In this document: positions 1-64,000 of the stretch, in pieces
Numbering within the stretch: the stretch's first letter is position 1
How the letters are laid out: each line of letters starts with the position of its first letter
Source: an uncultured Flavobacteriaceae bacterium
GTDB taxonomy: Bacteria > Bacteroidota > Bacteroidia > Flavobacteriales > Flavobacteriaceae
NCBI GenBank assembly: GCA_947502975.1
Contig: CANNBV010000002.1
Coordinates: forward strand, 124,001 to 188,000
Direction of reading: 5' to 3'
DNA: 64,000 nucleotides
Program-made: the position numbers and the translations under genes
The notes under the pieces: generated by a model
What the model was told of the DNA's origin: nothing
Databases searched by the model: none
The model's input: only the letters and a program-made list of their open reading frames with translations

Positions 1-243
1 ACCTCCTCTGTTGAAAAGATAGAGTCTTTGAAATGGTCAAATGAATTGACTCATAGAATTTGGGGGTTGTTATTTGGCTTAAAAAGAGGTGATAATAATG
101 AAATTGAAGATAGGTTAATTGGACACATAAATTTTTACACTAAGTTATCAAAAGAATTAAGAAGTAATTTACCTTCTATTATTGTTTTAAGTGTAGAAAG
201 GTTTAAAAGAATTGAAGATAAAAAAAATAAAAGTGAGCGATAA
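1..243 (+). CDS. C-terminal fragment of an unrecognised protein
   Basis: The reading frame is open from the first base to the TAA at 241-243, so this is the 3' end of a gene that starts outside the window. The visible 80 residues are helical and charged, with a Trp-containing segment (IWGLLFGLKRG) near the middle and a lysine-rich end. I do not recognise the family. The frame overlaps the proposed GTG start of metZ by 11 bases, which suggests translational coupling with the next gene. A short internal TTG start is possible but unnecessary, because the frame continues upstream without a stop. Confidence 0.5.
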   Translation, partial: TSSVEKIESLKWSNELTHRIWGLLFGLKRGDNNEIEDRLIGHINFYTKLSKELRSNLPSIIVLSVERFKRIEDKKNKSER

Positions 244-1399
244 AAAATTTGAAACAGAAGCGATAAGGATACAGAGTGAAAGATCTCAGTTTTCAGAGCA
301 CTCTACACCCTTATATTTAACGTCAGGATTTGTTTTTGATGATGCGGAAGATATGAGAGCATCGTTTGCTGAAGAAAAGCAACGTGATTTATATAGCCGT
401 TATAGTAATCCTAACGTTAATGAATTTGTAGACAAGGTTTGCGCCATGGAAGGCGCAGAAGCAGGTTTTGCATTTGCTAGCGGTATGGCTGCCGTATTTT
501 CAACGTTTGCAACATTGTTAGATGCAGGCGATCATGTGGTGTCCTGCAGTTCTGTATTTGGAGCAACACATGGCTTATTTACCAAATATTTTCCGAAGTG
601 GAATATTGAGTGTTCGTATTTCAGTATTAACGATGTTGAAACTGTAGAAAGTTTAATCAAACCGAATACCAAATTTATTTATGCAGAAACACCAACGAAT
701 CCTGGTGTTGATGTTTTGGATTTGGAGTATTTAAGTGGTATTTGTAAAAAGTATGATGTATTATTAGTGATTGATAATTGCTTTGCGACGCCTTATTTGC
801 AAAATCCGATTAAATATGGTGCAGATTTAGTGATTCATTCTGCGACTAAATTAATGGACGGACAAGGGCGTGTACTTGGAGGTATTACGGTTGGTAAGGC
901 GGCGTTGATTCGCGAAATCTATTTATTCTCGAGATTGACGGGACCTTCTATGAGTCCGTTTAATGCTTGGGTGTTATCAAAATCTCTAGAAACATTGGCT
1001 ATTCGTGTGGATAAGCATTGTGAAAATGCACTGAAACTAGCGGAGTATTTAGGGAATCACCCTAAAGTGAAATGGGTGAAATACCCATTTTTAAAATCGC
1101 ATCCTAAATATGAGATTGCAAAAAAACAGATGAGATTGGGCGGCAATATTGTGGCTTTTGAAGTGGAAGGTGGTTTAGATGGCGGTAGGGCATTTTTAGA
1201 TGCGATTAAAATGTGTTCGCTATCTGCAAATCTGGGAGATACACGAACTATTGTGACACATCCTGCAAGTACTACACATGCCAAAGTTGAGGCTGAGGTG
1301 AAAGCTGCTGCAGGTATTACTGATGGTATGGTACGTGTTTCAGTAGGATTGGAACATGTAGACGATATTATAGCTGATATTAAACAAGCATTAGGATAA
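233..1399 (+). CDS. metZ: O-succinylhomoserine sulfhydrylase-like trans-sulfuration enzyme (MetZ)
   Basis: A PLP enzyme of the Cys/Met metabolism family. It probably joins sulfide to an activated homoserine to give homocysteine. Visible signatures are SRYSNPN near the N terminus, the substrate loop AETPTNPG, and the PLP-lysine motif SATKLMDGQG with Lys206. The length, 388 residues, is normal for the family. I chose the GTG at 233 (product starting M-S-D-K-K-F-E-T) because the earlier TTG at 212 only adds a lysine-rich tail that lies inside the upstream gene. Its role fits the sulfide-producing cys operon and MetH/MetF further along. Cystathionine gamma-synthase/lyase activity cannot be excluded by sequence alone. 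Confidence 0.85.
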   Translation: MSDKKFETEAIRIQSERSQFSEHSTPLYLTSGFVFDDAEDMRASFAEEKQRDLYSRYSNPNVNEFVDKVCAMEGAEAGFAFASGMAAVFSTFATLLDAGDHVVSCSSVFGATHGLFTKYFPKWNIECSYFSINDVETVESLIKPNTKFIYAETPTNPGVDVLDLEYLSGICKKYDVLLVIDNCFATPYLQNPIKYGADLVIHSATKLMDGQGRVLGGITVGKAALIREIYLFSRLTGPSMSPFNAWVLSKSLETLAIRVDKHCENALKLAEYLGNHPKVKWVKYPFLKSHPKYEIAKKQMRLGGNIVAFEVEGGLDGGRAFLDAIKMCSLSANLGDTRTIVTHPASTTHAKVEAEVKAAAGITDGMVRVSVGLEHVDDIIADIKQALG

Positions 1400-1403
1400 T
1401 ACA

Positions 1404-2204
1404 ATGATAAACAACAAAATAATATACCAAGTTGATGCTTTTACAGATAAGGCATTTAAAGGAAACCCGGCGGGTGTAATGATTCTTGATGATTTACCTT
1501 CAGAAGCATTTATGCAAAGTATGGCAGGAGAAATGAATTTATCTGAAACTGCTTTTGTGGCACCAAACTCTGATGGTTTCGATATCCGATTTTTTACGCC
1601 AACTGTTGAGATTCCATTATGTGGTCATGCAACGCTAGCTTCGGCACATATTATTTATCAGCTCGGTATAAAATCTACTGATGAATTGATTCAGTTTAAA
1701 GCGAAAGGTGGAAATTTAGAGATTTCTAAAGCAGGTAATGATATTGTCATGACATTCCCGCAATATAGTTTGTCAAAAATGGATGTTCCAAATGCATTTA
1801 AGAATATCGTTGGTTTTGAACCGATAGCATTTTATAAAAGTGATGATAATTGGGTGGTTGCCATAGCTGAACATCAAGACGACATAGAAAATTGTAATCC
1901 CGATTTTGCTGCTTTAACATCACATGGATTAGGACATTTAATAGTGACTTCCGAAGGAAAACATCAAGACGTCGATTTTGTAGTACGCTGTTTTGTACCA
2001 CAATCAGGAATTAACGAAGACCCTGTAACAGGTTCTGCGCATTGTGCTTTAACACCTTTATGGTCTAGCAGGTTGGGGAGAACACAAATGACGTCTCATC
2101 AAATTTCGGAAAGAGGTGGTGTTTTAGAAGTAGCGATGCAAGATTATAATGTTCAAATCAAAGGAAAGGCGATTACTGTTTTTGTAGCTGAATTAAAAAT
2201 ATAA
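1404..2204 (+). CDS. PhzF-family isomerase/epimerase
   Basis: A 266-residue PhzF-like protein. These proteins have a diaminopimelate-epimerase fold and usually catalyse isomerisations on small acids, with a glutamate as the general acid/base. The motifs are QVDAFTDKAFKGNPAGV at the N terminus, LSETAFV with the presumed catalytic Glu48, PLCGHAT, and DPVTGSAHCAL in the second half. It starts 5 bases after metZ and is probably cotranscribed with it. The substrate is unknown. Phenazine synthesis is unlikely because no other phz gene is present. Confidence 0.88.
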   Translation: MINNKIIYQVDAFTDKAFKGNPAGVMILDDLPSEAFMQSMAGEMNLSETAFVAPNSDGFDIRFFTPTVEIPLCGHATLASAHIIYQLGIKSTDELIQFKAKGGNLEISKAGNDIVMTFPQYSLSKMDVPNAFKNIVGFEPIAFYKSDDNWVVAIAEHQDDIENCNPDFAALTSHGLGHLIVTSEGKHQDVDFVVRCFVPQSGINEDPVTGSAHCALTPLWSSRLGRTQMTSHQISERGGVLEVAMQDYNVQIKGKAITVFVAELKI

Positions 2205-2276
2205 TTCTGGCATATTAATTGTTGCATTTTTGTTGTTTATATTAGTATAAAATTTAATTGCTACAAAAAAAGAAAA

Positions 2277-3263
2277 ATGAAAAGATATGCACCAATAGTA
2301 TTTACTATATGTTCTTTGGTAATGTTATACAGCTGTAGTTCAGAAGAAACTACAACTGAGGAAGAAATGACTGTTGAAGAACCTCAAGAACCCCAAGAAC
2401 CAGATGATACTCCTGATGGTTTAGATCCTGATGCAGCACCTTCAGAAAATTTTGATTTATCTACATGGAATCTAAGTATTCCAGAAGATGAAGGTGACGG
2501 AACAGCATTAAACATCACGGTAGCTGAAATTAATAACAAATATCAAAATAATAAATATTTCTATACTGCAGATGACGGTGGTATGGTATTTAAATGCCCT
2601 GTAGCTGGATTTAAAACATCGTTAAATACCAAATTTACACGTGTGGAATTTCGTGAAATGTTAAGAGGTACGAATACCAATATTCGAACACAAGGTATTA
2701 CTAAAAATAATTGGGTTTTTGGTACGGCACCTGAAGCAGATAAAAATGCAGCTTATGGATACGATGGAGAAATGAATGCTTCATTAGCCGTTAACTATGT
2801 TACTACAACTGGAGATGATAATCAAGTTGGAAGGGTGATTATTGGTCAGATTCATGCCAATGATGACGAGCCTATTAGGTTGTACTACAGAAAGTTGCCA
2901 AATAATACGCTTGGGTCTATCTATTTTGCTCATGAACCTACTGATGGAAATGGTAGTGAGCAATGGTATGATATGATTGGATCAAGAAGTAGTTCTGCTT
3001 CCAATCCAGAAGATGGTATTGCACTTAATGAGAAATTTAGTTATAGAATTAGAGTTATTGGTGATGTACTAACAGTTATTATTTTTAGAGAAGGGAAAGA
3101 TAATGTGGTTAAAAGTATAAGTATGATAAATAGTGGGTTTAATGTTGGTGGACAATATATGTATTTCAAAGCAGGTGTGTATAATCAAAATAGTACAGGT
3201 GATGGAGACGACTATGTACAAGCCACGTTTTATGAATTAGATAAATCGCACACTACCAATTAA
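2277..3263 (+). CDS. PL7-family alginate lyase, surface lipoprotein
   Basis: Predicted to cleave alginate by beta-elimination. The three signature blocks of polysaccharide lyase family 7 are visible in order: RVEFRE (usual R-T-E-L/V-R), GQIHA (the QIH block with the catalytic His), and YFKAGVYNQN (the Y-K-G-Y-Q block with the catalytic Tyr). The N terminus is a lipoprotein signal with the lipid Cys at residue 20. It is followed by Ser-Ser-Glu-Glu and an acidic Glu/Pro linker, as in surface-exposed Bacteroidetes lipoproteins. A weak promoter-like TATATTAG lies at 2238-2245. No SusCD genes or other alginate genes are adjacent, so this is an isolated CAZyme gene set among sulfur-metabolism genes. 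Confidence 0.88.
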   Translation: MKRYAPIVFTICSLVMLYSCSSEETTTEEEMTVEEPQEPQEPDDTPDGLDPDAAPSENFDLSTWNLSIPEDEGDGTALNITVAEINNKYQNNKYFYTADDGGMVFKCPVAGFKTSLNTKFTRVEFREMLRGTNTNIRTQGITKNNWVFGTAPEADKNAAYGYDGEMNASLAVNYVTTTGDDNQVGRVIIGQIHANDDEPIRLYYRKLPNNTLGSIYFAHEPTDGNGSEQWYDMIGSRSSSASNPEDGIALNEKFSYRIRVIGDVLTVIIFREGKDNVVKSISMINSGFNVGGQYMYFKAGVYNQNSTGDGDDYVQATFYELDKSHTTN

Positions 3264-3353
3264 AGTGGTGTATTAAAAGATACATTAATAAACGTACGTT
3301 TCAACCTAAATATATTCCGAAAAATCAAAGTACTTTAAGTTGATTTGGTAATT

Positions 3354-3361
3354 TATTTTTG
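3354..3361 (+). promoter_or_regulatory. Bacteroidetes -7 box for the D15-type barrel gene
   Basis: TATTTTTG matches the Bacteroidetes TAnnTTTG element 32 bases before the ATG at 3394. The -33 region is not clear. A 12-bp perfect palindrome, AAACGTACGTTT, lies upstream at 3290-3301 between the two genes. Confidence 0.4.
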
Positions 3362-3393
3362 ATAATCTCGACTACTACCTGAAAAAAGAGATT

Positions 3394-4695
3394 ATGAAAA
3401 TGAAAAATATAAGAAGTCTAATCTTCTTATTACTAAGTTTGGTATGCTTCAACGTGTTGGCACAAACCAAATTTAAGGTTGAAAGTTTAAACTTTGAAGG
3501 GCTAAAAAAAACAAAAGCAAGTTTTCTTTCCAGAATAGCTAAAGTCAAACCAAATAAGGAAGTTGATAGTGTATTAATCATTACGGATGTTGAGCGTATT
3601 AAGCGTTTAGATGGTATAGCCTATGCGGACTATAAAGTAGAAACTGTAGGGGAAGAAGGGTATAAAGTTACCTATATCATAAAAGAAAACTTTAGTATTA
3701 TTCCTGGTGTAAGAATTGGGCAAGCTGCTGATGATAGTTTTTCGTACCGTTTTTCCGCTTTTGAGTTTAATGGACTAGGTCGAAACATCATTTTTGGAGG
3801 ATTTTACAAAAAGGAAGTGTTTAACGCTTTCGGTGTGTTCTTAGAGCATCCTTATCTGTTTACTAATAAGTTAGGTTTAGGTGTGAATTATATAGATGAT
3901 AGCACACAACAACCTATTTTTTTTAATGCTAATGATATTGAAAATGAAACAGATTATATTTACACTACTCGCGGTCCTGAAGTCATCTTATTTTATGAAC
4001 TAAATTTTCATAATCGATTTGAGTTTGGTGTTAAAACAAGTGAAGAAAGGTATACATTTTTAAGAAGTGATTCTAATGAAGGCACTTTTATAAATGTCCC
4101 AGAACCAAGTCTTAATAGAACTGCATTTAGAGGATCTCACGAATATGTAGATTTAGATATTCAGTATCAAAACGTAAGTGGTTTTAGAAATCTTTTTGAA
4201 GCTACCGTTTTCAACACCTCTAACAGGTTATTACAAACCAATTATATCTTAAGTAATACAACCCAATATTTTAAAAACATTGGGAGTCGAGGTAATTTTG
4301 CTACCCAATTACAATTGCGCTTAAGCAACCCTATTGAAAATAGTGCTTTTGCACCGATAACTGTAGATAATCAATTAAATACAAGAGGTGTGGGAAACAC
4401 TGTGGATAGAGGTGCTTCAGTTGTGGCTTTAAATACCGAATATAGGCATACGTTGTTTGAAAAAGGATGGTTTGTGATTCAAGGTAATGGGTTTGTAGAT
4501 ATTAGCGGGGTTCAAAGACCAAATGCCAATTTTGGAAATATCTTGTCATCAGAAACAACACGAGCGTATTCTGGTGTTGGTTTACGTTTTATTCATAAGT
4601 ATATCTTTAATGCTGTTTTACGATTTGATTATGGCATTAATCTAACAGGAAATGGTGCTAACGGGCTGGTTTTTGGAATCGGACAATATTTTTAA
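3394..4695 (+). CDS. Single-POTRA outer-membrane barrel protein (BamA/TamA-like, D15 family)
   Basis: A 433-residue protein with a signal peptide ending near VLAQ (residue about 24). One POTRA-like segment follows (VESLNFEGLKKTKASFL, residues about 28-100). The remainder is a beta-barrel rich in alternating aromatic strands ending in GIGQYF, with the C-terminal Phe recognised by the BAM machinery. It is much shorter than BamA (usually five POTRA domains), so it is more likely a small paralogue in surface-protein or lipid handling than the essential assembly factor. A second in-frame Met lies two codons downstream of the chosen start. Confidence 0.75.
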   Translation: MKMKNIRSLIFLLLSLVCFNVLAQTKFKVESLNFEGLKKTKASFLSRIAKVKPNKEVDSVLIITDVERIKRLDGIAYADYKVETVGEEGYKVTYIIKENFSIIPGVRIGQAADDSFSYRFSAFEFNGLGRNIIFGGFYKKEVFNAFGVFLEHPYLFTNKLGLGVNYIDDSTQQPIFFNANDIENETDYIYTTRGPEVILFYELNFHNRFEFGVKTSEERYTFLRSDSNEGTFINVPEPSLNRTAFRGSHEYVDLDIQYQNVSGFRNLFEATVFNTSNRLLQTNYILSNTTQYFKNIGSRGNFATQLQLRLSNPIENSAFAPITVDNQLNTRGVGNTVDRGASVVALNTEYRHTLFEKGWFVIQGNGFVDISGVQRPNANFGNILSSETTRAYSGVGLRFIHKYIFNAVLRFDYGINLTGNGANGLVFGIGQYF

Positions 4696-4721
4696 GTTGA
4701 AAAGCAACTGAAACCTGTCGT

Positions 4722-4749
4722 GTTGTTCTAATTTATTTATATTAGCAAC
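4722..4749. promoter_or_regulatory. Inverted repeat abutting the Rrf2 regulator start
   Basis: GTTG and CTAAT at the left mirror ATTAG and CAAC at the right, and the right arm ends directly at the ATG at 4750. The core 18-mer CTAAT...ATTAG matches its own reverse complement at 14 of 18 positions. Its position suggests an autoregulatory operator, possibly overlapping a TATATTAG-type promoter element. This is inference from symmetry alone. Confidence 0.35.
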
Positions 4750-5169
4750 ATGCTATCCAAAAAAACAAAATACGGCCTAAAAGCATTAACGTTTATTGCT
4801 AGAAGCGGAGATGATGTTCCAGTTCAGGTAAGTGCCATAGCTAAAAGTGAACAAATCCCGCAGAAATTTTTAGAAAGTATTCTGTTGACACTACGAAAAG
4901 CAGGCATTTTAGGTTCTAAAAAAGGAAAGCACGGCGGTTACTATTTGAGAAGTGAGCCTTCTGAAATTAAAATGACTGATGTAATGCGTGTATTAGAAGG
5001 CCCAATTGCTATGGTACCTTGTGTAAGTTTAAATTATTACGAAAAATGTGATGATTGTCCTGACGAACATAAATGTAGTGTGCATAAACTCATGATTCAA
5101 GTTAGAGATAACACTTTAAAAGTGTTCAGAAATACAACGCTTGCCGATTTATCTGGGGTTAGTAATTAA
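4750..5169 (+). CDS. Rrf2-family transcriptional regulator, probably of cysteine/sulfate assimilation
   Basis: A 139-residue winged-helix regulator. The N-terminal helix-turn-helix (KYGLKALTFIAR, then the QIPQKFLESILLTLRKAG recognition segment) and the Rrf2 wing (KGKHGGYYL) are clear. Four cysteines occur at residues 91, 100, 103 and 109, in the region where IscR-like members bind an iron-sulfur cluster. CymR, a cysteine-metabolism repressor, is also in this family. It sits immediately upstream of the sulfate-assimilation operon, whose promoter carries a palindrome at the transcription start, so local control is likely. Whether the Cys set binds Fe-S here is not shown. Confidence 0.88.
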   Translation: MLSKKTKYGLKALTFIARSGDDVPVQVSAIAKSEQIPQKFLESILLTLRKAGILGSKKGKHGGYYLRSEPSEIKMTDVMRVLEGPIAMVPCVSLNYYEKCDDCPDEHKCSVHKLMIQVRDNTLKVFRNTTLADLSGVSN

Positions 5170-5233
5170 TAATTTCACAGATTTCTTCTAAATCGTTGTA
5201 AGTTTTCTTCAATTTATCGTCGAAATACGTCAT
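5159..5233 (-). CDS. Possible 24-residue peptide antisense to the rrf2-DUF2061 gap
   Basis: An ATG-initiated frame on the minus strand (5233 to 5159) reads as a charged, amphipathic 24-residue peptide with Asp-Asp-Lys-Leu-Lys-Lys and Glu-Glu-Ile-Cys-Glu. It fills half of the 161-base gap and its stop overlaps the last codons of the Rrf2 gene. No promoter was found. Chance occurrence in AT-rich DNA is quite possible, so it is listed only because it would otherwise be missed. Confidence 0.15.
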   Translation of the reverse strand: MTYFDDKLKKTYNDLEEICEIINY

Positions 5234-5257
5234 TATTCAAAAAAATAAGTGTCAAAG

Positions 5258-5287
5258 TTTGTAGAGCCAAAAAAAATATTACTTTTG
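5258..5287 (+). promoter_or_regulatory. Promoter of the sulfate-assimilation operon
   Basis: TTTG at 5258-5261, an 18-base spacer and TACTTTTG at 5280-5287 fit the Bacteroidetes TTTG/TAnnTTTG consensus exactly. Transcription should start near 5294, about 37 bases before the first ATG. Confidence 0.7.
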
Positions 5288-5292
5288 TAATC

Positions 5293-5309
5293 CCTACTAA
5301 GTTGATAGG
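5293..5309. promoter_or_regulatory. Palindrome at the transcription start: candidate Rrf2 operator
   Basis: CCTACTAAGTTGATAGG matches its reverse complement at 12 of 17 positions, with perfect CCTA/TAGG ends. The symmetry extends outward as TAATCC-C-TA against TAGGATTA. It lies directly on the predicted start site, where a repressor would block initiation. The neighbouring Rrf2 gene at 4750 is the natural candidate regulator; this link is inferred. Confidence 0.5.
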
Positions 5310-5330
5310 ATTAATATAAAATAACGACAA

Positions 5331-5588
5331 ATGATTGCGCAAATGTTATTAAAAAGTAAAGAAAAGTCCACTTATAAAGAGGATAGTGTTGGAGAAAAAC
5401 CAATAAGAAGTGTTGCCAAGGCTCTTAGTTGGAGAGTTGTTGGTACTTTAGACACCTTAGTGGTCTCTTACGTATTGACTGGAAGAATATCACTTGCAGC
5501 ATCAATAGCTTCTGTGGATTTTATAACAAAATTAATATTATACTTTTTTCACGAGCGTATTTGGAATGCTATTAAATGGGGGAAATAA
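5331..5588 (+). CDS. DUF2061 small membrane protein
   Basis: An 85-residue protein with a DUF2061 domain: the motif ALSWRVVGTLDTLVVSYVLTG followed by a second hydrophobic helix and the FFHERIWN block, giving two likely membrane segments. DUF2061 genes commonly accompany cysD/cysN in Bacteroidetes and other phyla, and here it is the first gene of the operon, 12 bases before cysH. A role in sulfate supply has been suggested from such context but the biochemical function is unknown. An N-terminal 25-residue hydrophilic extension precedes the domain. Confidence 0.85.
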   Translation: MIAQMLLKSKEKSTYKEDSVGEKPIRSVAKALSWRVVGTLDTLVVSYVLTGRISLAASIASVDFITKLILYFFHERIWNAIKWGK

Positions 5589-5600
5589 GCTAACAGAATT

Positions 5601-6221
5601 ATGTTTACAGAGAATCAAATAGAAGAATTAAACAAAAGCTTTGAAAAAGCTACGCCAGCTGAAATCATTCAGAAGGCTTTTGAGCTTAACACCAAGGCCG
5701 TAGTAACAACTAATTTTAGACCTTATGAAGCAGCAATCCTTCATGCGGTTAGTAATATTGAATCAGAAATTCCAGTAGTTTGGTGTGATACAGGTTACAA
5801 CACACCACAAACCTACAGACATGCAGAGCAAGTTATTAAAGACCTAAGCTTGAATGTACATTTATATGTGCCAAAGCAGACATCGTCGCATAGAGATGTA
5901 GTCATGGGTATACCAAGTGTAGATGATCCTAATCATGGGTTGTTCACAGAGCAAGTAAAGTTAGAACCTTTCAAAAGGGCAATGGAAGAGCATCAGCCAA
6001 ATGTATGGTTTACCAACTTACGTCAAGGACAAACAGCATTTAGAAATAGCATAGGTATTTTTAGTTTAAGTAAAGATGGTGTTTTAAAAGTTAGTCCATT
6101 TTATTACTGGTCTGATGAAAAATTAGACACCTACTTGGAGGAAAATAATCTGCCAAACGAATTTAAATATTTCGATCCAACAAAAGCATTAGCAAATAGA
6201 GAGTGTGGTTTACACGCTTAA
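5601..6221 (+). CDS. cysH: Adenylylsulfate/phosphoadenylylsulfate reductase (CysH)
   Basis: Reduces activated sulfate to sulfite in the cytoplasm. The PAPS-reductase fold is recognisable by the nucleotide loop in WCDTGYNTPQTYRHAEQ and by the catalytic C-terminal RECGLH with Cys202. The only other cysteine is in VVWCDTGY. The two Cys-Cys pairs that hold the 4Fe-4S cluster of bacterial APS reductases are therefore absent, making this the cluster-free type that classically uses PAPS. At 206 residues it is shorter than E. coli CysH (about 244). No APS kinase gene is in the window, so the actual substrate is uncertain. Confidence 0.85.
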   Translation: MFTENQIEELNKSFEKATPAEIIQKAFELNTKAVVTTNFRPYEAAILHAVSNIESEIPVVWCDTGYNTPQTYRHAEQVIKDLSLNVHLYVPKQTSSHRDVVMGIPSVDDPNHGLFTEQVKLEPFKRAMEEHQPNVWFTNLRQGQTAFRNSIGIFSLSKDGVLKVSPFYYWSDEKLDTYLEENNLPNEFKYFDPTKALANRECGLHA

Positions 6222-6231
6222 ATAAGATATT

Positions 6232-7137
6232 ATGAAGAAAGATACATCACACATCAATTCGCTTGAAAATGAAGCGATTTATATTATGAGAGAAGTAGCA
6301 GCGCAGTTTGAAAAACCGGTACTATTATTCTCAGGAGGGAAAGATTCAATCACCTTAGTAAGATTAGCTGTTAAAGCATTTTACCCTGCAAAGGTGCCAT
6401 TTCCTTTAATGCATATTGATACAGGCCATAATTTTCCAGAAACGATTGAATTTAGAGATCGTTTGGTTAAAGAATTAGGCCTAGAATTAATTGTTAGAAA
6501 CGTACAAGATTCTATCGATGAAGGAAAAGTAAAGGAAGAATCTGGGCGTTATGCAAGTAGAAATATGTTGCAAACAACCACACTTTTAGATGCCCTAGAA
6601 GAATTTAAGTTTGATGCAGCAATTGGAGGTGCAAGGCGTGATGAAGAAAAAGCAAGAGCTAAAGAACGTATTTTTTCTGTGCGAGATGATTTTGGACAAT
6701 GGGATGAAAAAAATCAAAGACCAGAATTGTTTGATATGCTGAATGGTGAGATTGATTTAGGACAAAATGTTCGTGTCTTCCCTATTTCTAACTGGACAGA
6801 ATTAGATGTTTGGTCTTATATCGAAAAAGAAAATATTGAAATACCGTCTATTTATTTTGCTCATAAACGTAAAGTATTCTTAAGAGATGGTATGATTTGG
6901 TCTGCAGAGGATGGTATCGTTTACAGAGATGAAGATGAAGAAGTAATTGAAGAAATGGTTCGTTTTAGAACTGTTGGAGATATGAGCTGTACTGCAGCTG
7001 TATTATCTGATGCTGTATCTATCTCTAAAGTAGTTGAGGAAATTAGAGACTCTTCAATTTCAGAACGAGGTGCTCGTATAGATGATAAACGCTCTGAGGC
7101 AGCAATGGAAAAGCGTAAACAACAAGGGTATTTCTAA
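6232..7137 (+). CDS. cysD: Sulfate adenylyltransferase small subunit (CysD)
   Basis: The catalytic subunit of ATP sulfurylase, which makes APS from ATP and sulfate together with the CysN GTPase. The PP-loop SGGKDS is at residues 34-39. The family signature GGARRDEEKARAKER and the block VFPISNWTELDVWSYI are intact. The 301-residue length is normal. It starts 10 bases after cysH, in the same operon. Confidence 0.95.
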   Translation: MKKDTSHINSLENEAIYIMREVAAQFEKPVLLFSGGKDSITLVRLAVKAFYPAKVPFPLMHIDTGHNFPETIEFRDRLVKELGLELIVRNVQDSIDEGKVKEESGRYASRNMLQTTTLLDALEEFKFDAAIGGARRDEEKARAKERIFSVRDDFGQWDEKNQRPELFDMLNGEIDLGQNVRVFPISNWTELDVWSYIEKENIEIPSIYFAHKRKVFLRDGMIWSAEDGIVYRDEDEEVIEEMVRFRTVGDMSCTAAVLSDAVSISKVVEEIRDSSISERGARIDDKRSEAAMEKRKQQGYF

Positions 7138-7193
7138 AAAGAACAAATCAACTAAAAAAAACAACCCTTCTTTTTTGAAGGTTATTATAAAAA

Positions 7194-8441
7194 ATGGAAG
7201 TATTAAAAATAGCAACAGCAGGAAGTGTAGATGACGGGAAAAGTACCTTAATAGGGCGTATTCTTTATGATACAAAATCCTTAACTACAGATAAATTAGA
7301 AGCCATTGAAAAAACAAGTAAACAACGTGGTTACGATTACTTAGATTTTTCTTTAGCTACAGATGGTTTAGTTGCAGAAAGAGAACAAGGTATTACAATT
7401 GATGTAGCTCATATTTACTTTTCAACAAAAAAGAAAAGTTACATTATTGCTGATACTCCTGGTCATGTTGAGTATACACGAAACATGGTTACGGGTGCCT
7501 CAACTTCTCAAGCCTCTATCATCTTAATTGATGCAAGAAAAGGTGTGATTGAGCAAACTAATCGTCATTTCTTTATCAATAATTTGCTGAGAGTAAAAGA
7601 TATAGTTGTTGCCATTAACAAGATGGACTTGGTAGATTATTCAGAGGAAGTTTATAATAAAATTAAAGCAGATTTTTCTGAACTAATGAGCAAACGTGAT
7701 TACCAAGACCAAAAAATCACATTCATTCCAGTAAGTGCTTTAAAAGGAGATAATGTTGTTAATAAAACTGATAAAATGCCTTGGTATACAGGTGAAGCTT
7801 TATTAGAGCATTTAGAAGCTATTGATAAAGCAGATATTTTTAATGTTGGAACGCCACGTTTTCCTGTGCAGTATGTTATTCGTCCAAAGACTGAAGAATT
7901 CCATGATTACAGAGGGTATGCAGGTAAAGTATATGGAGGTGATTTAAGTGTGGGTGATGATATTATTGTTTTGCCTTCTAAAACAAGATCTAAAATTAAG
8001 GATATTTATTTCTATGATGAAAAATATGAAACGGCTTCAAGACGCTCTTCCGTAACCATCACTTTAGAAAACGATATCAACGTAAGTCGTGGTGATATGA
8101 TAGTGAAAGAAGGTGACTTACCAACGATAGATAAACAATTTACAGCCAATGTATGTTGGATGGATACAGATGAATTAAGACCAGGTGGCAAATATGTGGT
8201 GCAGCATGGTATTAATAAAGTATTGGCAAAAGTAGATCGTATTAATCATAAAATTCACCCTGATTATTCAGGTTTTGAGAAAGATGTTACTGGTTTAGGT
8301 ATTAACGATATTGCTTCAGTAACATTCAAATTAAATAAGCCAATTTTCTATGATCAATTTAAAAATCATAGAACTAATGGATCATTCATTTTAATAGATA
8401 CACAATCGAATAATACTGTTGGGGCAGGCTTCATTCAATAA
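7194..8441 (+). CDS. cysN: Sulfate adenylyltransferase large subunit, GTPase (CysN)
   Basis: An EF-Tu-like GTPase that couples GTP hydrolysis to APS synthesis by CysD. The P-loop GSVDDGKST is at residues 10-18, DTPGH at 87-91 and NKMD at 142-145; two beta-barrel domains follow. The protein ends at 415 residues and has no fused APS-kinase domain (unlike NodQ/CysNC fusions), which bears on the missing PAPS step. It starts 56 bases after cysD and ends 10 bases before the sulfite reductase. Confidence 0.95.
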   Translation: MEVLKIATAGSVDDGKSTLIGRILYDTKSLTTDKLEAIEKTSKQRGYDYLDFSLATDGLVAEREQGITIDVAHIYFSTKKKSYIIADTPGHVEYTRNMVTGASTSQASIILIDARKGVIEQTNRHFFINNLLRVKDIVVAINKMDLVDYSEEVYNKIKADFSELMSKRDYQDQKITFIPVSALKGDNVVNKTDKMPWYTGEALLEHLEAIDKADIFNVGTPRFPVQYVIRPKTEEFHDYRGYAGKVYGGDLSVGDDIIVLPSKTRSKIKDIYFYDEKYETASRRSSVTITLENDINVSRGDMIVKEGDLPTIDKQFTANVCWMDTDELRPGGKYVVQHGINKVLAKVDRINHKIHPDYSGFEKDVTGLGINDIASVTFKLNKPIFYDQFKNHRTNGSFILIDTQSNNTVGAGFIQ

Positions 8442-8451
8442 AAAAAAGAAA

Positions 8452-10557
8452 ATGCAAAGTTTTAGAACAGAATTTGAAAATCCAGTTGTTGAAAAAGACA
8501 TTATAGAATTAGCCAATAAAATTGAGCTTTTCCATAATGGAAAAATAGATGAGGAGAAATTTAGAAGCTTACGTTTAGCTCGTGGTGTTTACGGACAGCG
8601 TCAAGAAGGCGTTCAAATGATTCGTATAAAACTACCTTACGGGAAAGTAAAGAGCAATCAGTTACGCAGAATTTCTGACGTTTCAGATGAATATTCTAGA
8701 GGAAGATTACATATTACAACGCGTCAAGATATTCAAATTCATTATGTAGATTTAAATAGAACGCCAGAATTATGGGCAGAATTAGAACGTGATGATGTTA
8801 CCCTTCGAGAAGCTTGTGGAAATACGGTAAGAAACGTAACAGCTTCTGAAACTGCTGGAATTGACATAAATGAGCCTTTTGATGTGTCGCCTTATGCTGA
8901 TGCATTATTCAAGTTCTTTTTACGTAACCCTATCTGTCAAGAAATGGGACGTAAATTCAAAGTATCATTTTCGTCTTCAGATGAAGATACAGGATTATCC
9001 TACATGCACGATTTAGGTTTTATCGCTAAAATAAAAGATGGTATTCGCGGTTTTAAAGTAATGATTGGTGGTGGCTTAGGGTCTCAACCACGTCATGCAG
9101 ATGTATTGTATGAGTTTTTGGAAACAGATAAAATCATTCCAGTAATGGAAGGTGTGCTAAGAATTTTTGATCGACACGGAGAACGTAAGAGTCGTGCTAA
9201 AGCGAGAATGAAATTCTTAATTAAAGATATAGGTTTAGATGCGTTTAAGGAGTTAGTTGAAGCAGAACAGAATGCAATAGAACTTAAATCTGTAGCTATT
9301 GATGCAGATGCTTATGAAGCGTCAACACCAGTAGAAATCACAGAAATTCCTGAAGTTGAAATTAAAGATAAGCAAGCTTTCGAAACTTGGAAGTCTACCA
9401 ACTTAATTGCTCAAAAACAAGAAGGTTATGTAGCTATCGGTATTAAAGTTTTACTAGGTGATTTTTACACAGATAAAGCGCGTTTATTAGCAGATCTGGT
9501 TGAAAACTATGCTGCTGGAGAAATTAGATTATCACTACGTCAAAATATCATTATTCCTTTTGTGAAAGAAGAATTGGTGCCATTTTTCTACAATGCATTA
9601 GAAAAATTAGGATTTGTAGAAGCTGGTTATAATAAAGCTATCGATATTACAGCCTGTCCAGGAACTGACACATGTAATCTAGGAATAGCAAGTAGTACAG
9701 GGATTTCGGTAGAGTTAGAGCGTATGCTTAAAGCTGAGTACCCTCAATATTTAAAAAACGAAGATTTAGTAATTAAGATTAGTGGATGTATGAATGCTTG
9801 TGGACAACACAATATGGCAAATATTGGTTTCCAAGGTATGACAGTTCGTACTCCAGATAAATTAGTGGCACCTGCTTTACAAGTATTGTTAGGTGGTGGG
9901 AATTTAGGTGATGGAAACGGAGCTTTTGCCGATAAAGTGGTAAAAGTGCCAAGTAAAAGAGGACCAGAAGCATTACGTAGAATTTTAAATGATTTTGAAG
10001 CTAATACCAATGGAAAACCATTTACTGAATATTATAAAGAAAAGGGTGAGAAATATTTTTACGATTTCTTAAACGATTTGCAAGATGTTTCGAATTTAGA
10101 ACAGTCTGATTTTATAGATTGGGGTGAAGAAGAAAAGTATGTAAAAGAGATAGGAATTGGCGAATGTGCTGGTGTTGTTATCGATTTAATTGCAACATTA
10201 TTCTTAGAAAGTGAAGAGAAAATCGAAAATGCTAAAGAATCTTTTGATAACAAAGTGTATTCAAGTGCTATTTATCATGCTTATAGTTCACTAGTAAATT
10301 CTGCAAAAGCGTTATTATTAGCTGAGAACAAGAAAACAAATACACATGCAGGTATCATTTCTCAGTTTGATGAGTTATTTGTTGAAAGCGGTCGACTAGA
10401 AATAGGAGCTTCTTTTTCAGAATTGATATATCAAATTAATAAATTTGCACCAACTGCTGATTTTGCTTCAAAATATATTGAAAACGCAAATCAGTTTTTA
10501 GTAAAAGTTAGAGCTTTTAGAGAAGCGCAAACACAACTAGAAAAGAAAGCAGTTTAA
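8452..10557 (+). CDS. Siroheme-dependent sulfite reductase with a C-terminal HEPN domain
   Basis: Six-electron reduction of sulfite to sulfide in the cytoplasm. Two ferredoxin-like/siroheme repeats are present. The siroheme/4Fe-4S ligands are Cys402, Cys408, Cys446 and Cys450 (TACPGTDTCNLG and SGCMNACGQH), the standard C-x5-C...C-x3-C set. After the catalytic part, residues about 560-701 form a HEPN-like helical domain (YHAYSSLVNSAKALLLAENK, then THAGIISQFDELF). I chose the ATG at 8452, giving 701 residues, over an upstream in-frame GTG-like start inside cysN. The operon has siroheme genes and a ferredoxin reductase, favouring sulfite over nitrite as substrate, though both enzymes share this fold. 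Confidence 0.88.
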   Translation: MQSFRTEFENPVVEKDIIELANKIELFHNGKIDEEKFRSLRLARGVYGQRQEGVQMIRIKLPYGKVKSNQLRRISDVSDEYSRGRLHITTRQDIQIHYVDLNRTPELWAELERDDVTLREACGNTVRNVTASETAGIDINEPFDVSPYADALFKFFLRNPICQEMGRKFKVSFSSSDEDTGLSYMHDLGFIAKIKDGIRGFKVMIGGGLGSQPRHADVLYEFLETDKIIPVMEGVLRIFDRHGERKSRAKARMKFLIKDIGLDAFKELVEAEQNAIELKSVAIDADAYEASTPVEITEIPEVEIKDKQAFETWKSTNLIAQKQEGYVAIGIKVLLGDFYTDKARLLADLVENYAAGEIRLSLRQNIIIPFVKEELVPFFYNALEKLGFVEAGYNKAIDITACPGTDTCNLGIASSTGISVELERMLKAEYPQYLKNEDLVIKISGCMNACGQHNMANIGFQGMTVRTPDKLVAPALQVLLGGGNLGDGNGAFADKVVKVPSKRGPEALRRILNDFEANTNGKPFTEYYKEKGEKYFYDFLNDLQDVSNLEQSDFIDWGEEEKYVKEIGIGECAGVVIDLIATLFLESEEKIENAKESFDNKVYSSAIYHAYSSLVNSAKALLLAENKKTNTHAGIISQFDELFVESGRLEIGASFSELIYQINKFAPTADFASKYIENANQFLVKVRAFREAQTQLEKKAV

Positions 10558-10566
10558 AAAATAGAA

Positions 10567-11328
10567 ATGAGCATTAAAACTCCAAAATTAACTGTTGTAG
10601 GTGCAGGTCCAGGTGACGAAGATTTAATAACCTTGAAAGCAATTAAGGCTATTGAATCTGCTGATGTTATTCTTTACGATGCGCTTATCAACGAATCCTT
10701 GCTAAAATATGCTTCGGAAGATACCGAACTTATTTTTGTGGGGAAACGTAAGGGGTGTTATGCATTTCAACAAGAACAAATAAATGAGTTAATCGTTTCA
10801 AAAGCCAAAGAAAAAGGACATGTAGTACGATTAAAAGGAGGAGATCCATTCATTTTTGGACGAGGTGCTGAAGAGATTGATTATGTAAGACAGTTTGGTT
10901 TAGAAACTTTTGTAGTACCAGGAATTTCATCATCTGTTGCGGTTCCAGCTTACCAAGGTATTCCACTAACTAAACGAGGTGCTTCCGAAAGTTTTTGGGT
11001 GATTACAGGAACAACTAAGCAACATAAACTATCAACAGATGTAGCCTTAGCAGCAAAATCGACAGCTACGGTTGTGATTTTAATGGGAATGAGCAAGCTT
11101 GCAGAAATCGTCAAGATTTTTTCTTCAGAAAATAAGCAAGATACTGCAGTTGCTATCATTCAAAATGGAACTAGAGATGACGAAAATGTTGGTATAGGAA
11201 CAATAGCAACTATAGAAAGTATTGTTGAGGAAAAGCAATTAGCTAATCCTGCAATTATTATTATAGGAGATGTAGTTAAGGAAAGGGCAGTATTAAGTTC
11301 AATTTATAGTGAAGTGAGTAGGGGGTAA
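10567..11328 (+). CDS. cobA: Uroporphyrinogen-III C-methyltransferase (SUMT)
   Basis: Makes precorrin-2 from uroporphyrinogen III using two SAM molecules, the first step to siroheme for the sulfite reductase encoded just upstream. The signatures are VGAGPGDEDLITLKAIKAI at the N terminus, GGDPFIFGRGAEE (from residue 91) and the VVPGISSSVAVPAYQGIPLT block. The 253-residue length is typical of stand-alone SUMT enzymes. It lies 9 bases after the reductase and 3 bases before the next siroheme gene. Confidence 0.93.
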   Translation: MSIKTPKLTVVGAGPGDEDLITLKAIKAIESADVILYDALINESLLKYASEDTELIFVGKRKGCYAFQQEQINELIVSKAKEKGHVVRLKGGDPFIFGRGAEEIDYVRQFGLETFVVPGISSSVAVPAYQGIPLTKRGASESFWVITGTTKQHKLSTDVALAAKSTATVVILMGMSKLAEIVKIFSSENKQDTAVAIIQNGTRDDENVGIGTIATIESIVEEKQLANPAIIIIGDVVKERAVLSSIYSEVSRG

Positions 11329-11331
11329 ATT

Positions 11332-11916
11332 ATGGAAAGAAATAATCTATATCCTATTTTCCTTAAATCGCGAAGCCTAAATGTATTGATTGTTGGCGGT
11401 GGTAATGTAGCTGAAGAAAAATTAACGTTCTTATTAAAATCGAGTCCAGATGCACATGTAACTATGGTGTCGCCAATGTTTAGAGAAGGCACTAAAGCAC
11501 TTGCAGAAAAAGGTTGTGTAACATTGGTTGAAGATGTTTACAAAAAAAAGTATTTAATTGGCAAGCATATGGTTGTAGCTACGACAGATGTACCTGAAGT
11601 TAATGTTCAGGTTTGGAAAGATTGTAGAGCTGAAGCAAAATTGGTAAATGTTGCCGATAATCCACCATACTGCGATTTTTATATGGGAGGCATTGTAACA
11701 AAAGGTAATGTGAAAGTAGCGATTAGTACAAACGGAAAATCGCCAACAACAGCGAAACGTCTAAGACAATTTTTTGAGGAAGTAATTCCTGAAAACATTG
11801 ACGATTTAGTAAAGAATTTAAACGAGTACAGAAAAACAATAAAAGGTGATTTTGAACAAAAAGTGGAAACACTAAACGAATTCACCAAAGGATTAATAGA
11901 GAAAAAAGAATCATAA
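11332..11916 (+). CDS. Precorrin-2 dehydrogenase / sirohydrochlorin ferrochelatase
   Basis: Matches the N-terminal (Met8p-like) half of CysG: a Rossmann NAD site VLIVGGGNVAEEK, the central segment NVADNPPYCDFYMGG, and the helical region KSPTTAKRLRQFFEE. It is expected to oxidise precorrin-2 and insert iron, completing siroheme synthesis. The 194-residue length is as expected for the stand-alone form. It is tightly coupled: 3 bases after cobA and 1 base before the flavoprotein gene. Confidence 0.92.
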   Translation: MERNNLYPIFLKSRSLNVLIVGGGNVAEEKLTFLLKSSPDAHVTMVSPMFREGTKALAEKGCVTLVEDVYKKKYLIGKHMVVATTDVPEVNVQVWKDCRAEAKLVNVADNPPYCDFYMGGIVTKGNVKVAISTNGKSPTTAKRLRQFFEEVIPENIDDLVKNLNEYRKTIKGDFEQKVETLNEFTKGLIEKKES

Positions 11917-11917
11917 A

Positions 11918-12973
11918 ATGATTAAGACTGATATACTTATCATAGGAGCGGGACCAACAGGATTATTCACTGTTTTTGAAGCTGGATTATTAAAATTGAA
12001 ATGTCATTTAATTGATGCATTGCCACAACCTGGTGGACAATGTTCAGAATTATATCCAAAAAAGCCTATTTATGATATTCCTGGATTTCCAGAAATTTTA
12101 GCTGGAGACTTAACAAGAAATTTGTTAGAACAAGGCAAACAGTTTGAGCCAGGATTCACTTTAGGAGAACGTGCAGATACTGTTGAAAAACAAGAAGATG
12201 GTACATTTATAGTTACTACAAATAAAGGCACAAAACATCAAGCACCAGTGGTAGCTATTGCTAGTGGCTTAGGTAGTTTTGAACCAAGAAAACCACAGCT
12301 TGAAAACCTTGCTAAGTATGAAGATAAAGGTGTGGAATACATGATTAAAGAGCCAGAAATGTACCGTGATAAAGATGTGGTTATTGCTGGTGGTGGAGAT
12401 TCTGCCTTAGACTGGAGTATCTTTTTAGCTGATGTTGCAAAAAGTGTAACATTGATACACAGACGTAATGAATTTAGAGGACATTTAGATTCTGTTGAAA
12501 AGGTTCAAGAATTGAAAAATGAAGGTAAAATTGCATTGATTACACCTGCTGAAGTAACTGATATTTTAGGTGATGGTAAGGTTGAAGCTATAGAGATTAC
12601 CAAAAAGGATGAAGCACCTGTTCAATTAAAAACCGATCATTTTATTCCATTATTTGGGTTGTCGCCTAAATTAGGACCTATTGCGAATTGGGGATTAGAG
12701 ATTGAAAAAAATGCCATAAAAGTTAATAATGCATTAGATTATCAAACTAATATTCCTGGTATTTTCGCTATTGGCGATGGTAATTACTATCCTGGAAAAT
12801 TAAAATTAATACTTTGTGGTTTTCATGAGGCAACCATAATGTGTCAAGCAGCATATAAAATCATTAATCCAGGTAAGAAATTTGTGTTGAAGTACACAAC
12901 GGTAAGTGGGGTAAATGGTTTTGATGGTACAAGAAAAGAAGCACCTAAAGCGGTTGTTCAAGCTATAAATTAA
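11918..12973 (+). CDS. Thioredoxin-reductase-like ferredoxin/flavodoxin-NADP reductase
   Basis: A 351-residue FAD/NAD(P) flavoprotein. The FAD motif GAGPTGLFTVFEAG is at the N terminus, AGGGDSALDW marks the NADPH domain, and AIGDGNYYPGKLKLI is the C-terminal FAD block. The redox C-x2-C of thioredoxin reductases is missing, so this is the type II ferredoxin-NADP reductase group. As the last gene of the sulfate-assimilation operon, it most likely supplies low-potential electrons to the sulfite reductase; this is inferred from context. Confidence 0.85.
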   Translation: MIKTDILIIGAGPTGLFTVFEAGLLKLKCHLIDALPQPGGQCSELYPKKPIYDIPGFPEILAGDLTRNLLEQGKQFEPGFTLGERADTVEKQEDGTFIVTTNKGTKHQAPVVAIASGLGSFEPRKPQLENLAKYEDKGVEYMIKEPEMYRDKDVVIAGGGDSALDWSIFLADVAKSVTLIHRRNEFRGHLDSVEKVQELKNEGKIALITPAEVTDILGDGKVEAIEITKKDEAPVQLKTDHFIPLFGLSPKLGPIANWGLEIEKNAIKVNNALDYQTNIPGIFAIGDGNYYPGKLKLILCGFHEATIMCQAAYKIINPGKKFVLKYTTVSGVNGFDGTRKEAPKAVVQAIN

Positions 12974-12998
12974 ATTTTAGCTTTTTAATAAAAAAACT

Positions 12999-13035
12999 AT
13001 CCCGCGTGTTTCTTTTAAAAACCGCGGGATTTATT
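12999..13035 (+). terminator. Hairpin ending the sulfate-assimilation operon
   Basis: ATCCCGCG at 12999-13006 pairs perfectly with CGCGGGAT at 13023-13030, followed by TTATTATAT. The U tract is imperfect, so termination efficiency is uncertain. Confidence 0.6.
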
Positions 13036-13096
13036 ATATAGTAAAACCAGATTATTCAGGTATTAGTTTTATTTTTATCAACTGAAAATTCAAATA

Positions 13097-13840
13097 ATGA
13101 AAAGTTATAATGTTTGTCTAAAAGATACGGTTAAGACGTTTACGAAACGTTTGTTCTATTCTTTGTTCGATTGTGAACAAGAAGAAGAACACGGCGCGTA
13201 TTTGGATAAAACCTTTTTAAAAATTCTTTCTGCTTTAGAAATTGAAAACGGAGAAGCTATTTGGGAAAGCTTTAAAGCTGAGCTTCCAGAGATAAGAAAA
13301 AAACTAGATTTAGATGCTATTGCTTTTGAGAAAAATGATCCTGCATCACATTGTTTACAAGAAATTTATTTGGCCTATCCTGGATTTCATGCAATTTCGA
13401 TTTACCGATTAAGTCATGCCCTTTATAAAAGGGATGTCTATATATTGCCAAGGATGATGAGTGAATATATTCATGGCATTACGGGTATTGATATTCATCC
13501 GGGAGCTACCATTGGCGAGTCATTTTATATTGATCACGGAACGGGAATAGTAATTGGCGAGACTGCCATTATTGGTAGAGATGTAAAAATCTATCAAGGT
13601 GTTACTTTAGGTGGTATTTCTGTTTCTAAAGATTTAGCAAAAACAAAGCGTCACCCAACTATTGAAGATGGTGTATGCATTTATGCTAATGCTACAATTT
13701 TAGGTGGTGATATATCTATTGGAGCGAATAGTGTCATAGGTGCTAATGTCTGGATTACAGAATCGGTTCCAGAAAATTCATTAGTAACATATCAAACGGA
13801 AATTAAAATAAGACCTAGAAATAATGGCATACGAGAATAG
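13097..13840 (+). CDS. cysE: Serine O-acetyltransferase (CysE)
   Basis: Forms O-acetylserine from serine and acetyl-CoA. The C-terminal half is a left-handed hexapeptide helix with the SAT signature: DIHPGATIGESFYIDHGTG, then GETAIIGRDVKIYQGVTLGG and CIYANATILGG. The 247-residue length has an N-terminal helical domain about as long as in the EpsC/SAT group. The stop overlaps the start of cysM by 17 bases, so the two cysteine-synthesis steps are translationally coupled. Confidence 0.93.
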   Translation: MKSYNVCLKDTVKTFTKRLFYSLFDCEQEEEHGAYLDKTFLKILSALEIENGEAIWESFKAELPEIRKKLDLDAIAFEKNDPASHCLQEIYLAYPGFHAISIYRLSHALYKRDVYILPRMMSEYIHGITGIDIHPGATIGESFYIDHGTGIVIGETAIIGRDVKIYQGVTLGGISVSKDLAKTKRHPTIEDGVCIYANATILGGDISIGANSVIGANVWITESVPENSLVTYQTEIKIRPRNNGIRE

Positions 13841-14714
13841 TATTATTGGTCAGATTGGAAACACGCCTCTAGTGGAAGTAACTCATCTTTTAAATAAAAA
13901 AGGTGTGCGTTTATTTTTGAAGTTAGAGGGTAATAACCCTGGTGGAAGTGTAAAAGATCGACCAGCTTTTAATATGATAAATGAAGCTTTAAAACGAGGT
14001 GACATTAAAAAAGGAGGTACTTTGGTTGAGGCTACAAGCGGAAATACGGGGATTGCGCTAGCGTTCATTTCAAAGCTTTTAGGTTTGAATATGGTATTGA
14101 TTATGCCGGAGAATTCAACAGAAGAACGTGTTAAAACGATGCGTGCTTATGGTGCTGAGGTAATTTTAACGCCTGCAGATATTGGTATTGAAGGCTCTCG
14201 TGATTTGGCTTTCAAGCTAAGAGATGAAAAAGGATACACACTTTTGAATCAGTTTGAAAACGATGACAATTGGAAAGCACATTATAAAACTACGGGGCCA
14301 GAAATTTGGAGAGATACAGAAGGCAAGGTTACGCATTTTGTAGCCACTATGGGGACTACAGGAACCATTATGGGAACGTCGCGATTTTTAAAAGAGAAGA
14401 ATCCTAATATTACCATTGTAGGCGCGCAACCTGCAGATGGTGCTAGAATTCCTGGGATTAGAAAATGGTCGCCAGATTATGTGCCTAAGTTTTTTGACCG
14501 TTCAAGGGTAGATACTGTGATAGACGTATCAGAAGAGGATGCCAAGGCAACCACTATAAAATTAGCTAAAGAAGAAGGCGTTTTTGCGGGTATGAGTAGT
14601 GGTGGTTCTATGTATTGCGCTCTAAAGACAGCTCAGTCAATTGATGAAGGTGTAATCGTTGCAATTATTTGCGATAGAGGAGATAGATATTTGTCGTCAA
14701 CATTATTTGAATAA
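13824..14714 (+). CDS. cysM: Cysteine synthase (O-acetylserine thiol-lyase B type)
   Basis: A PLP enzyme joining sulfide to O-acetylserine. The PLP lysine is Lys44 in GGSVKDRPAF, the phosphate-binding loop is TSGNTG at residues 71-76, and GTTGTIMGTSRFLKEKNP is the glycine-rich block. At 296 residues it is closer to CysM than CysK. It overlaps cysE and is followed after 12 bases by the first half of metH, linking cysteine and methionine synthesis. Confidence 0.93.
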   Translation: MAYENSIIGQIGNTPLVEVTHLLNKKGVRLFLKLEGNNPGGSVKDRPAFNMINEALKRGDIKKGGTLVEATSGNTGIALAFISKLLGLNMVLIMPENSTEERVKTMRAYGAEVILTPADIGIEGSRDLAFKLRDEKGYTLLNQFENDDNWKAHYKTTGPEIWRDTEGKVTHFVATMGTTGTIMGTSRFLKEKNPNITIVGAQPADGARIPGIRKWSPDYVPKFFDRSRVDTVIDVSEEDAKATTIKLAKEEGVFAGMSSGGSMYCALKTAQSIDEGVIVAIICDRGDRYLSSTLFE

Positions 14715-14726
14715 AAGGAAGTTAAA

Positions 14727-15746
14727 ATGTCAAACATTCAAGAAGCTTTAAAAGAGCGAATTTTAGTTTTAGATGGCGCCATGGGTACCATGTTACAAGC
14801 ATATAAATTCACCGAGGAAGATTTTAGAGGCGAGCGCTTCAAAGATTACCCTACACCATTACAGGGTAATAATGATTTGTTATCGATTACGCAACCTGAG
14901 GCTATAAAAACTATTCATGGGAAGTACTTTGAAGTTGGAGCCGATATCGTAGAAACCAATACATTTTCGGGGACGACTATAGCCATGGCAGATTACCAAA
15001 TGGAAGATTTAGTTTATGAACTAAATTATGAGTCTGCAAAAATTGCTAAAGAAGTTGCTGATGAATTCACAGCCAAGGAACCTCATAAACCTCGTTTTGT
15101 AGCCGGGTCTATTGGACCGACAAACAGAACGGCAAGTATGTCGCCTGATGTAAATGATCCGGGATATCGTGCTGTAACTTTTGATGAATTAAGAATTGCT
15201 TACAAACAACAAGTAGAAGCTTTAGTTGATGGTGGCGTGGATTTATTGTTAGTAGAAACTGTATTTGATACCTTAAATGCAAAAGCTGCTTTATTTGCTA
15301 TTGAAGAAGTGAAAGCAGAACGAAGTATAGATGTTCCAATAATGCTAAGCGGAACAATTACTGATGCTTCAGGGAGAACATTATCAGGACAGACAGCAGA
15401 AGCATTTTTAATTTCAGTGTCGCACGTGCCGTTATTGTCAGTTGGATTTAATTGCGCTTTAGGAGCCAATTTATTACAACCGCATTTGGAAGCTATTGCC
15501 AATAAAACTGACTTTGCAATTTCTGCGCATCCTAATGCTGGTTTACCCAATGCCTTTGGCGAATATGACGAGACCCCAGAGCAAATGGGAGCACAAATAG
15601 AGGAATATTTAAAAAAGAATTTAATCAATATAATTGGAGGATGTTGCGGCACAAGTCCAGAGCATATTCGTGTGATAGCGAACATAGCCTCTAAATACAA
15701 GCCTCGTGAAGCTACCACCCTGAGCGCAGTCGAGGAGTCTCACTAG
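14727..15746 (+). CDS. metH: Methionine synthase, homocysteine-binding half (split MetH part 1)
   Basis: Equivalent to the first module of cobalamin-dependent methionine synthase: start LVLDGAMGTMLQ, middle VDLLLVETVFDTLNAK, and the zinc-ligand pair GGCCGTSPEHI near the end. The remaining modules are encoded at 16486, so MetH is split, as in many Bacteroidetes. The last 14 residues (from 15706) are atypical: their DNA carries the dispersed motif CCTGAGCGCAGTCGA, so the C terminus seems to have been extended by repeat sequence. Confidence 0.9.
   Translation: MSNIQEALKERILVLDGAMGTMLQAYKFTEEDFRGERFKDYPTPLQGNNDLLSITQPEAIKTIHGKYFEVGADIVETNTFSGTTIAMADYQMEDLVYELNYESAKIAKEVADEFTAKEPHKPRFVAGSIGPTNRTASMSPDVNDPGYRAVTFDELRIAYKQQVEALVDGGVDLLLVETVFDTLNAKAALFAIEEVKAERSIDVPIMLSGTITDASGRTLSGQTAEAFLISVSHVPLLSVGFNCALGANLLQPHLEAIANKTDFAISAHPNAGLPNAFGEYDETPEQMGAQIEEYLKKNLINIIGGCCGTSPEHIRVIANIASKYKPREATTLSAVEESH
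15718..15737 (+). repeat. Dispersed CCTGAGCGCAGTCGAGG motif within the metH part-1 tail
   Basis: The core closely resembles 58130-58147 (CCTGAGAGCAGTCGAAGG), and a degenerate form is at 19262-19280. Here the repeat lies inside the coding frame and supplies the final codons. Confidence 0.55.
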
Positions 15747-15754
15747 GAAAGAAG

Positions 15755-16036
15755 ATGATTTTAGAAGTAGCCATATTAAATGTAAAAAGTGGACTTTCTG
15801 CTGAATTTGAAGTCAATTTCAAAAAAGCTGAAGGTATTATTTCTTCAATGAAAGGCTATATATCGCATCAACTCAAAAAGTGTATTGAAGAAGCCGATAA
15901 GTATATTTTATTAGTAAACTGGGAAACGCTTGAAGATCATGAAATTGGTTTTAGGCAGTCTGAAGAATACCAAGAATGGAAAGCACTATTGCACCATTTT
16001 TACGAACCGTTTCCAATAGTTGAGCACTATTATTAG
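15755..16036 (+). CDS. Antibiotic-biosynthesis-monooxygenase (ABM) fold protein
   Basis: A 93-residue ferredoxin-like ABM-domain protein (start EVAILNVKSGLSAEFE, middle GYISHQLKKCIEEADKYILLVNW, tail FREPF-like FYEPFPIVEHYY). Such small proteins are usually dimeric oxygenases, heme-degrading enzymes or stress proteins; the activity cannot be told from sequence. It lies 8 bases after metH part 1 in the same orientation, so it is probably cotranscribed. Confidence 0.75.
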   Translation: MILEVAILNVKSGLSAEFEVNFKKAEGIISSMKGYISHQLKKCIEEADKYILLVNWETLEDHEIGFRQSEEYQEWKALLHHFYEPFPIVEHYY

Positions 16037-16040
16037 TTAA

Positions 16041-16475
16041 TGGTTTTTAGTTATTAGTCTTTGGTAAAAATAGATATAATGGATTATACTGAATTAGATG
16101 TTTGGAAATATTCGAGAGACTTGGTAAAGTATGTATATCTTTTGTCTAAATCATTTCCAAAAGAAGAATTATACGGATTGACTAATCAAATTAGAAGCAG
16201 TGCAATTTCAGTGCCTTCAAATATTGCTGAAGGTATAGGCAGACAATCTAATAAAGAAACAATTCATTTTTTATATATAGCAAAAGGTTCATTGCAAGAA
16301 GTAGAAACACAGTTATATTTGTCATCCGATTTAGGATATATTTCTGAAATAGAATTAAATGATACTTTAGAAAAAGTAACATCAAATAAAAAACTTTTAA
16401 ATGGTTTTATAAACTATTACAAGAAATTATAAGTATGAATGATACCATAAACCATAAACCAATAACTATAAACCA
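16041..16475. repeat. Inverted-repeat-bounded unit carrying a four-helix-bundle gene
   Basis: The left arm at 16041-16058 (TGGTTTTTAGTTATTAGT) matches the reverse complement of the right arm at 16458-16475 at 16 of 18 positions. Degenerate repeats of the same ATAAACC/TTTGGT kind extend beyond both arms. The 435-base unit contains only the gene at 16079-16432. Its position between the metH halves and its clean edges suggest an inserted module. Confidence 0.6.
16079..16432 (+). CDS. Four-helix-bundle protein (23S rRNA intervening-sequence / Avd-like family)
   Basis: A 117-residue helical protein with the family signature: [14 protein letters not shown] at the start, [22 protein letters not shown] in the middle, and [16 protein letters not shown]. 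Relatives are encoded inside 23S rRNA intervening sequences, and the fold is shared with the Avd protein of diversity-generating retroelements. The molecular function is unknown. I chose the ATG at 16079 because the earlier TTG falls in the flanking repeat. It interrupts the metH operon and is bordered by inverted repeats. Confidence 0.88.
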
Positions 16476-16485
16476 AACACGATAC

Positions 16486-19134
16486 ATGAAGTTGTCTGGT
16501 TTAGAACCTTTGGTTTTAAATGAGAATAGCAATTTTATTAATGTAGGAGAACGTACAAATGTAGCAGGATCACGTAAATTTCTTCGTTTAATTAAAGAAG
16601 AGAAGTTTGATGAAGCCTTAGATATAGCTCGCCATCAAGTGGATGGAGGAGCTCAAATTGTCGACATTAATATGGACGACGGTTTGATTGATGGTAAAGA
16701 GGCTATGGTACGTTTCTTAAATTTGATTGCTGCAGAACCAGATATTTGTCGTGTACCCATGATGATAGATTCTTCTAAATGGGAAATCATAGAGGCAGGT
16801 CTTCAAGTAGTACAAGGAAAATGTGTAGTGAATTCAATTTCACTTAAAGAAGGCGAAGAAAAGTTTATTTGGGAAGCCACTCAAATAAAACGGTATGGCG
16901 CAGCTGTTATCGTTATGGCTTTTGATGAAGTTGGACAAGCAGATAATTATGAACGCCGTATTGAAATAGCCAAACGCTCTTATGATATTTTGGTCAATAA
17001 AGTTGGCTTTCCTTCTGAAGATATTATTTTCGATTTAAACATTTTCCCTGTGGCGACAGGAATGGAAGAGCATCGTAAAAATGCTATCGATTTTATTGAG
17101 GCCACGCGATGGGTTCGAGAAAATCTAGAAAATGTTTCTGTAAGTGGGGGTGTGAGTAATGTGTCTTTTTCCTTTAGAGGAAATAACGGTGTTCGAGAAG
17201 CAATGCATTCTGTGTTTTTATACCACGCCATTCAAAATGGTATGAACATGGGTATTGTAAATCCGACAATGTTAGAGGTTTATGATGATATTCCAAAAGA
17301 TTTATTAGAGCATGTAGAAGATGTTATTTTAGATAGACGCGACGATGCTACGGAACGATTGTTAGACTTTGCTGAAACCGTTAAAGGTTCTAAAGCAGAA
17401 AAGACTGTTGATTTATCTTGGCGAGAAGGTACAATTCAAGATAGAATAACGCATGCTTTGGTAAAGGGTATTGATGCCTTTATAATAGAAGATGTGGAGC
17501 AAGCTAGACAAGAAGCATCTAAACCAATTGAAGTCATTGAAGGCAACTTGATGATAGGCATGAATGTAGTTGGTGATTTATTTGGCGCTGGTAAAATGTT
17601 TTTGCCTCAGGTAGTGAAATCGGCACGTGTGATGAAAAAGGCAGTGGCGTATTTAAATCCGTTTATTGAAGCTGAAAAATCAGATAAATCTGAACCTGTT
17701 GGGAAAATATTGATGGCCACAGTTAAAGGTGATGTGCATGATATTGGAAAAAATATTGTAAGTGTTGTACTAGCTTGTAATAATTACGAGATTGTAGATT
17801 TAGGAGTGATGGTACCGCCAGAAAAAATTATAGAAACTGCAATTAGTGAGCGTGTAGATGCCATTGGATTATCTGGGTTAATTACCCCATCGCTTGATGA
17901 AATGGTGTATTTGGCAAAGGAAATGCAAAACAAAAATTTTGAAGTACCATTATTAATTGGAGGAGCTACAACATCAAAAGCACATACTGCAGTTAAGATT
18001 GATACACAATATAAAAACGCAGTGGTGCATGTTAATGATGCATCGAGAGCAGTAACTGTTGTTGGAGATTTATTGAATAAGAAAACTGCGCATGCCTATG
18101 TATCGAAAATGAAGAAAGATTATGATGAATTCCGAACGAAGTTTTTAAAACGCGGTAAGGAGAAATCATATATTTCGATTGAAGAGGCTAGAAAGCGAAA
18201 GTTTAAAATTGATTGGGAGACCTCTGAAATAGTGAAGCCCAAAGAAATGGGGGTTCAAATATTAAAGCAGCTAAGCTTAAAAGAACTATTACCATATATA
18301 GATTGGAGTCCATTTTTTAGAAGCTGGGATTTACATGGTAAATATCCAAATATTTTAGAAGATGATGTAGTTGGTGAACAAGCCACACAATTGTTTGAAG
18401 ATGCACAAGATATGGTTCAGCACATTATCGCGAAACAATCCTTAAAACCAAAAGCTGTTTTTGGGATATTTGAAGCAAATGCGATTAACGATGATGATAT
18501 TTCTGTTCAGAAAAAAGGAGAAGAGATTGCAGTGTTTAGAACATTACGTCAGCAATTGAAAAAACGAGAAGGCATACCAAATCATGCACTATCTGATTTT
18601 ATAGCACCAAAAGATTCAGGAAAAACGGATTATATTGGAGCATTTTGTGTTGGTATTTTTGGTGCGCAAGAATTGGCGGATAGTTATAAAGCAAACGATG
18701 ATGATTACAACGCTATTATGGCACAGGCTATAGCAGACCGATTTGCAGAGGCCTTTGCCGAATATTTGCATAAACAAATAAGAACGAAACATTGGGGTTA
18801 TGCATCGGATGAAACTTTAAGTAATGACGATTTAATTAAAGAGAGTTATAAAGGTATTCGTCCTGCACCAGGATATCCCGCATGCCCTGACCATTTAGAA
18901 AAGGAAACGATTTGGGAATTATTAGAGGTTGAAAAACTAATTGGTGTAACATTAACCGAAAGTTTAGCGATGTGGCCAGCAGCAGCAGTTTCTGGGTGTT
19001 ATTTTGCAAACCCAGAAGCTAAATATTTTGGGTTAGGTAAAATTACAGACGATCAATTAACGAATTATGCTGAAAGAAAAGGCATTACCAAAGAGAAAGC
19101 TAGAAAGTGGTTGCATCCTAATTTGGCAGGTTAA
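16486..19134 (+). CDS. metH: Methionine synthase, folate/cobalamin/activation half (split MetH part 2)
   Basis: Transfers the methyl group of methyltetrahydrofolate through cobalamin to homocysteine bound by part 1. The pterin-binding domain starts with [16 protein letters not shown]. The cobalamin site is DVHDIGK with His418, followed by [16 protein letters not shown]. The C-terminal SAM-dependent activation domain has [13 protein letters not shown] chose the ATG at 16486 (882 residues) because an upstream in-frame ATG at 16435 only adds 17 residues translated from the flanking inverted repeat. Reading in this repeat shows the insertion lies exactly at the gene's 5' edge. Confidence 0.92.
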
Positions 19135-19223
19135 CCTGCGTTAGCGATTGCAGTGACATCCTTTTTTGAGGCACGAGAAAAAGATATAACGGAAAGCGCG
19201 ACCCGATAGGGTAACGCCCAAAT
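19135..19223 (-). repeat. Copy A of a dispersed ~100-bp intergenic repeat
   Basis: It begins directly after the metH stop with CCTGCGTTAGCGATTGCAG and ends with GGGTAACGCCCAAAT. The ends are shared with copies at 22631, 28518, 43188, 46492 and 58089. The inner part (ATCCTTTTTT ... AAAAAGATAT) can form a weak hairpin, similar to copy C. Confidence 0.75.
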
Positions 19224-19243
19224 AGAAAGTAAATAATGATGAG

Positions 19244-19329
19244 ATTCCTGCCGAAGTTTATCTTGAGTGTAGACGAAAGGCTGGAATGATAGAACATAAC
19301 AATGAATAGATTCCCACCTTCGTGGGAAT
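19244..19329. repeat. Two short palindromic elements before metF
   Basis: ATTCCTGCC at 19244-19252 faces GGCTGGAAT at 19279-19287 (8 of 9 paired). A second, perfect hairpin ATTCCCAC-CTTC-GTGGGAAT occupies 19310-19329. They resemble REP-type palindromes. Together with copy A they fill the whole gap between metH and metF. Confidence 0.6.
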
Positions 19330-19344
19330 GACAAGAGATGATCA

Positions 19345-20301
19345 ATGAAAGTAACAGACCATATTAAAAACGCTAACGGAAAAACTTTGTTTTCGTTTGA
19401 GGTGATTCCGCCAAAAAAAGGAAAGAATATTCAGGATTTGTATAATAATATTGATCCGTTAATGGAGTTTAAACCGCCGTTTATTGATGTAACTACCTCG
19501 CGTGAGGAGTATGTGTATATTGATAAAGGGAATGGACTTTTAGATAAGCGTATTACACGTATGCGCCCAGGTACGGTGGGAATTTGTGCGTCGATTATGC
19601 ATAAGTATGATGTGGATGCAATTCCGCATTTGTTGTGCGGTGGTTTTACAAAAGAAGAGACGGAATATGTGTTGGTAGATTGTCATTATTTAGGGCTTGA
19701 TAATGTGATGGCCTTACGTGGAGATTCCATGAAAGATGAGCCGTATTTTAAAGCTTGTGATGGCGGACATGCCTTTGCCAGTGAGCTTGTTGCCCAAATT
19801 GCAAAACTGAATAGAGGTAAATATTTGCATGATGATGTAGAAGCAGAACATTACTCTGATTTTTGTATTGGGGTGGCGGGATATCCTGAGAAGCACATGG
19901 AAGCCCCGTCTTTAACAACAGACTTAAAACGATTGAAAGCAAAGGTAGATGCAGGAGCAGATTACGTAGTAACACAAATGTTTTTTGATAATAAAAAGTA
20001 TTTTGAATTTATTGAAAAAGCTAGAGAAATTGGGATCGATGTCCCAATTATTCCTGGAATAAAACCTATTGCTGTTAAGCGCCATTTGCAGTTATTGCCT
20101 CAAGTTTTTAAGATAGATTTACCACAAGATTTAATTGATGCTGTTGAAGGTTGTAAGGATAACAAAGCTGTAAGACAAGTGGGTGTGGAGTTTGCGATCC
20201 AACAGTCTAAAGAATTATTAGATTTTGGTGTGCCTGTGCTACATTACTATTCGATGGGTAAAAGCGATAATATAAAAGCTGTTGCTGAGGCATTGTTTTA
20301 A
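19345..20301 (+). CDS. metF: 5,10-Methylenetetrahydrofolate reductase (MetF)
   Basis: Produces methyltetrahydrofolate, the methyl donor for the MetH pair encoded just upstream. The TIM-barrel flavoprotein is recognised by FSFEVIPPKKGKN at the start, ALRGDSM, the DYVVTQMFFDN block and PIIPGIKPI. The 318-residue length is normal. The gene is separated from metH by 210 bases filled with repeats; I saw no clear promoter, so readthrough is possible. Confidence 0.93.
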   Translation: MKVTDHIKNANGKTLFSFEVIPPKKGKNIQDLYNNIDPLMEFKPPFIDVTTSREEYVYIDKGNGLLDKRITRMRPGTVGICASIMHKYDVDAIPHLLCGGFTKEETEYVLVDCHYLGLDNVMALRGDSMKDEPYFKACDGGHAFASELVAQIAKLNRGKYLHDDVEAEHYSDFCIGVAGYPEKHMEAPSLTTDLKRLKAKVDAGADYVVTQMFFDNKKYFEFIEKAREIGIDVPIIPGIKPIAVKRHLQLLPQVFKIDLPQDLIDAVEGCKDNKAVRQVGVEFAIQQSKELLDFGVPVLHYYSMGKSDNIKAVAEALF

Positions 20302-20330
20302 GTATTACATTTGCGATCTAGAACCCTTTG

Positions 20331-21428
20331 ATGAAATTAGTTTATACCTGCTTATTCCTTTTTTATTTTACTTGTGTTTTAGCGCAGGACAAAACGCATT
20401 CATCTTATCTAGACTTAAACTATTTTAGAGGTAATATAGCGTTGCACAACAACGATATTCTGCATTTAATTCAGGGACATCCTGAGGGCTACATTCTAAG
20501 TTGGAATAAGAAAACGTACGGTTTTAACGATTGGGAACAGCGTTATAATTATCCAGATTTTGGAGCGACTTTCGCTTACCAAAACATGAAAAATGATGTT
20601 TTAGGATCTGTGTCTTCGTTGTATGCGCATTATAATTTCTATTTTTTCAATCGGAATTTGATGTTTCGTATTGGTCAAGGTTTGGCTTACGCAGAAGAAA
20701 TTTATAACAAAGACACTAACTTTAGAAATATAGTATATGGTACACATTTAATGAGTAGTACCTTTGTAATGCTTAATTATAAAAAGGAACGAATTATTGA
20801 TAGGTTTGGAGTGCAAGTAGGATTTTCGTTAATCCACTATTCTAATGCGAATGTAAAAGCACCAAATGCAAGTACAAACACTTTAGCTTTTAATTTAGGT
20901 GTAACTTATAACTTAGATGAAGAAGAGCCCGAATATCAGAATACATTAGAGGCTGATGATAGTAAGTTCACACAACCTATAAAGTACAATTTTGTGTTTA
21001 GAAGTGGCGTTAATGAAAGTGATATTGTGGGTAGTGGACAGTTTCCATTTTACATTTTTTCAGCTTATGCAGATAAACGGATTAATAGAAAGAGTGCCCT
21101 GCAATTTGGTGCCGATGTGTTTTTTTCTAACTTTTTAAAAGAACTCATTTATTTTAAAAGTGTATCCTTTCCTGAGGAAAATGTATCAGCAGATGATGAT
21201 TATAAACGCGTTGGTGTTTTCGTAGGTCACGAACTTTTTGTGAATAAAACATCTTTAGTAACGCAATTTGGATACTATGTATATTATCCTTTTGATTTTG
21301 AGGGGCGAACGTATTTACGTATCGGATTAAAACGTTATTTCGGGAAAAAATGGTTTGGAGCGTTAACCTTAAAATCTCATGGTGCTAAGGCTGAAGCAGT
21401 AGAACTTGGAGTTGGTATAAGACTATAA
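20331..21428 (+). CDS. Acyloxyacyl hydrolase / PagL-like outer-membrane protein
   Basis: A 365-residue secreted beta-barrel candidate. A signal peptide ends near CVLAQ. The middle part contains HYSNANVKAPNASTN, which resembles the His-x-Ser-Asn active-site region of lipid A 3-O-deacylase PagL and related acyloxyacyl hydrolases. The C-terminal half has alternating barrel strands. It is longer than E. coli-type PagL (about 160-190 residues), as in Bacteroidetes homologues. I chose the ATG at 20331. Lipid A remodelling is the family-based guess. Confidence 0.65.
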   Translation: MKLVYTCLFLFYFTCVLAQDKTHSSYLDLNYFRGNIALHNNDILHLIQGHPEGYILSWNKKTYGFNDWEQRYNYPDFGATFAYQNMKNDVLGSVSSLYAHYNFYFFNRNLMFRIGQGLAYAEEIYNKDTNFRNIVYGTHLMSSTFVMLNYKKERIIDRFGVQVGFSLIHYSNANVKAPNASTNTLAFNLGVTYNLDEEEPEYQNTLEADDSKFTQPIKYNFVFRSGVNESDIVGSGQFPFYIFSAYADKRINRKSALQFGADVFFSNFLKELIYFKSVSFPEENVSADDDYKRVGVFVGHELFVNKTSLVTQFGYYVYYPFDFEGRTYLRIGLKRYFGKKWFGALTLKSHGAKAEAVELGVGIRL

Positions 21429-21440
21429 AGAGGTTATAAT

Positions 21441-21869
21441 ATGGAACAAAGATTGACTATAGTTGGTTTAGGTGTAAGTAATTTAAAAATTGCTGCTCAG
21501 TTTTATGAAGAAAAATTTGGTTGGAAAAAAACTGCTTCAAGTAATGCTAATATTACGTTTTTTCAATTAAACGGTATGCTTTTATCATTATATCCAAGAG
21601 AAAAATTAGCGGAAGATGCTACCGTATCTCATGAAGGTAATGGGTTTAAGGGGTTTACACTGGCTCATAATGCGAGATCAAAAGCTGAAGTAGATAATCT
21701 GTTTTTAGATTTAGAACAAAAAGGAGTAGAAATTGTTAAGCAACCAGAGGAAGTGTTTTGGGGAGGTTACAGTGGTTATGTTGCAGATATTGACGGGAAT
21801 TTATGGGAAATAGCATTCAATCCTTTTCTACTTTTAGATGAAAACGGTAATACTATAGAAGAGAAATAA
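21441..21869 (+). CDS. VOC/glyoxalase-fold protein
   Basis: A 142-residue vicinal-oxygen-chelate protein. It has the paired beta-alpha-beta arrangement, with LGVSNLKIAAQFYEEKFGWK in the first module and GYSGYVADIDGNLWEIAFNP in the second. The C-terminal Glu of the D-G-N-x-W-E motif is the usual metal ligand. Members include dioxygenases, glyoxalases and resistance proteins; the substrate cannot be assigned. It lies 12 bases after the barrel gene. Confidence 0.82.
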   Translation: MEQRLTIVGLGVSNLKIAAQFYEEKFGWKKTASSNANITFFQLNGMLLSLYPREKLAEDATVSHEGNGFKGFTLAHNARSKAEVDNLFLDLEQKGVEIVKQPEEVFWGGYSGYVADIDGNLWEIAFNPFLLLDENGNTIEEK

Positions 21870-21875
21870 TTGAAG

Positions 21876-22622
21876 ATGAAAATAGTAAAATACATTGTAA
21901 TTGCACTTTTAGTTTTTGCTTGTGATAGTGAAAACGCAGGTGACTGTTTTCAAAAAACAGGTGCTATTATTCAGCAAGAACGTAGTGTTGCAACTTTTAC
22001 TAAAATATTAGTCAACCGCGATATAGAACTTATCATAAAACAAGGTACAACACAAAAAATAATTGTAGAAAGTGGTGAGAATCTACTAAATGATATTACT
22101 GCCGAAGTTATTGATGACAGACTAACCTTAACGGATAACAATGCCTGTAATTATGTGCGCGATTATGGAATCACAAAAATATATATCACCTCACCTAATA
22201 TTACTGAAATACGAAGTTCTACCCAATACGATATCAGTTCCGATGGTGTGTTAATGTATCCAAGTTTAACATTACTTTCCGAAGATTTTGGAGCGCCAGA
22301 CAGCTTTACAAATGCCAACTTTAATCTTCTGGTAGATAATACTAGGTTACGCATAGTTTTTAACAACTTATCTAACGCATTTATTTCTGGGGCAACCGAA
22401 AATTTAGAAGTTACCTTTGCAGCTGGAACCTCACGTTTTGAAGGCCGTGATTTAATAGCTCAAAATATCAATATTTGGAATCGCTCTTCAAATAACATGA
22501 TTCTTAATCCGCAAGAACAAATTACAGGAAGAATATCTGGAACAGGAGATGTAATTTGTGTAAATGAACCACCAGTTGTAGACGTAGAAGAACAGTATAG
22601 AGGACGTTTAATTTTTGAATAA
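21876..22622 (+). CDS. GIN-domain (DUF2807) lipoprotein
   Basis: A 248-residue lipoprotein (lipid Cys at about residue 16 in LVFAC) with the right-handed beta-helical adhesin-like domain often called head-GIN/DUF2807, seen in VNRDIELIIKQG, ESGENLLNDITAEVIDDRLTL and following beta repeats. These proteins are common surface lipoproteins in Bacteroidetes; the function is not known. I chose the ATG at 21876, 6 bases after the previous stop. A dispersed repeat begins 8 bases after its stop. Confidence 0.75.
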   Translation: MKIVKYIVIALLVFACDSENAGDCFQKTGAIIQQERSVATFTKILVNRDIELIIKQGTTQKIIVESGENLLNDITAEVIDDRLTLTDNNACNYVRDYGITKIYITSPNITEIRSSTQYDISSDGVLMYPSLTLLSEDFGAPDSFTNANFNLLVDNTRLRIVFNNLSNAFISGATENLEVTFAAGTSRFEGRDLIAQNINIWNRSSNNMILNPQEQITGRISGTGDVICVNEPPVVDVEEQYRGRLIFE

Positions 22623-22630
22623 ATTTTTAT

Positions 22631-22730
22631 TTTGGGCGTTACCCTCCTGTGGTCGGGTCGGGCTTTACGTTAATAGTTTTGGCTCGATGCACGCCTCGCC
22701 AAAAGCTGCCACTTCAATCCCTAACACACA
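22631..22730 (+). repeat. Copy B of the dispersed ~100-bp repeat
   Basis: It starts with TTTGGGCGTTACCC and ends with CAATCCCTAACACA. The inner hairpin TTTTGGC ... GCCAAAA is the same module as in copy D at 43188 (about 38 of 40 bases identical, opposite orientation), while the outer parts differ more. It lies 8 bases behind the GIN-lipoprotein stop. Confidence 0.75.
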
Positions 22731-22872
22731 TATCTGCTAGCTTAGTTTTTAACCGAAAATGGGTTTGTTTTTTTGAGGATTGTTTCGCTTTAAAATCAGC
22801 CGTTGATTAATACCTTTTATTTTGGGATAGCACAAAACCACAATGAATTATAGCCGTTTTTAGCACCTGTAT

Positions 22873-23808
22873 TTACTCTAATTTAAATGCTATAATCGGT
22901 TGATAGTCAAAATAGAATATTAATTCTCTTTGCCTCTTTAAACCGGTCAAATCTATTTCGAACTCTAAATTGTCATTATTCTTGAATTGATTTACTTGAT
23001 GATTTTTATCATCTAGGTCATAAGAAATTGAGTTTATTTTTTTGTTAGTTTGAAATCGGAATTTGACTTTTCCAACTTCTACTTTTTTTATAATTCCATT
23101 AGTTGGACTTTCAAGGTTGAAATCAAAATCATAGATGAGAGGTCCTTTTAAAAAGACCTCTTTATCAATCTTTTCAATTAGAAGCGCATTTTCATAGTAA
23201 TCTGGGTAGTGGTTTTTTATAAATAGCTTTGGATCTGTTAAAAAGTAAAAATAATTTACTTTTCTTTCAAATCGATTCTCATAAGTTCCTGCTCCCCAAG
23301 TGACATCAATCAGGTATTTTTTGTTTTCTATCAATACCATATTCCAAGCATGGTCAGAATAATATCTTTTACCTATGTCCTTGGTTAGTGTCTTTGAACC
23401 ACCTGTGATTACTTTTGATTTTATACTTATTTTGTCGCATAATGCTTTGAATAGTGTCGAATAGCCTTCACAAACTGCTTTACCCTTTGAAATTACTCTT
23501 GTTGATAGTTTTTCCTCATATTTCTGTTCTTTTTGTTCAAATTCAGTTTTTGTCGAGTATTCAAAATCGTATTTTCCATATTCGGTTGGCTCATATGCAA
23601 TATTGTTTGTAATCCACGTATAAATAGCTCTAGTCTTCTCAAAATCATTCGAAAAATCAGAATCTATTCGTTTTGCAAGTTTGGATGTAGAGCTGAATTT
23701 TGTTGGATATGTCAAAACAATGGAATCAACTTTTCTATAGTTTTGAGACCAACCAAAGGTCGAGAAACAAAAGAAGATTAGAATGATTAAAATTTGTTTT
23801 TCATACAT
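22873..23808 (-). CDS. Secreted transglutaminase-like (papain-fold) protein
   Basis: A 311-residue protein with a signal peptide (cleavage near GWSQ). The transglutaminase-core catalytic triad is intact: Cys in GKAVCEGYSTLFKALC, His in DHAWNMVLI, and Asp in LIDVTWGAG. The C-terminal 80 residues are a beta-rich extension. Such domains act as cysteine peptidases or amide-bond enzymes in the envelope; the target is unknown. The gene stands alone, with palindromic DNA on its 5' side and repeats on its 3' side, which suggests an accessory cassette. Confidence 0.8.
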   Translation of the reverse strand: MYEKQILIILIFFCFSTFGWSQNYRKVDSIVLTYPTKFSSTSKLAKRIDSDFSNDFEKTRAIYTWITNNIAYEPTEYGKYDFEYSTKTEFEQKEQKYEEKLSTRVISKGKAVCEGYSTLFKALCDKISIKSKVITGGSKTLTKDIGKRYYSDHAWNMVLIENKKYLIDVTWGAGTYENRFERKVNYFYFLTDPKLFIKNHYPDYYENALLIEKIDKEVFLKGPLIYDFDFNLESPTNGIIKKVEVGKVKFRFQTNKKINSISYDLDDKNHQVNQFKNNDNLEFEIDLTGLKRQRELIFYFDYQPIIAFKLE

Positions 23809-23823
23809 AAGCTAATGTTTTTA

Positions 23824-23878
23824 CGGATATATGTCGCTTTAATACTGCGATAAGCTCAGCACAAGTAATTGATATCCG
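23824..23878 (-). repeat. Long-range inverted repeat upstream of the transglutaminase gene
   Basis: CGGATAT at 23824-23830 is mirrored by ATATCCG at 23872-23878. Inside is a smaller hairpin TCGC-TTTAATACT-GCGA. The nested structure lies directly upstream of the minus-strand gene. It could be a recombination-site-like or regulatory element; neither is demonstrated. Confidence 0.4.
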
Positions 23879-23973
23879 AAATAAAACGAATTTAGCTGAA
23901 ACTTTTTACAAAGTCAAATATGTAACTATTGTAGCTTTAAAAAGGAAATGTTAAGGATAGTAACAGTACTTTT

Positions 23974-25164
23974 TTAATTATCACGAAATAAGGCTACAGA
24001 CTGTTTTGCAATTTCTAATTCCTCATTCGTAGGAATCACCAAAACCTTCACTTTAGAAGTTTCAGCACTTACATCAGCTAATATATCGGGTCTTATATTG
24101 TTCTTTTTAGTGTCTATTGAGATACCTAAATAGTCTAAATCTTTACAAACACGTTCACGCATGGAGGGAGAGTTTTCACCAATACCTGCCGTAAAAACAA
24201 TAGTATCTAGCCCGTTCATTATTGCGGTATAACTACCAATGTACTTTTTAATGCGATACGCATTCATATATAATGCTAATTGACAATTTTTATTACCTTC
24301 TTTGGCTTTGGCTTCTATTTCACGTAAATCACTATGTCCAGTTAAACCAAGCATCCCACTTTTCTTTTGAAGAATAGTATTGATTTCTTCTAAAGAATAT
24401 CCGAATTTTTCTGCCAAGTGAAAGATGATTGAAGGATCAATATCGCCAGAACGTGTACCCATAATCAAACCGCTAACAGGTGAAAATCCTAAAGTATGCT
24501 CTATACTTTTACCATCTTTAACCGCGGTCATGCTACAGCCGTTACCAAGATGGATCGTTATGATTTTGGAGTGTTTTTTCCCTAGATATGCAATGGCTTT
24601 TTCAGAAACATATTTATGACTTGTGCCATGAAACCCATAGAGACGTATACTATGTTCCTCTAAAAATTCATTTGGAATTGCATATTTATAAGCATGCTCT
24701 GGAATGCTTTGATGAAATGCAGTGTCAAAAACAGCAACTTGTTTGGCATTAGGGAAGATCGTTTCAGCAACTTCAATACCCTCTAAATTTGGCGGATTAT
24801 GTAATGGTGCTAAAGACGAAAGTGCTTTAATCTTCTCTTTAATAGTTTCGGTGATTTCAGTTGTATCGCTAAAATATTTACCGCCATGTACCACCCGATG
24901 GCCTACAATATCAATATCATCTGTAGATTTTATAATACCAGTATTTTTATCCAAAAGCTGATGGGATAATAGCTCTAATCCAGCTTTATGATTTGGGATA
25001 GGAGCAACAACTTCAATAGTATCTTTTTCAGTTTTGAATTTAAACTTAGCATCTTTAAAACCAATGCGCTCAATTAAACCAGAACTTAAAATGGTAGCCT
25101 CTGGCATTGAAAATAATTGAAATTTAAGTGATGAGCTTCCAGAATTTAATACGAGTACTTGCAT
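23974..25164 (-). CDS. ackA: Acetate kinase
   Basis: Interconverts acetyl phosphate + ADP with acetate + ATP. The signature VLNSGSSSLKFQLF opens the protein. The catalytic blocks GHRVVHGG, LYGFHGTSHKYVS and HLGNGCSMTAVKDG and the C-terminal VFTAGIGENSP are intact. The 396-residue length is normal. It starts 1 base after pta, so the two genes form the standard acetate-overflow/activation operon. Confidence 0.96.
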   Translation of the reverse strand: MQVLVLNSGSSSLKFQLFSMPEATILSSGLIERIGFKDAKFKFKTEKDTIEVVAPIPNHKAGLELLSHQLLDKNTGIIKSTDDIDIVGHRVVHGGKYFSDTTEITETIKEKIKALSSLAPLHNPPNLEGIEVAETIFPNAKQVAVFDTAFHQSIPEHAYKYAIPNEFLEEHSIRLYGFHGTSHKYVSEKAIAYLGKKHSKIITIHLGNGCSMTAVKDGKSIEHTLGFSPVSGLIMGTRSGDIDPSIIFHLAEKFGYSLEEINTILQKKSGMLGLTGHSDLREIEAKAKEGNKNCQLALYMNAYRIKKYIGSYTAIMNGLDTIVFTAGIGENSPSMRERVCKDLDYLGISIDTKKNNIRPDILADVSAETSKVKVLVIPTNEELEIAKQSVALFRDN

Positions 25165-25165
25165 A

Positions 25166-27259
25166 TTATAGGTCTTGTGCTTGAATTGCGGTTATAATTA
25201 CAGTACTGTAAATATCATCTGCAGTACAACCTCTACTTAAGTCATTTACAGGTTTGTTTAAACCCTGTAGCATTGGTCCGATAGCTAAAGCGCCTGTTTC
25301 ACGTTGTACCGCTTTGTAGGTGTTGTTTCCTGTGTTTAAATCAGGAAAAATCAATACACTTGCTTGTCCTGCAACTTCAGAATCTGGTAATTTGCTTTTA
25401 CCAATACGCATATCTACAGCAGCGTCGTATTGAATAGGACCTTCAATTTTTATATGCGGTGCTTTTTCTTTGACAATTTCAGTAGCTTCTCTTACGCGTT
25501 CTACATCTTCACCTTTTCCTGATGCTCCAGAAGAATAGGATAGCATGGCTAATTTAGGTTCTACACCAAAGTCTTGCGCCGATTTTGCAGAAGAAATTGC
25601 TATTTCTGCCAATTGTTCTGCATTTGGATTTGGGTTAATAGCACAGTCGCCAAATATACTCACCCTATCCTCTAAACACATAAAGAATATAGAGGACACA
25701 ATATTTACTCCAGGTTTTGTTTTAATGAATTGTAACGCTGGTCGTAAGGTGTGTGCCGTTGTGTGAGCTGCGCCAGAAACCATACCATCGGCGTGGCCTT
25801 TGTGAATCATCATAGTAGCGAAATAAGACACGTCAGACATAGCATCTTTTGCCATATCTAGATTCACACCTTTATGTTTTCGTAATTCATAAAAGGTGTT
25901 TACATAATCTTCAAAATGAGGCGATTTTTGTGGTGCAACAATATTGATGTCTTTAGGATTTAAAGGAATATCAAGTGTTTCAATATGTTCCTTTATTTTA
26001 TTTTCTTCACCGATTAATGTCAAATCAACGACATGTGCATCAATTAGTCTTGCTGCCGCTCTAAGCACCCTTTCGTCGTAACCTTCAGGTAAAACAATAT
26101 GCTTTTTTTGTTGTAATGCGCGCTGCAAAAGATTGTATTGAAACATTCTAGGTGTAAATATTTCAGATTTAAACGTAATTAAATCATTGGCTAGTTTATC
26201 TGTATTTACATGCTTTTCAAAAGTGGCAATTGAGGTTTCAATTTTCTCAATATTTTCAGCATAGATTCTTGATCTAATTTTCCCTGTAGTATTGGCCACA
26301 GCAAAGGTGCCATCTTTAACATTTATAATAGGCACAACGCTTGAAAGTCCTTCAATAAGTTTTAAAATAGAATCTTCTGGCATTAGTCCGCCAGTTAAAA
26401 TGATTCCTGAAATTTTAGGGTAATTTTTAGAAATGTTTGCTTGTAGTGCTCCAAGGATAATATCGGCCCTATCTCCAGCTGTGATCACCAAACAATCATC
26501 TTTAAGTTGATTTAAGTAGTTTCTAAGCTGCATTGTTGCCACATTAAAACTATGCACTTGATTGTTTATCATGTCTTTCCCAAACAGGACTTCACCATTT
26601 AACTTCTTGACAATTTCCTTTACTGTCGGACTAGCTAAACTCTTAATTTTAGGAATTACAGTAATGTCTGTGCCACACGATATTCGCTTTTGTAATAATG
26701 CTTTTAATTGAGATACATCATCAGGATTAACCTTGTTAGTCATAATAGAAAGTACATCTACCTCTTCCTTAAACGTATCATGGGCTAATTGAACGTTATC
26801 GATAACTTCTGAAAGGTTATTGCTGCTATCACCTCTAGAAACTATAATAACAGGTAGTCCTAAATTTTTAGAAATCAGCATGTTAATATCTAATTCTAAA
26901 CTCGAATTTTCATGAGAAAAATCGGTGCCTTCAACTAGTACAATATCAAAACGCTCTTCTAAATATTTATACTTTTCTATGACATGATCTATAACATCTC
27001 CAGATTTTCCTTTATTATAAAGTTCTAGAACTTCACTTCTTTTGTATGCAAAGGTCTTCTTATAATTAATATCCAATTCAAAATAAGATACTACTGTGTT
27101 AATGTGATTATCAAACTCGCCTTCTTTGGTGTCTTCAATAATAGGCCTAAAATAACCTACTTTTGCAGTTTTACCCAATAGCATACGCATTAAGCCTAAT
27201 ACCACAACAGATTTACCACTATTAGGTTCAATAGTTGCTACATAAATTCCTTTGCTCAT
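25166..27259 (-). CDS. pta: Phosphate acetyltransferase
   Basis: Converts acetyl-CoA and phosphate to acetyl phosphate for AckA. It is the long form: an N-terminal BioD-like P-loop domain (ATIEPNSGKSVVVLGLMRML), a middle DRTGG-type domain, and a C-terminal PTA/PTB catalytic domain (LPEGYDERVLRAA ... GPMLQGLNKPVNDLSRG). I chose the ATG at 27259 (697 residues) rather than 27280, because a -7 promoter box lies at 27282-27289 and transcription would start at or after the upstream ATG. Confidence 0.95.
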   Translation of the reverse strand: MSKGIYVATIEPNSGKSVVVLGLMRMLLGKTAKVGYFRPIIEDTKEGEFDNHINTVVSYFELDINYKKTFAYKRSEVLELYNKGKSGDVIDHVIEKYKYLEERFDIVLVEGTDFSHENSSLELDINMLISKNLGLPVIIVSRGDSSNNLSEVIDNVQLAHDTFKEEVDVLSIMTNKVNPDDVSQLKALLQKRISCGTDITVIPKIKSLASPTVKEIVKKLNGEVLFGKDMINNQVHSFNVATMQLRNYLNQLKDDCLVITAGDRADIILGALQANISKNYPKISGIILTGGLMPEDSILKLIEGLSSVVPIINVKDGTFAVANTTGKIRSRIYAENIEKIETSIATFEKHVNTDKLANDLITFKSEIFTPRMFQYNLLQRALQQKKHIVLPEGYDERVLRAAARLIDAHVVDLTLIGEENKIKEHIETLDIPLNPKDINIVAPQKSPHFEDYVNTFYELRKHKGVNLDMAKDAMSDVSYFATMMIHKGHADGMVSGAAHTTAHTLRPALQFIKTKPGVNIVSSIFFMCLEDRVSIFGDCAINPNPNAEQLAEIAISSAKSAQDFGVEPKLAMLSYSSGASGKGEDVERVREATEIVKEKAPHIKIEGPIQYDAAVDMRIGKSKLPDSEVAGQASVLIFPDLNTGNNTYKAVQRETGALAIGPMLQGLNKPVNDLSRGCTADDIYSTVIITAIQAQDL

Positions 27260-27281
27260 TGTAATGGTTTTTGAAGTCATA

Positions 27282-27289
27282 CAAAGATA
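27282..27289 (-). promoter_or_regulatory. -7 box for pta-ackA
   Basis: TATCTTTG on the minus strand fits TAnnTTTG. The predicted start site falls about 7 bases downstream, between the two candidate ATGs, leaving a short 5' leader for the ATG at 27259. A matching -33 element is not obvious. Confidence 0.5.
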
Positions 27290-27464
27290 ACGTATCCTTT
27301 TTTGTAGATGAATTACCCTTGCTATTTTACTATAAAATCATAACAAAATTAGTGTCTTAATATCGTTGTGAATATGATTTTTGTCATGCATTTATAAGAT
27401 TGCTTGTATTTGTTTTAGGAAGTTTAGTTTTATTACATTTATACTGAATATCAAAACGCATATA

Positions 27465-28517
27465 ATGAGTTTTAAAAATAACAAACTACATTTTTATATT
27501 GGAAGTTATACCGAAATGCTTGCTGAAGATTTCGGAGGTTCTGGCAAAGGCATCTATGTACTAGAACTGAATTTAGATACAGGTGAAATAAAGCTACTTA
27601 GCACATATAAACTCACAAATCCAGCTTATCTTACAGTAAATGCATCACATGTATATGCTATTTCAGAAGTTGAAGAGTATAAACATCCAAAAGTAAGTGC
27701 ATTCAAAATAAAGGATCATGGTGTGTTAGAGTTTGTTAACGAACAACATGTTGAAGGTAGTTTACCATGTCATATTAATATACAACATAAAACGCTTCTT
27801 GTTGCATGTTATGGTTCTGGGAATGTATTGTCTTTTCCAGTAGATAATGAAGGTAAAATTTTAAAACATAATTACAATTTTAAGCACACGGGTAAGAGTA
27901 TAAATATGGAAAGACAGGAAGCACCACATGCACATCAAGTAGTTATCCATCCCGAGAGAGAAGAGGTTTTTGTGCCAGATTTAGGAATAGACAAGATTAA
28001 AGTGTATCAGTTTAATAACCAGGTTTTAACTCCAATGCCAAGATTAGATATAGATATACCAAAAGGGAATGGTCCAAGGCATATGGTATTTCACCGAAAT
28101 GGAAACTTGGCTTATGTCATGAATGAACTTACGGGAAATGTTACTGTACTTAAATTAGAAGGCGATAAATTTCAATATAAAGATTCGTATAAATCATTAC
28201 CACAAACTTTTACAGAAACTCCAAGTGGTGCAGCAATAAGAATTCATCCTAATGGAAAGTATCTCTATGTTGCAAATCGTACCATTGATAGTATTACCAT
28301 TTTTAAAATTCAAGGCGAATCACTAGAGCTTTTAGACTATCAATACACCAATGGCACAACGATAAGGGAATTTAATATTACACCAGATGGTAATTGGTTA
28401 ATTGCGTGTTTACAAGATTCCAACGAGGTCATTAGTTACAGTATTCTCTCATCAGGGTTGCTTCAAGAAAAACAAAGAAACACAACTATTATTTCTCCTG
28501 TTTGTGTGTGTTTTTAA
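27465..28517 (+). CDS. Lactonase-family seven-bladed beta-propeller protein
   Basis: A 350-residue protein of the 6-phosphogluconolactonase/carboxymuconate-cyclase lactonase family: YIGSYTE at the start, then HQVVIHPEREEVFVPDLGIDKI, GPRHMVFHRNGNLAYVMNELTGNV and GAAIRIHPNGKYLYVANRT. No signal peptide is present with the ATG at 27465. The gene faces the fucosidase gene end to end, so a role in opening a sugar lactone from the neighbouring catabolic cluster is possible, but it is on the other strand. The true substrate is unknown. Confidence 0.82.
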   Translation: MSFKNNKLHFYIGSYTEMLAEDFGGSGKGIYVLELNLDTGEIKLLSTYKLTNPAYLTVNASHVYAISEVEEYKHPKVSAFKIKDHGVLEFVNEQHVEGSLPCHINIQHKTLLVACYGSGNVLSFPVDNEGKILKHNYNFKHTGKSINMERQEAPHAHQVVIHPEREEVFVPDLGIDKIKVYQFNNQVLTPMPRLDIDIPKGNGPRHMVFHRNGNLAYVMNELTGNVTVLKLEGDKFQYKDSYKSLPQTFTETPSGAAIRIHPNGKYLYVANRTIDSITIFKIQGESLELLDYQYTNGTTIREFNITPDGNWLIACLQDSNEVISYSILSSGLLQEKQRNTTIISPVCVCF

Positions 28518-28632
28518 TTTGGGCGCTACCCGCAAGGGGTCGGGCTTTCCGCTATATCTTTTTTGTATCGATAGCTTCGAGAATCTCAGCCACCGATACA
28601 AAAAAGGATGCCGCTGCAATCCCTAGCGCGGG
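28518..28632 (+). repeat. Copy C of the dispersed ~100-bp repeat
   Basis: It begins immediately after the lactonase stop with TTTGGGCGCTACCC, continues GGGTCGGGCTTTCCGC, and ends GCAATCCCTAGCGCGGG. The inner module is a 12-bp perfect hairpin, TTTTTTGTATCG against CGATACAAAAAA. It is the best preserved copy of the family in the window. Confidence 0.8.
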
Positions 28633-28682
28633 TGAGCCTGCTAACACCAGTTTAACTTTTAGGTTCAGGTATTTTTGCTCAT

Positions 28683-28718
28683 AAAAAAAGCTTGCCTGTT
28701 CAAAGAACAAGCAAGCTT
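28683..28718 (-). terminator. Rho-independent terminator of the fucosidase operon
   Basis: On the minus strand a 14-bp stem (AAGCTTGCTTGTTC against GAACAGGCAAGCTT, one U-G pair) with a three-base loop is followed by a run of T. It lies 22 bases after the fucosidase stop and ends the long minus-strand cluster. Confidence 0.85.
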
Positions 28719-28739
28719 AACAACATGTTTAGTTGTAGT

Positions 28740-30308
28740 TTAGTTGAAATTTATCTTAAATGAAAATGCATGATCTCCAACTTTTTCTTTTGGTAAATCA
28801 ATATATAAACCATCGTCCTTCATTTCAAAACTTAAGTCACCTTCATGACCTAATAATTGAATGGATTTGATGTCTTTTTTCAAATATGTATTTCCTTTTT
28901 TAAACGAGTGGATTTTTTTGGTGTCACCTTCAGGCCAATCCATAACAATGGCATAAAGTGTTTCACCTTTAGTTGTAAAACGCACATCTTTTGACGTGTT
29001 ATCAGCGTTTTTACGCTCACTAAGGTGTCCTTCAATAACCTCAGTGTCACCTTCTCCATAAATTTCAAAAGGACGTGTACCATAGATCGCTTCCCCATTA
29101 ACTTGTAACCATTGTCCCATTTCTAATAAACGTTCTTTAACAGGCTCTGGAATAGTACCATCAGCTCTTGGTGTGATGTTTAATAAAACTGCCCCGTTTT
29201 TACTCACTACATCAACTAAAAAGTCAACAAGTCTGTTTGTCGATTTATAATTAGGATCATCAATATGGCACCATGCTTTCCAATCAATAGAATCATCTGT
29301 TAACCAAGGAAAATCTTTTTTCTCACTCATTCTGGCGCGTTCTAGATCCAGTACGGCAGAGCCTTTTGCAAAATCATAAAACTTATAAGTAGAAACAACC
29401 TCTTGGTCTTTCTTTGCAGCTTCATTATAATAATATTGTAAAAATTCTTTTCTGTGGGCCTCACTTATAACATCCATTTTATTGTCAAACCATACTAAGT
29501 CTGGATCGTATTTATCAACAATCTCTTTTAATCGGTTTAACCATTCATCGTTAAAAGCTTTGTCTGCAAGAGGATAATATCGTTTAACACCAGCATCAAT
29601 CTCGTGTGGGTTTGGAGGCATTTGGTTATCTCCTTTTTTAAGTTTTGGTCCGTATAGTCCAGCATATTTAGGATCTGATGCATCTGTCGTTTCATCCCAA
29701 GTTGGATACCAACCAAATAACCAGTGGCGATGAAAAGTAGCGATGAACTTCATGTCTCTCTTACGAATTTCTTTAGACAATTCTCCCATTACGTCGCGTT
29801 TTGGTCCCATATCCATAGCATCCCATTCAGTCAAATCACTATCCCACATGGCGAACCCATCAGCGTGCTCTGATACAGGGCCGGCAAATTTAGCACCAGC
29901 TTTTTCGAATAGGTCTGCCCATTCAGCAGCATCAAATTTTTCAGCTTTGAACATCGGAATAAAATCCTTGTATCCAAATTCATTTAAAGGGCCGTAAGTT
30001 TTTACATGGTAATCGTGAATTGCACTTGCTTTACCATCTTTTGCTTCTGGATTGTCTTTGTTAACATACATCCAATGCGCATACCATTCAGTTTCGTGAG
30101 CAGGCACAGAATATGGTCCCCAATGACAATAAATACCAAATTTTGCATCTAAAAACCATTCTGGAGTTTTATGTTGTTTTAATGACTCCCAGTTAGCCTC
30201 GTAAGTCATAACTTCTTTTGATGCAGTATCTTTGTTAGCATCTTCTTTAGCTTTGTTATTACACGATAGTACCACTAGAGCGAGTAACAGAATTGAAAAT
30301 AGTCTCAT
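28740..30308 (-). CDS. GH29 alpha-L-fucosidase, lipoprotein
   Basis: Releases alpha-L-fucose from glycans. It is a 522-residue protein with a lipoprotein signal (Cys16 in VVLSC) and an acidic/lysine-rich spacer. The GH29 barrel is visible from WFLDAKFGIYCHWGPYSVPAHETEWY. The presumed nucleophile Asp275 is in DLVWFDNKMD, and the block NGAVLLNITPRADG is typical of the family. The C-terminal 90 residues form a beta-sandwich. It is the last gene of the minus-strand cluster, 27 bases after the MaoC gene. It suggests that fucose, or a fucose-containing algal glycan, is a substrate of the pathway. Confidence 0.9.
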   Translation of the reverse strand: MRLFSILLLALVVLSCNNKAKEDANKDTASKEVMTYEANWESLKQHKTPEWFLDAKFGIYCHWGPYSVPAHETEWYAHWMYVNKDNPEAKDGKASAIHDYHVKTYGPLNEFGYKDFIPMFKAEKFDAAEWADLFEKAGAKFAGPVSEHADGFAMWDSDLTEWDAMDMGPKRDVMGELSKEIRKRDMKFIATFHRHWLFGWYPTWDETTDASDPKYAGLYGPKLKKGDNQMPPNPHEIDAGVKRYYPLADKAFNDEWLNRLKEIVDKYDPDLVWFDNKMDVISEAHRKEFLQYYYNEAAKKDQEVVSTYKFYDFAKGSAVLDLERARMSEKKDFPWLTDDSIDWKAWCHIDDPNYKSTNRLVDFLVDVVSKNGAVLLNITPRADGTIPEPVKERLLEMGQWLQVNGEAIYGTRPFEIYGEGDTEVIEGHLSERKNADNTSKDVRFTTKGETLYAIVMDWPEGDTKKIHSFKKGNTYLKKDIKSIQLLGHEGDLSFEMKDDGLYIDLPKEKVGDHAFSFKINFN

Positions 30309-30335
30309 AAATAATTCTTATTTAGTTGTATTGTT

Positions 30336-30785
30336 TTATAGGAAAGCCTTCTTTTTTGCTAATAAAATATGATCGCATACTAGCACCAATTCATCATTTT
30401 GGTTAAAAATTTCAACATGTTCGTTTACATGGCCAAGTTCAGGTCGTTTAGATTCTTTTTTTTCTGAAATAGTTACAACAACACGAATAGTATCACCAAT
30501 ATGTACAGGTTTTATAAAACGCAGTCTGTCGTAACCTTTCGAAAAGGCCTCAGGGTTTATTTCAGTAGCTGTCATGCCAATACCAACAGCAAAAGTTAAT
30601 GTGCCGTGAGCTATACGTTGTTTAAAGGGTTGAGTTTTACACCATTCTGCATCCATGTGATGTGGAAAATAATCACCAGTATGACCCGCATGAACTACAA
30701 AATCAGTCTCTGTAATAGTTCTTCCTAAGGTTTCTCTTTTATGACCTAATTCATAATCTTCGTAAAATTGAGATTTAATATGCAT
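30336..30785 (-). CDS. MaoC-like hydratase/dehydratase
   Basis: A 149-residue hot-dog-fold enzyme of the (R)-specific enoyl-CoA hydratase group. The catalytic Asp and His are in [11 protein letters not shown], followed by [13 protein letters not shown]. These enzymes hydrate or dehydrate CoA thioesters, unusual in a sugar-degradation cluster. It lies between the SDR and the fucosidase in a tight operon. With two class III CoA-transferases upstream it implies a CoA-ester intermediate. Mesaconyl-CoA- or crotonyl-CoA-like chemistry is a family-based possibility. Confidence 0.85.
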
Positions 30786-30853
30786 TGTTAAAACTGTTTA
30801 ATCGTGTAATTGTTTATTTATTTAGCTAGTTCATTGAATGAGATTAAAAGCTT

Positions 30854-31624
30854 TTATCTACCCATCCAACCACCGTCTACAAGAACGATTGTACCATTCA
30901 TATATCCAGCAGCTTCAGATGCTAGAAATACAGTAGGTCCTGCAAAATCTGTAGGGTTACCCCATCTTCCTGCTGGGATTCTAGATAAAATAGATTCTGA
31001 TCTTACCGGATCGTTTCTTAGGGCTTCAGTATTATCTGTCGCAATGTATCCAGGTGCTATAGCGTTTACATTTACGCCTTTTCCAGCCCATTCGTTAGCA
31101 AAAGCCATAGTCATTTGTCCGATGGCACCTTTACTAGCGGCGTAACCCGGTACAGTAATTCCTCCTTGGAATGTTAATAAAGATGCTGTGAAAATAATTT
31201 TCCCAGACTCTCTTTTTACCATTTCTTTACCAATCTCTCTGGTTAAGATAAACTGTGCATTTTGATTTACTTCTATGACTTTATCCCACATTTCATCTGG
31301 ATGTTCTGCAGCTGGTGTTCTTAAAATAGTTCCAGCATTATTAACCAAAATATCAATTTGTGTATGATCAGCTTTTACAGCTTCAATAAACGTATATAAT
31401 GATTTTCTATTTGAAAAATCACATTGGTAGGCGCTAAAGGTTTTACCTCTAGAAGTCACTTCTTTTTCAACATCACTTCCGCTTAACTCTAAAGATGCAG
31501 AAACACCAATAATATTTGCTCCAGCCTCTGCTAAACCAATAGCCATGGCTTTTCCTATTCCTCTTTTACAGCCTGTTACTAATGCCGTTTTTCCTTCTAA
31601 ACTAAATGTATTTAAAATACTCAT
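30854..31624 (-). CDS. SDR-family sugar/sugar-acid dehydrogenase (KduD-like)
   Basis: A 256-residue classical short-chain dehydrogenase: cofactor motif TGCKRGIGKAMA, NNAG, catalytic YAASKG, and the late PGYIATDNTEALRND block typical of 2-deoxy-gluconate/3-deoxy-hexulosonate dehydrogenases such as KduD and 2-keto-3-deoxy-fuconate dehydrogenase. In a fucosidase-containing operon, oxidation of a deoxy sugar acid is likely. The exact substrate is not determined by the sequence. Confidence 0.85.
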   Translation of the reverse strand: MSILNTFSLEGKTALVTGCKRGIGKAMAIGLAEAGANIIGVSASLELSGSDVEKEVTSRGKTFSAYQCDFSNRKSLYTFIEAVKADHTQIDILVNNAGTILRTPAAEHPDEMWDKVIEVNQNAQFILTREIGKEMVKRESGKIIFTASLLTFQGGITVPGYAASKGAIGQMTMAFANEWAGKGVNVNAIAPGYIATDNTEALRNDPVRSESILSRIPAGRWGNPTDFAGPTVFLASEAAGYMNGTIVLVDGGWMGR

Positions 31625-31653
31625 TTGTGATATATTTGTTGTAATTAATTAAA

Positions 31654-32670
31654 TTATAGTGTGCAATCCATTAAGACTTTCATGCCATCAGGATTATTAT
31701 CAATATTTTCAAAAACTTGTTGAATATTACTTAACGGTTGTACATCTGTAATCATATCTTCAAATGGCAACTCATTTTTTGTAATTAAATCAATTGATTT
31801 TTCGTAATCTTCTTTTTCATATACTCGGGCTCCAATTAATTTTAATTCCTTCCAAAAGAATTTAAATAAATCTATTGGCTTTTTTTCACCGTGTATAGCA
31901 ACCATTAAAATTCTACCTCTAATACCAGCAATTTCAGTCATAATATCTAATGCAGGTTGTACGCCCGCAACTTCAAAAACAACATCAGCTAAACGCCCTT
32001 CTGTTTGTTCTTTTACGTATTCTACTAAATTATTAGTAATCGGGTTTACAGCATTTAACCCCATAGCTTTAGCTTTGGCTATACGCTTTTCATTTACTTC
32101 AGAAATGATAACGTTTGCACCAGTTTGTTTCGCTACCATAGCAACTAGAAGCCCGATAGGACCGCCACCAAGAACAACTGCAGTTTCGCCAGCTTTTAAA
32201 CCGCTTAATCTTACATCATGCGTGGCTACTGAAAGCGGTTCTATTAATGCCGCTAATTTTAAATCGGTATCTGCCTTTAATTTGTGTAGCGTAAATGCGG
32301 GTACATTCCAGTATTCTTGCATAGCTCCAGGACTGTCAATACCAATGAATTTTAATTCTTCGCAAATATGATTAAATCCTTTGTCTGATGGTTTTACTTT
32401 CCTGTCATCTAAAGGACGTACTACTATTTTATCACCAACAGCGTATCCAGAAACGTCCTCGCCTATAGCATTGATAACACCAGACATTTCATGACCAATA
32501 GTCTCAGGAATGTTTACTCGTTTGTCCATCATTCCATGATAGATATGAACATCTGTACCGCATACACCTACGTACGCTACTTTAATTTGAACTTCTCCCT
32601 TTCCAGGAGCTTCAATCTCTTTTTCTAATACTGAGAAGGTTTTATTGCCTTCGTATTGTGTTGCTTTCAT
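31654..32670 (-). CDS. Zinc-type medium-chain dehydrogenase without structural zinc
   Basis: A 338-residue MDR protein. The catalytic zinc site is present (VGVCGTDVHIYHG and TIGHEMSG), as is the Rossmann motif VLGGGPIGLLVA. The lobe that normally holds four structural-zinc cysteines instead reads with a single Cys (HICEELKF), so the structural zinc appears lost. Relatives oxidise polyols, threonine or aldoses; L-fucose or a derived sugar alcohol is a plausible substrate from context. It is the first gene of the second operon half, with its own promoter upstream. Confidence 0.82.
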   Translation of the reverse strand: MKATQYEGNKTFSVLEKEIEAPGKGEVQIKVAYVGVCGTDVHIYHGMMDKRVNIPETIGHEMSGVINAIGEDVSGYAVGDKIVVRPLDDRKVKPSDKGFNHICEELKFIGIDSPGAMQEYWNVPAFTLHKLKADTDLKLAALIEPLSVATHDVRLSGLKAGETAVVLGGGPIGLLVAMVAKQTGANVIISEVNEKRIAKAKAMGLNAVNPITNNLVEYVKEQTEGRLADVVFEVAGVQPALDIMTEIAGIRGRILMVAIHGEKKPIDLFKFFWKELKLIGARVYEKEDYEKSIDLITKNELPFEDMITDVQPLSNIQQVFENIDNNPDGMKVLMDCTL

Positions 32671-32899
32671 TTTTGAATTAAATAAATTTATTGTTTTTAG
32701 TTTAGATAAATAATCTTTTTTAGTGTTATTCTAATCCAAAACGTCTCTTATTCAACATCTATTTTGTGGTTTTTAATCAGTGTTTGTTTTTCGATGTTAT
32801 TCTTAGATATACCATTTTTAAATTAGTGGGGCAAAAGTAGATGTTATTGGTAAATTCATAGAATAAATATACTTGATAAATACTAGACATCGATCAAAA
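32671..32899 (-). promoter_or_regulatory. Leader region and promoter of the dehydrogenase-fucosidase operon
   Basis: This 229-base gap splits the minus-strand cluster into two units. TACTTTTG at 32832-32839 (minus strand) fits TAnnTTTG, and would give a 5' leader of about 155 bases. TTGAT at 32873-32877 and ATCAA at 32893-32897 form a weak inverted repeat further upstream. No riboswitch class was recognised in the leader. Confidence 0.45.
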
Positions 32900-33970
32900 T
32901 TAAATATTATAATTTGGAGTTACTCCTCCATCATTATTAGATTCGTATGCCGCTTCAACTATAGCCATAGAATGAACTACATCTTCAACGCTAGTTGGTA
33001 GTTCTTTTGTCGAACCTTCTACATATCTCATTAAAGAGGCCATAGTACCAACAAACGCATCAGGAAACCAAGAGCCTTCCAAATCTACTTCAATCCATTT
33101 TGGCTCTTCTCCTTCTTTTACAATACAATATTGAAATAGGTCTGGCTTTCCGTTCGGGTAATCTAGAAGTAATCCAATTCTAGCTTTAATAGCTCCCTTA
33201 GTTCCTTCCCATTTCACAAAACTCTCTTGGTTTTTTTCTCCAAAATTATGATCGTGGTTGGTGTTGATAATGGCACGCATAGCATCATTATAATCCATAA
33301 TAGTTGTGGTGCGTGTAGACGACATAGGTTTTCCAGGGTTCTTCAACGTTTTTGAATATACTTTTTTTGGATTTCCTAAAAACGAACGAATTAAATCTAT
33401 ATAGTGAATACTGTGTTGCTGAATTTCTAAGCGTGGATGATTAACCACATTTGGAAAATATTCCCAAGGAGTATAGGTTGTTAAACGCACTTCAAAATCA
33501 TATAATTCGCCAATTAAACCTTGGTCTATCAAATATTTTGCAGCCATAACATAAGGCGCAAAACGCATCTGACAATTAATTGCCGCTTTAAATTGTTTTC
33601 TACGGCAAACTTCTAAGATCTCTAGAGTTTGCTCGTAATAATCCCCCATTGGTTTTTGAATAAGCACAGCTGCCTTATCTGGTAATAACTCTAAGGTTGC
33701 TACAAATTGATTTGGCATTAATGTTAAATCATACACTGCGTTTTCAGGCGCATCTGCCACCATTTCTTGCACAGAATCGTATACTTTAGGGATGTTAAAT
33801 GTTTTAGCAACATCTTCTGCACGCTGTTTGGTTCGGTTTGTAATACCCGCTAGAGTAAAACCTACATTTCTATAAGCAGGTAAATGTGCATCTCGTACTA
33901 TTCCTCCAGCTCCAATAATGTAAATTGGTCGGTTTTCTTTTGGTAATTCTGGTTTATAGATTAATTCCAT
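32900..33970 (-). CDS. Gfo/Idh/MocA-family oxidoreductase
   Basis: A 356-residue NAD(P)-dependent sugar oxidoreductase. The N-terminal Rossmann motif is IGAGGIVRDAHLPAY; the catalytic-lysine region reads VLIQKPMGDYYEQ (usual E-K-P), and the C-terminal alpha/beta domain has HSIHYIDLIRSFLGNP. Its stop/start coupling with the upstream gene (33970 overlap) ties it to the binding-protein/CoA-transferase unit. Many relatives oxidise inositols or sugars, or handle sugar acids. Confidence 0.85.
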   Translation of the reverse strand: MELIYKPELPKENRPIYIIGAGGIVRDAHLPAYRNVGFTLAGITNRTKQRAEDVAKTFNIPKVYDSVQEMVADAPENAVYDLTLMPNQFVATLELLPDKAAVLIQKPMGDYYEQTLEILEVCRRKQFKAAINCQMRFAPYVMAAKYLIDQGLIGELYDFEVRLTTYTPWEYFPNVVNHPRLEIQQHSIHYIDLIRSFLGNPKKVYSKTLKNPGKPMSSTRTTTIMDYNDAMRAIINTNHDHNFGEKNQESFVKWEGTKGAIKARIGLLLDYPNGKPDLFQYCIVKEGEEPKWIEVDLEGSWFPDAFVGTMASLMRYVEGSTKELPTSVEDVVHSMAIVEAAYESNNDGGVTPNYNI

Positions 33971-35208
33971 TAGATTGAATTTTCTATTTGGTTTATTTTA
34001 TGTTGTGCATTATCTAAAATAGATTGAATATCTTCAGAAGTATTAATTACTTCTAAAACTAGTGTGTCTATAACATCTGCAATTTCAGACCAATTACTCT
34101 TCCTTGGTAGAGCATTCGTGTTTTTATGGAGCTCTTCCAATTTATGATAATAGGGTACTTCTTTATTAACGTCTTTATCGTGCCAGGTAGATTTTCTACA
34201 ACCAATAGCACCTTCTAGCGTTAATAGTTTGTCATTTTCAGGGTTTACGGCAAATTTTATGAAGTCATATGCCAAATCTTTGTGCTGACTTCCTGAGCCA
34301 ATAACATACATCCAATAGGCATTTAGAGAACAGCCTTCTCCATTTGGTCCTGCAGGAACATTAGCAATATCAACCTTTCCTTTTACTTTTGAAGTTTCTA
34401 AAAACTCGCACATAGAAGCAAAGCCAAACCAATTTACCATCATCGCTAATTCGCCATTTGCAAATGCCATTCCTGATTTTACAGAATCAAAATCTCTAGA
34501 CTCTGGATGAATAGCGTTTTGGTTTTTTAATGCTTTTCTGTAGAATGTCATCCCTTCAACAGCAACATCAGAATTGAGTTTGATGTTTTTATGATTATCG
34601 AATAAATCGCCACCTCTTGTCCATAATTGTAAACAAAAATCAAATACTGTGTTGTGTCCATCAGGATACGCCGCGAAAGTGGTGCCGTATAAATTGTCTT
34701 CAGGTCTATTGAAAAATTCGGCAACCTGCATCAAATCGTTCCAGGTTTTAGGGATTTCTAATGTTCTACCGTATTTTTTTTTAAACTCCTTTTGTTCTAC
34801 ATCTGAAGCGAATAAATCTTTTCTATATATTAAGCATTCTGGGCCATCATGAAATGGTAACCCTACCGTTTTTCCATCAAACTCTTGTTTGTAAAGTAAT
34901 GATCTAGACCATCCATTTGGGAAGTCTTCTGGAGGATTCTGAGAAATATATGGTGTTAAATCTTCTATGGATGCTGAAGAATATGCTTCAGTAATCCAAT
35001 CAGTATTGATTAAAGATACATCCCAAGTGCCATTTTTTAAACCTTCGTCTTTTAAAATAGTATCGTATAATGGATGTAAATCTAAAGGGATGGCTTCTAA
35101 TTCTAAATTACAACCTGTGGTTTTGCAAAAGGATGCCCAAATTTTATCTATAGCACTCTCAAAAGCATCAAATTTTCTAACCGCTATTTTGAATTTACCT
35201 GTTTGCAT
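33970..35208 (-). CDS. Solute-binding-protein-fold protein without signal peptide (SBP1)
   Basis: A 412-residue protein with the fold of family 1/8 carbohydrate-binding proteins of ABC transporters: DGKTVGLPFHDGPECLIYRKDL, IPKTWNDLMQVAEFF, FANGELAMMVNWFGF and AYDFIKFAVNPENDK. It starts MQTGKFKIAVRKF, without a signal peptide. An in-frame TAA, the stop of the preceding CoA-transferase gene, lies two codons before the ATG, so no longer N terminus is possible. It should be cytoplasmic. No ABC permease or ATPase is nearby. Ligand and role are unknown. Confidence 0.85.
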   Translation of the reverse strand: MQTGKFKIAVRKFDAFESAIDKIWASFCKTTGCNLELEAIPLDLHPLYDTILKDEGLKNGTWDVSLINTDWITEAYSSASIEDLTPYISQNPPEDFPNGWSRSLLYKQEFDGKTVGLPFHDGPECLIYRKDLFASDVEQKEFKKKYGRTLEIPKTWNDLMQVAEFFNRPEDNLYGTTFAAYPDGHNTVFDFCLQLWTRGGDLFDNHKNIKLNSDVAVEGMTFYRKALKNQNAIHPESRDFDSVKSGMAFANGELAMMVNWFGFASMCEFLETSKVKGKVDIANVPAGPNGEGCSLNAYWMYVIGSGSQHKDLAYDFIKFAVNPENDKLLTLEGAIGCRKSTWHDKDVNKEVPYYHKLEELHKNTNALPRKSNWSEIADVIDTLVLEVINTSEDIQSILDNAQHKINQIENSI

Positions 35209-35211
35209 TTC

Positions 35212-36354
35212 TTAATTTATCAACTCTTTTACTATGGCTTTTGTGTTTTCACCAAGTTTTGGAGAACCCACAGATGATGTTAAATATTCACCGTCTATTT
35301 TTATTGGACACCGAGTAGTTTTGTATTCAAAGCCATCACTCATTACAACGGTTTGAATCATCTCTAAAACTTTAAATCCTTCTTCTGAAAACAGTGTTTT
35401 CCAGTCCATAACGCTAGCACACCATATATCAGCAGGTTCTAAAATAGAGAGCCATTTTTCAGTAGTACCTGTGCTTAAATGATCGGCTAAAATCTTTTTT
35501 ATTTCATCTCTTTTGGTAAACCATGATGATATTTCTGTGTAAGCTTTTAAAGGCTCACAGCCTAATAATTCACCTAAGACAGGAATAGATCCCATGGCTA
35601 AAACCATGTAGCCATTTTGTGTTTTGTAGATGCCATATGGTGCACCCAAATAAGCGTGCGCACTATTGTTTTTTGGTCTTACAGTTGGTTGTCCGCCATC
35701 GTGATAAAACGTCGTTATAGATTCAAACTGGAAATCTAAAATAGATTCCAACATATTTACCGATACCTTACTGCCTTCTCCAGTTTTTGAGCGTTTTACC
35801 AAAGCTGCTAAAATACCTTGAACCAAATGCGCTCCAGATAAAATGTCAACTAAAGCTAAGCCTATTGGAGTAGGACCGTTATCCTGAGTGCCACTCAACC
35901 AAGTGACACCAGATAAGGATTGTGCTAATAAATCTTGCCCTGGTTTTGGGCGCCAACGCCCTTCTTCACCATAACCAGAAATACTTCCATAAATTATATT
36001 CGGATTAACCTTTTTAATAGTGTCGTAATCAAACCCTAAACGTTCAATAACACCAGGTCTAAAATTATGCACTAAAACATCGGCTTTAGCTATGAGTTTT
36101 AAGACGCGCTCTTTATCAACCGCATCTTTTAAGTTAGCCTGAAAGCTTTCTTTATTTCTATTGATAGCTCTAAAAATGGAAGATTCTCCATTTAGGTTAA
36201 CGTTTGAAACATAAAGTTGCCTACAAATATCGCCAGTTTCTGGTCGTTCAACTTTAATCACTCTTGCGCCTAAATCTGCCATTCTAAGTGTAGCCGACGG
36301 CGCAGATAAAAACTGACTTAAATCTATAATTAATATATCTTCTAAAGGTCTCAT
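35212..36354 (-). CDS. Class III (CaiB/BaiF) CoA-transferase, second paralogue
   Basis: A 380-residue CoA-transferase. The N terminus is [35 protein letters not shown], with the Arg/Glu block. The catalytic Asp is Asp170 in [10 protein letters not shown], followed by [13 protein letters not shown]. These enzymes move CoA between carboxylic acids. It is about 45-50% identical by eye to the neighbouring paralogue, recalling heterodimers such as succinyl-CoA:malate CoA-transferase SmtAB and benzylsuccinate CoA-transferase BbsEF. The gap to its neighbours is 3-6 bases. Confidence 0.9.
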
Positions 36355-36360
36355 AGATGA

Positions 36361-37506
36361 TTATAGATTGAATTCTTTAATAATTGCTTTATTATGTTGC
36401 CCTACTCTTGGAGCAGGTTTACTGGAAAATAAGCGTTCATCGTTCATGCGAATTGGACACCTTAAAGTATGTACTTCTTCACCTGAAAGTAACGATAGTT
36501 TTTGATCTATTTGTAACACTTGATACGCTTCGTGATCTAGTAATCTTTTGTAATCAAACACATTAGAGCACCAAATACCTTCTGGTCTTAAAATGTGTAA
36601 CCATTCGTTTGTGGTTTTGGTGATAATTTTATCTCTCACGATATCCATGATTTCATCTCGCTTTGTAAACCAAGTATCTGTATCGGTATAGTTTAGAAGT
36701 TTAGGAGCGTCAATAACTTCGCCTAATTTTAATACAGAACCCATTGCAATGGAGATATAGCTATCTTTAGTTTGATAAATACCATATGGAGCTCCTAAAT
36801 ACGGATTTGCAGCACCTTTTTTAGCACGTTTTATAGGTTTGTTGCCGTCATTTAAATATGTAGTGATGACTTCAAATTGAAGATCTAGAGTTGACTCTAA
36901 TAAGCTAACTTCAACTAAAGCACCTTTATTGGTTTTGGCTCTACGTACCAAACTTGCTAAAATACCTTGTGCTAAGTGCGTACCAGTGATAATATCTGAA
37001 ACTGCAGCACCAATTGGTGTGGGATCATCATCATGATTCCCCGTTAAATTTACAAAACCGGACATCGCTTGTACTAGCAAATCTTGTCCAGGTTTTTTTG
37101 CCCATGGTCCGATGGTACCATAGCCTGTAACCGTGGCGTAAATCAATTTTGAATTTATAGCCTGAGCTGTTTTATAATCTAAACCAATTTTTTCCATAAC
37201 GCCAGGGCGGAAATTATGGGTCATTACATCTGCCTGTGCAATTAGTTTTTTTACGCGTTCTAAATCTTCAGGATCTTTTAAGTTGGCAGCATAAGAGTCT
37301 TTATTTCTGTTGACTGTATGAAACACCAAACTGCTACCATCTAAAAATAAATTTTTTAAAGCGATTTGTCTACCAGCTTCACCTGTGTTAGGTCTTTCAA
37401 TTTTAATGACACGTGCACCTAAATCAGCTAATTTTAAACCAGCTGAAGGACCTGCCATAAATTGGGCAAACTCTAAAACTAAAATACCTTCTAATGGTCT
37501 TTTCAT
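36361..37506 (-). CDS. Class III (CaiB/BaiF) CoA-transferase, first paralogue
   Basis: A 381-residue paralogue of the following gene, with the same architecture: [46 protein letters not shown], and the catalytic Asp171 in [11 protein letters not shown]. Both paralogues keep the active-site Asp, so both may be active. It is placed 6 bases after SBP2. The presence of two adjacent copies is the strongest hint for a heteromeric enzyme acting on a sugar-derived acid. Confidence 0.9.
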
Positions 37507-37512
37507 TACAAA

Positions 37513-38664
37513 TTAAATATCTAAAGATGTTATATAAAGTTTGTTGAGTTCTTCTAATAAAGCAGCTTCGTCTCCACCATTCATCATATAAGCTCTAATT
37601 GGTGCTCCAGCACGATCTTGAAAATACATATGTCCGTTATATCTAGGGCGTAAAAAAGCTCTATCAAGTCCTGGAAGTGTGTTTTTGAAGAAGTTGGCTG
37701 TTACGCTATTGGTGTGCTCGTCTGTCCATGCCTTTCTATGTCCTGGTTGCCCACCATTATCAAAAAATACTGTTTTTTGGCAAGCTTCTGAAGCAGTATA
37801 TTCTACATATTTCATTACTGTTTCAATTTCTTTAGTTTGTGCTGAAACTGCTAAACCTGTTCCGCCTAAAGTAGAAATGGCGCCCACACCGTTAATTTCT
37901 ACCATATCATGAAAGTGTAGTAACTTACGAGCATATCCTTTTCTGCTATAATTTGTATAACCATAAGCCCATGGACAATAGGCATACTTATCCGTTAAGG
38001 TCATCGCCTCGTATATTTGAATGGGGTTCCAATCGAAAATTTGAGGATCCATTTCAATAGCTAATTCTCTAAGCATTTTTAAAGCTGAAATACCTATGTC
38101 TTTGCTTACAACATGATCTTTTGAAGTACATACTTCTTCACCTAAATTGCAGCACATCATATAAAAATTCATCAAAGTATCCTGTGGAATTCCAGGCATG
38201 ATCACTAAACCTTGTTTAGCCAAAGTCAATAAGTCATCATAGGTTTTTGGTAATTCCAAACCTTTATCAACAAAAATATCAGGTCTACTTGCAGCAACAG
38301 GTGTAGCTGCGTCAACTGCTAACGCCCATTGGTGTCCGTTTGAAGCATAACTTTCGTGAGAGCGTCCCACGGAGTTATCTTCTAAATCGTTCAAAAATGC
38401 TTTGGGCAAATATTCATCTAGAGGTAAAATTACATTGTTTTTACCTGCAAAACCTGCCCAAGGATGATCTATAATTAATAAATCGTAGCGTTTTGCTAAT
38501 TCATTTATAGGCTCATCAGCAAAAGCTTGAAGCGAACGTTTTTCCCAAGTGATATCTACATTTGGGTGTAATTCTGTAAAGCGTTGTGCTGTTGCAACCA
38601 CAGATGTAAATCCCCTACTGTGGTTCCATGTAATACCTTTTAATTGTATTCTTTTTGTACTCAT
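37513..38664 (-). CDS. Solute-binding-protein-fold protein without signal peptide (SBP2)
   Basis: A 383-residue binding-protein-fold protein: KGITWNHSRGFTSVVATAQRF at the start, LPKTYDDLLTLAKQG, YCPWAYGYTNYSRKGYA, and GGTGLAVSAQTKEIETVMKYV near the end. The start MSTKRIQLKG has no hydrophobic segment. An in-frame stop at 38680-38682, 18 bases upstream, excludes a missed signal peptide. The paralogy with SBP1 is distant. It sits between the permease and the CoA-transferases, 22 bases after the permease stop. Cytoplasmic ligand binding is the inference. Confidence 0.83.
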   Translation of the reverse strand: MSTKRIQLKGITWNHSRGFTSVVATAQRFTELHPNVDITWEKRSLQAFADEPINELAKRYDLLIIDHPWAGFAGKNNVILPLDEYLPKAFLNDLEDNSVGRSHESYASNGHQWALAVDAATPVAASRPDIFVDKGLELPKTYDDLLTLAKQGLVIMPGIPQDTLMNFYMMCCNLGEEVCTSKDHVVSKDIGISALKMLRELAIEMDPQIFDWNPIQIYEAMTLTDKYAYCPWAYGYTNYSRKGYARKLLHFHDMVEINGVGAISTLGGTGLAVSAQTKEIETVMKYVEYTASEACQKTVFFDNGGQPGHRKAWTDEHTNSVTANFFKNTLPGLDRAFLRPRYNGHMYFQDRAGAPIRAYMMNGGDEAALLEELNKLYITSLDI

Positions 38665-38686
38665 TATTTTTTTAATACTTTACTTT

Positions 38687-39757
38687 TTAATGACCTCCAA
38701 TATTACCTTCTCCTAACATTGTGCCGTAGGCCATAACTATAAATGATGCTATTAATACTGCTAAAGCTAATATTAAAACTATGTTGGTTTTTTTAGTTAC
38801 TTGCTTCCATTCTTTCATAATAATGCCAACGATATAGCTGAAGAAAATTAGCATAGACATGTGTATTACCCAACTGGCAAATCCAAATTCGCCCATATTT
38901 GTATGACCTATACCGTAGAAGAAAAACTGGCCATACCATAAAGCACCTGTTAACACAGACATTAATACATTCATAGTATAAGCGCTAGCTCCAATTCCTT
39001 TAACGTCCACTAATTGTTTTAAAGTCCCTTTTTTAAGACCAACAATTGTAAACCATATTAGGTTGGTTACAAATGCGCCGCCCGTTGATAAAATCAATTT
39101 TGCATTACCTTGAAATTGACCTGCACCGTTAGCATCTGCAATTCCGTCGAGAGATTGACCTACTTCTAAAGAAATACCAAAAACTGCTGATAAAACACCT
39201 GCAATTAATGTTAGAGTTAAACCTTTTTTCATGTTGAAGGTTAGTGGTTCAGATCCTTCGATATTTTGGGCTTTTAAGTCTTTTTCTTTTTTATAGCCTG
39301 CAACACCACAAATTACGATTCCTATCAGCGCGAAGAACATTCCTAAAAATACAATGTGTCCTCCAGGAGCATTAAATTTTTCAGCTAACTCTCCATGCAT
39401 TATTAAAGGAACTATTGTTCCTAAAATTGCCGAAATACCTATAGAAATTGTATAAGTTAAGGAGTAACCAATATGTTTTATTGCCATTCCAAAACACATG
39501 CCCCCAAAACCATAAATAGCGCCTAATAGTGTAGCATTTATAAGTACAGATGTGTCAGCTTTAGCAAATACATCCATTAAATTAGGAACAGTTAAGAACC
39601 CTATAATAAAAGGGAAAATAAACCATGCAAAAGAAGCTTGTAAAAGCCAATACGTATCCCAAGACCATTTTTTTACTTTTTGTAATGGGAGATAACATGT
39701 TGAGGCGGCTACTCCTCCTACTGCATGAATAAGAGTGCCAAGAATTGGATTTGCCAT
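38687..39757 (-). CDS. RhaT-like sugar permease (drug/metabolite transporter superfamily)
   Basis: A 356-residue membrane protein with about ten transmembrane helices, resembling the L-rhamnose/proton symporter RhaT: PILGTLIHAVGGVAASTCYLPLQKVKKWSWDTYW at the start, in separate blocks, then GFGGMCFGMAIKHIGYSLTY and the C-terminal WVIHMSMLIFFSYIVG. It is the first gene of the minus-strand cluster and probably brings the sugar into the cell. As a secondary carrier it does not need a binding protein, which makes the downstream binding-protein genes puzzling. Specificity for rhamnose, fucose or another deoxy sugar is not resolved. Confidence 0.82.
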   Translation of the reverse strand: MANPILGTLIHAVGGVAASTCYLPLQKVKKWSWDTYWLLQASFAWFIFPFIIGFLTVPNLMDVFAKADTSVLINATLLGAIYGFGGMCFGMAIKHIGYSLTYTISIGISAILGTIVPLIMHGELAEKFNAPGGHIVFLGMFFALIGIVICGVAGYKKEKDLKAQNIEGSEPLTFNMKKGLTLTLIAGVLSAVFGISLEVGQSLDGIADANGAGQFQGNAKLILSTGGAFVTNLIWFTIVGLKKGTLKQLVDVKGIGASAYTMNVLMSVLTGALWYGQFFFYGIGHTNMGEFGFASWVIHMSMLIFFSYIVGIIMKEWKQVTKKTNIVLILALAVLIASFIVMAYGTMLGEGNIGGH

Positions 39758-39794
39758 GTGTGGTGTTTTTAATTTAGTTGCGAATAACTATATA

Positions 39795-39825
39795 TTCATA
39801 TACAAAAGTATTATTTATATATGAA
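39795..39825. promoter_or_regulatory. Inverted repeat overlapping the cluster promoter
   Basis: TTCATATA at 39795-39802 and TATATGAA at 39818-39825 are perfect mirror arms 15 bases apart and enclose the -7 box. This is the expected placement for an operator. No regulator gene is in the cluster, so the controlling protein must be elsewhere. Confidence 0.5.
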
Positions 39826-39832
39826 AAACAAA
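39803..39832 (-). promoter_or_regulatory. Promoter of the permease/SBP/CoA-transferase operon
   Basis: On the minus strand TTTG (39832-39829), 18 bases, TACTTTTG (39810-39803) fit the Bacteroidetes consensus exactly. The predicted start is near 39796, about 40 bases before the permease ATG. Confidence 0.7.
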
Positions 39833-40068
39833 ATAAATTTTGAGGTTTTAATTATTTTAAAATGTATTTCATCGAAAAATTTTAGTGCTATTTTTTGTTA
39901 AAAAGCTAAAAATGATCCATAAATATTGGGGTTTTATTAAAAAAACATAAAAAAATAAGCAAATATTTATTTTGTAAGAAAAGTCATTTATTTCTTATTA
40001 TTGAACGTTTGTTATTATTTCTGGTCATGGTTTAAGGTACTTTTATTGAAACTTAACCTTAAATACTT
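39833..40068. other. AT-rich divergent intergenic region before the GH16 gene
   Basis: About 236 bases of very AT-rich DNA between the permease promoter and the GH16 start. TACTTTTA at 40038-40045 resembles a -7 box for the GH16 gene (one mismatch), but the nearest TTTG (40008-40011) is 26 bases away, so the promoter is not convincing. No repeat copy or RNA structure was recognised here. Confidence 0.4.
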
Positions 40069-42129
40069 ATGATTATGTTAAAAATTAAACTAAAGTACAT
40101 TCTTTTGTTATTTGTAGCTACACTTTGTAGCTCAATTAGTTTTGCACAACCACCGGGAAATATTAATGACTGGCAAATTGACACTAGGTATTCTGATGAA
40201 TTTGATTCAGGATTAAATACAAACAAATGGTTTGTAAAAAACACGACCAATGAAGGTTTCTTGCTGAGTCAAGTAAATGTATCTGGTAATAAACTTACCA
40301 TATCTAATTCTTGGGATGGAACAACGTCCAAAGGAGGTTGGGTAGAAACTAAAAATGCTATTGCTTCTAACGAGAAATATGGATATTATGAGGCAAGATT
40401 AAGAATAAATGGTACAAACAATGGTAAAGTTTGGCCAACTTTCTGGATGTGGAATGCTAATGCCAATAATCCTACGGAAATAGACGTAATGGAATACAGT
40501 GGTTTTGCTTTTCAAAATCATTTACAAAGAGCTACTTCCTCTCATCATTACACACAAAAACTACCAGTTGAAGGAAGAAGCAACTCTACAACTAGAGATT
40601 ATTCTGTAGTTCAAAGAAATGCATTTCAAGAACATACATGGGGTGTACTTTGGGCAAAAGATAAAATTGTGTTTTTTTATGACGGTGTAGAATATTTTAG
40701 ATCGAAGCAACCACAGAATGCTGCGGTTGATCCTGCTCCAACAAAAATAATTTTTAGTAGCTCTCCTCATCTTAAAAATACAAGGTATAATATTTGTTGT
40801 AGTGGTGGTGTGGCATATCAACAAAACAGCCCATTAGCTAATGCAAATGCCGTTACTGCTCTTGCAAGTTTTGAAATACAATGGATAAGATTTTGGAGAA
40901 AAAAACCAGGGACTCCAGAGTACACGTTTTTAGCTTCAGATTATGGAGATGGCATTAATAATGCACCTATTGGTTCTACAATTTGGCTAAAACAAGCAAG
41001 TGGAGCTGGTAAATACTTGTCTGTTGAATCTGGAAGTATTTTAAAAGCGTCTTCTACTTCAAATACTGCCAATAAAACACATTTTATAGTAGAAAATCAT
41101 CCTGCTAATAATGGAATTGTTTTAAAGTCAGTTTCTACAGGTCAATATTTACGAATTACAGGAACTAATGAAACTGCTCCTATAACTGCGAATTCCAACA
41201 ATAGGCAAGAGTGGGAAAAGTTTCACTGGAAAGATAGAGGAACGAATAAAGTATCTTTAAGAAGTTATGAGCTTGATGCTTGGGTGATTGCGCCTCAAAA
41301 CCAAACAGATCCTGCTGTAACTTCTTTAGCACCACAACCCTTAAGTTGGGAGTTATTTGATTGGGGTGTTGTTGGTTCAGGAAATAATCCACCAGGTACA
41401 GGTGCACCAGTTGGTAGAACTATAGGTATATTGCCTGTTCAGGCTTCTTGGGTTAACAGAAACGGTAAGCCTGCATTGGGATATGTTTCTACGCGTTTTG
41501 ATGATGCTGGCTTGGTAAAATCATATCCAGATGTTAACCCACCAACACAAACATGGAAACGATGGGAGCGTTTTAAAGTGGAAACACATCCAAATGGTGG
41601 TATAGCTTTAAGTGTACAACAAAATGGGACTAAATATGTGACACATAATGGTACAGGGAATTTAACAGCTAACTCAACAAACAAAAACAATAATAATACA
41701 AGGTTTAATTGGGAAGTATTATCTGGTAATAATCGATTTGCATTAAAAACCCCAGGAGGTCAGTATGTACAAGTGCCACAGAATGCAGCAGGAAATCCAA
41801 TACTAAACACGAGTGTTACAGTAAGAGGAGACTGGGAGATATTAACTTATACTGATTTAGGTGCGGCAAAAAGTATTTCAGATAAAAAGATGGATGAAGA
41901 GAATACTTCTGCGATTCAACTATATCCTAATCCAATTAATTCTGGTGGTTACTTTTATATAGATACTAATATAAAAGATGTCAACGTAAGTGTTTATGAT
42001 ATTAATGGAGCTATGGTGTTACAAAGTAAAAACACTAAGCTGAGTACTTCTAATTTGTCTGTTGGATTCTATTTTGTAGATGTTACTTCAAACAGTACAC
42101 GCAAAACATTTAAATTAATAGTTAAATAA
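40069..42129 (+). CDS. Secreted GH16 glycanase with fascin-like repeats and T9SS tail
   Basis: A 686-residue modular enzyme. A signal peptide ends near ISFAQ. The GH16 domain (residues about 30-290) has the catalytic signature EIDVME with Glu137, Asp139 and Glu142. Two related beta-trefoil/fascin-like modules follow (about 300-435 and 445-600; GKYLSVESG ... GQYLRITG, and KYVTHNGTG ... GQYVQVPQ). The last 75 residues (LYPNPINSGG ... FKLIVK) form a type A T9SS sorting domain. It likely attacks an algal beta-glycan (agar-, porphyran- or laminarin-like); the subfamily is not certain. It is divergent from the permease operon. Confidence 0.88.
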   Translation: MIMLKIKLKYILLLFVATLCSSISFAQPPGNINDWQIDTRYSDEFDSGLNTNKWFVKNTTNEGFLLSQVNVSGNKLTISNSWDGTTSKGGWVETKNAIASNEKYGYYEARLRINGTNNGKVWPTFWMWNANANNPTEIDVMEYSGFAFQNHLQRATSSHHYTQKLPVEGRSNSTTRDYSVVQRNAFQEHTWGVLWAKDKIVFFYDGVEYFRSKQPQNAAVDPAPTKIIFSSSPHLKNTRYNICCSGGVAYQQNSPLANANAVTALASFEIQWIRFWRKKPGTPEYTFLASDYGDGINNAPIGSTIWLKQASGAGKYLSVESGSILKASSTSNTANKTHFIVENHPANNGIVLKSVSTGQYLRITGTNETAPITANSNNRQEWEKFHWKDRGTNKVSLRSYELDAWVIAPQNQTDPAVTSLAPQPLSWELFDWGVVGSGNNPPGTGAPVGRTIGILPVQASWVNRNGKPALGYVSTRFDDAGLVKSYPDVNPPTQTWKRWERFKVETHPNGGIALSVQQNGTKYVTHNGTGNLTANSTNKNNNNTRFNWEVLSGNNRFALKTPGGQYVQVPQNAAGNPILNTSVTVRGDWEILTYTDLGAAKSISDKKMDEENTSAIQLYPNPINSGGYFYIDTNIKDVNVSVYDINGAMVLQSKNTKLSTSNLSVGFYFVDVTSNSTRKTFKLIVK

Positions 42130-42154
42130 TACTATGTAAAAATATGGTTGAATG

Positions 42155-42186
42155 AAAAGGTTGCTTTATGGCAGCCTTTTATTATT
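42155..42186 (+). terminator. Terminator between the GH16 gene and gldA
   Basis: AAAAGGTTGC at 42155-42164 pairs with GCAGCCTTTT at 42171-42180 (one G-U), followed by ATTATTT. It lies 25 bases after the GH16 stop, between convergent genes. Confidence 0.6.
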
Positions 42187-42213
42187 TAAAACTGAGTGTT
42201 ATGAGAGAGTAAA

Positions 42214-43107
42214 CTATTTAGAGGTGAGATCTCTAAATAAACTCTCTAAACTCGTGTTTTTTTGATTTAGTTGTAAGATTTTTAATTGATTGTCATGTGC
42301 AAAATCAAATACGTAAGAGCGCATATCTTCAGAAGTTTTAAAAGTAATTTCGTAAACAAAATCATAAGTGTTAACTACTTTATCAACTTTTGGAAGTTTT
42401 AAAAGGAATGCATCTTCTACACGATAATCGAATTCAACAATAACTATTTGCTCTTTTTCGTCTCTCAATTCCTTTAATTTCTTATCAGCTACAATTTCAC
42501 CTTTATTAATAATGATCACGCGATCGCACATGGCTTCTACTTCTTGCATAATATGTGTAGAAAGAAAGACGGTTTTGGTTTTGCCTATCGATTTGATGAG
42601 ATTTCTAATATCAATCAGCTGATTTGGATCTAAGCCAGTAGTAGGCTCATCTAAAATTAGAACTTCTGGATCGTGAAGTAAGGCACTAGCTAATCCTACA
42701 CGTTGGCGGTACCCTTTAGAAAGTTGACCTATTTTTTTATGTACTTCTGGAGTTAACCCCGTCATTTCTATAACGTCAGCAATTCTAGACTTGTCAACCT
42801 TGTATATGCCAGCGTTAAAGCTTAGGTATTCTTTAATGTACATATCTAAGTAAAGCGGATTGTGTTCTGGGAGATAACCAACACTTTTCTGGATGTTTTG
42901 AAGTGCCTCAGTGCCATAACCACTAACTTTTGTATCTCCAGATGAGGCTTGGATATAAGTGGTTAAGATCTTCATCATTGTAGATTTACCAGCACCATTT
43001 GGTCCTAAAAAACCAACAATTTCTGGTTGTTGTACATTAAAAGATATATTGTTCAGGGCTTTTTGATTGCCGTATAGTTTTGAGACGCTGTTTACTTCAA
43101 TAGACAT
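42214..43107 (-). CDS. gldA: Gliding-motility ABC transporter ATPase GldA
   Basis: A 297-residue ABC ATPase: Walker A GPNGAGKST, Q-loop in GYLPEHNPLY, signature LSKGYRQRVGLA, and Walker B LILDEPTTGLD. The length, C-terminal extension and overall pattern match GldA, which works with the GldF/GldG membrane proteins in flavobacterial gliding; these are not in the window. I chose the ATG at 43107 because a -7 box at 43126-43133 would place transcription start after the upstream in-frame ATG at 43128. Confidence 0.85.
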   Translation of the reverse strand: MSIEVNSVSKLYGNQKALNNISFNVQQPEIVGFLGPNGAGKSTMMKILTTYIQASSGDTKVSGYGTEALQNIQKSVGYLPEHNPLYLDMYIKEYLSFNAGIYKVDKSRIADVIEMTGLTPEVHKKIGQLSKGYRQRVGLASALLHDPEVLILDEPTTGLDPNQLIDIRNLIKSIGKTKTVFLSTHIMQEVEAMCDRVIIINKGEIVADKKLKELRDEKEQIVIVEFDYRVEDAFLLKLPKVDKVVNTYDFVYEITFKTSEDMRSYVFDFAHDNQLKILQLNQKNTSLESLFRDLTSK

Positions 43108-43125
43108 ACTTAGAAAGTGTTTTGT

Positions 43126-43133
43126 CAAAAATA
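43126..43133 (-). promoter_or_regulatory. -7 box for gldA
   Basis: TATTTTTG on the minus strand matches TAnnTTTG and would start transcription near 43119, giving a leader of about 12 bases for the ATG at 43107. Confidence 0.45.
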
Positions 43134-43187
43134 AGGTTTTTCTGGTTTGCTAGTTGTTAAGTGGTTTAGATAAAACTTTACAAGTAT

Positions 43188-43292
43188 GCCTGCGCAAGGG
43201 ATAGTAGCGGTAGCTTTTGGCGAGGCGCGCATCGAGCCAAAACTATTAGTGGATAGCCCGACCCCGACCTTAGAAGGGGTTGCGCCCAAATT
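43188..43292 (-). repeat. Copy D of the dispersed ~100-bp repeat
   Basis: Reverse orientation: it begins CCTGCGCAAGGGATAGTAGCGG and ends GGGTTGCGCCCAAATT. The inner hairpin TTTTGGC ... GCCAAAA is nearly identical to that of copy B (22631) although the ends have diverged. It lies between the divergent gldA and aromatic operon. Confidence 0.75.
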
Positions 43293-43412
43293 ATTAATAT
43301 TAGAGATGTTTAGTTTTTAATTATTTATTTTTCAAATTGCTTAACGTAAATGGTGTTTTACTGTAAATTCTTTAAATCTTTTAATAAATTATAAAAAAAG
43401 GTTTTATTGTAT

Positions 43413-43442
43413 TTTGATTTCTTAAAATATTATTTACTTTAG
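43413..43442 (+). promoter_or_regulatory. Promoter of the aromatic amino-acid operon
   Basis: TTTG at 43413-43416, an 18-base spacer, and TACTTTAG at 43435-43442 (one mismatch to TAnnTTTG). Transcription would start about 5 bases before the leader-peptide ATG. Confidence 0.65.
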
Positions 43443-43453
43443 CCAACGTAATT

Positions 43454-43534
43454 ATGAGAACAACAGCATATTATACATATTTTAACTTTTTTTATTTCTT
43501 TTTTAGCAAAGAAGTCGAGACGTTGTGTGTATAA
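43454..43534 (+). CDS. Phe/Tyr-rich leader peptide of the aromatic operon attenuator
   Basis: A 26-codon frame from ATG 43454 to TAA 43534. Codons 6-17 read YYTYFNFFYFFF: four Tyr and six Phe in twelve codons, matching the end products of the operon. A ribosome stalled here for lack of charged tRNA-Phe or tRNA-Tyr would leave the downstream antiterminator segment (43515-43521) free; one that reaches the stop covers it. The peptide has no other expected function. Confidence 0.88.
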   Translation: MRTTAYYTYFNFFYFFFSKEVETLCV

Positions 43535-43587
43535 TTGTTAACAATATATTTTAATGCAAGTCTCGATGAAAATCGAGACTTTTTTTT
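43515..43587 (+). terminator. Attenuator: antiterminator segment and rho-independent terminator
   Basis: The terminator is a perfect 10-bp stem AAGTCTCGAT (43558-43567) with loop GAAA and ATCGAGACTT (43572-43581), followed by T's to 43587, directly before the prephenate dehydratase ATG. The segment TCGAGAC at 43515-43521, inside the leader reading frame, is complementary to GTCTCGA at 43560-43566 and forms the competing antiterminator. Confidence 0.88.
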
Positions 43588-44415
43588 ATGATTAATACTG
43601 TAGCCATACAAGGAGTAAAAGGGTCTTTTCACCATATAGTATCAAAGGAGTTTTTTGATAAACCTGTTGCTATTATTGAGTGTATGACGTTTGATAGCGT
43701 AGTAGACGCTCTGATTAAAGAAGAGTGCGATGCGGCTATTATGGCTTTGGAGAATTCTATAGCGGGTTCTATTATTCCTAATTATGCATTGATTGATGAC
43801 CATCAGTTGCATATTGTTGGCGAACATTATTTAGATATTCAGCACAATTTGATGGCGTTGCCAAACCAGAGTATTGAAGATATTCAAGAAGTGTATTCAC
43901 ATCCTATGGCATTACTGCAGTGTAAGGATTTCTTTAAAGATTACCCGCATATCAAATTGGTAGAAGATAAGGATACTGCTGAGGTTGCAGAACGTATTCA
44001 AAAGCAAGGTTTAAAAAATATAGGAGCTATTGCCAGTGTTTTAGCAGCTGAGATTTTTGAGTTGGATATTTTGGCACATAGTATACAAACGATAAAACAC
44101 AATGAAACGCGTTTTGCTATTGTTAAACGAACAAACTCTGAGGTGCCAGAGCATGAAATTAGTAAGGCATCGTTAAAATTTGAGGCAGATCATAAACGAG
44201 GAAGTTTGGCTGCTATTTTAAATGTAATGAGTGATTGTAAGTTGAATTTAACAAAGATTCAATCGTTGCCAATCATCAAAACACCTTGGAAGTATGCCTT
44301 TTTTGTTGATGTTACTTTTGATGTTTATGCTGATTTTTTAAAGGCGAAGTCCTTAATTGAAATTATGAGTCCGAGTTTTAAACTTTTAGGAGAATATAAA
44401 AATGCTAAGTTATGA
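43588..44415 (+). CDS. pheA: Prephenate dehydratase
   Basis: Converts prephenate to phenylpyruvate, the committed step to Phe. The periplasmic-binding-like catalytic domain shows MALENSIAGSI, and the KHNETRFAIV block has the Thr-Arg-Phe essential for catalysis. A C-terminal ACT domain (KRGSLAAILNVMSDCKLNLTKIQS) provides Phe feedback. The 275-residue length is normal for the monofunctional enzyme. The ATG begins immediately after the attenuator U tract. Confidence 0.93.
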   Translation: MINTVAIQGVKGSFHHIVSKEFFDKPVAIIECMTFDSVVDALIKEECDAAIMALENSIAGSIIPNYALIDDHQLHIVGEHYLDIQHNLMALPNQSIEDIQEVYSHPMALLQCKDFFKDYPHIKLVEDKDTAEVAERIQKQGLKNIGAIASVLAAEIFELDILAHSIQTIKHNETRFAIVKRTNSEVPEHEISKASLKFEADHKRGSLAAILNVMSDCKLNLTKIQSLPIIKTPWKYAFFVDVTFDVYADFLKAKSLIEIMSPSFKLLGEYKNAKL

Positions 44416-45557
44416 TTGAGGTAGCAAAGCGATTACATACGGTTGAAGAATATTACTTCTCTAAAAAATTAAGAGAGGTTGGATTGCTTATTGCTAACGG
44501 TAAACCTATAATAAATTTGGCAATTGGTAGTCCAGATTTACAGCCACCTCAAAAGGTAACCGATGCAATAACTAATAGTTTAAATGATGCTGTAGCTCAT
44601 AAATATCAGAGTTACCAAGGTTTACCAGAATTAAGAGAGGCTATTGCTGGATTTTACAAGGAGCATTTTTCTGTTAATATTAGTCCTAATACAGAGGTTT
44701 TGCCATTAATGGGAAGTAAGGAAGGCATTATGCATATTTCTATGACCTATTTAAATGAAGGTGATGAGGTTCTAATTCCAAATCCAGGATACCCAACGTA
44801 TCAATCAGTAACAAAATTAGTTGGAGCAAAAGGGGTATTATATGAATTGGATGAAGCTAATAACTGGATGCCAGATTTTGATGCTTTAGAAAAATTAGAC
44901 CTTAGTAAAGTAAAATTAATGTGGGTTACTTATCCGCATATGCCTACTGGTGCTAAACCAACAGAAACTGTTTTTGAAGAATTGGTGGCATTTGGTAAAC
45001 GTCATAATATTTTAATTGTTAATGATAACCCGTATAGTTTTATACTTAATGAGTCTCCTAAAAGCATTTTAAGTGTTGAAGGTGCTAAAGATGTATGTTT
45101 AGAGTTGAATTCTTTAAGTAAAACGTTCAATATGGCTGGATGGAGAGTAGGAATGGTGATTGGGGACAGTGTTCACATTAAAAATATTTTAAAAGTGAAA
45201 ACTAATATGGATTCGGGTATGTTTTATGGCATCCAAAAGGGAGCTATAGAAGCATTGAAGTGTTCTAAAATGTGGTTTTCAACTTTAAATAGTGTTTATA
45301 AAAAACGTCGAGATTTGGTTTGGGAATTAGCCGAGGCTTTAAATTGTACGTATGATAAAAATGCATCGGGACTTTTTGTTTGGGCTAAATTACCAGCATA
45401 TTTAAAATCTGAAGAGTTTATAGATTTAGTATTAAAAGAGAATCATATATTCATTACACCTGGAACTATTTTTGGAAGTCAAGGTGAAGGATATATTCGT
45501 TTTTCACTATGCGCCTCAACCGAAATTATAGAAGAAGCTATAGCTAGAGTTAAATAA
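44412..45557 (+). CDS. PLP-dependent aminotransferase, probably for aromatic amino acids
   Basis: A 381-residue class I/II aminotransferase. AIGSPDLQPPQKV, PNPGYPTYQS, the Asp in VNDNPYSF, and the PLP lysine in LNSLSKTFNMAGWRVG are visible. It overlaps pheA by 4 bases and precedes tyrA by 2 bases, so it likely aminates phenylpyruvate and 4-hydroxyphenylpyruvate. It is not the LL-diaminopimelate aminotransferase by context, though it resembles that subgroup. Confidence 0.88.
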   Translation: MIEVAKRLHTVEEYYFSKKLREVGLLIANGKPIINLAIGSPDLQPPQKVTDAITNSLNDAVAHKYQSYQGLPELREAIAGFYKEHFSVNISPNTEVLPLMGSKEGIMHISMTYLNEGDEVLIPNPGYPTYQSVTKLVGAKGVLYELDEANNWMPDFDALEKLDLSKVKLMWVTYPHMPTGAKPTETVFEELVAFGKRHNILIVNDNPYSFILNESPKSILSVEGAKDVCLELNSLSKTFNMAGWRVGMVIGDSVHIKNILKVKTNMDSGMFYGIQKGAIEALKCSKMWFSTLNSVYKKRRDLVWELAEALNCTYDKNASGLFVWAKLPAYLKSEEFIDLVLKENHIFITPGTIFGSQGEGYIRFSLCASTEIIEEAIARVK

Positions 45558-45559
45558 CA

Positions 45560-46411
45560 ATGAAGAATATATACGCAATAGGAGTTGGTTTAATTGGAGG
45601 TAGTCTTGCTATCGATATCAAAAAGAATAATCCGGATGTAATTATTCATGGTATTAGTAGAAAAGATGCTACGCTTAACACTGCTTTAGAATTGGGTTTA
45701 ATTGACGCCAAAGCAACTATTGATGATATTGGTAACGCAGATTTAGTTATAGTCTCTATTCCTGTTGATGCAACGGTAAAGCTATTGCCAACAATTTTAG
45801 ATAAAATATCGGATAATGGTTTGGTAGTTGATGCTGGGTCAACTAAAGAAGATATTTGTAAAGTAGTGGAAAATCATCCTAAGCGTAGAAATTTTTTAGC
45901 AATGCATCCTATTGCTGGTACAGAACACTCTGGACCAACCGCTGCTATTGAAGGGTTATTTAAAGGAAAAACAAATATTGTTTGTGAGGTTGAAAAGACC
46001 ACTTTTAAGCTTCAGGAAAAAGCATTAAAGTTGTTTACTGATATTGGAATGCGTATTCGATATATGAATCCTAAGGAGCATGATAGGCACATTGCTTATG
46101 TGTCGCATTTATCACATATTAGCTCGTTTATGTTAGGTAAAACTGTAATTGATAAAGAAAAGAACGAACGAGATATTTTTGATATGGCAGGAAGTGGGTT
46201 TGCTTCTACAGTACGTTTGGCTAAAAGTTCGCCAGAAATGTGGACGCCTATTTTTAAGCAAAATAAAACGAATGTTATTGAAACATTAGAAGAATACATA
46301 AATAATCTTACTCATTTTAAAGCGTTGATGGCAGCTGATGATTTTGAAGCTATTTTTGATGAGATGAAAAGCACCAATCATATAAAAGATATATTGAATG
46401 GGATAATTTAG
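45560..46411 (+). CDS. tyrA: Prephenate dehydrogenase
   Basis: Oxidises prephenate to 4-hydroxyphenylpyruvate for Tyr. The Rossmann motif is GVGLIGGSLA; DAGSTKEDI and LAMHPIAGTEHSGP are the central blocks, and HDRHIAYVSHLSHISSFML is the substrate-binding helix. At 283 residues it has no fused chorismate mutase, and this activity instead comes from the gene at 46661. It is the third gene of the attenuated operon. Confidence 0.92.
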   Translation: MKNIYAIGVGLIGGSLAIDIKKNNPDVIIHGISRKDATLNTALELGLIDAKATIDDIGNADLVIVSIPVDATVKLLPTILDKISDNGLVVDAGSTKEDICKVVENHPKRRNFLAMHPIAGTEHSGPTAAIEGLFKGKTNIVCEVEKTTFKLQEKALKLFTDIGMRIRYMNPKEHDRHIAYVSHLSHISSFMLGKTVIDKEKNERDIFDMAGSGFASTVRLAKSSPEMWTPIFKQNKTNVIETLEEYINNLTHFKALMAADDFEAIFDEMKSTNHIKDILNGII

Positions 46412-46413
46412 AG

Positions 46414-46460
<47 letters not shown>

Positions 46461-46491
46461 AATAGGGATGAAGGAAAAGTGCTTGTAGATT

Positions 46492-46592
46492 TGCCCGCGT
46501 TAGGGATTGCAGTGGAAAGCCCACAGCGAGGTACGAGCGAGGACTTGTAACGTAAAGCCCGACGCCGAGGAAAGGAGGCGTAACGCTCAAAT
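46492..46592 (-). repeat. Copy E of the dispersed ~100-bp repeat
   Basis: Reverse orientation: TGCCCGCGTTAGGGATTGCAG at the start and GGCGTAACGCTCAAAT at the end. The inner part (ACAGCGAGGTACGAGCGAGG) differs from the other copies. It lies between tyrA and the DAHP synthase gene, in the middle of the aromatic operon. Confidence 0.75.
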
Positions 46593-46660
46593 AAATAAAA
46601 TAGAACAACAAAAATTAAATAATAAACGAGATAGTCTTAACGGCTAAATATTAAGTAAAA

Positions 46661-47743
46661 ATGGAAAATAACAAAGAAATGAGAACCTGGTTGGATGATT
46701 TAAATTTAGAACATCCGTTAGTAATTGCAGGTCCTTGTAGTGCAGAAACTGAGGAACAAGTTTTAAAAATAGCTCATGAGCTAAAGGATACAGATGTAAG
46801 CTATTTTAGAGCTGGTATTTGGAAACCAAGAACACGTCCAGGAAATTTTGAAGGTGTTGGCGCTTTAGGCTTAAAATGGTTGCAAAAAGTTAAGGCAGAA
46901 ACAGGAATGAAAGTGTGTACTGAAGTTGCAAATGCAGCACACGTAAAATTAGCTTTAGAGCACGATATCGATTTGCTTTGGATTGGAGCACGTTCTACCG
47001 TATCTCCATTTATTATGCAAGAAATTGCAGATGCTTTAAATGGTACAGATAAGCCCGTGTTGATTAAAAATCCAGTAAACCCAGATTTATCGTTGTGGTT
47101 AGGTGGAATCGAAAGAATTTATAGTTCTGGTGTTAAAAATATTGGCGCGATTCATAGAGGGTTTTCTACATACCAGAAAACAAAATATCGTAATATTCCT
47201 GAGTGGCAAATGGCTATTGAATTTCAAAATAAGTTTCCAGATATTCCATTAATTAATGATCCATCTCATATTACAGGGAAAAGAGATATGATTTTTGATG
47301 TGTCGCAAACGGCATTAGATTTAAATTTTGATGGACTAATGATTGAAACACATTACGATCCTGATAATGCATGGAGTGATGCTGCGCAACAGGTAACACC
47401 TTCTACTTTAGTTCAAATTATGAAGGATTTGAAAATTAGAAAAGAATCTAACCAAGAGGAAGAGTATAATAGTGCTTTAAATAATTTGAGAGCGCAGATT
47501 GATGTTGTTGATAATCAAATTATTGAATTGTTAGGGCAACGTATGAAAGCATCTGACGGTATTGGCGCACTTAAAAAGCAAAAAAACGTGGCAGTTTTAC
47601 AGTCTAAACGCTGGAATGAAATTTTAGGAAAAATGGTATTAGAAGGAGAGCAACATGGTTTAAGCGAAGAGTTTATCTTAAGAATGTTTAAAGCGGTTCA
47701 CCAAGAGTCTATTAATCATCAAGAGAAAGTAATTAATGGTTAA
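46661..47743 (+). CDS. Bifunctional DAHP synthase / chorismate mutase
   Basis: A 360-residue fusion. The N-terminal 260 residues are a KDPS-like type I-beta 3-deoxy-7-phosphoheptulonate synthase (VIAGPCSAET, RAGIWKPRTRPGNFEG, NDPSHITGKRD). The C-terminal 90 residues are an AroQ chorismate mutase (LRAQIDVVDNQIIELLGQRM ... VLQSKRWNEIL). It controls entry into the shikimate pathway and makes prephenate for the genes upstream. The 249-base gap after tyrA is filled by tandem and dispersed repeats, so operon membership is likely but not certain. Confidence 0.93.
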   Translation: MENNKEMRTWLDDLNLEHPLVIAGPCSAETEEQVLKIAHELKDTDVSYFRAGIWKPRTRPGNFEGVGALGLKWLQKVKAETGMKVCTEVANAAHVKLALEHDIDLLWIGARSTVSPFIMQEIADALNGTDKPVLIKNPVNPDLSLWLGGIERIYSSGVKNIGAIHRGFSTYQKTKYRNIPEWQMAIEFQNKFPDIPLINDPSHITGKRDMIFDVSQTALDLNFDGLMIETHYDPDNAWSDAAQQVTPSTLVQIMKDLKIRKESNQEEEYNSALNNLRAQIDVVDNQIIELLGQRMKASDGIGALKKQKNVAVLQSKRWNEILGKMVLEGEQHGLSEEFILRMFKAVHQESINHQEKVING

Positions 47744-47765
47744 TTTCTTTCTGAAGAATACTAAT

Positions 47766-47795
47766 AAAAAAGCCTCCAATTTGGAGGCTTTTTTA
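47766..47795. terminator. Bidirectional terminator after the aromatic genes
   Basis: AAAAAGCCTCCAA pairs with TTTGGAGGCTTTTTT around a minimal loop, with A and T tracts on both sides. It can serve the plus-strand DAHP synthase gene and the convergent gene at 47815. Confidence 0.88.
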
Positions 47796-47814
47796 TGTAA
47801 TAGTAGATTTTGAT

Positions 47815-48261
47815 TTATTTGTTTCTTTTAAAAAGGTAACGGGTAATAAATATACCTTGGTTGTCGCCTTTACCAGCACTCTCAACAGCACTAGTTACAA
47901 AAGCAAGTTCCCATCCTTCTTCTATCATGGTATTAATTTTAGAAGTAATTAATGCATCGTTTGCAGCAATATTTTGAAAACGGATACCACCTAAGTTAAA
48001 GAAATTTAAAAGCTTAGTTTCATCAAAACCCTTTACTCTTATTTCGTCACGTTTCGATTTATTACGCGTGTTATCTTCCTCAGTTTGGGTTGTTGTAAAC
48101 TCTTTGTAATCTTTCTCTTCGTTTGCACTAATAATTCTAGAACGTCCTAATCCACTAGGTACAATTGACTCTACACTTGTTACTACTTTAAATTCTACTT
48201 GCGCTTGGGTATCAAGAAAACTAAACGCACAAATAGCCAATACTAATACTAATTTTTTCAT
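47815..48261 (-). CDS. Secreted protein of unknown function
   Basis: A 148-residue protein with a signal peptide (MKKLVLVLAICAFSFLDTQAQ; cleavage after TQAQ). The mature part starts VEFKVVTSVESIV, has a charged Lys/Asp/Glu-rich stretch, and ends with a strand-rich segment (EEGWELAFVTSAVES ... IFITRYLFKRNK) that resembles DUF4177-type small domains. I do not recognise the family with confidence. It converges with the aromatic operon on a shared terminator. Confidence 0.6.
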   Translation of the reverse strand: MKKLVLVLAICAFSFLDTQAQVEFKVVTSVESIVPSGLGRSRIISANEEKDYKEFTTTQTEEDNTRNKSKRDEIRVKGFDETKLLNFFNLGGIRFQNIAANDALITSKINTMIEEGWELAFVTSAVESAGKGDNQGIFITRYLFKRNK

Positions 48262-48446
48262 GTTGTTGAAATTTTAAATTTTAGGTTAAAATGCTAATAT
48301 AAAATACTCCTATGTAAAAATGGTTTTATGTTGAAGTATTTTTTATTAAGGACAGTTCACGAATTAAAAGGTTGCATTCACTCATTTATATTTTTTATGA
48401 TAATGCATTTTAGATAGGTTTGAAGCATCAACTAAAAACAATAAAT

Positions 48447-49115
48447 ATGAAATCAACAATAACTATTATTTTACTATTTATGTGGTTAAACACATTTTCG
48501 CAGCATTCAATTACTGGAAATATTTCTAGTGAAGGAACACCACTCATTGGAGCAAATATTATTATTAAGCATACCAATAAGGGTACAATTTCTGATTTTG
48601 ACGGGAATTTTGAAATTGATATTACTCCAAAAGACACACTAGTAATTTCTTATTTAGGATATGATTCCAAGGAAATAGCAGTTGAGAATCATAAAAAGCT
48701 AGAGATTTCTTTAGATGGAAATATAGCTTTAGATGAAGTGAAAATTGTTGCTTATGGAACGACCAGAAAGACACATTGTGGAACAGTTTGCTGTAGTTTT
48801 ACTACCGATTGTTTCATCAGTTCTGAGTCAGAAGATAGTAATAAAATAAAAAGATTTAAATCAGATATAATAACAGAAAAACTCTATCCAAATCCTTCAA
48901 AAACAGGGCGGTTTCAATTAAAATTGGTAGATGATTACAAGAATGTAGAATTAGAAGTATTCAATATATCTGGTCAATTAGTAAAAACAAATATTGTTAA
49001 TTCATTCAATAAAAATTTAAGTTTAGATTTAAGTGAGTTCTCATCAGGAATATACATCGTTAACATAATTGCAAATGGAAAAAATACAGCAACTAAAAAA
49101 GCAATTATTGATTGA
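48447..49115 (+). CDS. SusC-type N-terminal domain joined directly to a T9SS tail
   Basis: A 222-residue secreted protein. After the signal peptide comes a carboxypeptidase-regulatory-like domain (HSITGNISSEGTPLIGANI ... ISDFDGNFEIDI ... LVISYLGYDSKEI) followed by LDEVKIVAYGTTRK, as in the start of SusC-type TonB receptors (usual DEVVVVGYGTQKK). Instead of a TonB plug and barrel there is a short Cys-rich piece (THCGTVCCSFTTDC) and then a type A T9SS sorting domain (KLYPNPSKTGRF ... NTATKKAIID). I chose the ATG at 48447; the earlier in-frame TTG adds 9 residues. Function unknown. Confidence 0.75.
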   Translation: MKSTITIILLFMWLNTFSQHSITGNISSEGTPLIGANIIIKHTNKGTISDFDGNFEIDITPKDTLVISYLGYDSKEIAVENHKKLEISLDGNIALDEVKIVAYGTTRKTHCGTVCCSFTTDCFISSESEDSNKIKRFKSDIITEKLYPNPSKTGRFQLKLVDDYKNVELEVFNISGQLVKTNIVNSFNKNLSLDLSEFSSGIYIVNIIANGKNTATKKAIID

Positions 49116-49159
49116 TGAATTCAATTTAAATATCGTTATTTTGTAGTACAAATTAATGT

Positions 49160-50110
49160 ATGACAGGGCACGTTTATAAATCTACAGGAAGTTGGTACAC
49201 CGTTAAAACCCAATTGGGTGAGGTTTATCAGTGCCGTATTAAAGGAAAATTTCGAATACAAGGTATAAAAAGTACAAATCCGATTGCGGTTGGGGATGTT
49301 GTAGATTTTGATCTAGAAACCAATAATGACGAAGTTTCTGGAATAATACATCATATACATGATCGTACGAATTACATCGTTCGTAAGTCAGTAAACCTCT
49401 CTAAACAAACACATATTATTTCAGCAAATATCGATCAGGTATTTTTAATGATAACTATTGATAATCCACCTACACTAACAAGTTTTATTGATCGGTTTTT
49501 AATAACAGCAGAAGCGTATTCTATAAAAACAATATTGTTGTTTAATAAAGTGGATACCTATAATGATGAAACTTTGCTAGAAGTAAAATATTTAGCTCAT
49601 GTCTACAGAAAAATAGGGTATGAGTGTATTGGTATTTCAGCTAAAACAGGAAAAAATATAGAGAAGGTTAAAAACATTATGCGCGATAAAGTAAGCATGT
49701 TTGCAGGGCATTCTGGAGTTGGTAAATCTACTTTAGTAAACGCTATAGAACCTACTTTAAATTTGAAAACTAAAGAAATTTCAAATTTGCACATGCAGGG
49801 ACAACATACTACAACTTTTGCAGAAATGTTTGATACCAGTTTTGGTGGAAAAATAATTGACACACCAGGGATTAAAGGTTTTGGTGTGGTGGATATGGAT
49901 AAAGAAGAAGTTGGTGATTATTTTCCAGAGATTTTTGAATTAAAACAAGACTGTAAGTTTAATAACTGCCTACATTTGCATGAGCCTAAATGTGCTGTTA
50001 AACAAGCTTTAGATACTAATGAAATTGCCTATTCCAGATACCGAAGTTACATGCAAATTTTAGAAGGAGAAGAAGAACATTACCGAACAGATAATTGGGA
50101 TAACGAGTGA
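49160..50110 (+). CDS. rsgA: Ribosome small-subunit-dependent GTPase A
   Basis: Assists late 30S maturation. It has an OB-fold N-terminal domain, a circularly permuted GTPase domain (NKVD before the P-loop GHSGVGKST, then DTPGIKGFG), and a C-terminal zinc domain (CKFNNCLHLHEPKC). The length of 316 residues is normal. It starts the operon with the following three genes, with a 4-base overlap to the lipoprotein gene. Confidence 0.94.
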   Translation: MTGHVYKSTGSWYTVKTQLGEVYQCRIKGKFRIQGIKSTNPIAVGDVVDFDLETNNDEVSGIIHHIHDRTNYIVRKSVNLSKQTHIISANIDQVFLMITIDNPPTLTSFIDRFLITAEAYSIKTILLFNKVDTYNDETLLEVKYLAHVYRKIGYECIGISAKTGKNIEKVKNIMRDKVSMFAGHSGVGKSTLVNAIEPTLNLKTKEISNLHMQGQHTTTFAEMFDTSFGGKIIDTPGIKGFGVVDMDKEEVGDYFPEIFELKQDCKFNNCLHLHEPKCAVKQALDTNEIAYSRYRSYMQILEGEEEHYRTDNWDNE

Positions 50111-50436
50111 AAAAGTTATTACCATTTGTTATTTTTTTGCTTTTATTTAGTTGTGCTTTTGAAGAGCCTTATTTCATGACGATTTATGCAAATTCGAGTT
50201 CGGACAAAATACAAATTGACGGAAATTTTGCCAGAATTTCTGATATTTCAGCAGCAATTCAAATGAAAACTAGAAGCTTGGATTCTGTGCAGAAATCGAA
50301 ATTCTTTGTAAAACTTAAATTTGAAAAAGGAATAACAAGTGGAATGGTTTCGGATATAAAACACGAGTTGAGGAAAGCTAACTGTTTAAACGTTAGATAC
50401 TATCTTCTTGAAGACTCTAATAAGAATCATTATTAA
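50107..50436 (+). CDS. Small lipoprotein of unknown function
   Basis: A 109-residue protein starting with GTG at 50107, inside the end of rsgA, and ending at the dtd ATG. The lipobox is LLLFSC with Cys16. The rest (about 90 residues) has beta/alpha character, QIDGNFARISDISAAIQMKT, and a basic helix. I do not recognise the family. The tight coupling to rsgA and dtd suggests it is expressed rather than spurious. Confidence 0.65.
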   Translation: MKKLLPFVIFLLLFSCAFEEPYFMTIYANSSSDKIQIDGNFARISDISAAIQMKTRSLDSVQKSKFFVKLKFEKGITSGMVSDIKHELRKANCLNVRYYLLEDSNKNHY

Positions 50437-50888
50437 TGAAAGTAGTCATTCAAAGAGTATCAAAAGCAAGCGTTACCATTGAAAACGAAAAAGTAGCTTC
50501 AATAGGCAATGGGTTGTTAGTGCTTTTAGGTATTGTAAATGAAGATTCCCATACAGATATAGATTGGTTGTGTAACAAAATTACAAACCTTAGAATTTTT
50601 GGGGATGAAAATGGTGTAATGAATAAATCTTTAATAGATGTTGATGGTGATGTTATTGTGGTAAGCCAATTTACATTACATGCAACTACAAAAAAAGGAA
50701 ATCGCCCCAGTTATATTAAAGCTGCAAAACCTAATATAGCTATTCCGTTATATGAAAACTTCATTGAAAAGCTCCAAACTGTTTTAGGGAAATTAATTCA
50801 ATCAGGAAAATTCGGGGCTAATATGCAAGTAGAACTAATAAATGATGGACCTGTAACAATCATCATCGATACTAAAAACAAAGTGTAA
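50436..50888 (+). CDS. dtd: D-aminoacyl-tRNA deacylase
   Basis: Removes D-amino acids mischarged on tRNA. The signature blocks are VIQRVSKASVTIENE at the start, VVSQFTLHATTKKGNRPSYIKAAKP in separate segments, and NDGPVTIIIDTK at the end. The 150-residue length matches DTD. It overlaps the lipoprotein gene by one base and precedes the next gene by one base. Confidence 0.94.
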   Translation: MKVVIQRVSKASVTIENEKVASIGNGLLVLLGIVNEDSHTDIDWLCNKITNLRIFGDENGVMNKSLIDVDGDVIVVSQFTLHATTKKGNRPSYIKAAKPNIAIPLYENFIEKLQTVLGKLIQSGKFGANMQVELINDGPVTIIIDTKNKV

Positions 50889-50889
50889 T

Positions 50890-51417
50890 ATGGCTTCGGT
50901 TTTTGGTCATGCCATTGTTGGCTATACAATTTCAAAAGTAATAGACAGCAAAAATTTAAAATGGCTAATGTTGGCAGCTATTTTTTCAACTATTTTACCA
51001 GATTTTGATGTCATCGGTTATAGAATTGGAATTCCCTACGAATCTCCACTAGGTCATCGTGGATTCAGCCATTCCATAGTATTTGCAGTATTGTGGAGCT
51101 TCATTTTAATGTTTACAATCGGCAGAAAACATAAACTCATCTGGTTTTTAGTGATTTTTTTATCAGTTGTCTCACATGGTCTTTTGGATGCTATCACAAC
51201 AGGAGGTGAAGGTGTAGGTTTCTTTATTCCTTTTGAGAATTCAAGATATTTTTTAAGTACAAGAGTTATTAGAGTTTCACCATTAAGTATTAAAAGCTTT
51301 TTTACAGATTGGGGACTTCGCGTTATTTATAGTGAAATTAAATATGTATTTTTTCCTTGTTTGATTGTGATTTCTATAAGATTTTTATTTAATTTGAGGA
51401 AAACACAACTAAACTAA
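50890..51417 (+). CDS. YdjM-like membrane-bound metal-dependent hydrolase (DUF457)
   Basis: A 175-residue inner-membrane protein. The metal-binding signatures are FGHAIVGY, LPDFDVIGYRIG, and GHRGFSHSIVFAV, with conserved His/Asp. Four membrane helices are likely. The family includes E. coli YdjM, a LexA-regulated protein; the substrate is unknown. It is the last gene of the rsgA operon. Confidence 0.85.
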   Translation: MASVFGHAIVGYTISKVIDSKNLKWLMLAAIFSTILPDFDVIGYRIGIPYESPLGHRGFSHSIVFAVLWSFILMFTIGRKHKLIWFLVIFLSVVSHGLLDAITTGGEGVGFFIPFENSRYFLSTRVIRVSPLSIKSFFTDWGLRVIYSEIKYVFFPCLIVISIRFLFNLRKTQLN

Positions 51418-51480
51418 ACATGACATTTCTCATAAAATGATAAGGTCATTTCTTATAATTTTACTTCCCATAATTCTGCC

Positions 51481-53388
51481 ATGCGTATAAAAGATATCTG
51501 TATTTATTTATTTTTCGTTATACCCTTTTTTTGTCTATCGCAAGAAGAGTATTACTCTAGCTTGACCATTCCTGAAGCATTGAGTTCACATGCCAATGCT
51601 GTAGTACGTAAAAATGACGTTGTTGTTTCTTTAAACTCTCCAAAAGAAATGGTAGTTGTAGTAAAACGTATTGTAACCATTTTGAATAAAGAGGGAAATA
51701 AACATGTAGATGCATATGCACATTATGATAATAATATAAAAATTAAAAGTATTAATGCCTTAATATTTGATGCTAAAGGCAAACAAACAAAGAAAATAAG
51801 AAAGAATGATTTTGTTGATGTTAGTGCCGTGGATGGAGGAACATTATACTCAGATTCAAGATTAAAGTTTTTAGGTTATACTCCAATTAATTATCCATAT
51901 ACAGTAGAGTTTACTTGTGAAACGGTGACGAATAACACTGCATTTATTCAAGCTTTTACACCTTTAGAAGGCTACTATGTTAGTACAGAAAATAGTTCTT
52001 ATACACTAAATTATTCTAGCGATATTACTTTACGCAAAAAAGAGGAAAACCTTAATGGTATTGAGTTAGAAACAAATGAAACAAGTAATCAGTCTTTCTA
52101 TAAAGTTACTAATCTATTGGCGCTAAGGCCAGAAAGTCATAGTCCAGGGCTTAATGCTGTTATGCCGAAAGTACTATTTGCAGCAAATAAGTTTGCTTTA
52201 ACAGGCAAAGAAGCTCAAGCTGATAGCTGGGATGAATTTGGAAAGTGGATTTACGATGATTTAGTAAAAAATGCTTCAGATTTATCACCAGAAACTGTAG
52301 CTATAATAGAAGATCTCATTAAAGATGAACCTGATGATATTGCAAAAGCAAAGAAAATATATGAATATGTTCAAAACAAAACACGATATATAAGTGTACA
52401 AGTAGGTATTGGTGGGTGGAAGCCATTTAACGCTTCAGAAGTAGATGAATTAGGCTATGGCGATTGCAAAGGGCTAACAAATTATACCATGTCTCTATTA
52501 AAAGCGGCAAATATTGAATCTTACTACACAGTTTTATATGCTGGAAAAAATCAAAGAGACATTGATAAAGATTTTGTCTCAATGCAAGGGAATCATGTAA
52601 TTTTGACACTTCCTACCGAAGAAGGAGATTTATGGCTAGAATGCACAAGTCAAAAAGCACCGTTTGGTTTTATCGGAGGATTTACTGATGACAGAGATGT
52701 TTTAATTATTACACCAGATGGTGGCAAAATAAAGCACACTAAAAAATATTCTAGTAATGATAATTTACAAACTACTAAAGGTAGCTGTGAATTGTTGAGT
52801 AATGGAGCTATTATTGCTCAAGCTAATTTAATTTCGGAAGGTGTACAGTACGACAACAAATATTGGTTAGAAACAGAAACATCAAGAGATTTAGATGTAT
52901 ACTATAAAAAACGTTGGAAGTATATAAATAACTTCACTATTGATAAAATACATATTGATAATGACAAGGAGAATGTAAAATTCCATGAAACTATTGATTT
53001 CGTTGCTTCAAATTATAGCAAAGTCATCGGGGATAGAATATTATTTTCTGTAAATATGTTGAATAGAAACACTTATGTACCAGATAGGTATAGGAATAGA
53101 CAATTACCAGTTAAGATTTACAGAGGTTATAAGGATATTGATGAAGTTGAAATAAAATTGCCAGAAGGTTATAAAATCGAAGCTATGCCAGAGGCTATAA
53201 TTATAGAGAGCCAGTTTGGCAAATATAAAGCAGTTGTAAATGAAAAGGATAGCAAGACATTAATATACAAGAGAGTTCTTGAAACAAAAGATGGAGAGTT
53301 TTCGAAAGAGGAATATAACGACTTTAGAAGCTTTTACAAAAATGTATCTAAAAGCGATAATTTAAAAATAGCATTGATTAAAATATAG
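51481..53388 (+). CDS. DUF3857/transglutaminase-domain protein with intact Cys-His
   Basis: A 635-residue secreted protein: signal peptide to about residue 20, N-terminal DUF3857 domain (about 55-230), a transglutaminase-core domain (about 270-400), and a beta-rich C-terminal domain. The catalytic Cys329 (YGDCKGLTNY) and His372 (GNHVILTL) are present; the third position is Glu387 in LWLECTSQ, where Asp is common. It is followed after 5 bases by a paralogue. Envelope proteins of this family are widespread in Bacteroidetes and lack a confirmed role. Confidence 0.83.
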   Translation: MRIKDICIYLFFVIPFFCLSQEEYYSSLTIPEALSSHANAVVRKNDVVVSLNSPKEMVVVVKRIVTILNKEGNKHVDAYAHYDNNIKIKSINALIFDAKGKQTKKIRKNDFVDVSAVDGGTLYSDSRLKFLGYTPINYPYTVEFTCETVTNNTAFIQAFTPLEGYYVSTENSSYTLNYSSDITLRKKEENLNGIELETNETSNQSFYKVTNLLALRPESHSPGLNAVMPKVLFAANKFALTGKEAQADSWDEFGKWIYDDLVKNASDLSPETVAIIEDLIKDEPDDIAKAKKIYEYVQNKTRYISVQVGIGGWKPFNASEVDELGYGDCKGLTNYTMSLLKAANIESYYTVLYAGKNQRDIDKDFVSMQGNHVILTLPTEEGDLWLECTSQKAPFGFIGGFTDDRDVLIITPDGGKIKHTKKYSSNDNLQTTKGSCELLSNGAIIAQANLISEGVQYDNKYWLETETSRDLDVYYKKRWKYINNFTIDKIHIDNDKENVKFHETIDFVASNYSKVIGDRILFSVNMLNRNTYVPDRYRNRQLPVKIYRGYKDIDEVEIKLPEGYKIEAMPEAIIIESQFGKYKAVVNEKDSKTLIYKRVLETKDGEFSKEEYNDFRSFYKNVSKSDNLKIALIKI

Positions 53389-53393
53389 GACAC

Positions 53394-55331
53394 ATGAAGT
53401 ATTTTTACATTTTTATGTTTATAGTTTTGGCAAAACCATTAACTGGCCAGAACTATGATTTCGGTAAAGTAACCAAAGAAGAATTATTAGAAAACACATG
53501 TTCTATTGATGCTTCAGCACATGCAGCTATACTTTATCAATATAGGAATACATACTTTACTACAAATGCAACAGGAGCTATTCTACAAACAGAAATTCAT
53601 AAACGAATTAAAATTTATAATAAAGAAGGTTTTGAAAGTGCAACAGAAAGTATTAACCTCTTTGATCCAAGAGGTTCTGGAGAATCAGTTAGTAAAATAA
53701 AGGCTTATACTTACAATCTTGAAAATGGAGAAATAGTTAAGACAAGCTTGGATAAAAAACAAATTTTTGAAGACAGGGTTAGCTATAATAATACTCAAGT
53801 AAAATTTACAATGCCCAATGTAAAAGAAGGTTCTGTTATAGAGTTCAAGTATCGAATAACATCACCTTTTATTTGGAATATTGATGAGTTTGTTTTACAA
53901 AGTGACATTCCAATAAAAAAGGTAAAAGCGTTACTTAAAACTCCTAAAGGGTTTAGGTTTAAAAGCACTTCTAAAGGGTATTTAAACTTTTTTCCAAAGC
54001 AAAGTTCGCAAAATCATCCTACATATGAAACACTAGTTGTACATGAGTATAACCTAAATAATGTTCCTGCGCTTAAAGAAGAAAGTTATGTAGACAATAT
54101 GGATAATTATCGTGCCGGAGCAATGTTTGAATTGGTCTCTATACAGATACCAGGTCAGGTTTATCGCGATTATGCACAAACCTGGGGGGAAGTGGCAAGA
54201 ACTATTGGTAGTTCTGATGATTATAAAAATCAACTTGATAAATCTAATTCATTTGATGATGAATTAGATGAACTTTTAGCAAATACGACGGGAAAAGTTG
54301 AGAAAATGGAAAAAATTTTTCAATATGTAAAAGATAATATTAAGTGGAATGGGCTTGACGGAAAATCATTTTTTCATGGTATTAGAAAGGCACTAAAAGA
54401 GAAAAAAGGTAATACAGCAGATATTAATTTGACTCTAGTAGCTATGTTGAGGTATGCAGGCATACATGCTAACCCAGTAGTTATAAGTACAAAAGAGAAT
54501 ATTATACCTTATTTTCCAACAGTGGATAGATTAAATTATGTAATAGCTTATGCAGAAATAGGAGAGGAAAAGTACTTTTTAGATGCAACAGAAGAGTTTA
54601 GTGATATTAACGTATTGCCTATAAAAGATTATAATTGGAGAGGGATTTTAATTGATAATCCAAATTCTATTTGGGACCAAATTTATTTAAAAGAACCGAG
54701 TTTGGCTATGAATGATTATAAGGTTAAAGCCAAATTAAATGAAGATGGTTCTATAGAGGGTGATTTTAATGCTTCTTATTCAAAAAACAAAGCTTTAGAA
54801 TTTAGAAAGAATTTTAAGGATAAGGATTTAGACGATTTTATCACAACACGGGAAGATATATTTGATAACATTGAGATTTCAGAATATGAATTAGAAAATA
54901 CTGAAACCCATAAGGGTAATGTTGTGGAATCTTTTAATTTTTATGATGAAGATGGGGCCGACGTCATTGATGATAAAATTTACATTCAACCTTGTATATT
55001 CCTTAAAATTAAAGAAAACCCATTCAAGTTAGAAAAAAGACAATTTCCTATAGATTTTGGATACCCATTTCTTAATAGATATATGGTGAGTATTGATATT
55101 CCTGAAGGTTATACTCTAGAAACCAAGTTGTCTCCAATAATTATGAAAATTCCTAATAACCTTGGTGAGTTTAAATTTTATCCTAACTTCGTTAGTAATA
55201 AGCTAAATTTGATGGTAAACTTTAAAGTAAATAAGGCAGTAGTAGATGCTGAACATTACTTATTGATCAAGGAGTTTTTTAACCAAATGATAGTAAAGGA
55301 AAACGAACAAATAGTATTAACTAGAATCTAA
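53394..55331 (+). CDS. DUF3857/transglutaminase-domain protein, probably inactive
   Basis: A 645-residue paralogue of the preceding gene with the same domain order (signal peptide, DUF3857, transglutaminase core, C-terminal beta domain). At the position of the catalytic Cys the sequence reads KGNTADI, giving Thr341, and the His position reads LNYVIAYA, giving Tyr382; the Asp in FLDATEEF is kept. The active site therefore looks lost, and it may serve as a binding or scaffold partner. The gene is fully open, not a pseudogene. It overlaps the next gene by one base. Confidence 0.82.
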   Translation: MKYFYIFMFIVLAKPLTGQNYDFGKVTKEELLENTCSIDASAHAAILYQYRNTYFTTNATGAILQTEIHKRIKIYNKEGFESATESINLFDPRGSGESVSKIKAYTYNLENGEIVKTSLDKKQIFEDRVSYNNTQVKFTMPNVKEGSVIEFKYRITSPFIWNIDEFVLQSDIPIKKVKALLKTPKGFRFKSTSKGYLNFFPKQSSQNHPTYETLVVHEYNLNNVPALKEESYVDNMDNYRAGAMFELVSIQIPGQVYRDYAQTWGEVARTIGSSDDYKNQLDKSNSFDDELDELLANTTGKVEKMEKIFQYVKDNIKWNGLDGKSFFHGIRKALKEKKGNTADINLTLVAMLRYAGIHANPVVISTKENIIPYFPTVDRLNYVIAYAEIGEEKYFLDATEEFSDINVLPIKDYNWRGILIDNPNSIWDQIYLKEPSLAMNDYKVKAKLNEDGSIEGDFNASYSKNKALEFRKNFKDKDLDDFITTREDIFDNIEISEYELENTETHKGNVVESFNFYDEDGADVIDDKIYIQPCIFLKIKENPFKLEKRQFPIDFGYPFLNRYMVSIDIPEGYTLETKLSPIIMKIPNNLGEFKFYPNFVSNKLNLMVNFKVNKAVVDAEHYLLIKEFFNQMIVKENEQIVLTRI

Positions 55332-55657
55332 TGGATATACAAAACGCTCAAAGAGTAGTAGATAATTGGATTAAGGAACATGGTGTAAGATACTTTAATG
55401 AGTTAACCAATATGGCCCAACTTACAGAAGAAGTTGGCGAGGTTGCAAGAATTATTTCACGCCGTTATGGAGAACAAAGCGAAAAAGAAAGTGATAAGGA
55501 TAAAGATTTAGGTGAAGAGTTAGCTGATGTGCTTTTTGTGGTGCTCTGTTTGGCAAATCAAACCAATGTCGACTTACAGGCAGCTTTTGATAAACGAATG
55601 GATAAAAAAGCCAAACGAGATCACGATAGACACCACAATAATGAAAAATTAAAATAA
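55331..55657 (+). CDS. MazG-like nucleotide pyrophosphohydrolase
   Basis: A 108-residue all-alpha NTP pyrophosphatase. The metal-binding E-E-x2-E...E-x2-D pattern is seen in QLTEEVGEVARII and LGEELADVLFVVLCLAN. Members hydrolyse non-canonical or excess NTPs. It is coupled to the DUF3857 gene by the ATGA overlap at 55331, although a functional link is not obvious. A terminator follows. Confidence 0.9.
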   Translation: MDIQNAQRVVDNWIKEHGVRYFNELTNMAQLTEEVGEVARIISRRYGEQSEKESDKDKDLGEELADVLFVVLCLANQTNVDLQAAFDKRMDKKAKRDHDRHHNNEKLK

Positions 55658-55673
55658 TTTATATCTATATTTG

Positions 55674-55699
55674 ACGCTTCTAATTTAGAAGCGTTTTTT
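55674..55699 (+). terminator. Hairpin plus U tract directly before aroA
   Basis: ACGCTTCTAA at 55674-55683 pairs with TTAGAAGCGT at 55685-55694 (effective loop of about 7 bases), followed by TTTTTT; aroA begins at 55701. It ends the upstream operon. TATATTTG at 55666-55673 fits a -7 box and overlaps it, so transcripts from that site would carry only part of the hairpin. Confidence 0.75.
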
Positions 55700-55700
55700 A

Positions 55701-56918
55701 ATGGATATCACTTTACAAAAATCAACATTACAGAAAGTATCATCAGTAGAAATAACAGGTTCTAAAAGTGAATCTAATAGACTATTGTTGTTACAATCAC
55801 TGTTTCCAGAAGTTGTGCTGAATAATGTGTCAAATTCTGATGATAGTAATTTGATGATAAAAGCATTAGCTTCAAAAGAAAAAATAGTTGATATTCATCA
55901 TGCAGGCACAGCAATGCGCTTTTTAACTGCTTATTTTGCAGTACAAGAAGATAGAGAAACTGTCCTAACAGGCTCGAAGCGTATGAAAGAGCGTCCCATC
56001 AAAATTTTGGTAGATGCTTTACGAGAATTAGGAGCTGATATTAGGTATGTAAAAAACGAAGGTTTCCCACCAATAGCTATAAAAGGAAAGACGCTCATAA
56101 AAAATGAAGTGTCATTAAAAGCCAATGTGAGTAGTCAATACATATCTGCATTATTACTCATTGCTTCAAAATTAAAAAATGGTATTGTACTAACCTTAGA
56201 AGGAGAGATCACATCAGTACCATATATTAATATGACCCTAAGTTTGTTGAATGAAATAGGTGTTAAAACATCATTTGAAAATAACGTCATTACGGTTTAC
56301 CCTTCAGAAGTTAAACCAAAACCCTTAACAGTAGAGTCAGACTGGTCTTCGGCATCTTACTATTTCAGTATAGCTGCCATAAGTAATGCTGGTACTCAAG
56401 TTACATTATCTTCCTATAAAGAGAACTCATTGCAAGGCGATTCTTGTTTGGTTGATATTTACAGACATTTTGGTGTAACTACAGTTTTTAATGAAAACAG
56501 TATCACCTTAACAAAAGAAATATCTGAATTAAAACCATTAACGTTAGATCTAAAAAATGCTCCAGATATCGCTCAAACTATCGTTGTTACATGTTTTACA
56601 TTAGGAATTCCTTGTGATTTAATGGGGCTTCATACCTTAAAAATTAAAGAGACAGATAGGTTAGTAGCTTTAAAAACTGAGATTGAAAAATTAGGCGGTT
56701 CAGTTGATATCACTGATAAATCATTGCATTTAAAAGCTTCAAAAGACATCAATCCAATGGTGCCAATTGAAACATATAATGACCACAGAATGGGCATGGC
56801 CTTTGCCCCAATAGCCTTAAAACAATCTGTAATTATTAAAGATGCAGGTGTGGTTTCCAAAAGTTATCCAACCTTTTGGGAAGATTTAAAAACCATAGGT
56901 TTTAAAATTAGCGAATAA
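55701..56918 (+). CDS. aroA: 3-Phosphoshikimate 1-carboxyvinyltransferase (EPSP synthase)
   Basis: Joins PEP to shikimate-3-phosphate. The blocks TGSKSESNRLLLLQSLF, HHAGTAMRFLTAYFA, LTGSKRMKERPIKILVDAL, PYINMTLSLL, KETDRLVALKTEIEKLG and YNDHRMGMAFAP are present. The 405-residue length is slightly short for the family (about 430), as is common in Bacteroidetes. It stands apart from the other aromatic genes at 43588-47743. Confidence 0.94.
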   Translation: MDITLQKSTLQKVSSVEITGSKSESNRLLLLQSLFPEVVLNNVSNSDDSNLMIKALASKEKIVDIHHAGTAMRFLTAYFAVQEDRETVLTGSKRMKERPIKILVDALRELGADIRYVKNEGFPPIAIKGKTLIKNEVSLKANVSSQYISALLLIASKLKNGIVLTLEGEITSVPYINMTLSLLNEIGVKTSFENNVITVYPSEVKPKPLTVESDWSSASYYFSIAAISNAGTQVTLSSYKENSLQGDSCLVDIYRHFGVTTVFNENSITLTKEISELKPLTLDLKNAPDIAQTIVVTCFTLGIPCDLMGLHTLKIKETDRLVALKTEIEKLGGSVDITDKSLHLKASKDINPMVPIETYNDHRMGMAFAPIALKQSVIIKDAGVVSKSYPTFWEDLKTIGFKISE

Positions 56919-56957
56919 TAATCTGTATTTTACTTGACAACCCCTATCCTCAGATTG

Positions 56958-56965
56958 TATATTTG
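56958..56965 (+). promoter_or_regulatory. -7 box for queA
   Basis: TATATTTG fits TAnnTTTG 42 bases before the queA ATG. A TTG lies 21 bases upstream, slightly far for the -33 element. Confidence 0.5.
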
Positions 56966-57006
56966 CCACTTTGTAAAAATAATTATACCAAATAAATTAA
57001 TTGTCC

Positions 57007-58056
57007 ATGAAATTATCGCACTTCGGTTTTAATTTACCGCCAGAGTTATTAGCAGAATATCCTTCAGAAAACAGAGACGAATCTCGATTAATGGTTTTAA
57101 ACAGAAAAAACCAAACAATAGAGCATAAACAATTTAAGGATCTGATAAATTATTTTGATGAGGATGATGTAATGATTTTGAACAACACCAAGGTGTTTCC
57201 TGCGCGTTTATACGGAAATAAAGAAAAAACAGGCGCTAGAATTGAGGTGTTTTTATTGCGAGAACTAAACGAAGAACAGCGTCTTTGGGACGTATTGGTA
57301 GATCCAGCAAGAAAAATTAGAATTGGTAATAAATTATACTTTGGTGATGACGAAAGTTTAGTTGCAGAAGTTATTGATAATACAACATCTAGAGGGCGTA
57401 CATTACGTTTTCTTTACGATGGTTCTTACAAAGAATTCAGAATCAAACTTAAAGAATTAGGAGAAACACCTTTACCAAAATATATTAAACGCGATGTAGA
57501 GCCAGAAGATGAAGAGCGCTATCAAACTATTTTTGCGAAAAACGAAGGAGCGGTAGCTGCACCAACTGCAGGTTTACACTTTTCTAAACATTTATTAAAG
57601 CGTTTAGAAATTAAAGGCGTTAATTTTGCTGAGGTAACATTACACGTAGGTTTAGGAACATTTAATCCAGTTGAAGTTGAGGATTTATCCAAACACAAAA
57701 TGGATAGTGAAGAAATTAAAATTGGTACAGAAGCAGTTAATATTATAAATACTGGTATTAAAGAAAGGAGAAGAATATGTGCCGTTGGTACCACAGCAAT
57801 GCGTACCATAGAAAGTGCGGTGTCCTCTAGCGGAATGCTTAACGAAATGGATGGTTGGACCAATAAATTTATTTTCCCACCGTACGATTTTAGTATTGCA
57901 AATTGTATGGTGACTAACTTTCATACACCAAAATCTACATTGTTAATGATGATTTCAGCATTCGCAGGCCACGATTTCGTAATGGAAGCCTACCAAGAAG
58001 CTATCAAAGAAAATTATAAGTTTTACAGTTATGGCGATGCCATGTTAATCATATAA
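57007..58056 (+). CDS. queA: S-adenosylmethionine:tRNA ribosyltransferase-isomerase
   Basis: Adds the ribosyl group of SAM to preQ1 in tRNA, the next-to-last step to queuosine. The blocks [64 protein letters not shown] and [19 protein letters not shown] are intact. I chose the ATG at 57007 (349 residues) over the TTG two codons upstream. It has its own promoter-like box and a terminator behind it. Confidence 0.95.
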
Positions 58057-58062
58057 AAATTG

Positions 58063-58090
58063 AGTCCCGTTTCTAGCGGGACTTTTTTTT
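58063..58090 (+). terminator. Terminator of queA
   Basis: AGTCCCG at 58063-58069 pairs with CGGGACT at 58077-58083, followed by TTTTTTT. Repeat copy F starts right after it. Confidence 0.88.
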
Positions 58091-58192
58091 GGCGTTACCC
58101 AAAGGGTCGAGCTTTCACGAAAAGTTTATCCTGAGAGCAGTCGAAGGCCTCTCTGTGAGGAGCTCCAACAATCGCTCAATCCCTAACGCGGG
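58089..58192 (+). repeat. Copy F of the dispersed ~100-bp repeat
   Basis: It starts TTGGCGTTACCC-AAAGGGTCGAGCTTTC and ends CAATCCCTAACGCGGG. The inner part has been replaced by a different repeat: CCTGAGAGCAGTCGAAGG (58130-58147) followed by GGCCTCTCTGTGAGGAGC, which can form a hairpin. The composite nature shows that the inner module is exchangeable. Confidence 0.75.
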
Positions 58193-58243
58193 TTACGTCA
58201 TTATATTAACAATTCAAAAATCGAAATTCGTCAATCCTTTCAC

Positions 58244-58251
58244 TATTTTTG
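58244..58251 (+). promoter_or_regulatory. -7 box for rlmN, nearly leaderless
   Basis: TATTTTTG matches TAnnTTTG and ends 9 bases before the rlmN ATG, so the mRNA leader would be only a few bases. The -33 element is unclear. Confidence 0.5.
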
Positions 58252-58260
58252 CAAACGCAA

Positions 58261-59301
58261 ATGAGTACTTCTAAAAAAGACATACGCGCATTAACAAAAG
58301 AGCAACTAAGAGATTTCTTTGTAAGTCAAAACGACAAAGCTTTTAGAGGCAATCAAGTCTACGAATGGTTGTGGCAAAAATCGGCACATAGTTTTGAAGA
58401 GATGACAAATCTTTCAAAAGAAACACGTCAAATGTTGGAAGATAATTTTGTAATCAATCATATTCGCGTAGATACCATGCAACGCAGTAGTGATGGAACG
58501 ATTAAAAATGCAGTGCAATTGCACGATGGGTTAATTGTAGAATCTGTATTAATACCAACAAAAACCAGAACAACGGCCTGTGTATCCAGTCAAGTTGGTT
58601 GTAGTTTAGACTGTCGTTTTTGTGCCACAGCGCGCTTAAAACGTATGAGAAACCTCAATCCTGATGAAATATACGATCAAGTAGTAGCTATAGATAATGA
58701 AAGTAGATTGTATCATAACCGACCATTAAGTAATATTGTATTTATGGGTATGGGCGAACCACTTATGAATTACAATAACGTACTTAAAGCTATCGACAAA
58801 ATAACGTCAGATGAAGGTTTAGGAATGTCTCCAAAGCGCATTGTAGTCTCCACATCTGGAGTGCCAAAAATGATAAAAAAAATGGCTGATGACAATGTGA
58901 AATTTAAACTAGCAGTATCCTTGCATTCTGCTATTGATGAGGTGAGAACATCCATTATGCCATTTAATGCAACCTTTCCTTTAGCAGATTTAAGAGAGGC
59001 TTTAGAATATTGGTACGCCAAAACAAAAAATAGAATTACCTACGAATACGTGGTTTGGAAAGGCATAAATGACAAGAAAAAAGATATAGATGCTTTAGTA
59101 CAATTTTGCAAATTTGCGCCAAGTAAAGTAAATATTATAGAATATAACCCAATAGATGACGGCGAGTTTCAACAAGCCAATACAAATGCAATTGATATGT
59201 ATAAAAATGTGTTAGAAGCAAATAATATAACTGTAACTATTCGTCGCAGTAGAGGTAAAGATATTGATGCTGCGTGTGGGCAATTGGCTAATAAAAGTTG
59301 A
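58261..59301 (+). CDS. rlmN: 23S rRNA (adenine-2503-C2)-methyltransferase
   Basis: A radical-SAM enzyme methylating A2503 of 23S rRNA, and A37 of some tRNAs. The radical-SAM cluster motif C-x3-C-x2-C is in GCSLDCRFCATARL; MGMGEPLMNY and AVSLHSAIDEVRTSIMP are further blocks. The methyl-accepting Cys is in AACGQLA near the end. I chose the ATG at 58261 (346 residues), as the upstream TTG would lie before the likely transcription start. Confidence 0.94.
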   Translation: MSTSKKDIRALTKEQLRDFFVSQNDKAFRGNQVYEWLWQKSAHSFEEMTNLSKETRQMLEDNFVINHIRVDTMQRSSDGTIKNAVQLHDGLIVESVLIPTKTRTTACVSSQVGCSLDCRFCATARLKRMRNLNPDEIYDQVVAIDNESRLYHNRPLSNIVFMGMGEPLMNYNNVLKAIDKITSDEGLGMSPKRIVVSTSGVPKMIKKMADDNVKFKLAVSLHSAIDEVRTSIMPFNATFPLADLREALEYWYAKTKNRITYEYVVWKGINDKKKDIDALVQFCKFAPSKVNIIEYNPIDDGEFQQANTNAIDMYKNVLEANNITVTIRRSRGKDIDAACGQLANKS

Positions 59302-59310
59302 ATAAAACAA

Positions 59311-59351
59311 AAAACGAGTATTGATGGTCCATATAGGTCAATGCTCGTTTT
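59311..59351. terminator. Bidirectional terminator between rlmN and the adhesin-like gene
   Basis: AAAACGAGTATTGA at 59311-59324 and TCAATGCTCGTTTT at 59338-59351 pair over 14 positions (one G-U), with A/T tracts on both sides. It serves both convergent genes. Confidence 0.85.
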
Positions 59352-59370
59352 CCATTATGTCTAGAGTTGA

Positions 59371-60234
59371 TTAGTGTTTAATGAATTTTAGTGATGTAAT
59401 GTTTTTACCTGAAAATATTTTAGCGATGTAAATACCATCGTTTAGTTTAGAAAGATTTATATTTTCGATTTTTTCTGATGTGGTTTTGTTTAACACATTT
59501 TGCCCCATAATGTTAAATAATTCTATTTTTTCAAAAACGGTATCCGATCTTAATGTTAAGTTCTTTGATACTTTATCATAACTGTGTTCGAAAACAGAAG
59601 TGTCTACATTATCTAAACCAAGGGTTGCTCCAGTAACAGACAAATCATCAATTGCAATCCCGTTGGAATTTACTCCTGTTGGGCCACCATCTGTAACAAA
59701 ATACCTAAAGGCTAATTTAATATCTGTTGGCGTTACTCCAATACCGCTTAATGTAATCTCATATTGGGTATAGGTTTCAGGGTAAGTATTCGTGGACAAT
59801 GTTGGATTTATATCTAGTAATAAGGTGGTAAAATCCCCTAAATCCATGCTATTAGCAGGATTTGTAGAACTATCTCCATTAATACTCAACCTAACTTGTA
59901 ATCTATCAGGATAGTTAGATTGATTCGCTGCTATCGTATAAAACGATACTTTATCACCATCTTTTAAAGAAAGTGAAGGCAAAATAAACCAATTACTTAT
60001 AGTTCCTGTGCCTGTAGTTGATTGGGCATTTACCGCTAAATAGGATGTGGCGAGACCTGAATAAGAGCCCAAGCCTCCGCTACCTTGACTCCAATCTTTA
60101 GTGCCAACAGGGTTGCTTACATTAATAAATTCGCAGGTAGTTAAATTCGAAACGTCGTCGAATCCTTCATAATAAATTTGAGCTTGGCATAAAATAGAGC
60201 ATAGCAAAGCACATAACAAAGTAGTTTTTTTCAT
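59371..60234 (-). CDS. Secreted choice-of-anchor/cleaved-adhesin-domain protein with T9SS tail
   Basis: A 287-residue protein with a signal peptide (cleavage near LCQAQ). A jelly-roll domain similar to the cleaved-adhesin/choice-of-anchor J family follows (IYYEGFDDVSNL, SNWFILPSLSLKDGDKVSFYT, GIAIDDLSV). The C-terminal 75 residues (EKIELFNIMGQNVLN ... ITSLKFIKH) form a T9SS sorting domain. It is likely exported and anchored at the cell surface; ligand unknown. Confidence 0.8.
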   Translation of the reverse strand: MKKTTLLCALLCSILCQAQIYYEGFDDVSNLTTCEFINVSNPVGTKDWSQGSGGLGSYSGLATSYLAVNAQSTTGTGTISNWFILPSLSLKDGDKVSFYTIAANQSNYPDRLQVRLSINGDSSTNPANSMDLGDFTTLLLDINPTLSTNTYPETYTQYEITLSGIGVTPTDIKLAFRYFVTDGGPTGVNSNGIAIDDLSVTGATLGLDNVDTSVFEHSYDKVSKNLTLRSDTVFEKIELFNIMGQNVLNKTTSEKIENINLSKLNDGIYIAKIFSGKNITSLKFIKH

Positions 60235-60456
60235 GTTTAATTTTTATGGTTATAGTTTGGGCTAAATTTGGTGGGATTTCTAAAAATCTGTTTTAAGATA
60301 AAGATTACGATTTAAGTTTTAAAATATTAATGACAAAATGCATATTTATTTGATAAACTTAAATTAAACTAAAAATCAATACCTCTAGAAAACATTATGT
60401 TTTTCAAATGGCATTTTAGAAGCTTTTTCTTAGGTTTGTTATTTAAAAGTGTTTAA

Positions 60457-61434
60457 GTGAAAATAGTAGAGCAAATAAAACAACCCATAGCTTATGAAAT
60501 GGAACTTTTTGAGCAAAAGTTTCAGCTCTCTATGTCGAGTAAAGTAGCTTTACTCAACAGAATTACGCATTATATTGTAAACCGAAAAGGAAAACAAATG
60601 CGCCCTATGTTTGTGTTTTTGGTTGCTAAAATGGTGTCAGAAGGTGAGGTGAGCGAACGTACATATCGAGGCGCTTCAGTTATTGAGTTAATCCATACAG
60701 CTACCTTAGTACACGACGATGTGGTTGATGATAGTAACCGCCGTAGAGGCTTTTTCTCAGTAAATGCACTTTGGAAAAATAAAATTGCAGTTTTAATAGG
60801 TGATTATTTATTATCTAAAGGTCTGTTATTATCCATTGATAATAATGACTTCGATTTGCTAAAAATTATTTCTATTGCAGTTCGGGAAATGAGTGAGGGA
60901 GAATTGCTTCAAATTGAGAAAGCACGAAAGCTAGATATTACAGAAGATGTGTATTACGAAATTATTCGTCAAAAAACAGCAACTTTAATTGCTGCCTGCT
61001 GTAGTTTGGGAGCTGCATCTGTAAAGCCAAAATCGCAGCATGTAGATACCATGCGTAAGTTCGGTGAATTGATTGGAATGGCATTTCAAATAAAAGATGA
61101 TTTGTTTGATTATGGTGAAACTCAAATAGGTAAGCCAACAGGTATTGACATCAAAGAGCAAAAAATGACCTTGCCATTAATTTATACGCTAAATAACGCC
61201 AATAAAAAAGATAAAAGGTGGCTGATTAATTCTATCAAAAATCACAATAAAAATACAAAGCGTGTTAAAGAAGTTATCACTTTTGTAAAAGACAATGGTG
61301 GTTTAGAATATGCAATCTCTAAAATGAAAACATTTCAAGAAGAGGCGTTAGAGTTACTTAAAGCGTATCCAAATTCAGAATATAAAAATTCACTAGAACT
61401 CATGGTGAATTATGTGATTGATCGCAAAAAGTAA
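60457..61434 (+). CDS. Trans-polyprenyl diphosphate synthase
   Basis: Makes the long prenyl chain for quinones, most probably menaquinone. The first Asp-rich motif is VHDDVVDDSNRRRG and the second QIKDDLFDYG; GKQMRPMF and the KTATLIAACCSLGA block are conserved. The length of 325 residues is normal. A GTG start at 60457 is used. Chain length cannot be told from the sequence. The 222 bases before it contain no recognised promoter or RNA. Confidence 0.9.
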   Translation: MKIVEQIKQPIAYEMELFEQKFQLSMSSKVALLNRITHYIVNRKGKQMRPMFVFLVAKMVSEGEVSERTYRGASVIELIHTATLVHDDVVDDSNRRRGFFSVNALWKNKIAVLIGDYLLSKGLLLSIDNNDFDLLKIISIAVREMSEGELLQIEKARKLDITEDVYYEIIRQKTATLIAACCSLGAASVKPKSQHVDTMRKFGELIGMAFQIKDDLFDYGETQIGKPTGIDIKEQKMTLPLIYTLNNANKKDKRWLINSIKNHNKNTKRVKEVITFVKDNGGLEYAISKMKTFQEEALELLKAYPNSEYKNSLELMVNYVIDRKK

Positions 61435-61495
61435 ATATTCCATTAGTGATATTGTTTATTTAGCGGTGTAAACTAAAAACAATTAGCTCTTACGA

Positions 61496-62095
61496 TTACC
61501 CATTCAAATACCTATTCCGTTTAAATGCAATTCCTTTTCTGATTAGATAGGCATGATACGCACTTGGTATATCGTGAGTCCATTTGGGTAAAATTAAGGT
61601 AATCAAAATACGGTCAATATGCGAAACTAATCCCATAATTATAGCAAGAGCGAATGGAATTCCTGCATGATTGAATCCAATTAAAGACGTAAAAGCGATT
61701 AATAAAGTAATTCCCCATAGCTTCGAAAGAAAAGCATGTGTACAAGTTTCTTTTTTAAATTTAATCAAACTTATAACATAACAGGCTAATTCCATTGCAA
61801 GAATCGTCCAAATCACAACAGCATTATCAGAAATCAATTTAGGATATAGTATCCAAGTTGCAAACCCAATTGATAGCCAAAATATCATGTCAGTTTGACT
61901 ATCCATACGTCTTAATTTTGCTGAAGAGATATTTTGTTTTCGCGCTATTATTCCATCTAATATGTCTGAGATCAATCCCAAATACATCGCAATTACGATT
62001 ATTAATTTTGCATCTTCTCCAATAAAATAGGCTAATGCTAAAATAATTGGCGCTAGTAATAATCGAAAGAATATTAATAAAACAGGAATGTTCAT
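61496..62095 (-). CDS. CDP-alcohol phosphatidyltransferase-family membrane protein
   Basis: A 199-residue protein with about six membrane helices. The family motif D-x2-DG-x2-AR-x8-G-x3-D-x3-D is seen as DILDGIIARKQNISSAKL followed by RRMDSQTD. All four Asp and the Arg are conserved, but the Gly before R-R-M-D is replaced by Leu. The enzyme would make a phospholipid from a CDP-alcohol, but because of the change the reaction is uncertain. It stands alone on the minus strand. Confidence 0.75.
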   Translation of the reverse strand: MNIPVLLIFFRLLLAPIILALAYFIGEDAKLIIVIAMYLGLISDILDGIIARKQNISSAKLRRMDSQTDMIFWLSIGFATWILYPKLISDNAVVIWTILAMELACYVISLIKFKKETCTHAFLSKLWGITLLIAFTSLIGFNHAGIPFALAIIMGLVSHIDRILITLILPKWTHDIPSAYHAYLIRKGIAFKRNRYLNG

Positions 62096-62161
62096 ACTAG
62101 TTCCAATATCAATTATTAGGCGAAAGTAATGGAAATTTTATTCAAAGTAAAAGATTAAAAA

Positions 62162-63124
62162 TTACTGTTGTTGTTGAATAAATTCTAAGTTTTGACGGTA
62201 ACTATTTGTAGTTGTATTTTTTTCTGTGGCTTTTGATTTTTCCATATCAGTATGAGCAATAGAAATATCATTATAGTTTTTAGTTGCGCTTACATGTACT
62301 TTTACATAAAGACTATCTGTAACATGGCCTTTATAAACACCTTTAACTGGGGCACAATCGTTATAATTTTTGCCTATAGCTAACTTCACATGATGTTCTG
62401 AGGCTACTAAATTATTGGTAGGATCTAAACCTAGCCAACCATAAAATGGAATATACACTTCAATCCAGGCATGAGTAGCACCCTCACCACGAGTTTTAGA
62501 ATCTCCGGGGCAAATATAACCGCTCACATACCGTGCAGGAATACCTAACATGCGAACCATTTGTAATAAAATATTAGTAAAATCCTGACAAACACCCGCT
62601 TTTAATTCCCAAACTAAATCTAGTTTAGAATCTACATTTGTAATGCCTTGTATGTATTTAAAATTGGTATAAATAAATTCACAAAATTCTAAAGCAATTT
62701 TATAAGGGCTGATTTTGGAGGGGTTCTTCTCCTTAATCATTTCAAAAATTTCAGGAGTACCATCAAAAGTGATGTATTTTAAATAATCTATAAATTGAGT
62801 GTCATTTTTTAAAGACTCCAAAAGTTGCCATTGTTTTTCTGGATTAGCTGAGTCTTCTGGAAAAATAACGGGTTTTGTGATCACTTCAATATCAGATTCT
62901 ATTGATAAAAAATTATGTGGTTCAACTAGCATGAATGATCCAACAGAATTAAAATAGAAATCTTGGTATACATGAATATTTGGATTTCCGTTGATTAAAA
63001 TCTTTTGAGAAACGACCTTCTGAAATTCATTATTAAAAGGATACAAACGAATTTGATTTGCACCATCGATTACATTGTCACTATATGTGTATTTTGTAAT
63101 ATGTTTTATATAATATAGAGACAT
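62162..63124 (-). CDS. Transglutaminase-family protein of the ATP-grasp/alpha-E cassette
   Basis: A 320-residue cytoplasmic protein with an N-terminal beta domain (HITKYTYSDNVIDGANQIRLYP) and a transglutaminase-core domain with all three catalytic residues: Cys in KAGVCQDFTNI, His in ATHAWIEV, and Asp in LGLDPTNN. In many bacteria this gene lies next to an alpha-E protein and a circularly permuted ATP-grasp protein, as in the predicted peptide-synthesis/modification system. The alpha-E gene is 9 bases upstream here; the ATP-grasp gene would be outside the window. Confidence 0.88.
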   Translation of the reverse strand: MSLYYIKHITKYTYSDNVIDGANQIRLYPFNNEFQKVVSQKILINGNPNIHVYQDFYFNSVGSFMLVEPHNFLSIESDIEVITKPVIFPEDSANPEKQWQLLESLKNDTQFIDYLKYITFDGTPEIFEMIKEKNPSKISPYKIALEFCEFIYTNFKYIQGITNVDSKLDLVWELKAGVCQDFTNILLQMVRMLGIPARYVSGYICPGDSKTRGEGATHAWIEVYIPFYGWLGLDPTNNLVASEHHVKLAIGKNYNDCAPVKGVYKGHVTDSLYVKVHVSATKNYNDISIAHTDMEKSKATEKNTTTNSYRQNLEFIQQQQ

Positions 63125-63133
63125 ATTGGGGTA

Positions 63134-64000
63134 TTAACTTTTAGTAGAGAAATATACGTTATTGATACTCATAGAGATATTTCTAATATCCTGTTTAATG
63201 CTTTCTATGAAATTTTCTAAACCTTGCTCATTAATATTTTCAATAGTAGTATATTTTATAGTACTTTCTAGCTTTCCTAGCAAAAATTCTAAATCATTTT
63301 TAACTAATTCGTTTGTTAGAATGAGTTCGTTAATGTGACTACTTAATTTATTTACACAGTAATATAAAGACTTAGGGAATAACTGCTCTTGGAAAATAAC
63401 GCTAATGACATAATCCTCCTGAAAAGACGATTTGTATTTTTTTAGATACAGCTGATAGGCACCAACGGATAGTAATAAGTTTTTCCAATGAAAGCTACGC
63501 TCTAAACTATCAGAGGTTTTCGCAATTTCCATAAGTTTCATGGATGTAAAATCTGAAATTTGAATGACACGTTCCAAAAACTTGCCTACATTCATGAAGT
63601 AGTAAGCTGCTCCTCTTTCTTGAGTGATATCAATATTACCATAGTGTAATAATTGATAGTTTAAAAGTCTATCTAAAAACACGATAGGGTCTTGCTGTTT
63701 TAATTTATCAGGTAAATTAGTGTCTTTTAAGTATAGAAAGTAGCTATTGATCCCCAACCATAATTCTCTTGGGATATGTTCCTGTGCGCTTCTGGCATTT
63801 TCGCGCGATTTTGTAACAAGATTTATAATAGAATTAGGGTTGTCTAGATTAAAAATCATAAATTCAATACATTCTATAGCATTTTCTGTTTGAAAAGAGG
63901 TATCCACATCAGTATAATTTTTAATAATGGGTGTCCAAGAAAATAACTCTGGAGAATCTTGATTTGCAGAAAAATTCACTTTAAGCAATCTTAAAATACT
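63134..64000 (-). CDS. Alpha-E domain (DUF403) protein, N terminus outside the window
   Basis: The minus-strand frame is open to the last base (reading Ser-Ile-Leu-Arg-Leu before LKVNFSANQDSPELFSWTPI), so the gene is cut by the right edge. 289 residues are visible of a family that is usually somewhat longer. The helical alpha-E features are seen in ENARSAQEHIPRELWLGIN and ERGAAYYFMNVGKFLERVIQ. It belongs with the transglutaminase gene 9 bases downstream. Function unknown; context suggests peptide or amide-bond chemistry. Confidence 0.85.
   Translation of the reverse strand, partial: SILRLLKVNFSANQDSPELFSWTPIIKNYTDVDTSFQTENAIECIEFMIFNLDNPNSIINLVTKSRENARSAQEHIPRELWLGINSYFLYLKDTNLPDKLKQQDPIVFLDRLLNYQLLHYGNIDITQERGAAYYFMNVGKFLERVIQISDFTSMKLMEIAKTSDSLERSFHWKNLLLSVGAYQLYLKKYKSSFQEDYVISVIFQEQLFPKSLYYCVNKLSSHINELILTNELVKNDLEFLLGKLESTIKYTTIENINEQGLENFIESIKQDIRNISMSINNVYFSTKS

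Follow-up and report, generated by a model that had tools for sequence, protein, structure and literature searches.

Leaderless solute-binding-protein folds are encoded beside paired class III CoA-transferases in a conserved gene neighbourhood

In the usual view, the binding protein of an ABC importer serves transport and works outside the cytoplasm. Two proteins encoded in the window (the whole stretch of 64,000 nucleotides analyzed here, from an uncultured Flavobacteriaceae bacterium), SBP1 and SBP2, have Pfam family and fold in common with such proteins of the CUT1 type (MalE3, PDB 6dtq/6dtr; Arad_9887, PDB 5iai; SmoF), but they lack a leader, their cluster has no permease or ATPase, and their operon contains CoA-ester enzymes. 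Two of these enzymes, CaiB1 and CaiB2, share PF02515 and a presumed catalytic Asp with class III CoA-transferases (SUGCT, PDB 9br6; formyl-CoA transferase; YfdE; BbsEF, PDB 9fn0). In the benzylsuccinate CoA-transferase BbsEF, BbsE pairs with BbsF, and CaiB1 and CaiB2 are likewise paired paralogues. Unlike the described members of this class, CaiB1 and CaiB2 reached no curated NCBIfam cut-off, and we know of no described class III CoA-transferase that associates with SBP-fold proteins.

The non-phosphorylated pathways for L-fucose and L-rhamnose lead from an aldonate through a 2-keto-3-deoxy acid to lactate/lactaldehyde. Genes for a lactonase, dehydrogenases, a mandelate-racemase-type dehydratase and rhamnose mutarotase, as in these pathways, were also found near the relatives; to our knowledge, the pathways need no CoA-transferase, CoA-ester hydratase or SBP. 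A deoxyribonyl-CoA pathway has been proposed for Klebsiella michiganensis, in which a sugar acid is activated as a CoA thioester, oxidized and cleaved (PMC6365646), and a sugar-acid CoA thioester is also what we propose for the window cluster. Unlike this cluster, the Klebsiella pathway uses CoA-synthetase, beta-hydroxyacyl-CoA dehydrogenase and thiolase, and a keyword search of the article's text found no solute-binding protein (PMC6365646). A literature search with partial coverage of open-licence papers returned no description of an SBP-CaiB system.

The genes of the cluster in the window are as follows.

38687..39757, minus strand: RhaT-like sugar:proton symporter (PF06379, 2.8e-56)
37513..38664, minus strand: SBP2, leaderless CUT1-type solute-binding-protein fold, inferred to be cytoplasmic (PF01547, 2.5e-11)
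36361..37506, minus strand: CaiB1, class III CoA-transferase (PF02515, 3e-95)
35212..36354, minus strand: CaiB2, paralogous class III CoA-transferase (PF02515, 1.8e-91)
33970..35208, minus strand: SBP1, second leaderless CUT1-type SBP fold (PF01547, 6.4e-29)
32900..33970, minus strand: Gfo/Idh/MocA oxidoreductase (PF01408, 2.1e-12; PF02894, 1.2e-8), adjoining SBP1 in relatives
31654..32670, minus strand: Zn-dependent dehydrogenase, Tdh/IolM-like (PF00107, PF08240; best NCBIfam model below its cut-off)
30854..31624, minus strand: SDR dehydrogenase, KduD-like (PF00106, 8.8e-53; KduD TIGR01832, 319 bits against a cut-off of 339)
30336..30785, minus strand: MaoC-type enoyl-CoA hydratase with Asp/His dyad (PF01575, 1.3e-22)
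28740..30308, minus strand: secreted alpha-L-fucosidase with a hydrophobic leader (PF01120, 2.2e-100)
27381..28517, plus strand: 7-bladed beta-propeller lactonase, divergent gene (PF10282, 3.7e-94)

The minus-strand run RhaT-SBP2-CaiB1-CaiB2-SBP1-Gfo/Idh has gaps of 22, 6, 6 and 3 nt followed by an overlap of 1 nt, and these ORF coordinates, together with the Pfam matches, bear out the arrangement given in the first-pass annotation, with two SBP genes flanking paired CaiB genes at the spacings claimed. The genes it named are all present, but the cluster does not end with them, as the run goes on through the Zn-dehydrogenase, SDR, MaoC and alpha-L-fucosidase genes to the divergent lactonase gene (27381-32670). 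The permease, also counted as a member, belongs to the cluster in the window but not to the conserved core: RhaT was present in the fetched flanks of 10 of 52 SBP1-bearing loci. The window RhaT scored below the cut-offs of the NCBIfam RhaT models. The lactonase gene was also found in a Persicobacter cluster, and genes for fucosidase, rhamnosidase, RhaT, rhamnose mutarotase and fuconolactonase-like proteins lie near the cluster or its relatives. The alpha-L-fucosidase of the window is a probable source of substrate for the cluster.

SBP1 and SBP2 belong to PF01547 and have its two-lobed fold, as judged from Pfam, AF2 models and Foldseek. The SBP2 model (pLDDT 95.1) matched 5iai (1.9e-20) and the SBP1 model (pLDDT 93.2) matched MalE3 6dtq (2.0e-29); the best structural matches of both models are sugar-binding proteins. 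Neither protein carries a signal peptide, which upholds the original annotation: an in-frame TAA starts 18 nt (SBP2) and 6 nt (SBP1) 5' of the ATG, the best 11-residue Kyte-Doolittle mean is 0.17 for SBP2 and 0.45 for SBP1 versus 2.68 and 3.25 in two secreted proteins of the window used as controls, and their relatives are leaderless as well. At least 562 SBP2 relatives were found, and the loci studied were the best 80 of these, which at 59-89% identity are close relatives. Among these loci, a leader is impossible in 74/80 SBP2 and 52/52 SBP1 proteins, and genuine ABC SBPs from the same loci all have one (6/6). The other six SBP2 proteins have a hydrophobic segment before the upstream stop (L082, L111, L125, L127, L123 and L129); in the first four an in-frame ATG lies 5' of the conserved start, so for these four the stop test is not enough by itself to exclude a leader, and L123 and L129 have no such ATG. 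In a second set, 3 of 48 SBP2 proteins exceeded the same hydrophobicity threshold (L158, L165 and L174, the last being a fragment). Transport SBPs with a missed start were rejected as a candidate on the grounds of the in-frame upstream stops and the leaderless relatives.

The proteins might still be ordinary import SBPs, exported without a recognizable leader or served by an ABC permease encoded elsewhere, which would agree with their CUT1 transport fold and with three PF00528 permease matches in the genome. We consider this highly improbable, since both families are leaderless, all three PF00528 genes are on other contigs and none is near the cluster, and in five proteobacterial loci a sugar ABC importer is already encoded in full, together with an SBP of its own. 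These five are among 10 annotated plasmid loci of Proteobacteria, hand-picked from spread-out matches at 31-40% identity (a further one, L142, has no annotation); in each of the five, an SBP2 or SBP1 relative adjoins the importer, and as the importer has another SBP, the SBP2 relative is not simply its transport SBP. In the window, no ABC permease or ATPase gene was found in the cluster by ORF and Pfam reading of the operon. Genome-wide, PF01547 matched SBP1 and SBP2 only, and PF02515 matched CaiB1 and CaiB2 only.

The association of SBP and CaiB genes was conserved. Among the best 80 of at least 562 relatives, CaiB directly follows SBP2 in 80/80 loci and two CaiB genes are present in 79/80, in agreement with the annotated gene set. 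In the second set, which overlaps the first in some genomes (e.g. Zobellia uliginosa) and contains near relatives such as L019 and L020, CaiB was present in the fetched stretch of 40/48 SBP2 loci and 20/20 SBP1 loci. SBP1 adjoins CaiB in all 10 SBP1-bearing genomes out of 296 sampled. Distances of at most 20 nt or overlaps were found for SBP2-CaiB1 in 64/78 loci and for CaiB2-SBP1 in 51/52; this tight spacing is not exclusive, since SBP1-Gfo/Idh is equally tight in 38/51 loci and CaiB1-CaiB2 lies within 20 nt in 45/73, leaving out four artefactual large negative distances (49/77 with them). Chance neighbourhood was ruled out by the conserved SBP-CaiB adjacency across loci. In Proteobacteria, the SBP2 relative and CaiB overlap by 4 nt in 7 of the 10 annotated loci, in either gene order, and a two-gene CaiB-SBP2 unit exists on rhizobial megaplasmids. 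A haloarchaeal cluster (Halostagnicola) has SBP1, CaiB, MaoC and an AMP-ligase together, with the AMP-ligase adjoining SBP1; the SBP-CaiB neighbourhood, present in many bacteria, thus extends to at least one archaeon. The two outcomes that the first-pass annotation named as refuting it, leader-bearing homologues with ABC permeases and an unconserved gene set, were checked for, and the check did not refute it.

CaiB was missing from the fetched stretch of 8/48 SBP2 loci in the second set. Six of the eight represent a distant subfamily (205-294 bits), and in one of the genomes concerned PF02515 matched nothing; SBP2-like proteins can thus work without CaiB. Three CaiB-less members (L033, L171 and L173) lie in sugar-acid operons with genes for a mandelate-racemase-type dehydratase, an SDR and RraA. 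This subfamily keeps alive the idea that the SBPs are themselves enzymes of the same pathway rather than CaiB subunits, e.g. a CUT1 fold turned sugar-acid lactonase, isomerase or dehydratase; periplasmic-binding-protein folds do occur in enzymes, such as MqnA/MqnD and cyclohexadienyl dehydratase. Across 21 SBP2 relatives, the most distant at 27% identity, 25/383 positions are invariant. Asp, Arg, Tyr, Trp and Gln residues are represented among these (e.g. Arg17, Asp66, Asp118 and Arg339), and 15 of the 25 lie at most 4 residues past a strand end versus 99/383 positions overall (P = 2e-4). Placed from secondary structure, these are positions where the cleft of the fold would be expected, and the invariance reaches the CaiB-less members in the sugar-acid operons. 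The share of polar/aromatic residues among invariant columns was 23/46 and 24/55 for SBP2 versus 16/60 for a family of genuine ABC SBPs (P = 0.016 and 0.078, Fisher test), a small and weak control of six sequences. No catalytic motif was recognized in the SBPs, and their models are closest to sugar-binding proteins; we therefore regard a catalytic role as rather unlikely.

The SBPs might instead be cytoplasmic sensors or buffers that capture the sugar or acid after import, curb its loss or toxicity and tune the pathway with no contact to CaiB. In keeping with this, the fold and the predicted models look like sugar-bound closed SBPs, the SBP1 model being nearer to liganded MalE3 (TM 0.86, 6dtq) than to the apo form (0.77, 6dtr), and in one genome (G428) SBP2 adjoins an operon of kinase, isomerase-like and aldolase-dehydrogenase genes, with the CaiB pair some 60 kb away. 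We judge such a role decidedly improbable, because the translational coupling to CaiB and the rhizobial two-gene unit fit a dedicated partner better, and 36/80 loci already contain an IclR-type regulator.

PF02515 covers CaiB1 and CaiB2 at full length (profile 1-366 of 366 each), and both matched succinate-hydroxymethylglutarate CoA-transferase PDB 9br6 (1.9e-56 and 1e-48, respectively). An Asp that we take to be catalytic (Asp171 in CaiB1) is kept in 161/161 aligned CaiB sequences, including CaiB2. In MaoC, Asp38 and His43, presumably the catalytic dyad of MaoC-type (R)-enoyl-CoA hydratases, are kept in 49/49 sequences. Among the best 80 of at least 562 relatives, MaoC was found in 48 loci and crotonase in 25, with no co-occurrence; in loci of the crotonase type, to which Zobellia belongs, both CaiB genes are retained but SBP1 is absent. 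One distant locus, L136, carries both hydratases. MaoC and crotonase are unrelated to each other.

These results sustain part of the earlier proposal of cytoplasmic SBPs tied to CoA transfer, namely that the proteins are leaderless, conserved with CaiB and not simply transport SBPs, and that MaoC or crotonase recurs; SBP binding of a sugar acid, contact between the SBPs and the CoA-transferases, and a sugar-acid thioester as the product are putative. The module and the cytoplasmic location of the SBPs are well supported. We give about an even chance to the proposal that this is a catabolic CoA-thioester module acting on a deoxysugar acid, in which the SBPs bind the substrate in the cytoplasm as partners of the CoA-transferases. 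Guessed from the neighbouring genes, the substrate, for which fourteen sugars or acids are candidates, is probably a 6-deoxyhexonate, and L-fuconate or L-rhamnonate would be examples. The sugar would be imported by the RhaT-like symporter and converted to the aldonic acid by the Gfo/Idh/MocA enzyme and lactonase, after which a class III CoA-transferase would move CoA from a donor onto the acid. A hydratase, MaoC here and crotonase in the other lineage, would then add water to the thioester or remove it, and the SDR and Zn-dehydrogenase would oxidize the thioester, readying it for cleavage. SBP2 and SBP1 would be binding proteins of the CUT1 type which, after loss of the leader, stayed in the cytoplasm, each the substrate-binding partner of one transferase (SBP2 of CaiB1, SBP1 of CaiB2), and may present the polyhydroxy acid to CaiB, possibly preventing closure of the thioester into a lactone. 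More tentatively, and short of an even chance, the SBPs may be clamp subunits of the CoA-transferases that hold linear sugar acids while aldonyl-CoA forms, to be processed by MaoC or crotonase, across Bacteroidota, Proteobacteria, Acidobacteriota and haloarchaea.

Leaderless SBPs beside CoA-attaching enzymes point to an undescribed way of sugar breakdown. If a conserved leaderless branch is indeed tied to CoA-transferases, the SBP fold would have an intracellular role in CoA chemistry, and hundreds of genes now called "extracellular solute-binding protein", judging from the SBP2 relatives counted above, would be misnamed. It would also mean a CoA-dependent route for the deoxysugars of algal and plant glycans.

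On the minus strand of the window, in a genome of 4.5 Mb, the cluster runs in the order RhaT, SBP2, CaiB1, CaiB2, SBP1, Gfo/Idh/MocA, Zn-dehydrogenase, SDR (KduD-like), MaoC and alpha-L-fucosidase, where SBP2 and SBP1 are solute-binding-protein-fold (PF01547) genes and CaiB1 and CaiB2 are class III CoA-transferases (PF02515). A divergent beta-propeller lactonase gene lies at the cluster end, and the flanks carry pta/ackA on one side and, on the other, a GH16 protein gene with what are presumably, from family features, aromatic amino-acid genes. No third PF01547 gene was found in this genome.

One genome per species was scanned, yielding at least 562 relatives of SBP2. The tie between SBP2 and the CoA-transferases, which the first-pass annotation drew from the window, recurs elsewhere: among the best 80 of these relatives, a same-strand CaiB gene followed SBP2 within 400 nt in all 80, and 79 loci had two. 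A Persicobacter plasmid has the gene order of the window, lactonase and fucosidase included. In whole-genome samples SBP2 was found in 12/149 (family), 19/395 (phylum), 6/289 (an alphaproteobacterium's class) and 2/274 genomes (a gammaproteobacterium's class), with thresholds that differ between samples.

The same annotation held that a missed leader is impossible, and in-frame stops 18 nt (SBP2) and 6 nt (SBP1) upstream indeed exclude one. When a hydrophobic segment was sought in relatives from the upstream in-frame stop to residue 25, it was absent from 74 of the 80 kept SBP2 relatives (best 80 of at least 562) and from 52/52 SBP1 relatives. At the same threshold, 45/48 SBP2 rows and 20/20 SBP1 rows (>300 bits) of a second locus set fell below, while 6/6 ordinary ABC-type SBPs, taken as weak matches of the SBP1 profile within the same loci, lay above and so served as an internal positive control.

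Gene spacing suggests that the pairs are SBP2-CaiB1 (≤20 nt in 64/78) and CaiB2-SBP1 (51/52); the corresponding values are 38/51 for SBP1-Gfo/Idh and 49/77 (four being artefacts) for CaiB1-CaiB2. The presumed catalytic Asp is kept in 161/161 CaiB sequences, and both paralogues therefore look active; the Asp/His dyad is kept in 49/49 MaoC sequences.

The 80 kept loci contained SBP1 (52), Gfo/Idh (51) and MaoC (48), or instead crotonase (25) and aldehyde dehydrogenase (24). Crotonase occurred with SBP1 in none of the 80 and with MaoC in none, and 3 had neither SBP1 nor crotonase; a distant locus of the second set, L136, carries both MaoC and crotonase. MaoC and crotonase, unrelated in fold, perform CoA-ester chemistry of one kind; the replacement of one by the other thus speaks for a thioester intermediate. 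One aldehyde dehydrogenase had as best named match the AldA-like PRK10090, below its cut-off, followed by lactaldehyde and glyceraldehyde dehydrogenase models among others. The second cluster type (L024, L025, L026, L055, L058, L068, L111 and others) combines SBP2-CaiB-CaiB with crotonase and aldehyde dehydrogenase, and lacks SBP1, MaoC and Gfo/Idh; the examples looked at had GH2, sulfatase or agarase-domain proteins nearby.

In the second set, CaiB was present within the fetched stretch in 40/48 SBP2 loci and absent there in 8. In L032 it lies ~19 kb from SBP2; in L163, SBP1 and two CaiB genes share its contig at a distance of ~60 kb, and the SBP2 relative (53%) adjoins a sugar-kinase, isomerase-like and aldolase-dehydrogenase run (L163:977-9045). 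The other six (L033, L170-L174; 205-294 bits) come from a distant branch or are fragmentary: L174 is truncated at a contig end, and the other copy in that genome (L130) has CaiB; the genome of L173 gave no PF02515 match. Since leaderless CaiB-less members (L033, L171, L173) share operons with genes for mandelate-racemase-type enzymes, SDRs or RraA (RraA-like aldolase), the tie of SBP2 to sugar-acid catabolism is broader than that to CaiB. In L031:6110-14862 and L032:5967-13627, possibly a third pathway type, SBP2 relatives are accompanied by crotonase, UxuA-like dehydratase, lactonase, SDR, MFS sugar transporter and an RraA-like gene.

Of ten annotated loci on proteobacterial plasmids (31-40% identity), seven (L019, L020, L049, L137, L138, L140, L141) show a 4-nt overlap between SBP2 and a CoA-transferase gene. 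That gene lies 2 nt away in L143, beyond an intervening crotonase gene in L136 and a few kb away in L139. Five (L049, L137, L138, L141, L143) also encode every part of a sugar ABC importer, including an SBP that belongs to it. Adjoining the Croceibacterium cluster are two overlapping genes, one with a beta-L-arabinofuranosidase domain and one of the RuBisCO-large-subunit family (L049:22388-25173). The haloarchaeon Halostagnicola larsenii has an SBP1 relative (37%) with CaiB, AMP-ligase, MaoC, Gfo/Idh and fucosidase. A haloarchaeal version (L050:5430-17000), with AMP-binding ligase, GH88, fucosidase and rhamnose mutarotase, may use an acid ligase in place of one CoA-transferase.

The AF2 models were confident (pLDDT 95.1 for SBP2, 93.2 for SBP1), and both matched CUT1 sugar-binding proteins best, closed liganded forms slightly ahead. 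In the SBP fold, ligand loops are expected just after strands. Of 25 invariant residues common to 21 SBP2 relatives, 15 lie no more than four residues past the end of a strand (P = 2e-4), so one ligand or reaction seems to be shared across the family; a small test against a true ABC SBP family is no more than suggestive.

In the literature searched, with partial coverage, no description of an SBP acting with a CoA-transferase was found; the nearest published idea found is deoxyribonyl-CoA in Klebsiella (PMC6365646). Neighbouring genes hint at 6-deoxyhexoses as substrates: fucosidase at the window cluster, L017, L049, L050, L053, L054 and L153, GH78 rhamnosidase at L084, and RhaT, rhamnose mutarotase and fuconolactonase-like amidohydrolases near clusters. 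Because free aldonyl-CoA is expected to cyclise to a lactone, we propose that the SBP would serve as a clamp holding the sugar-acid chain open, which would explain why it accompanies a CoA-transferase.
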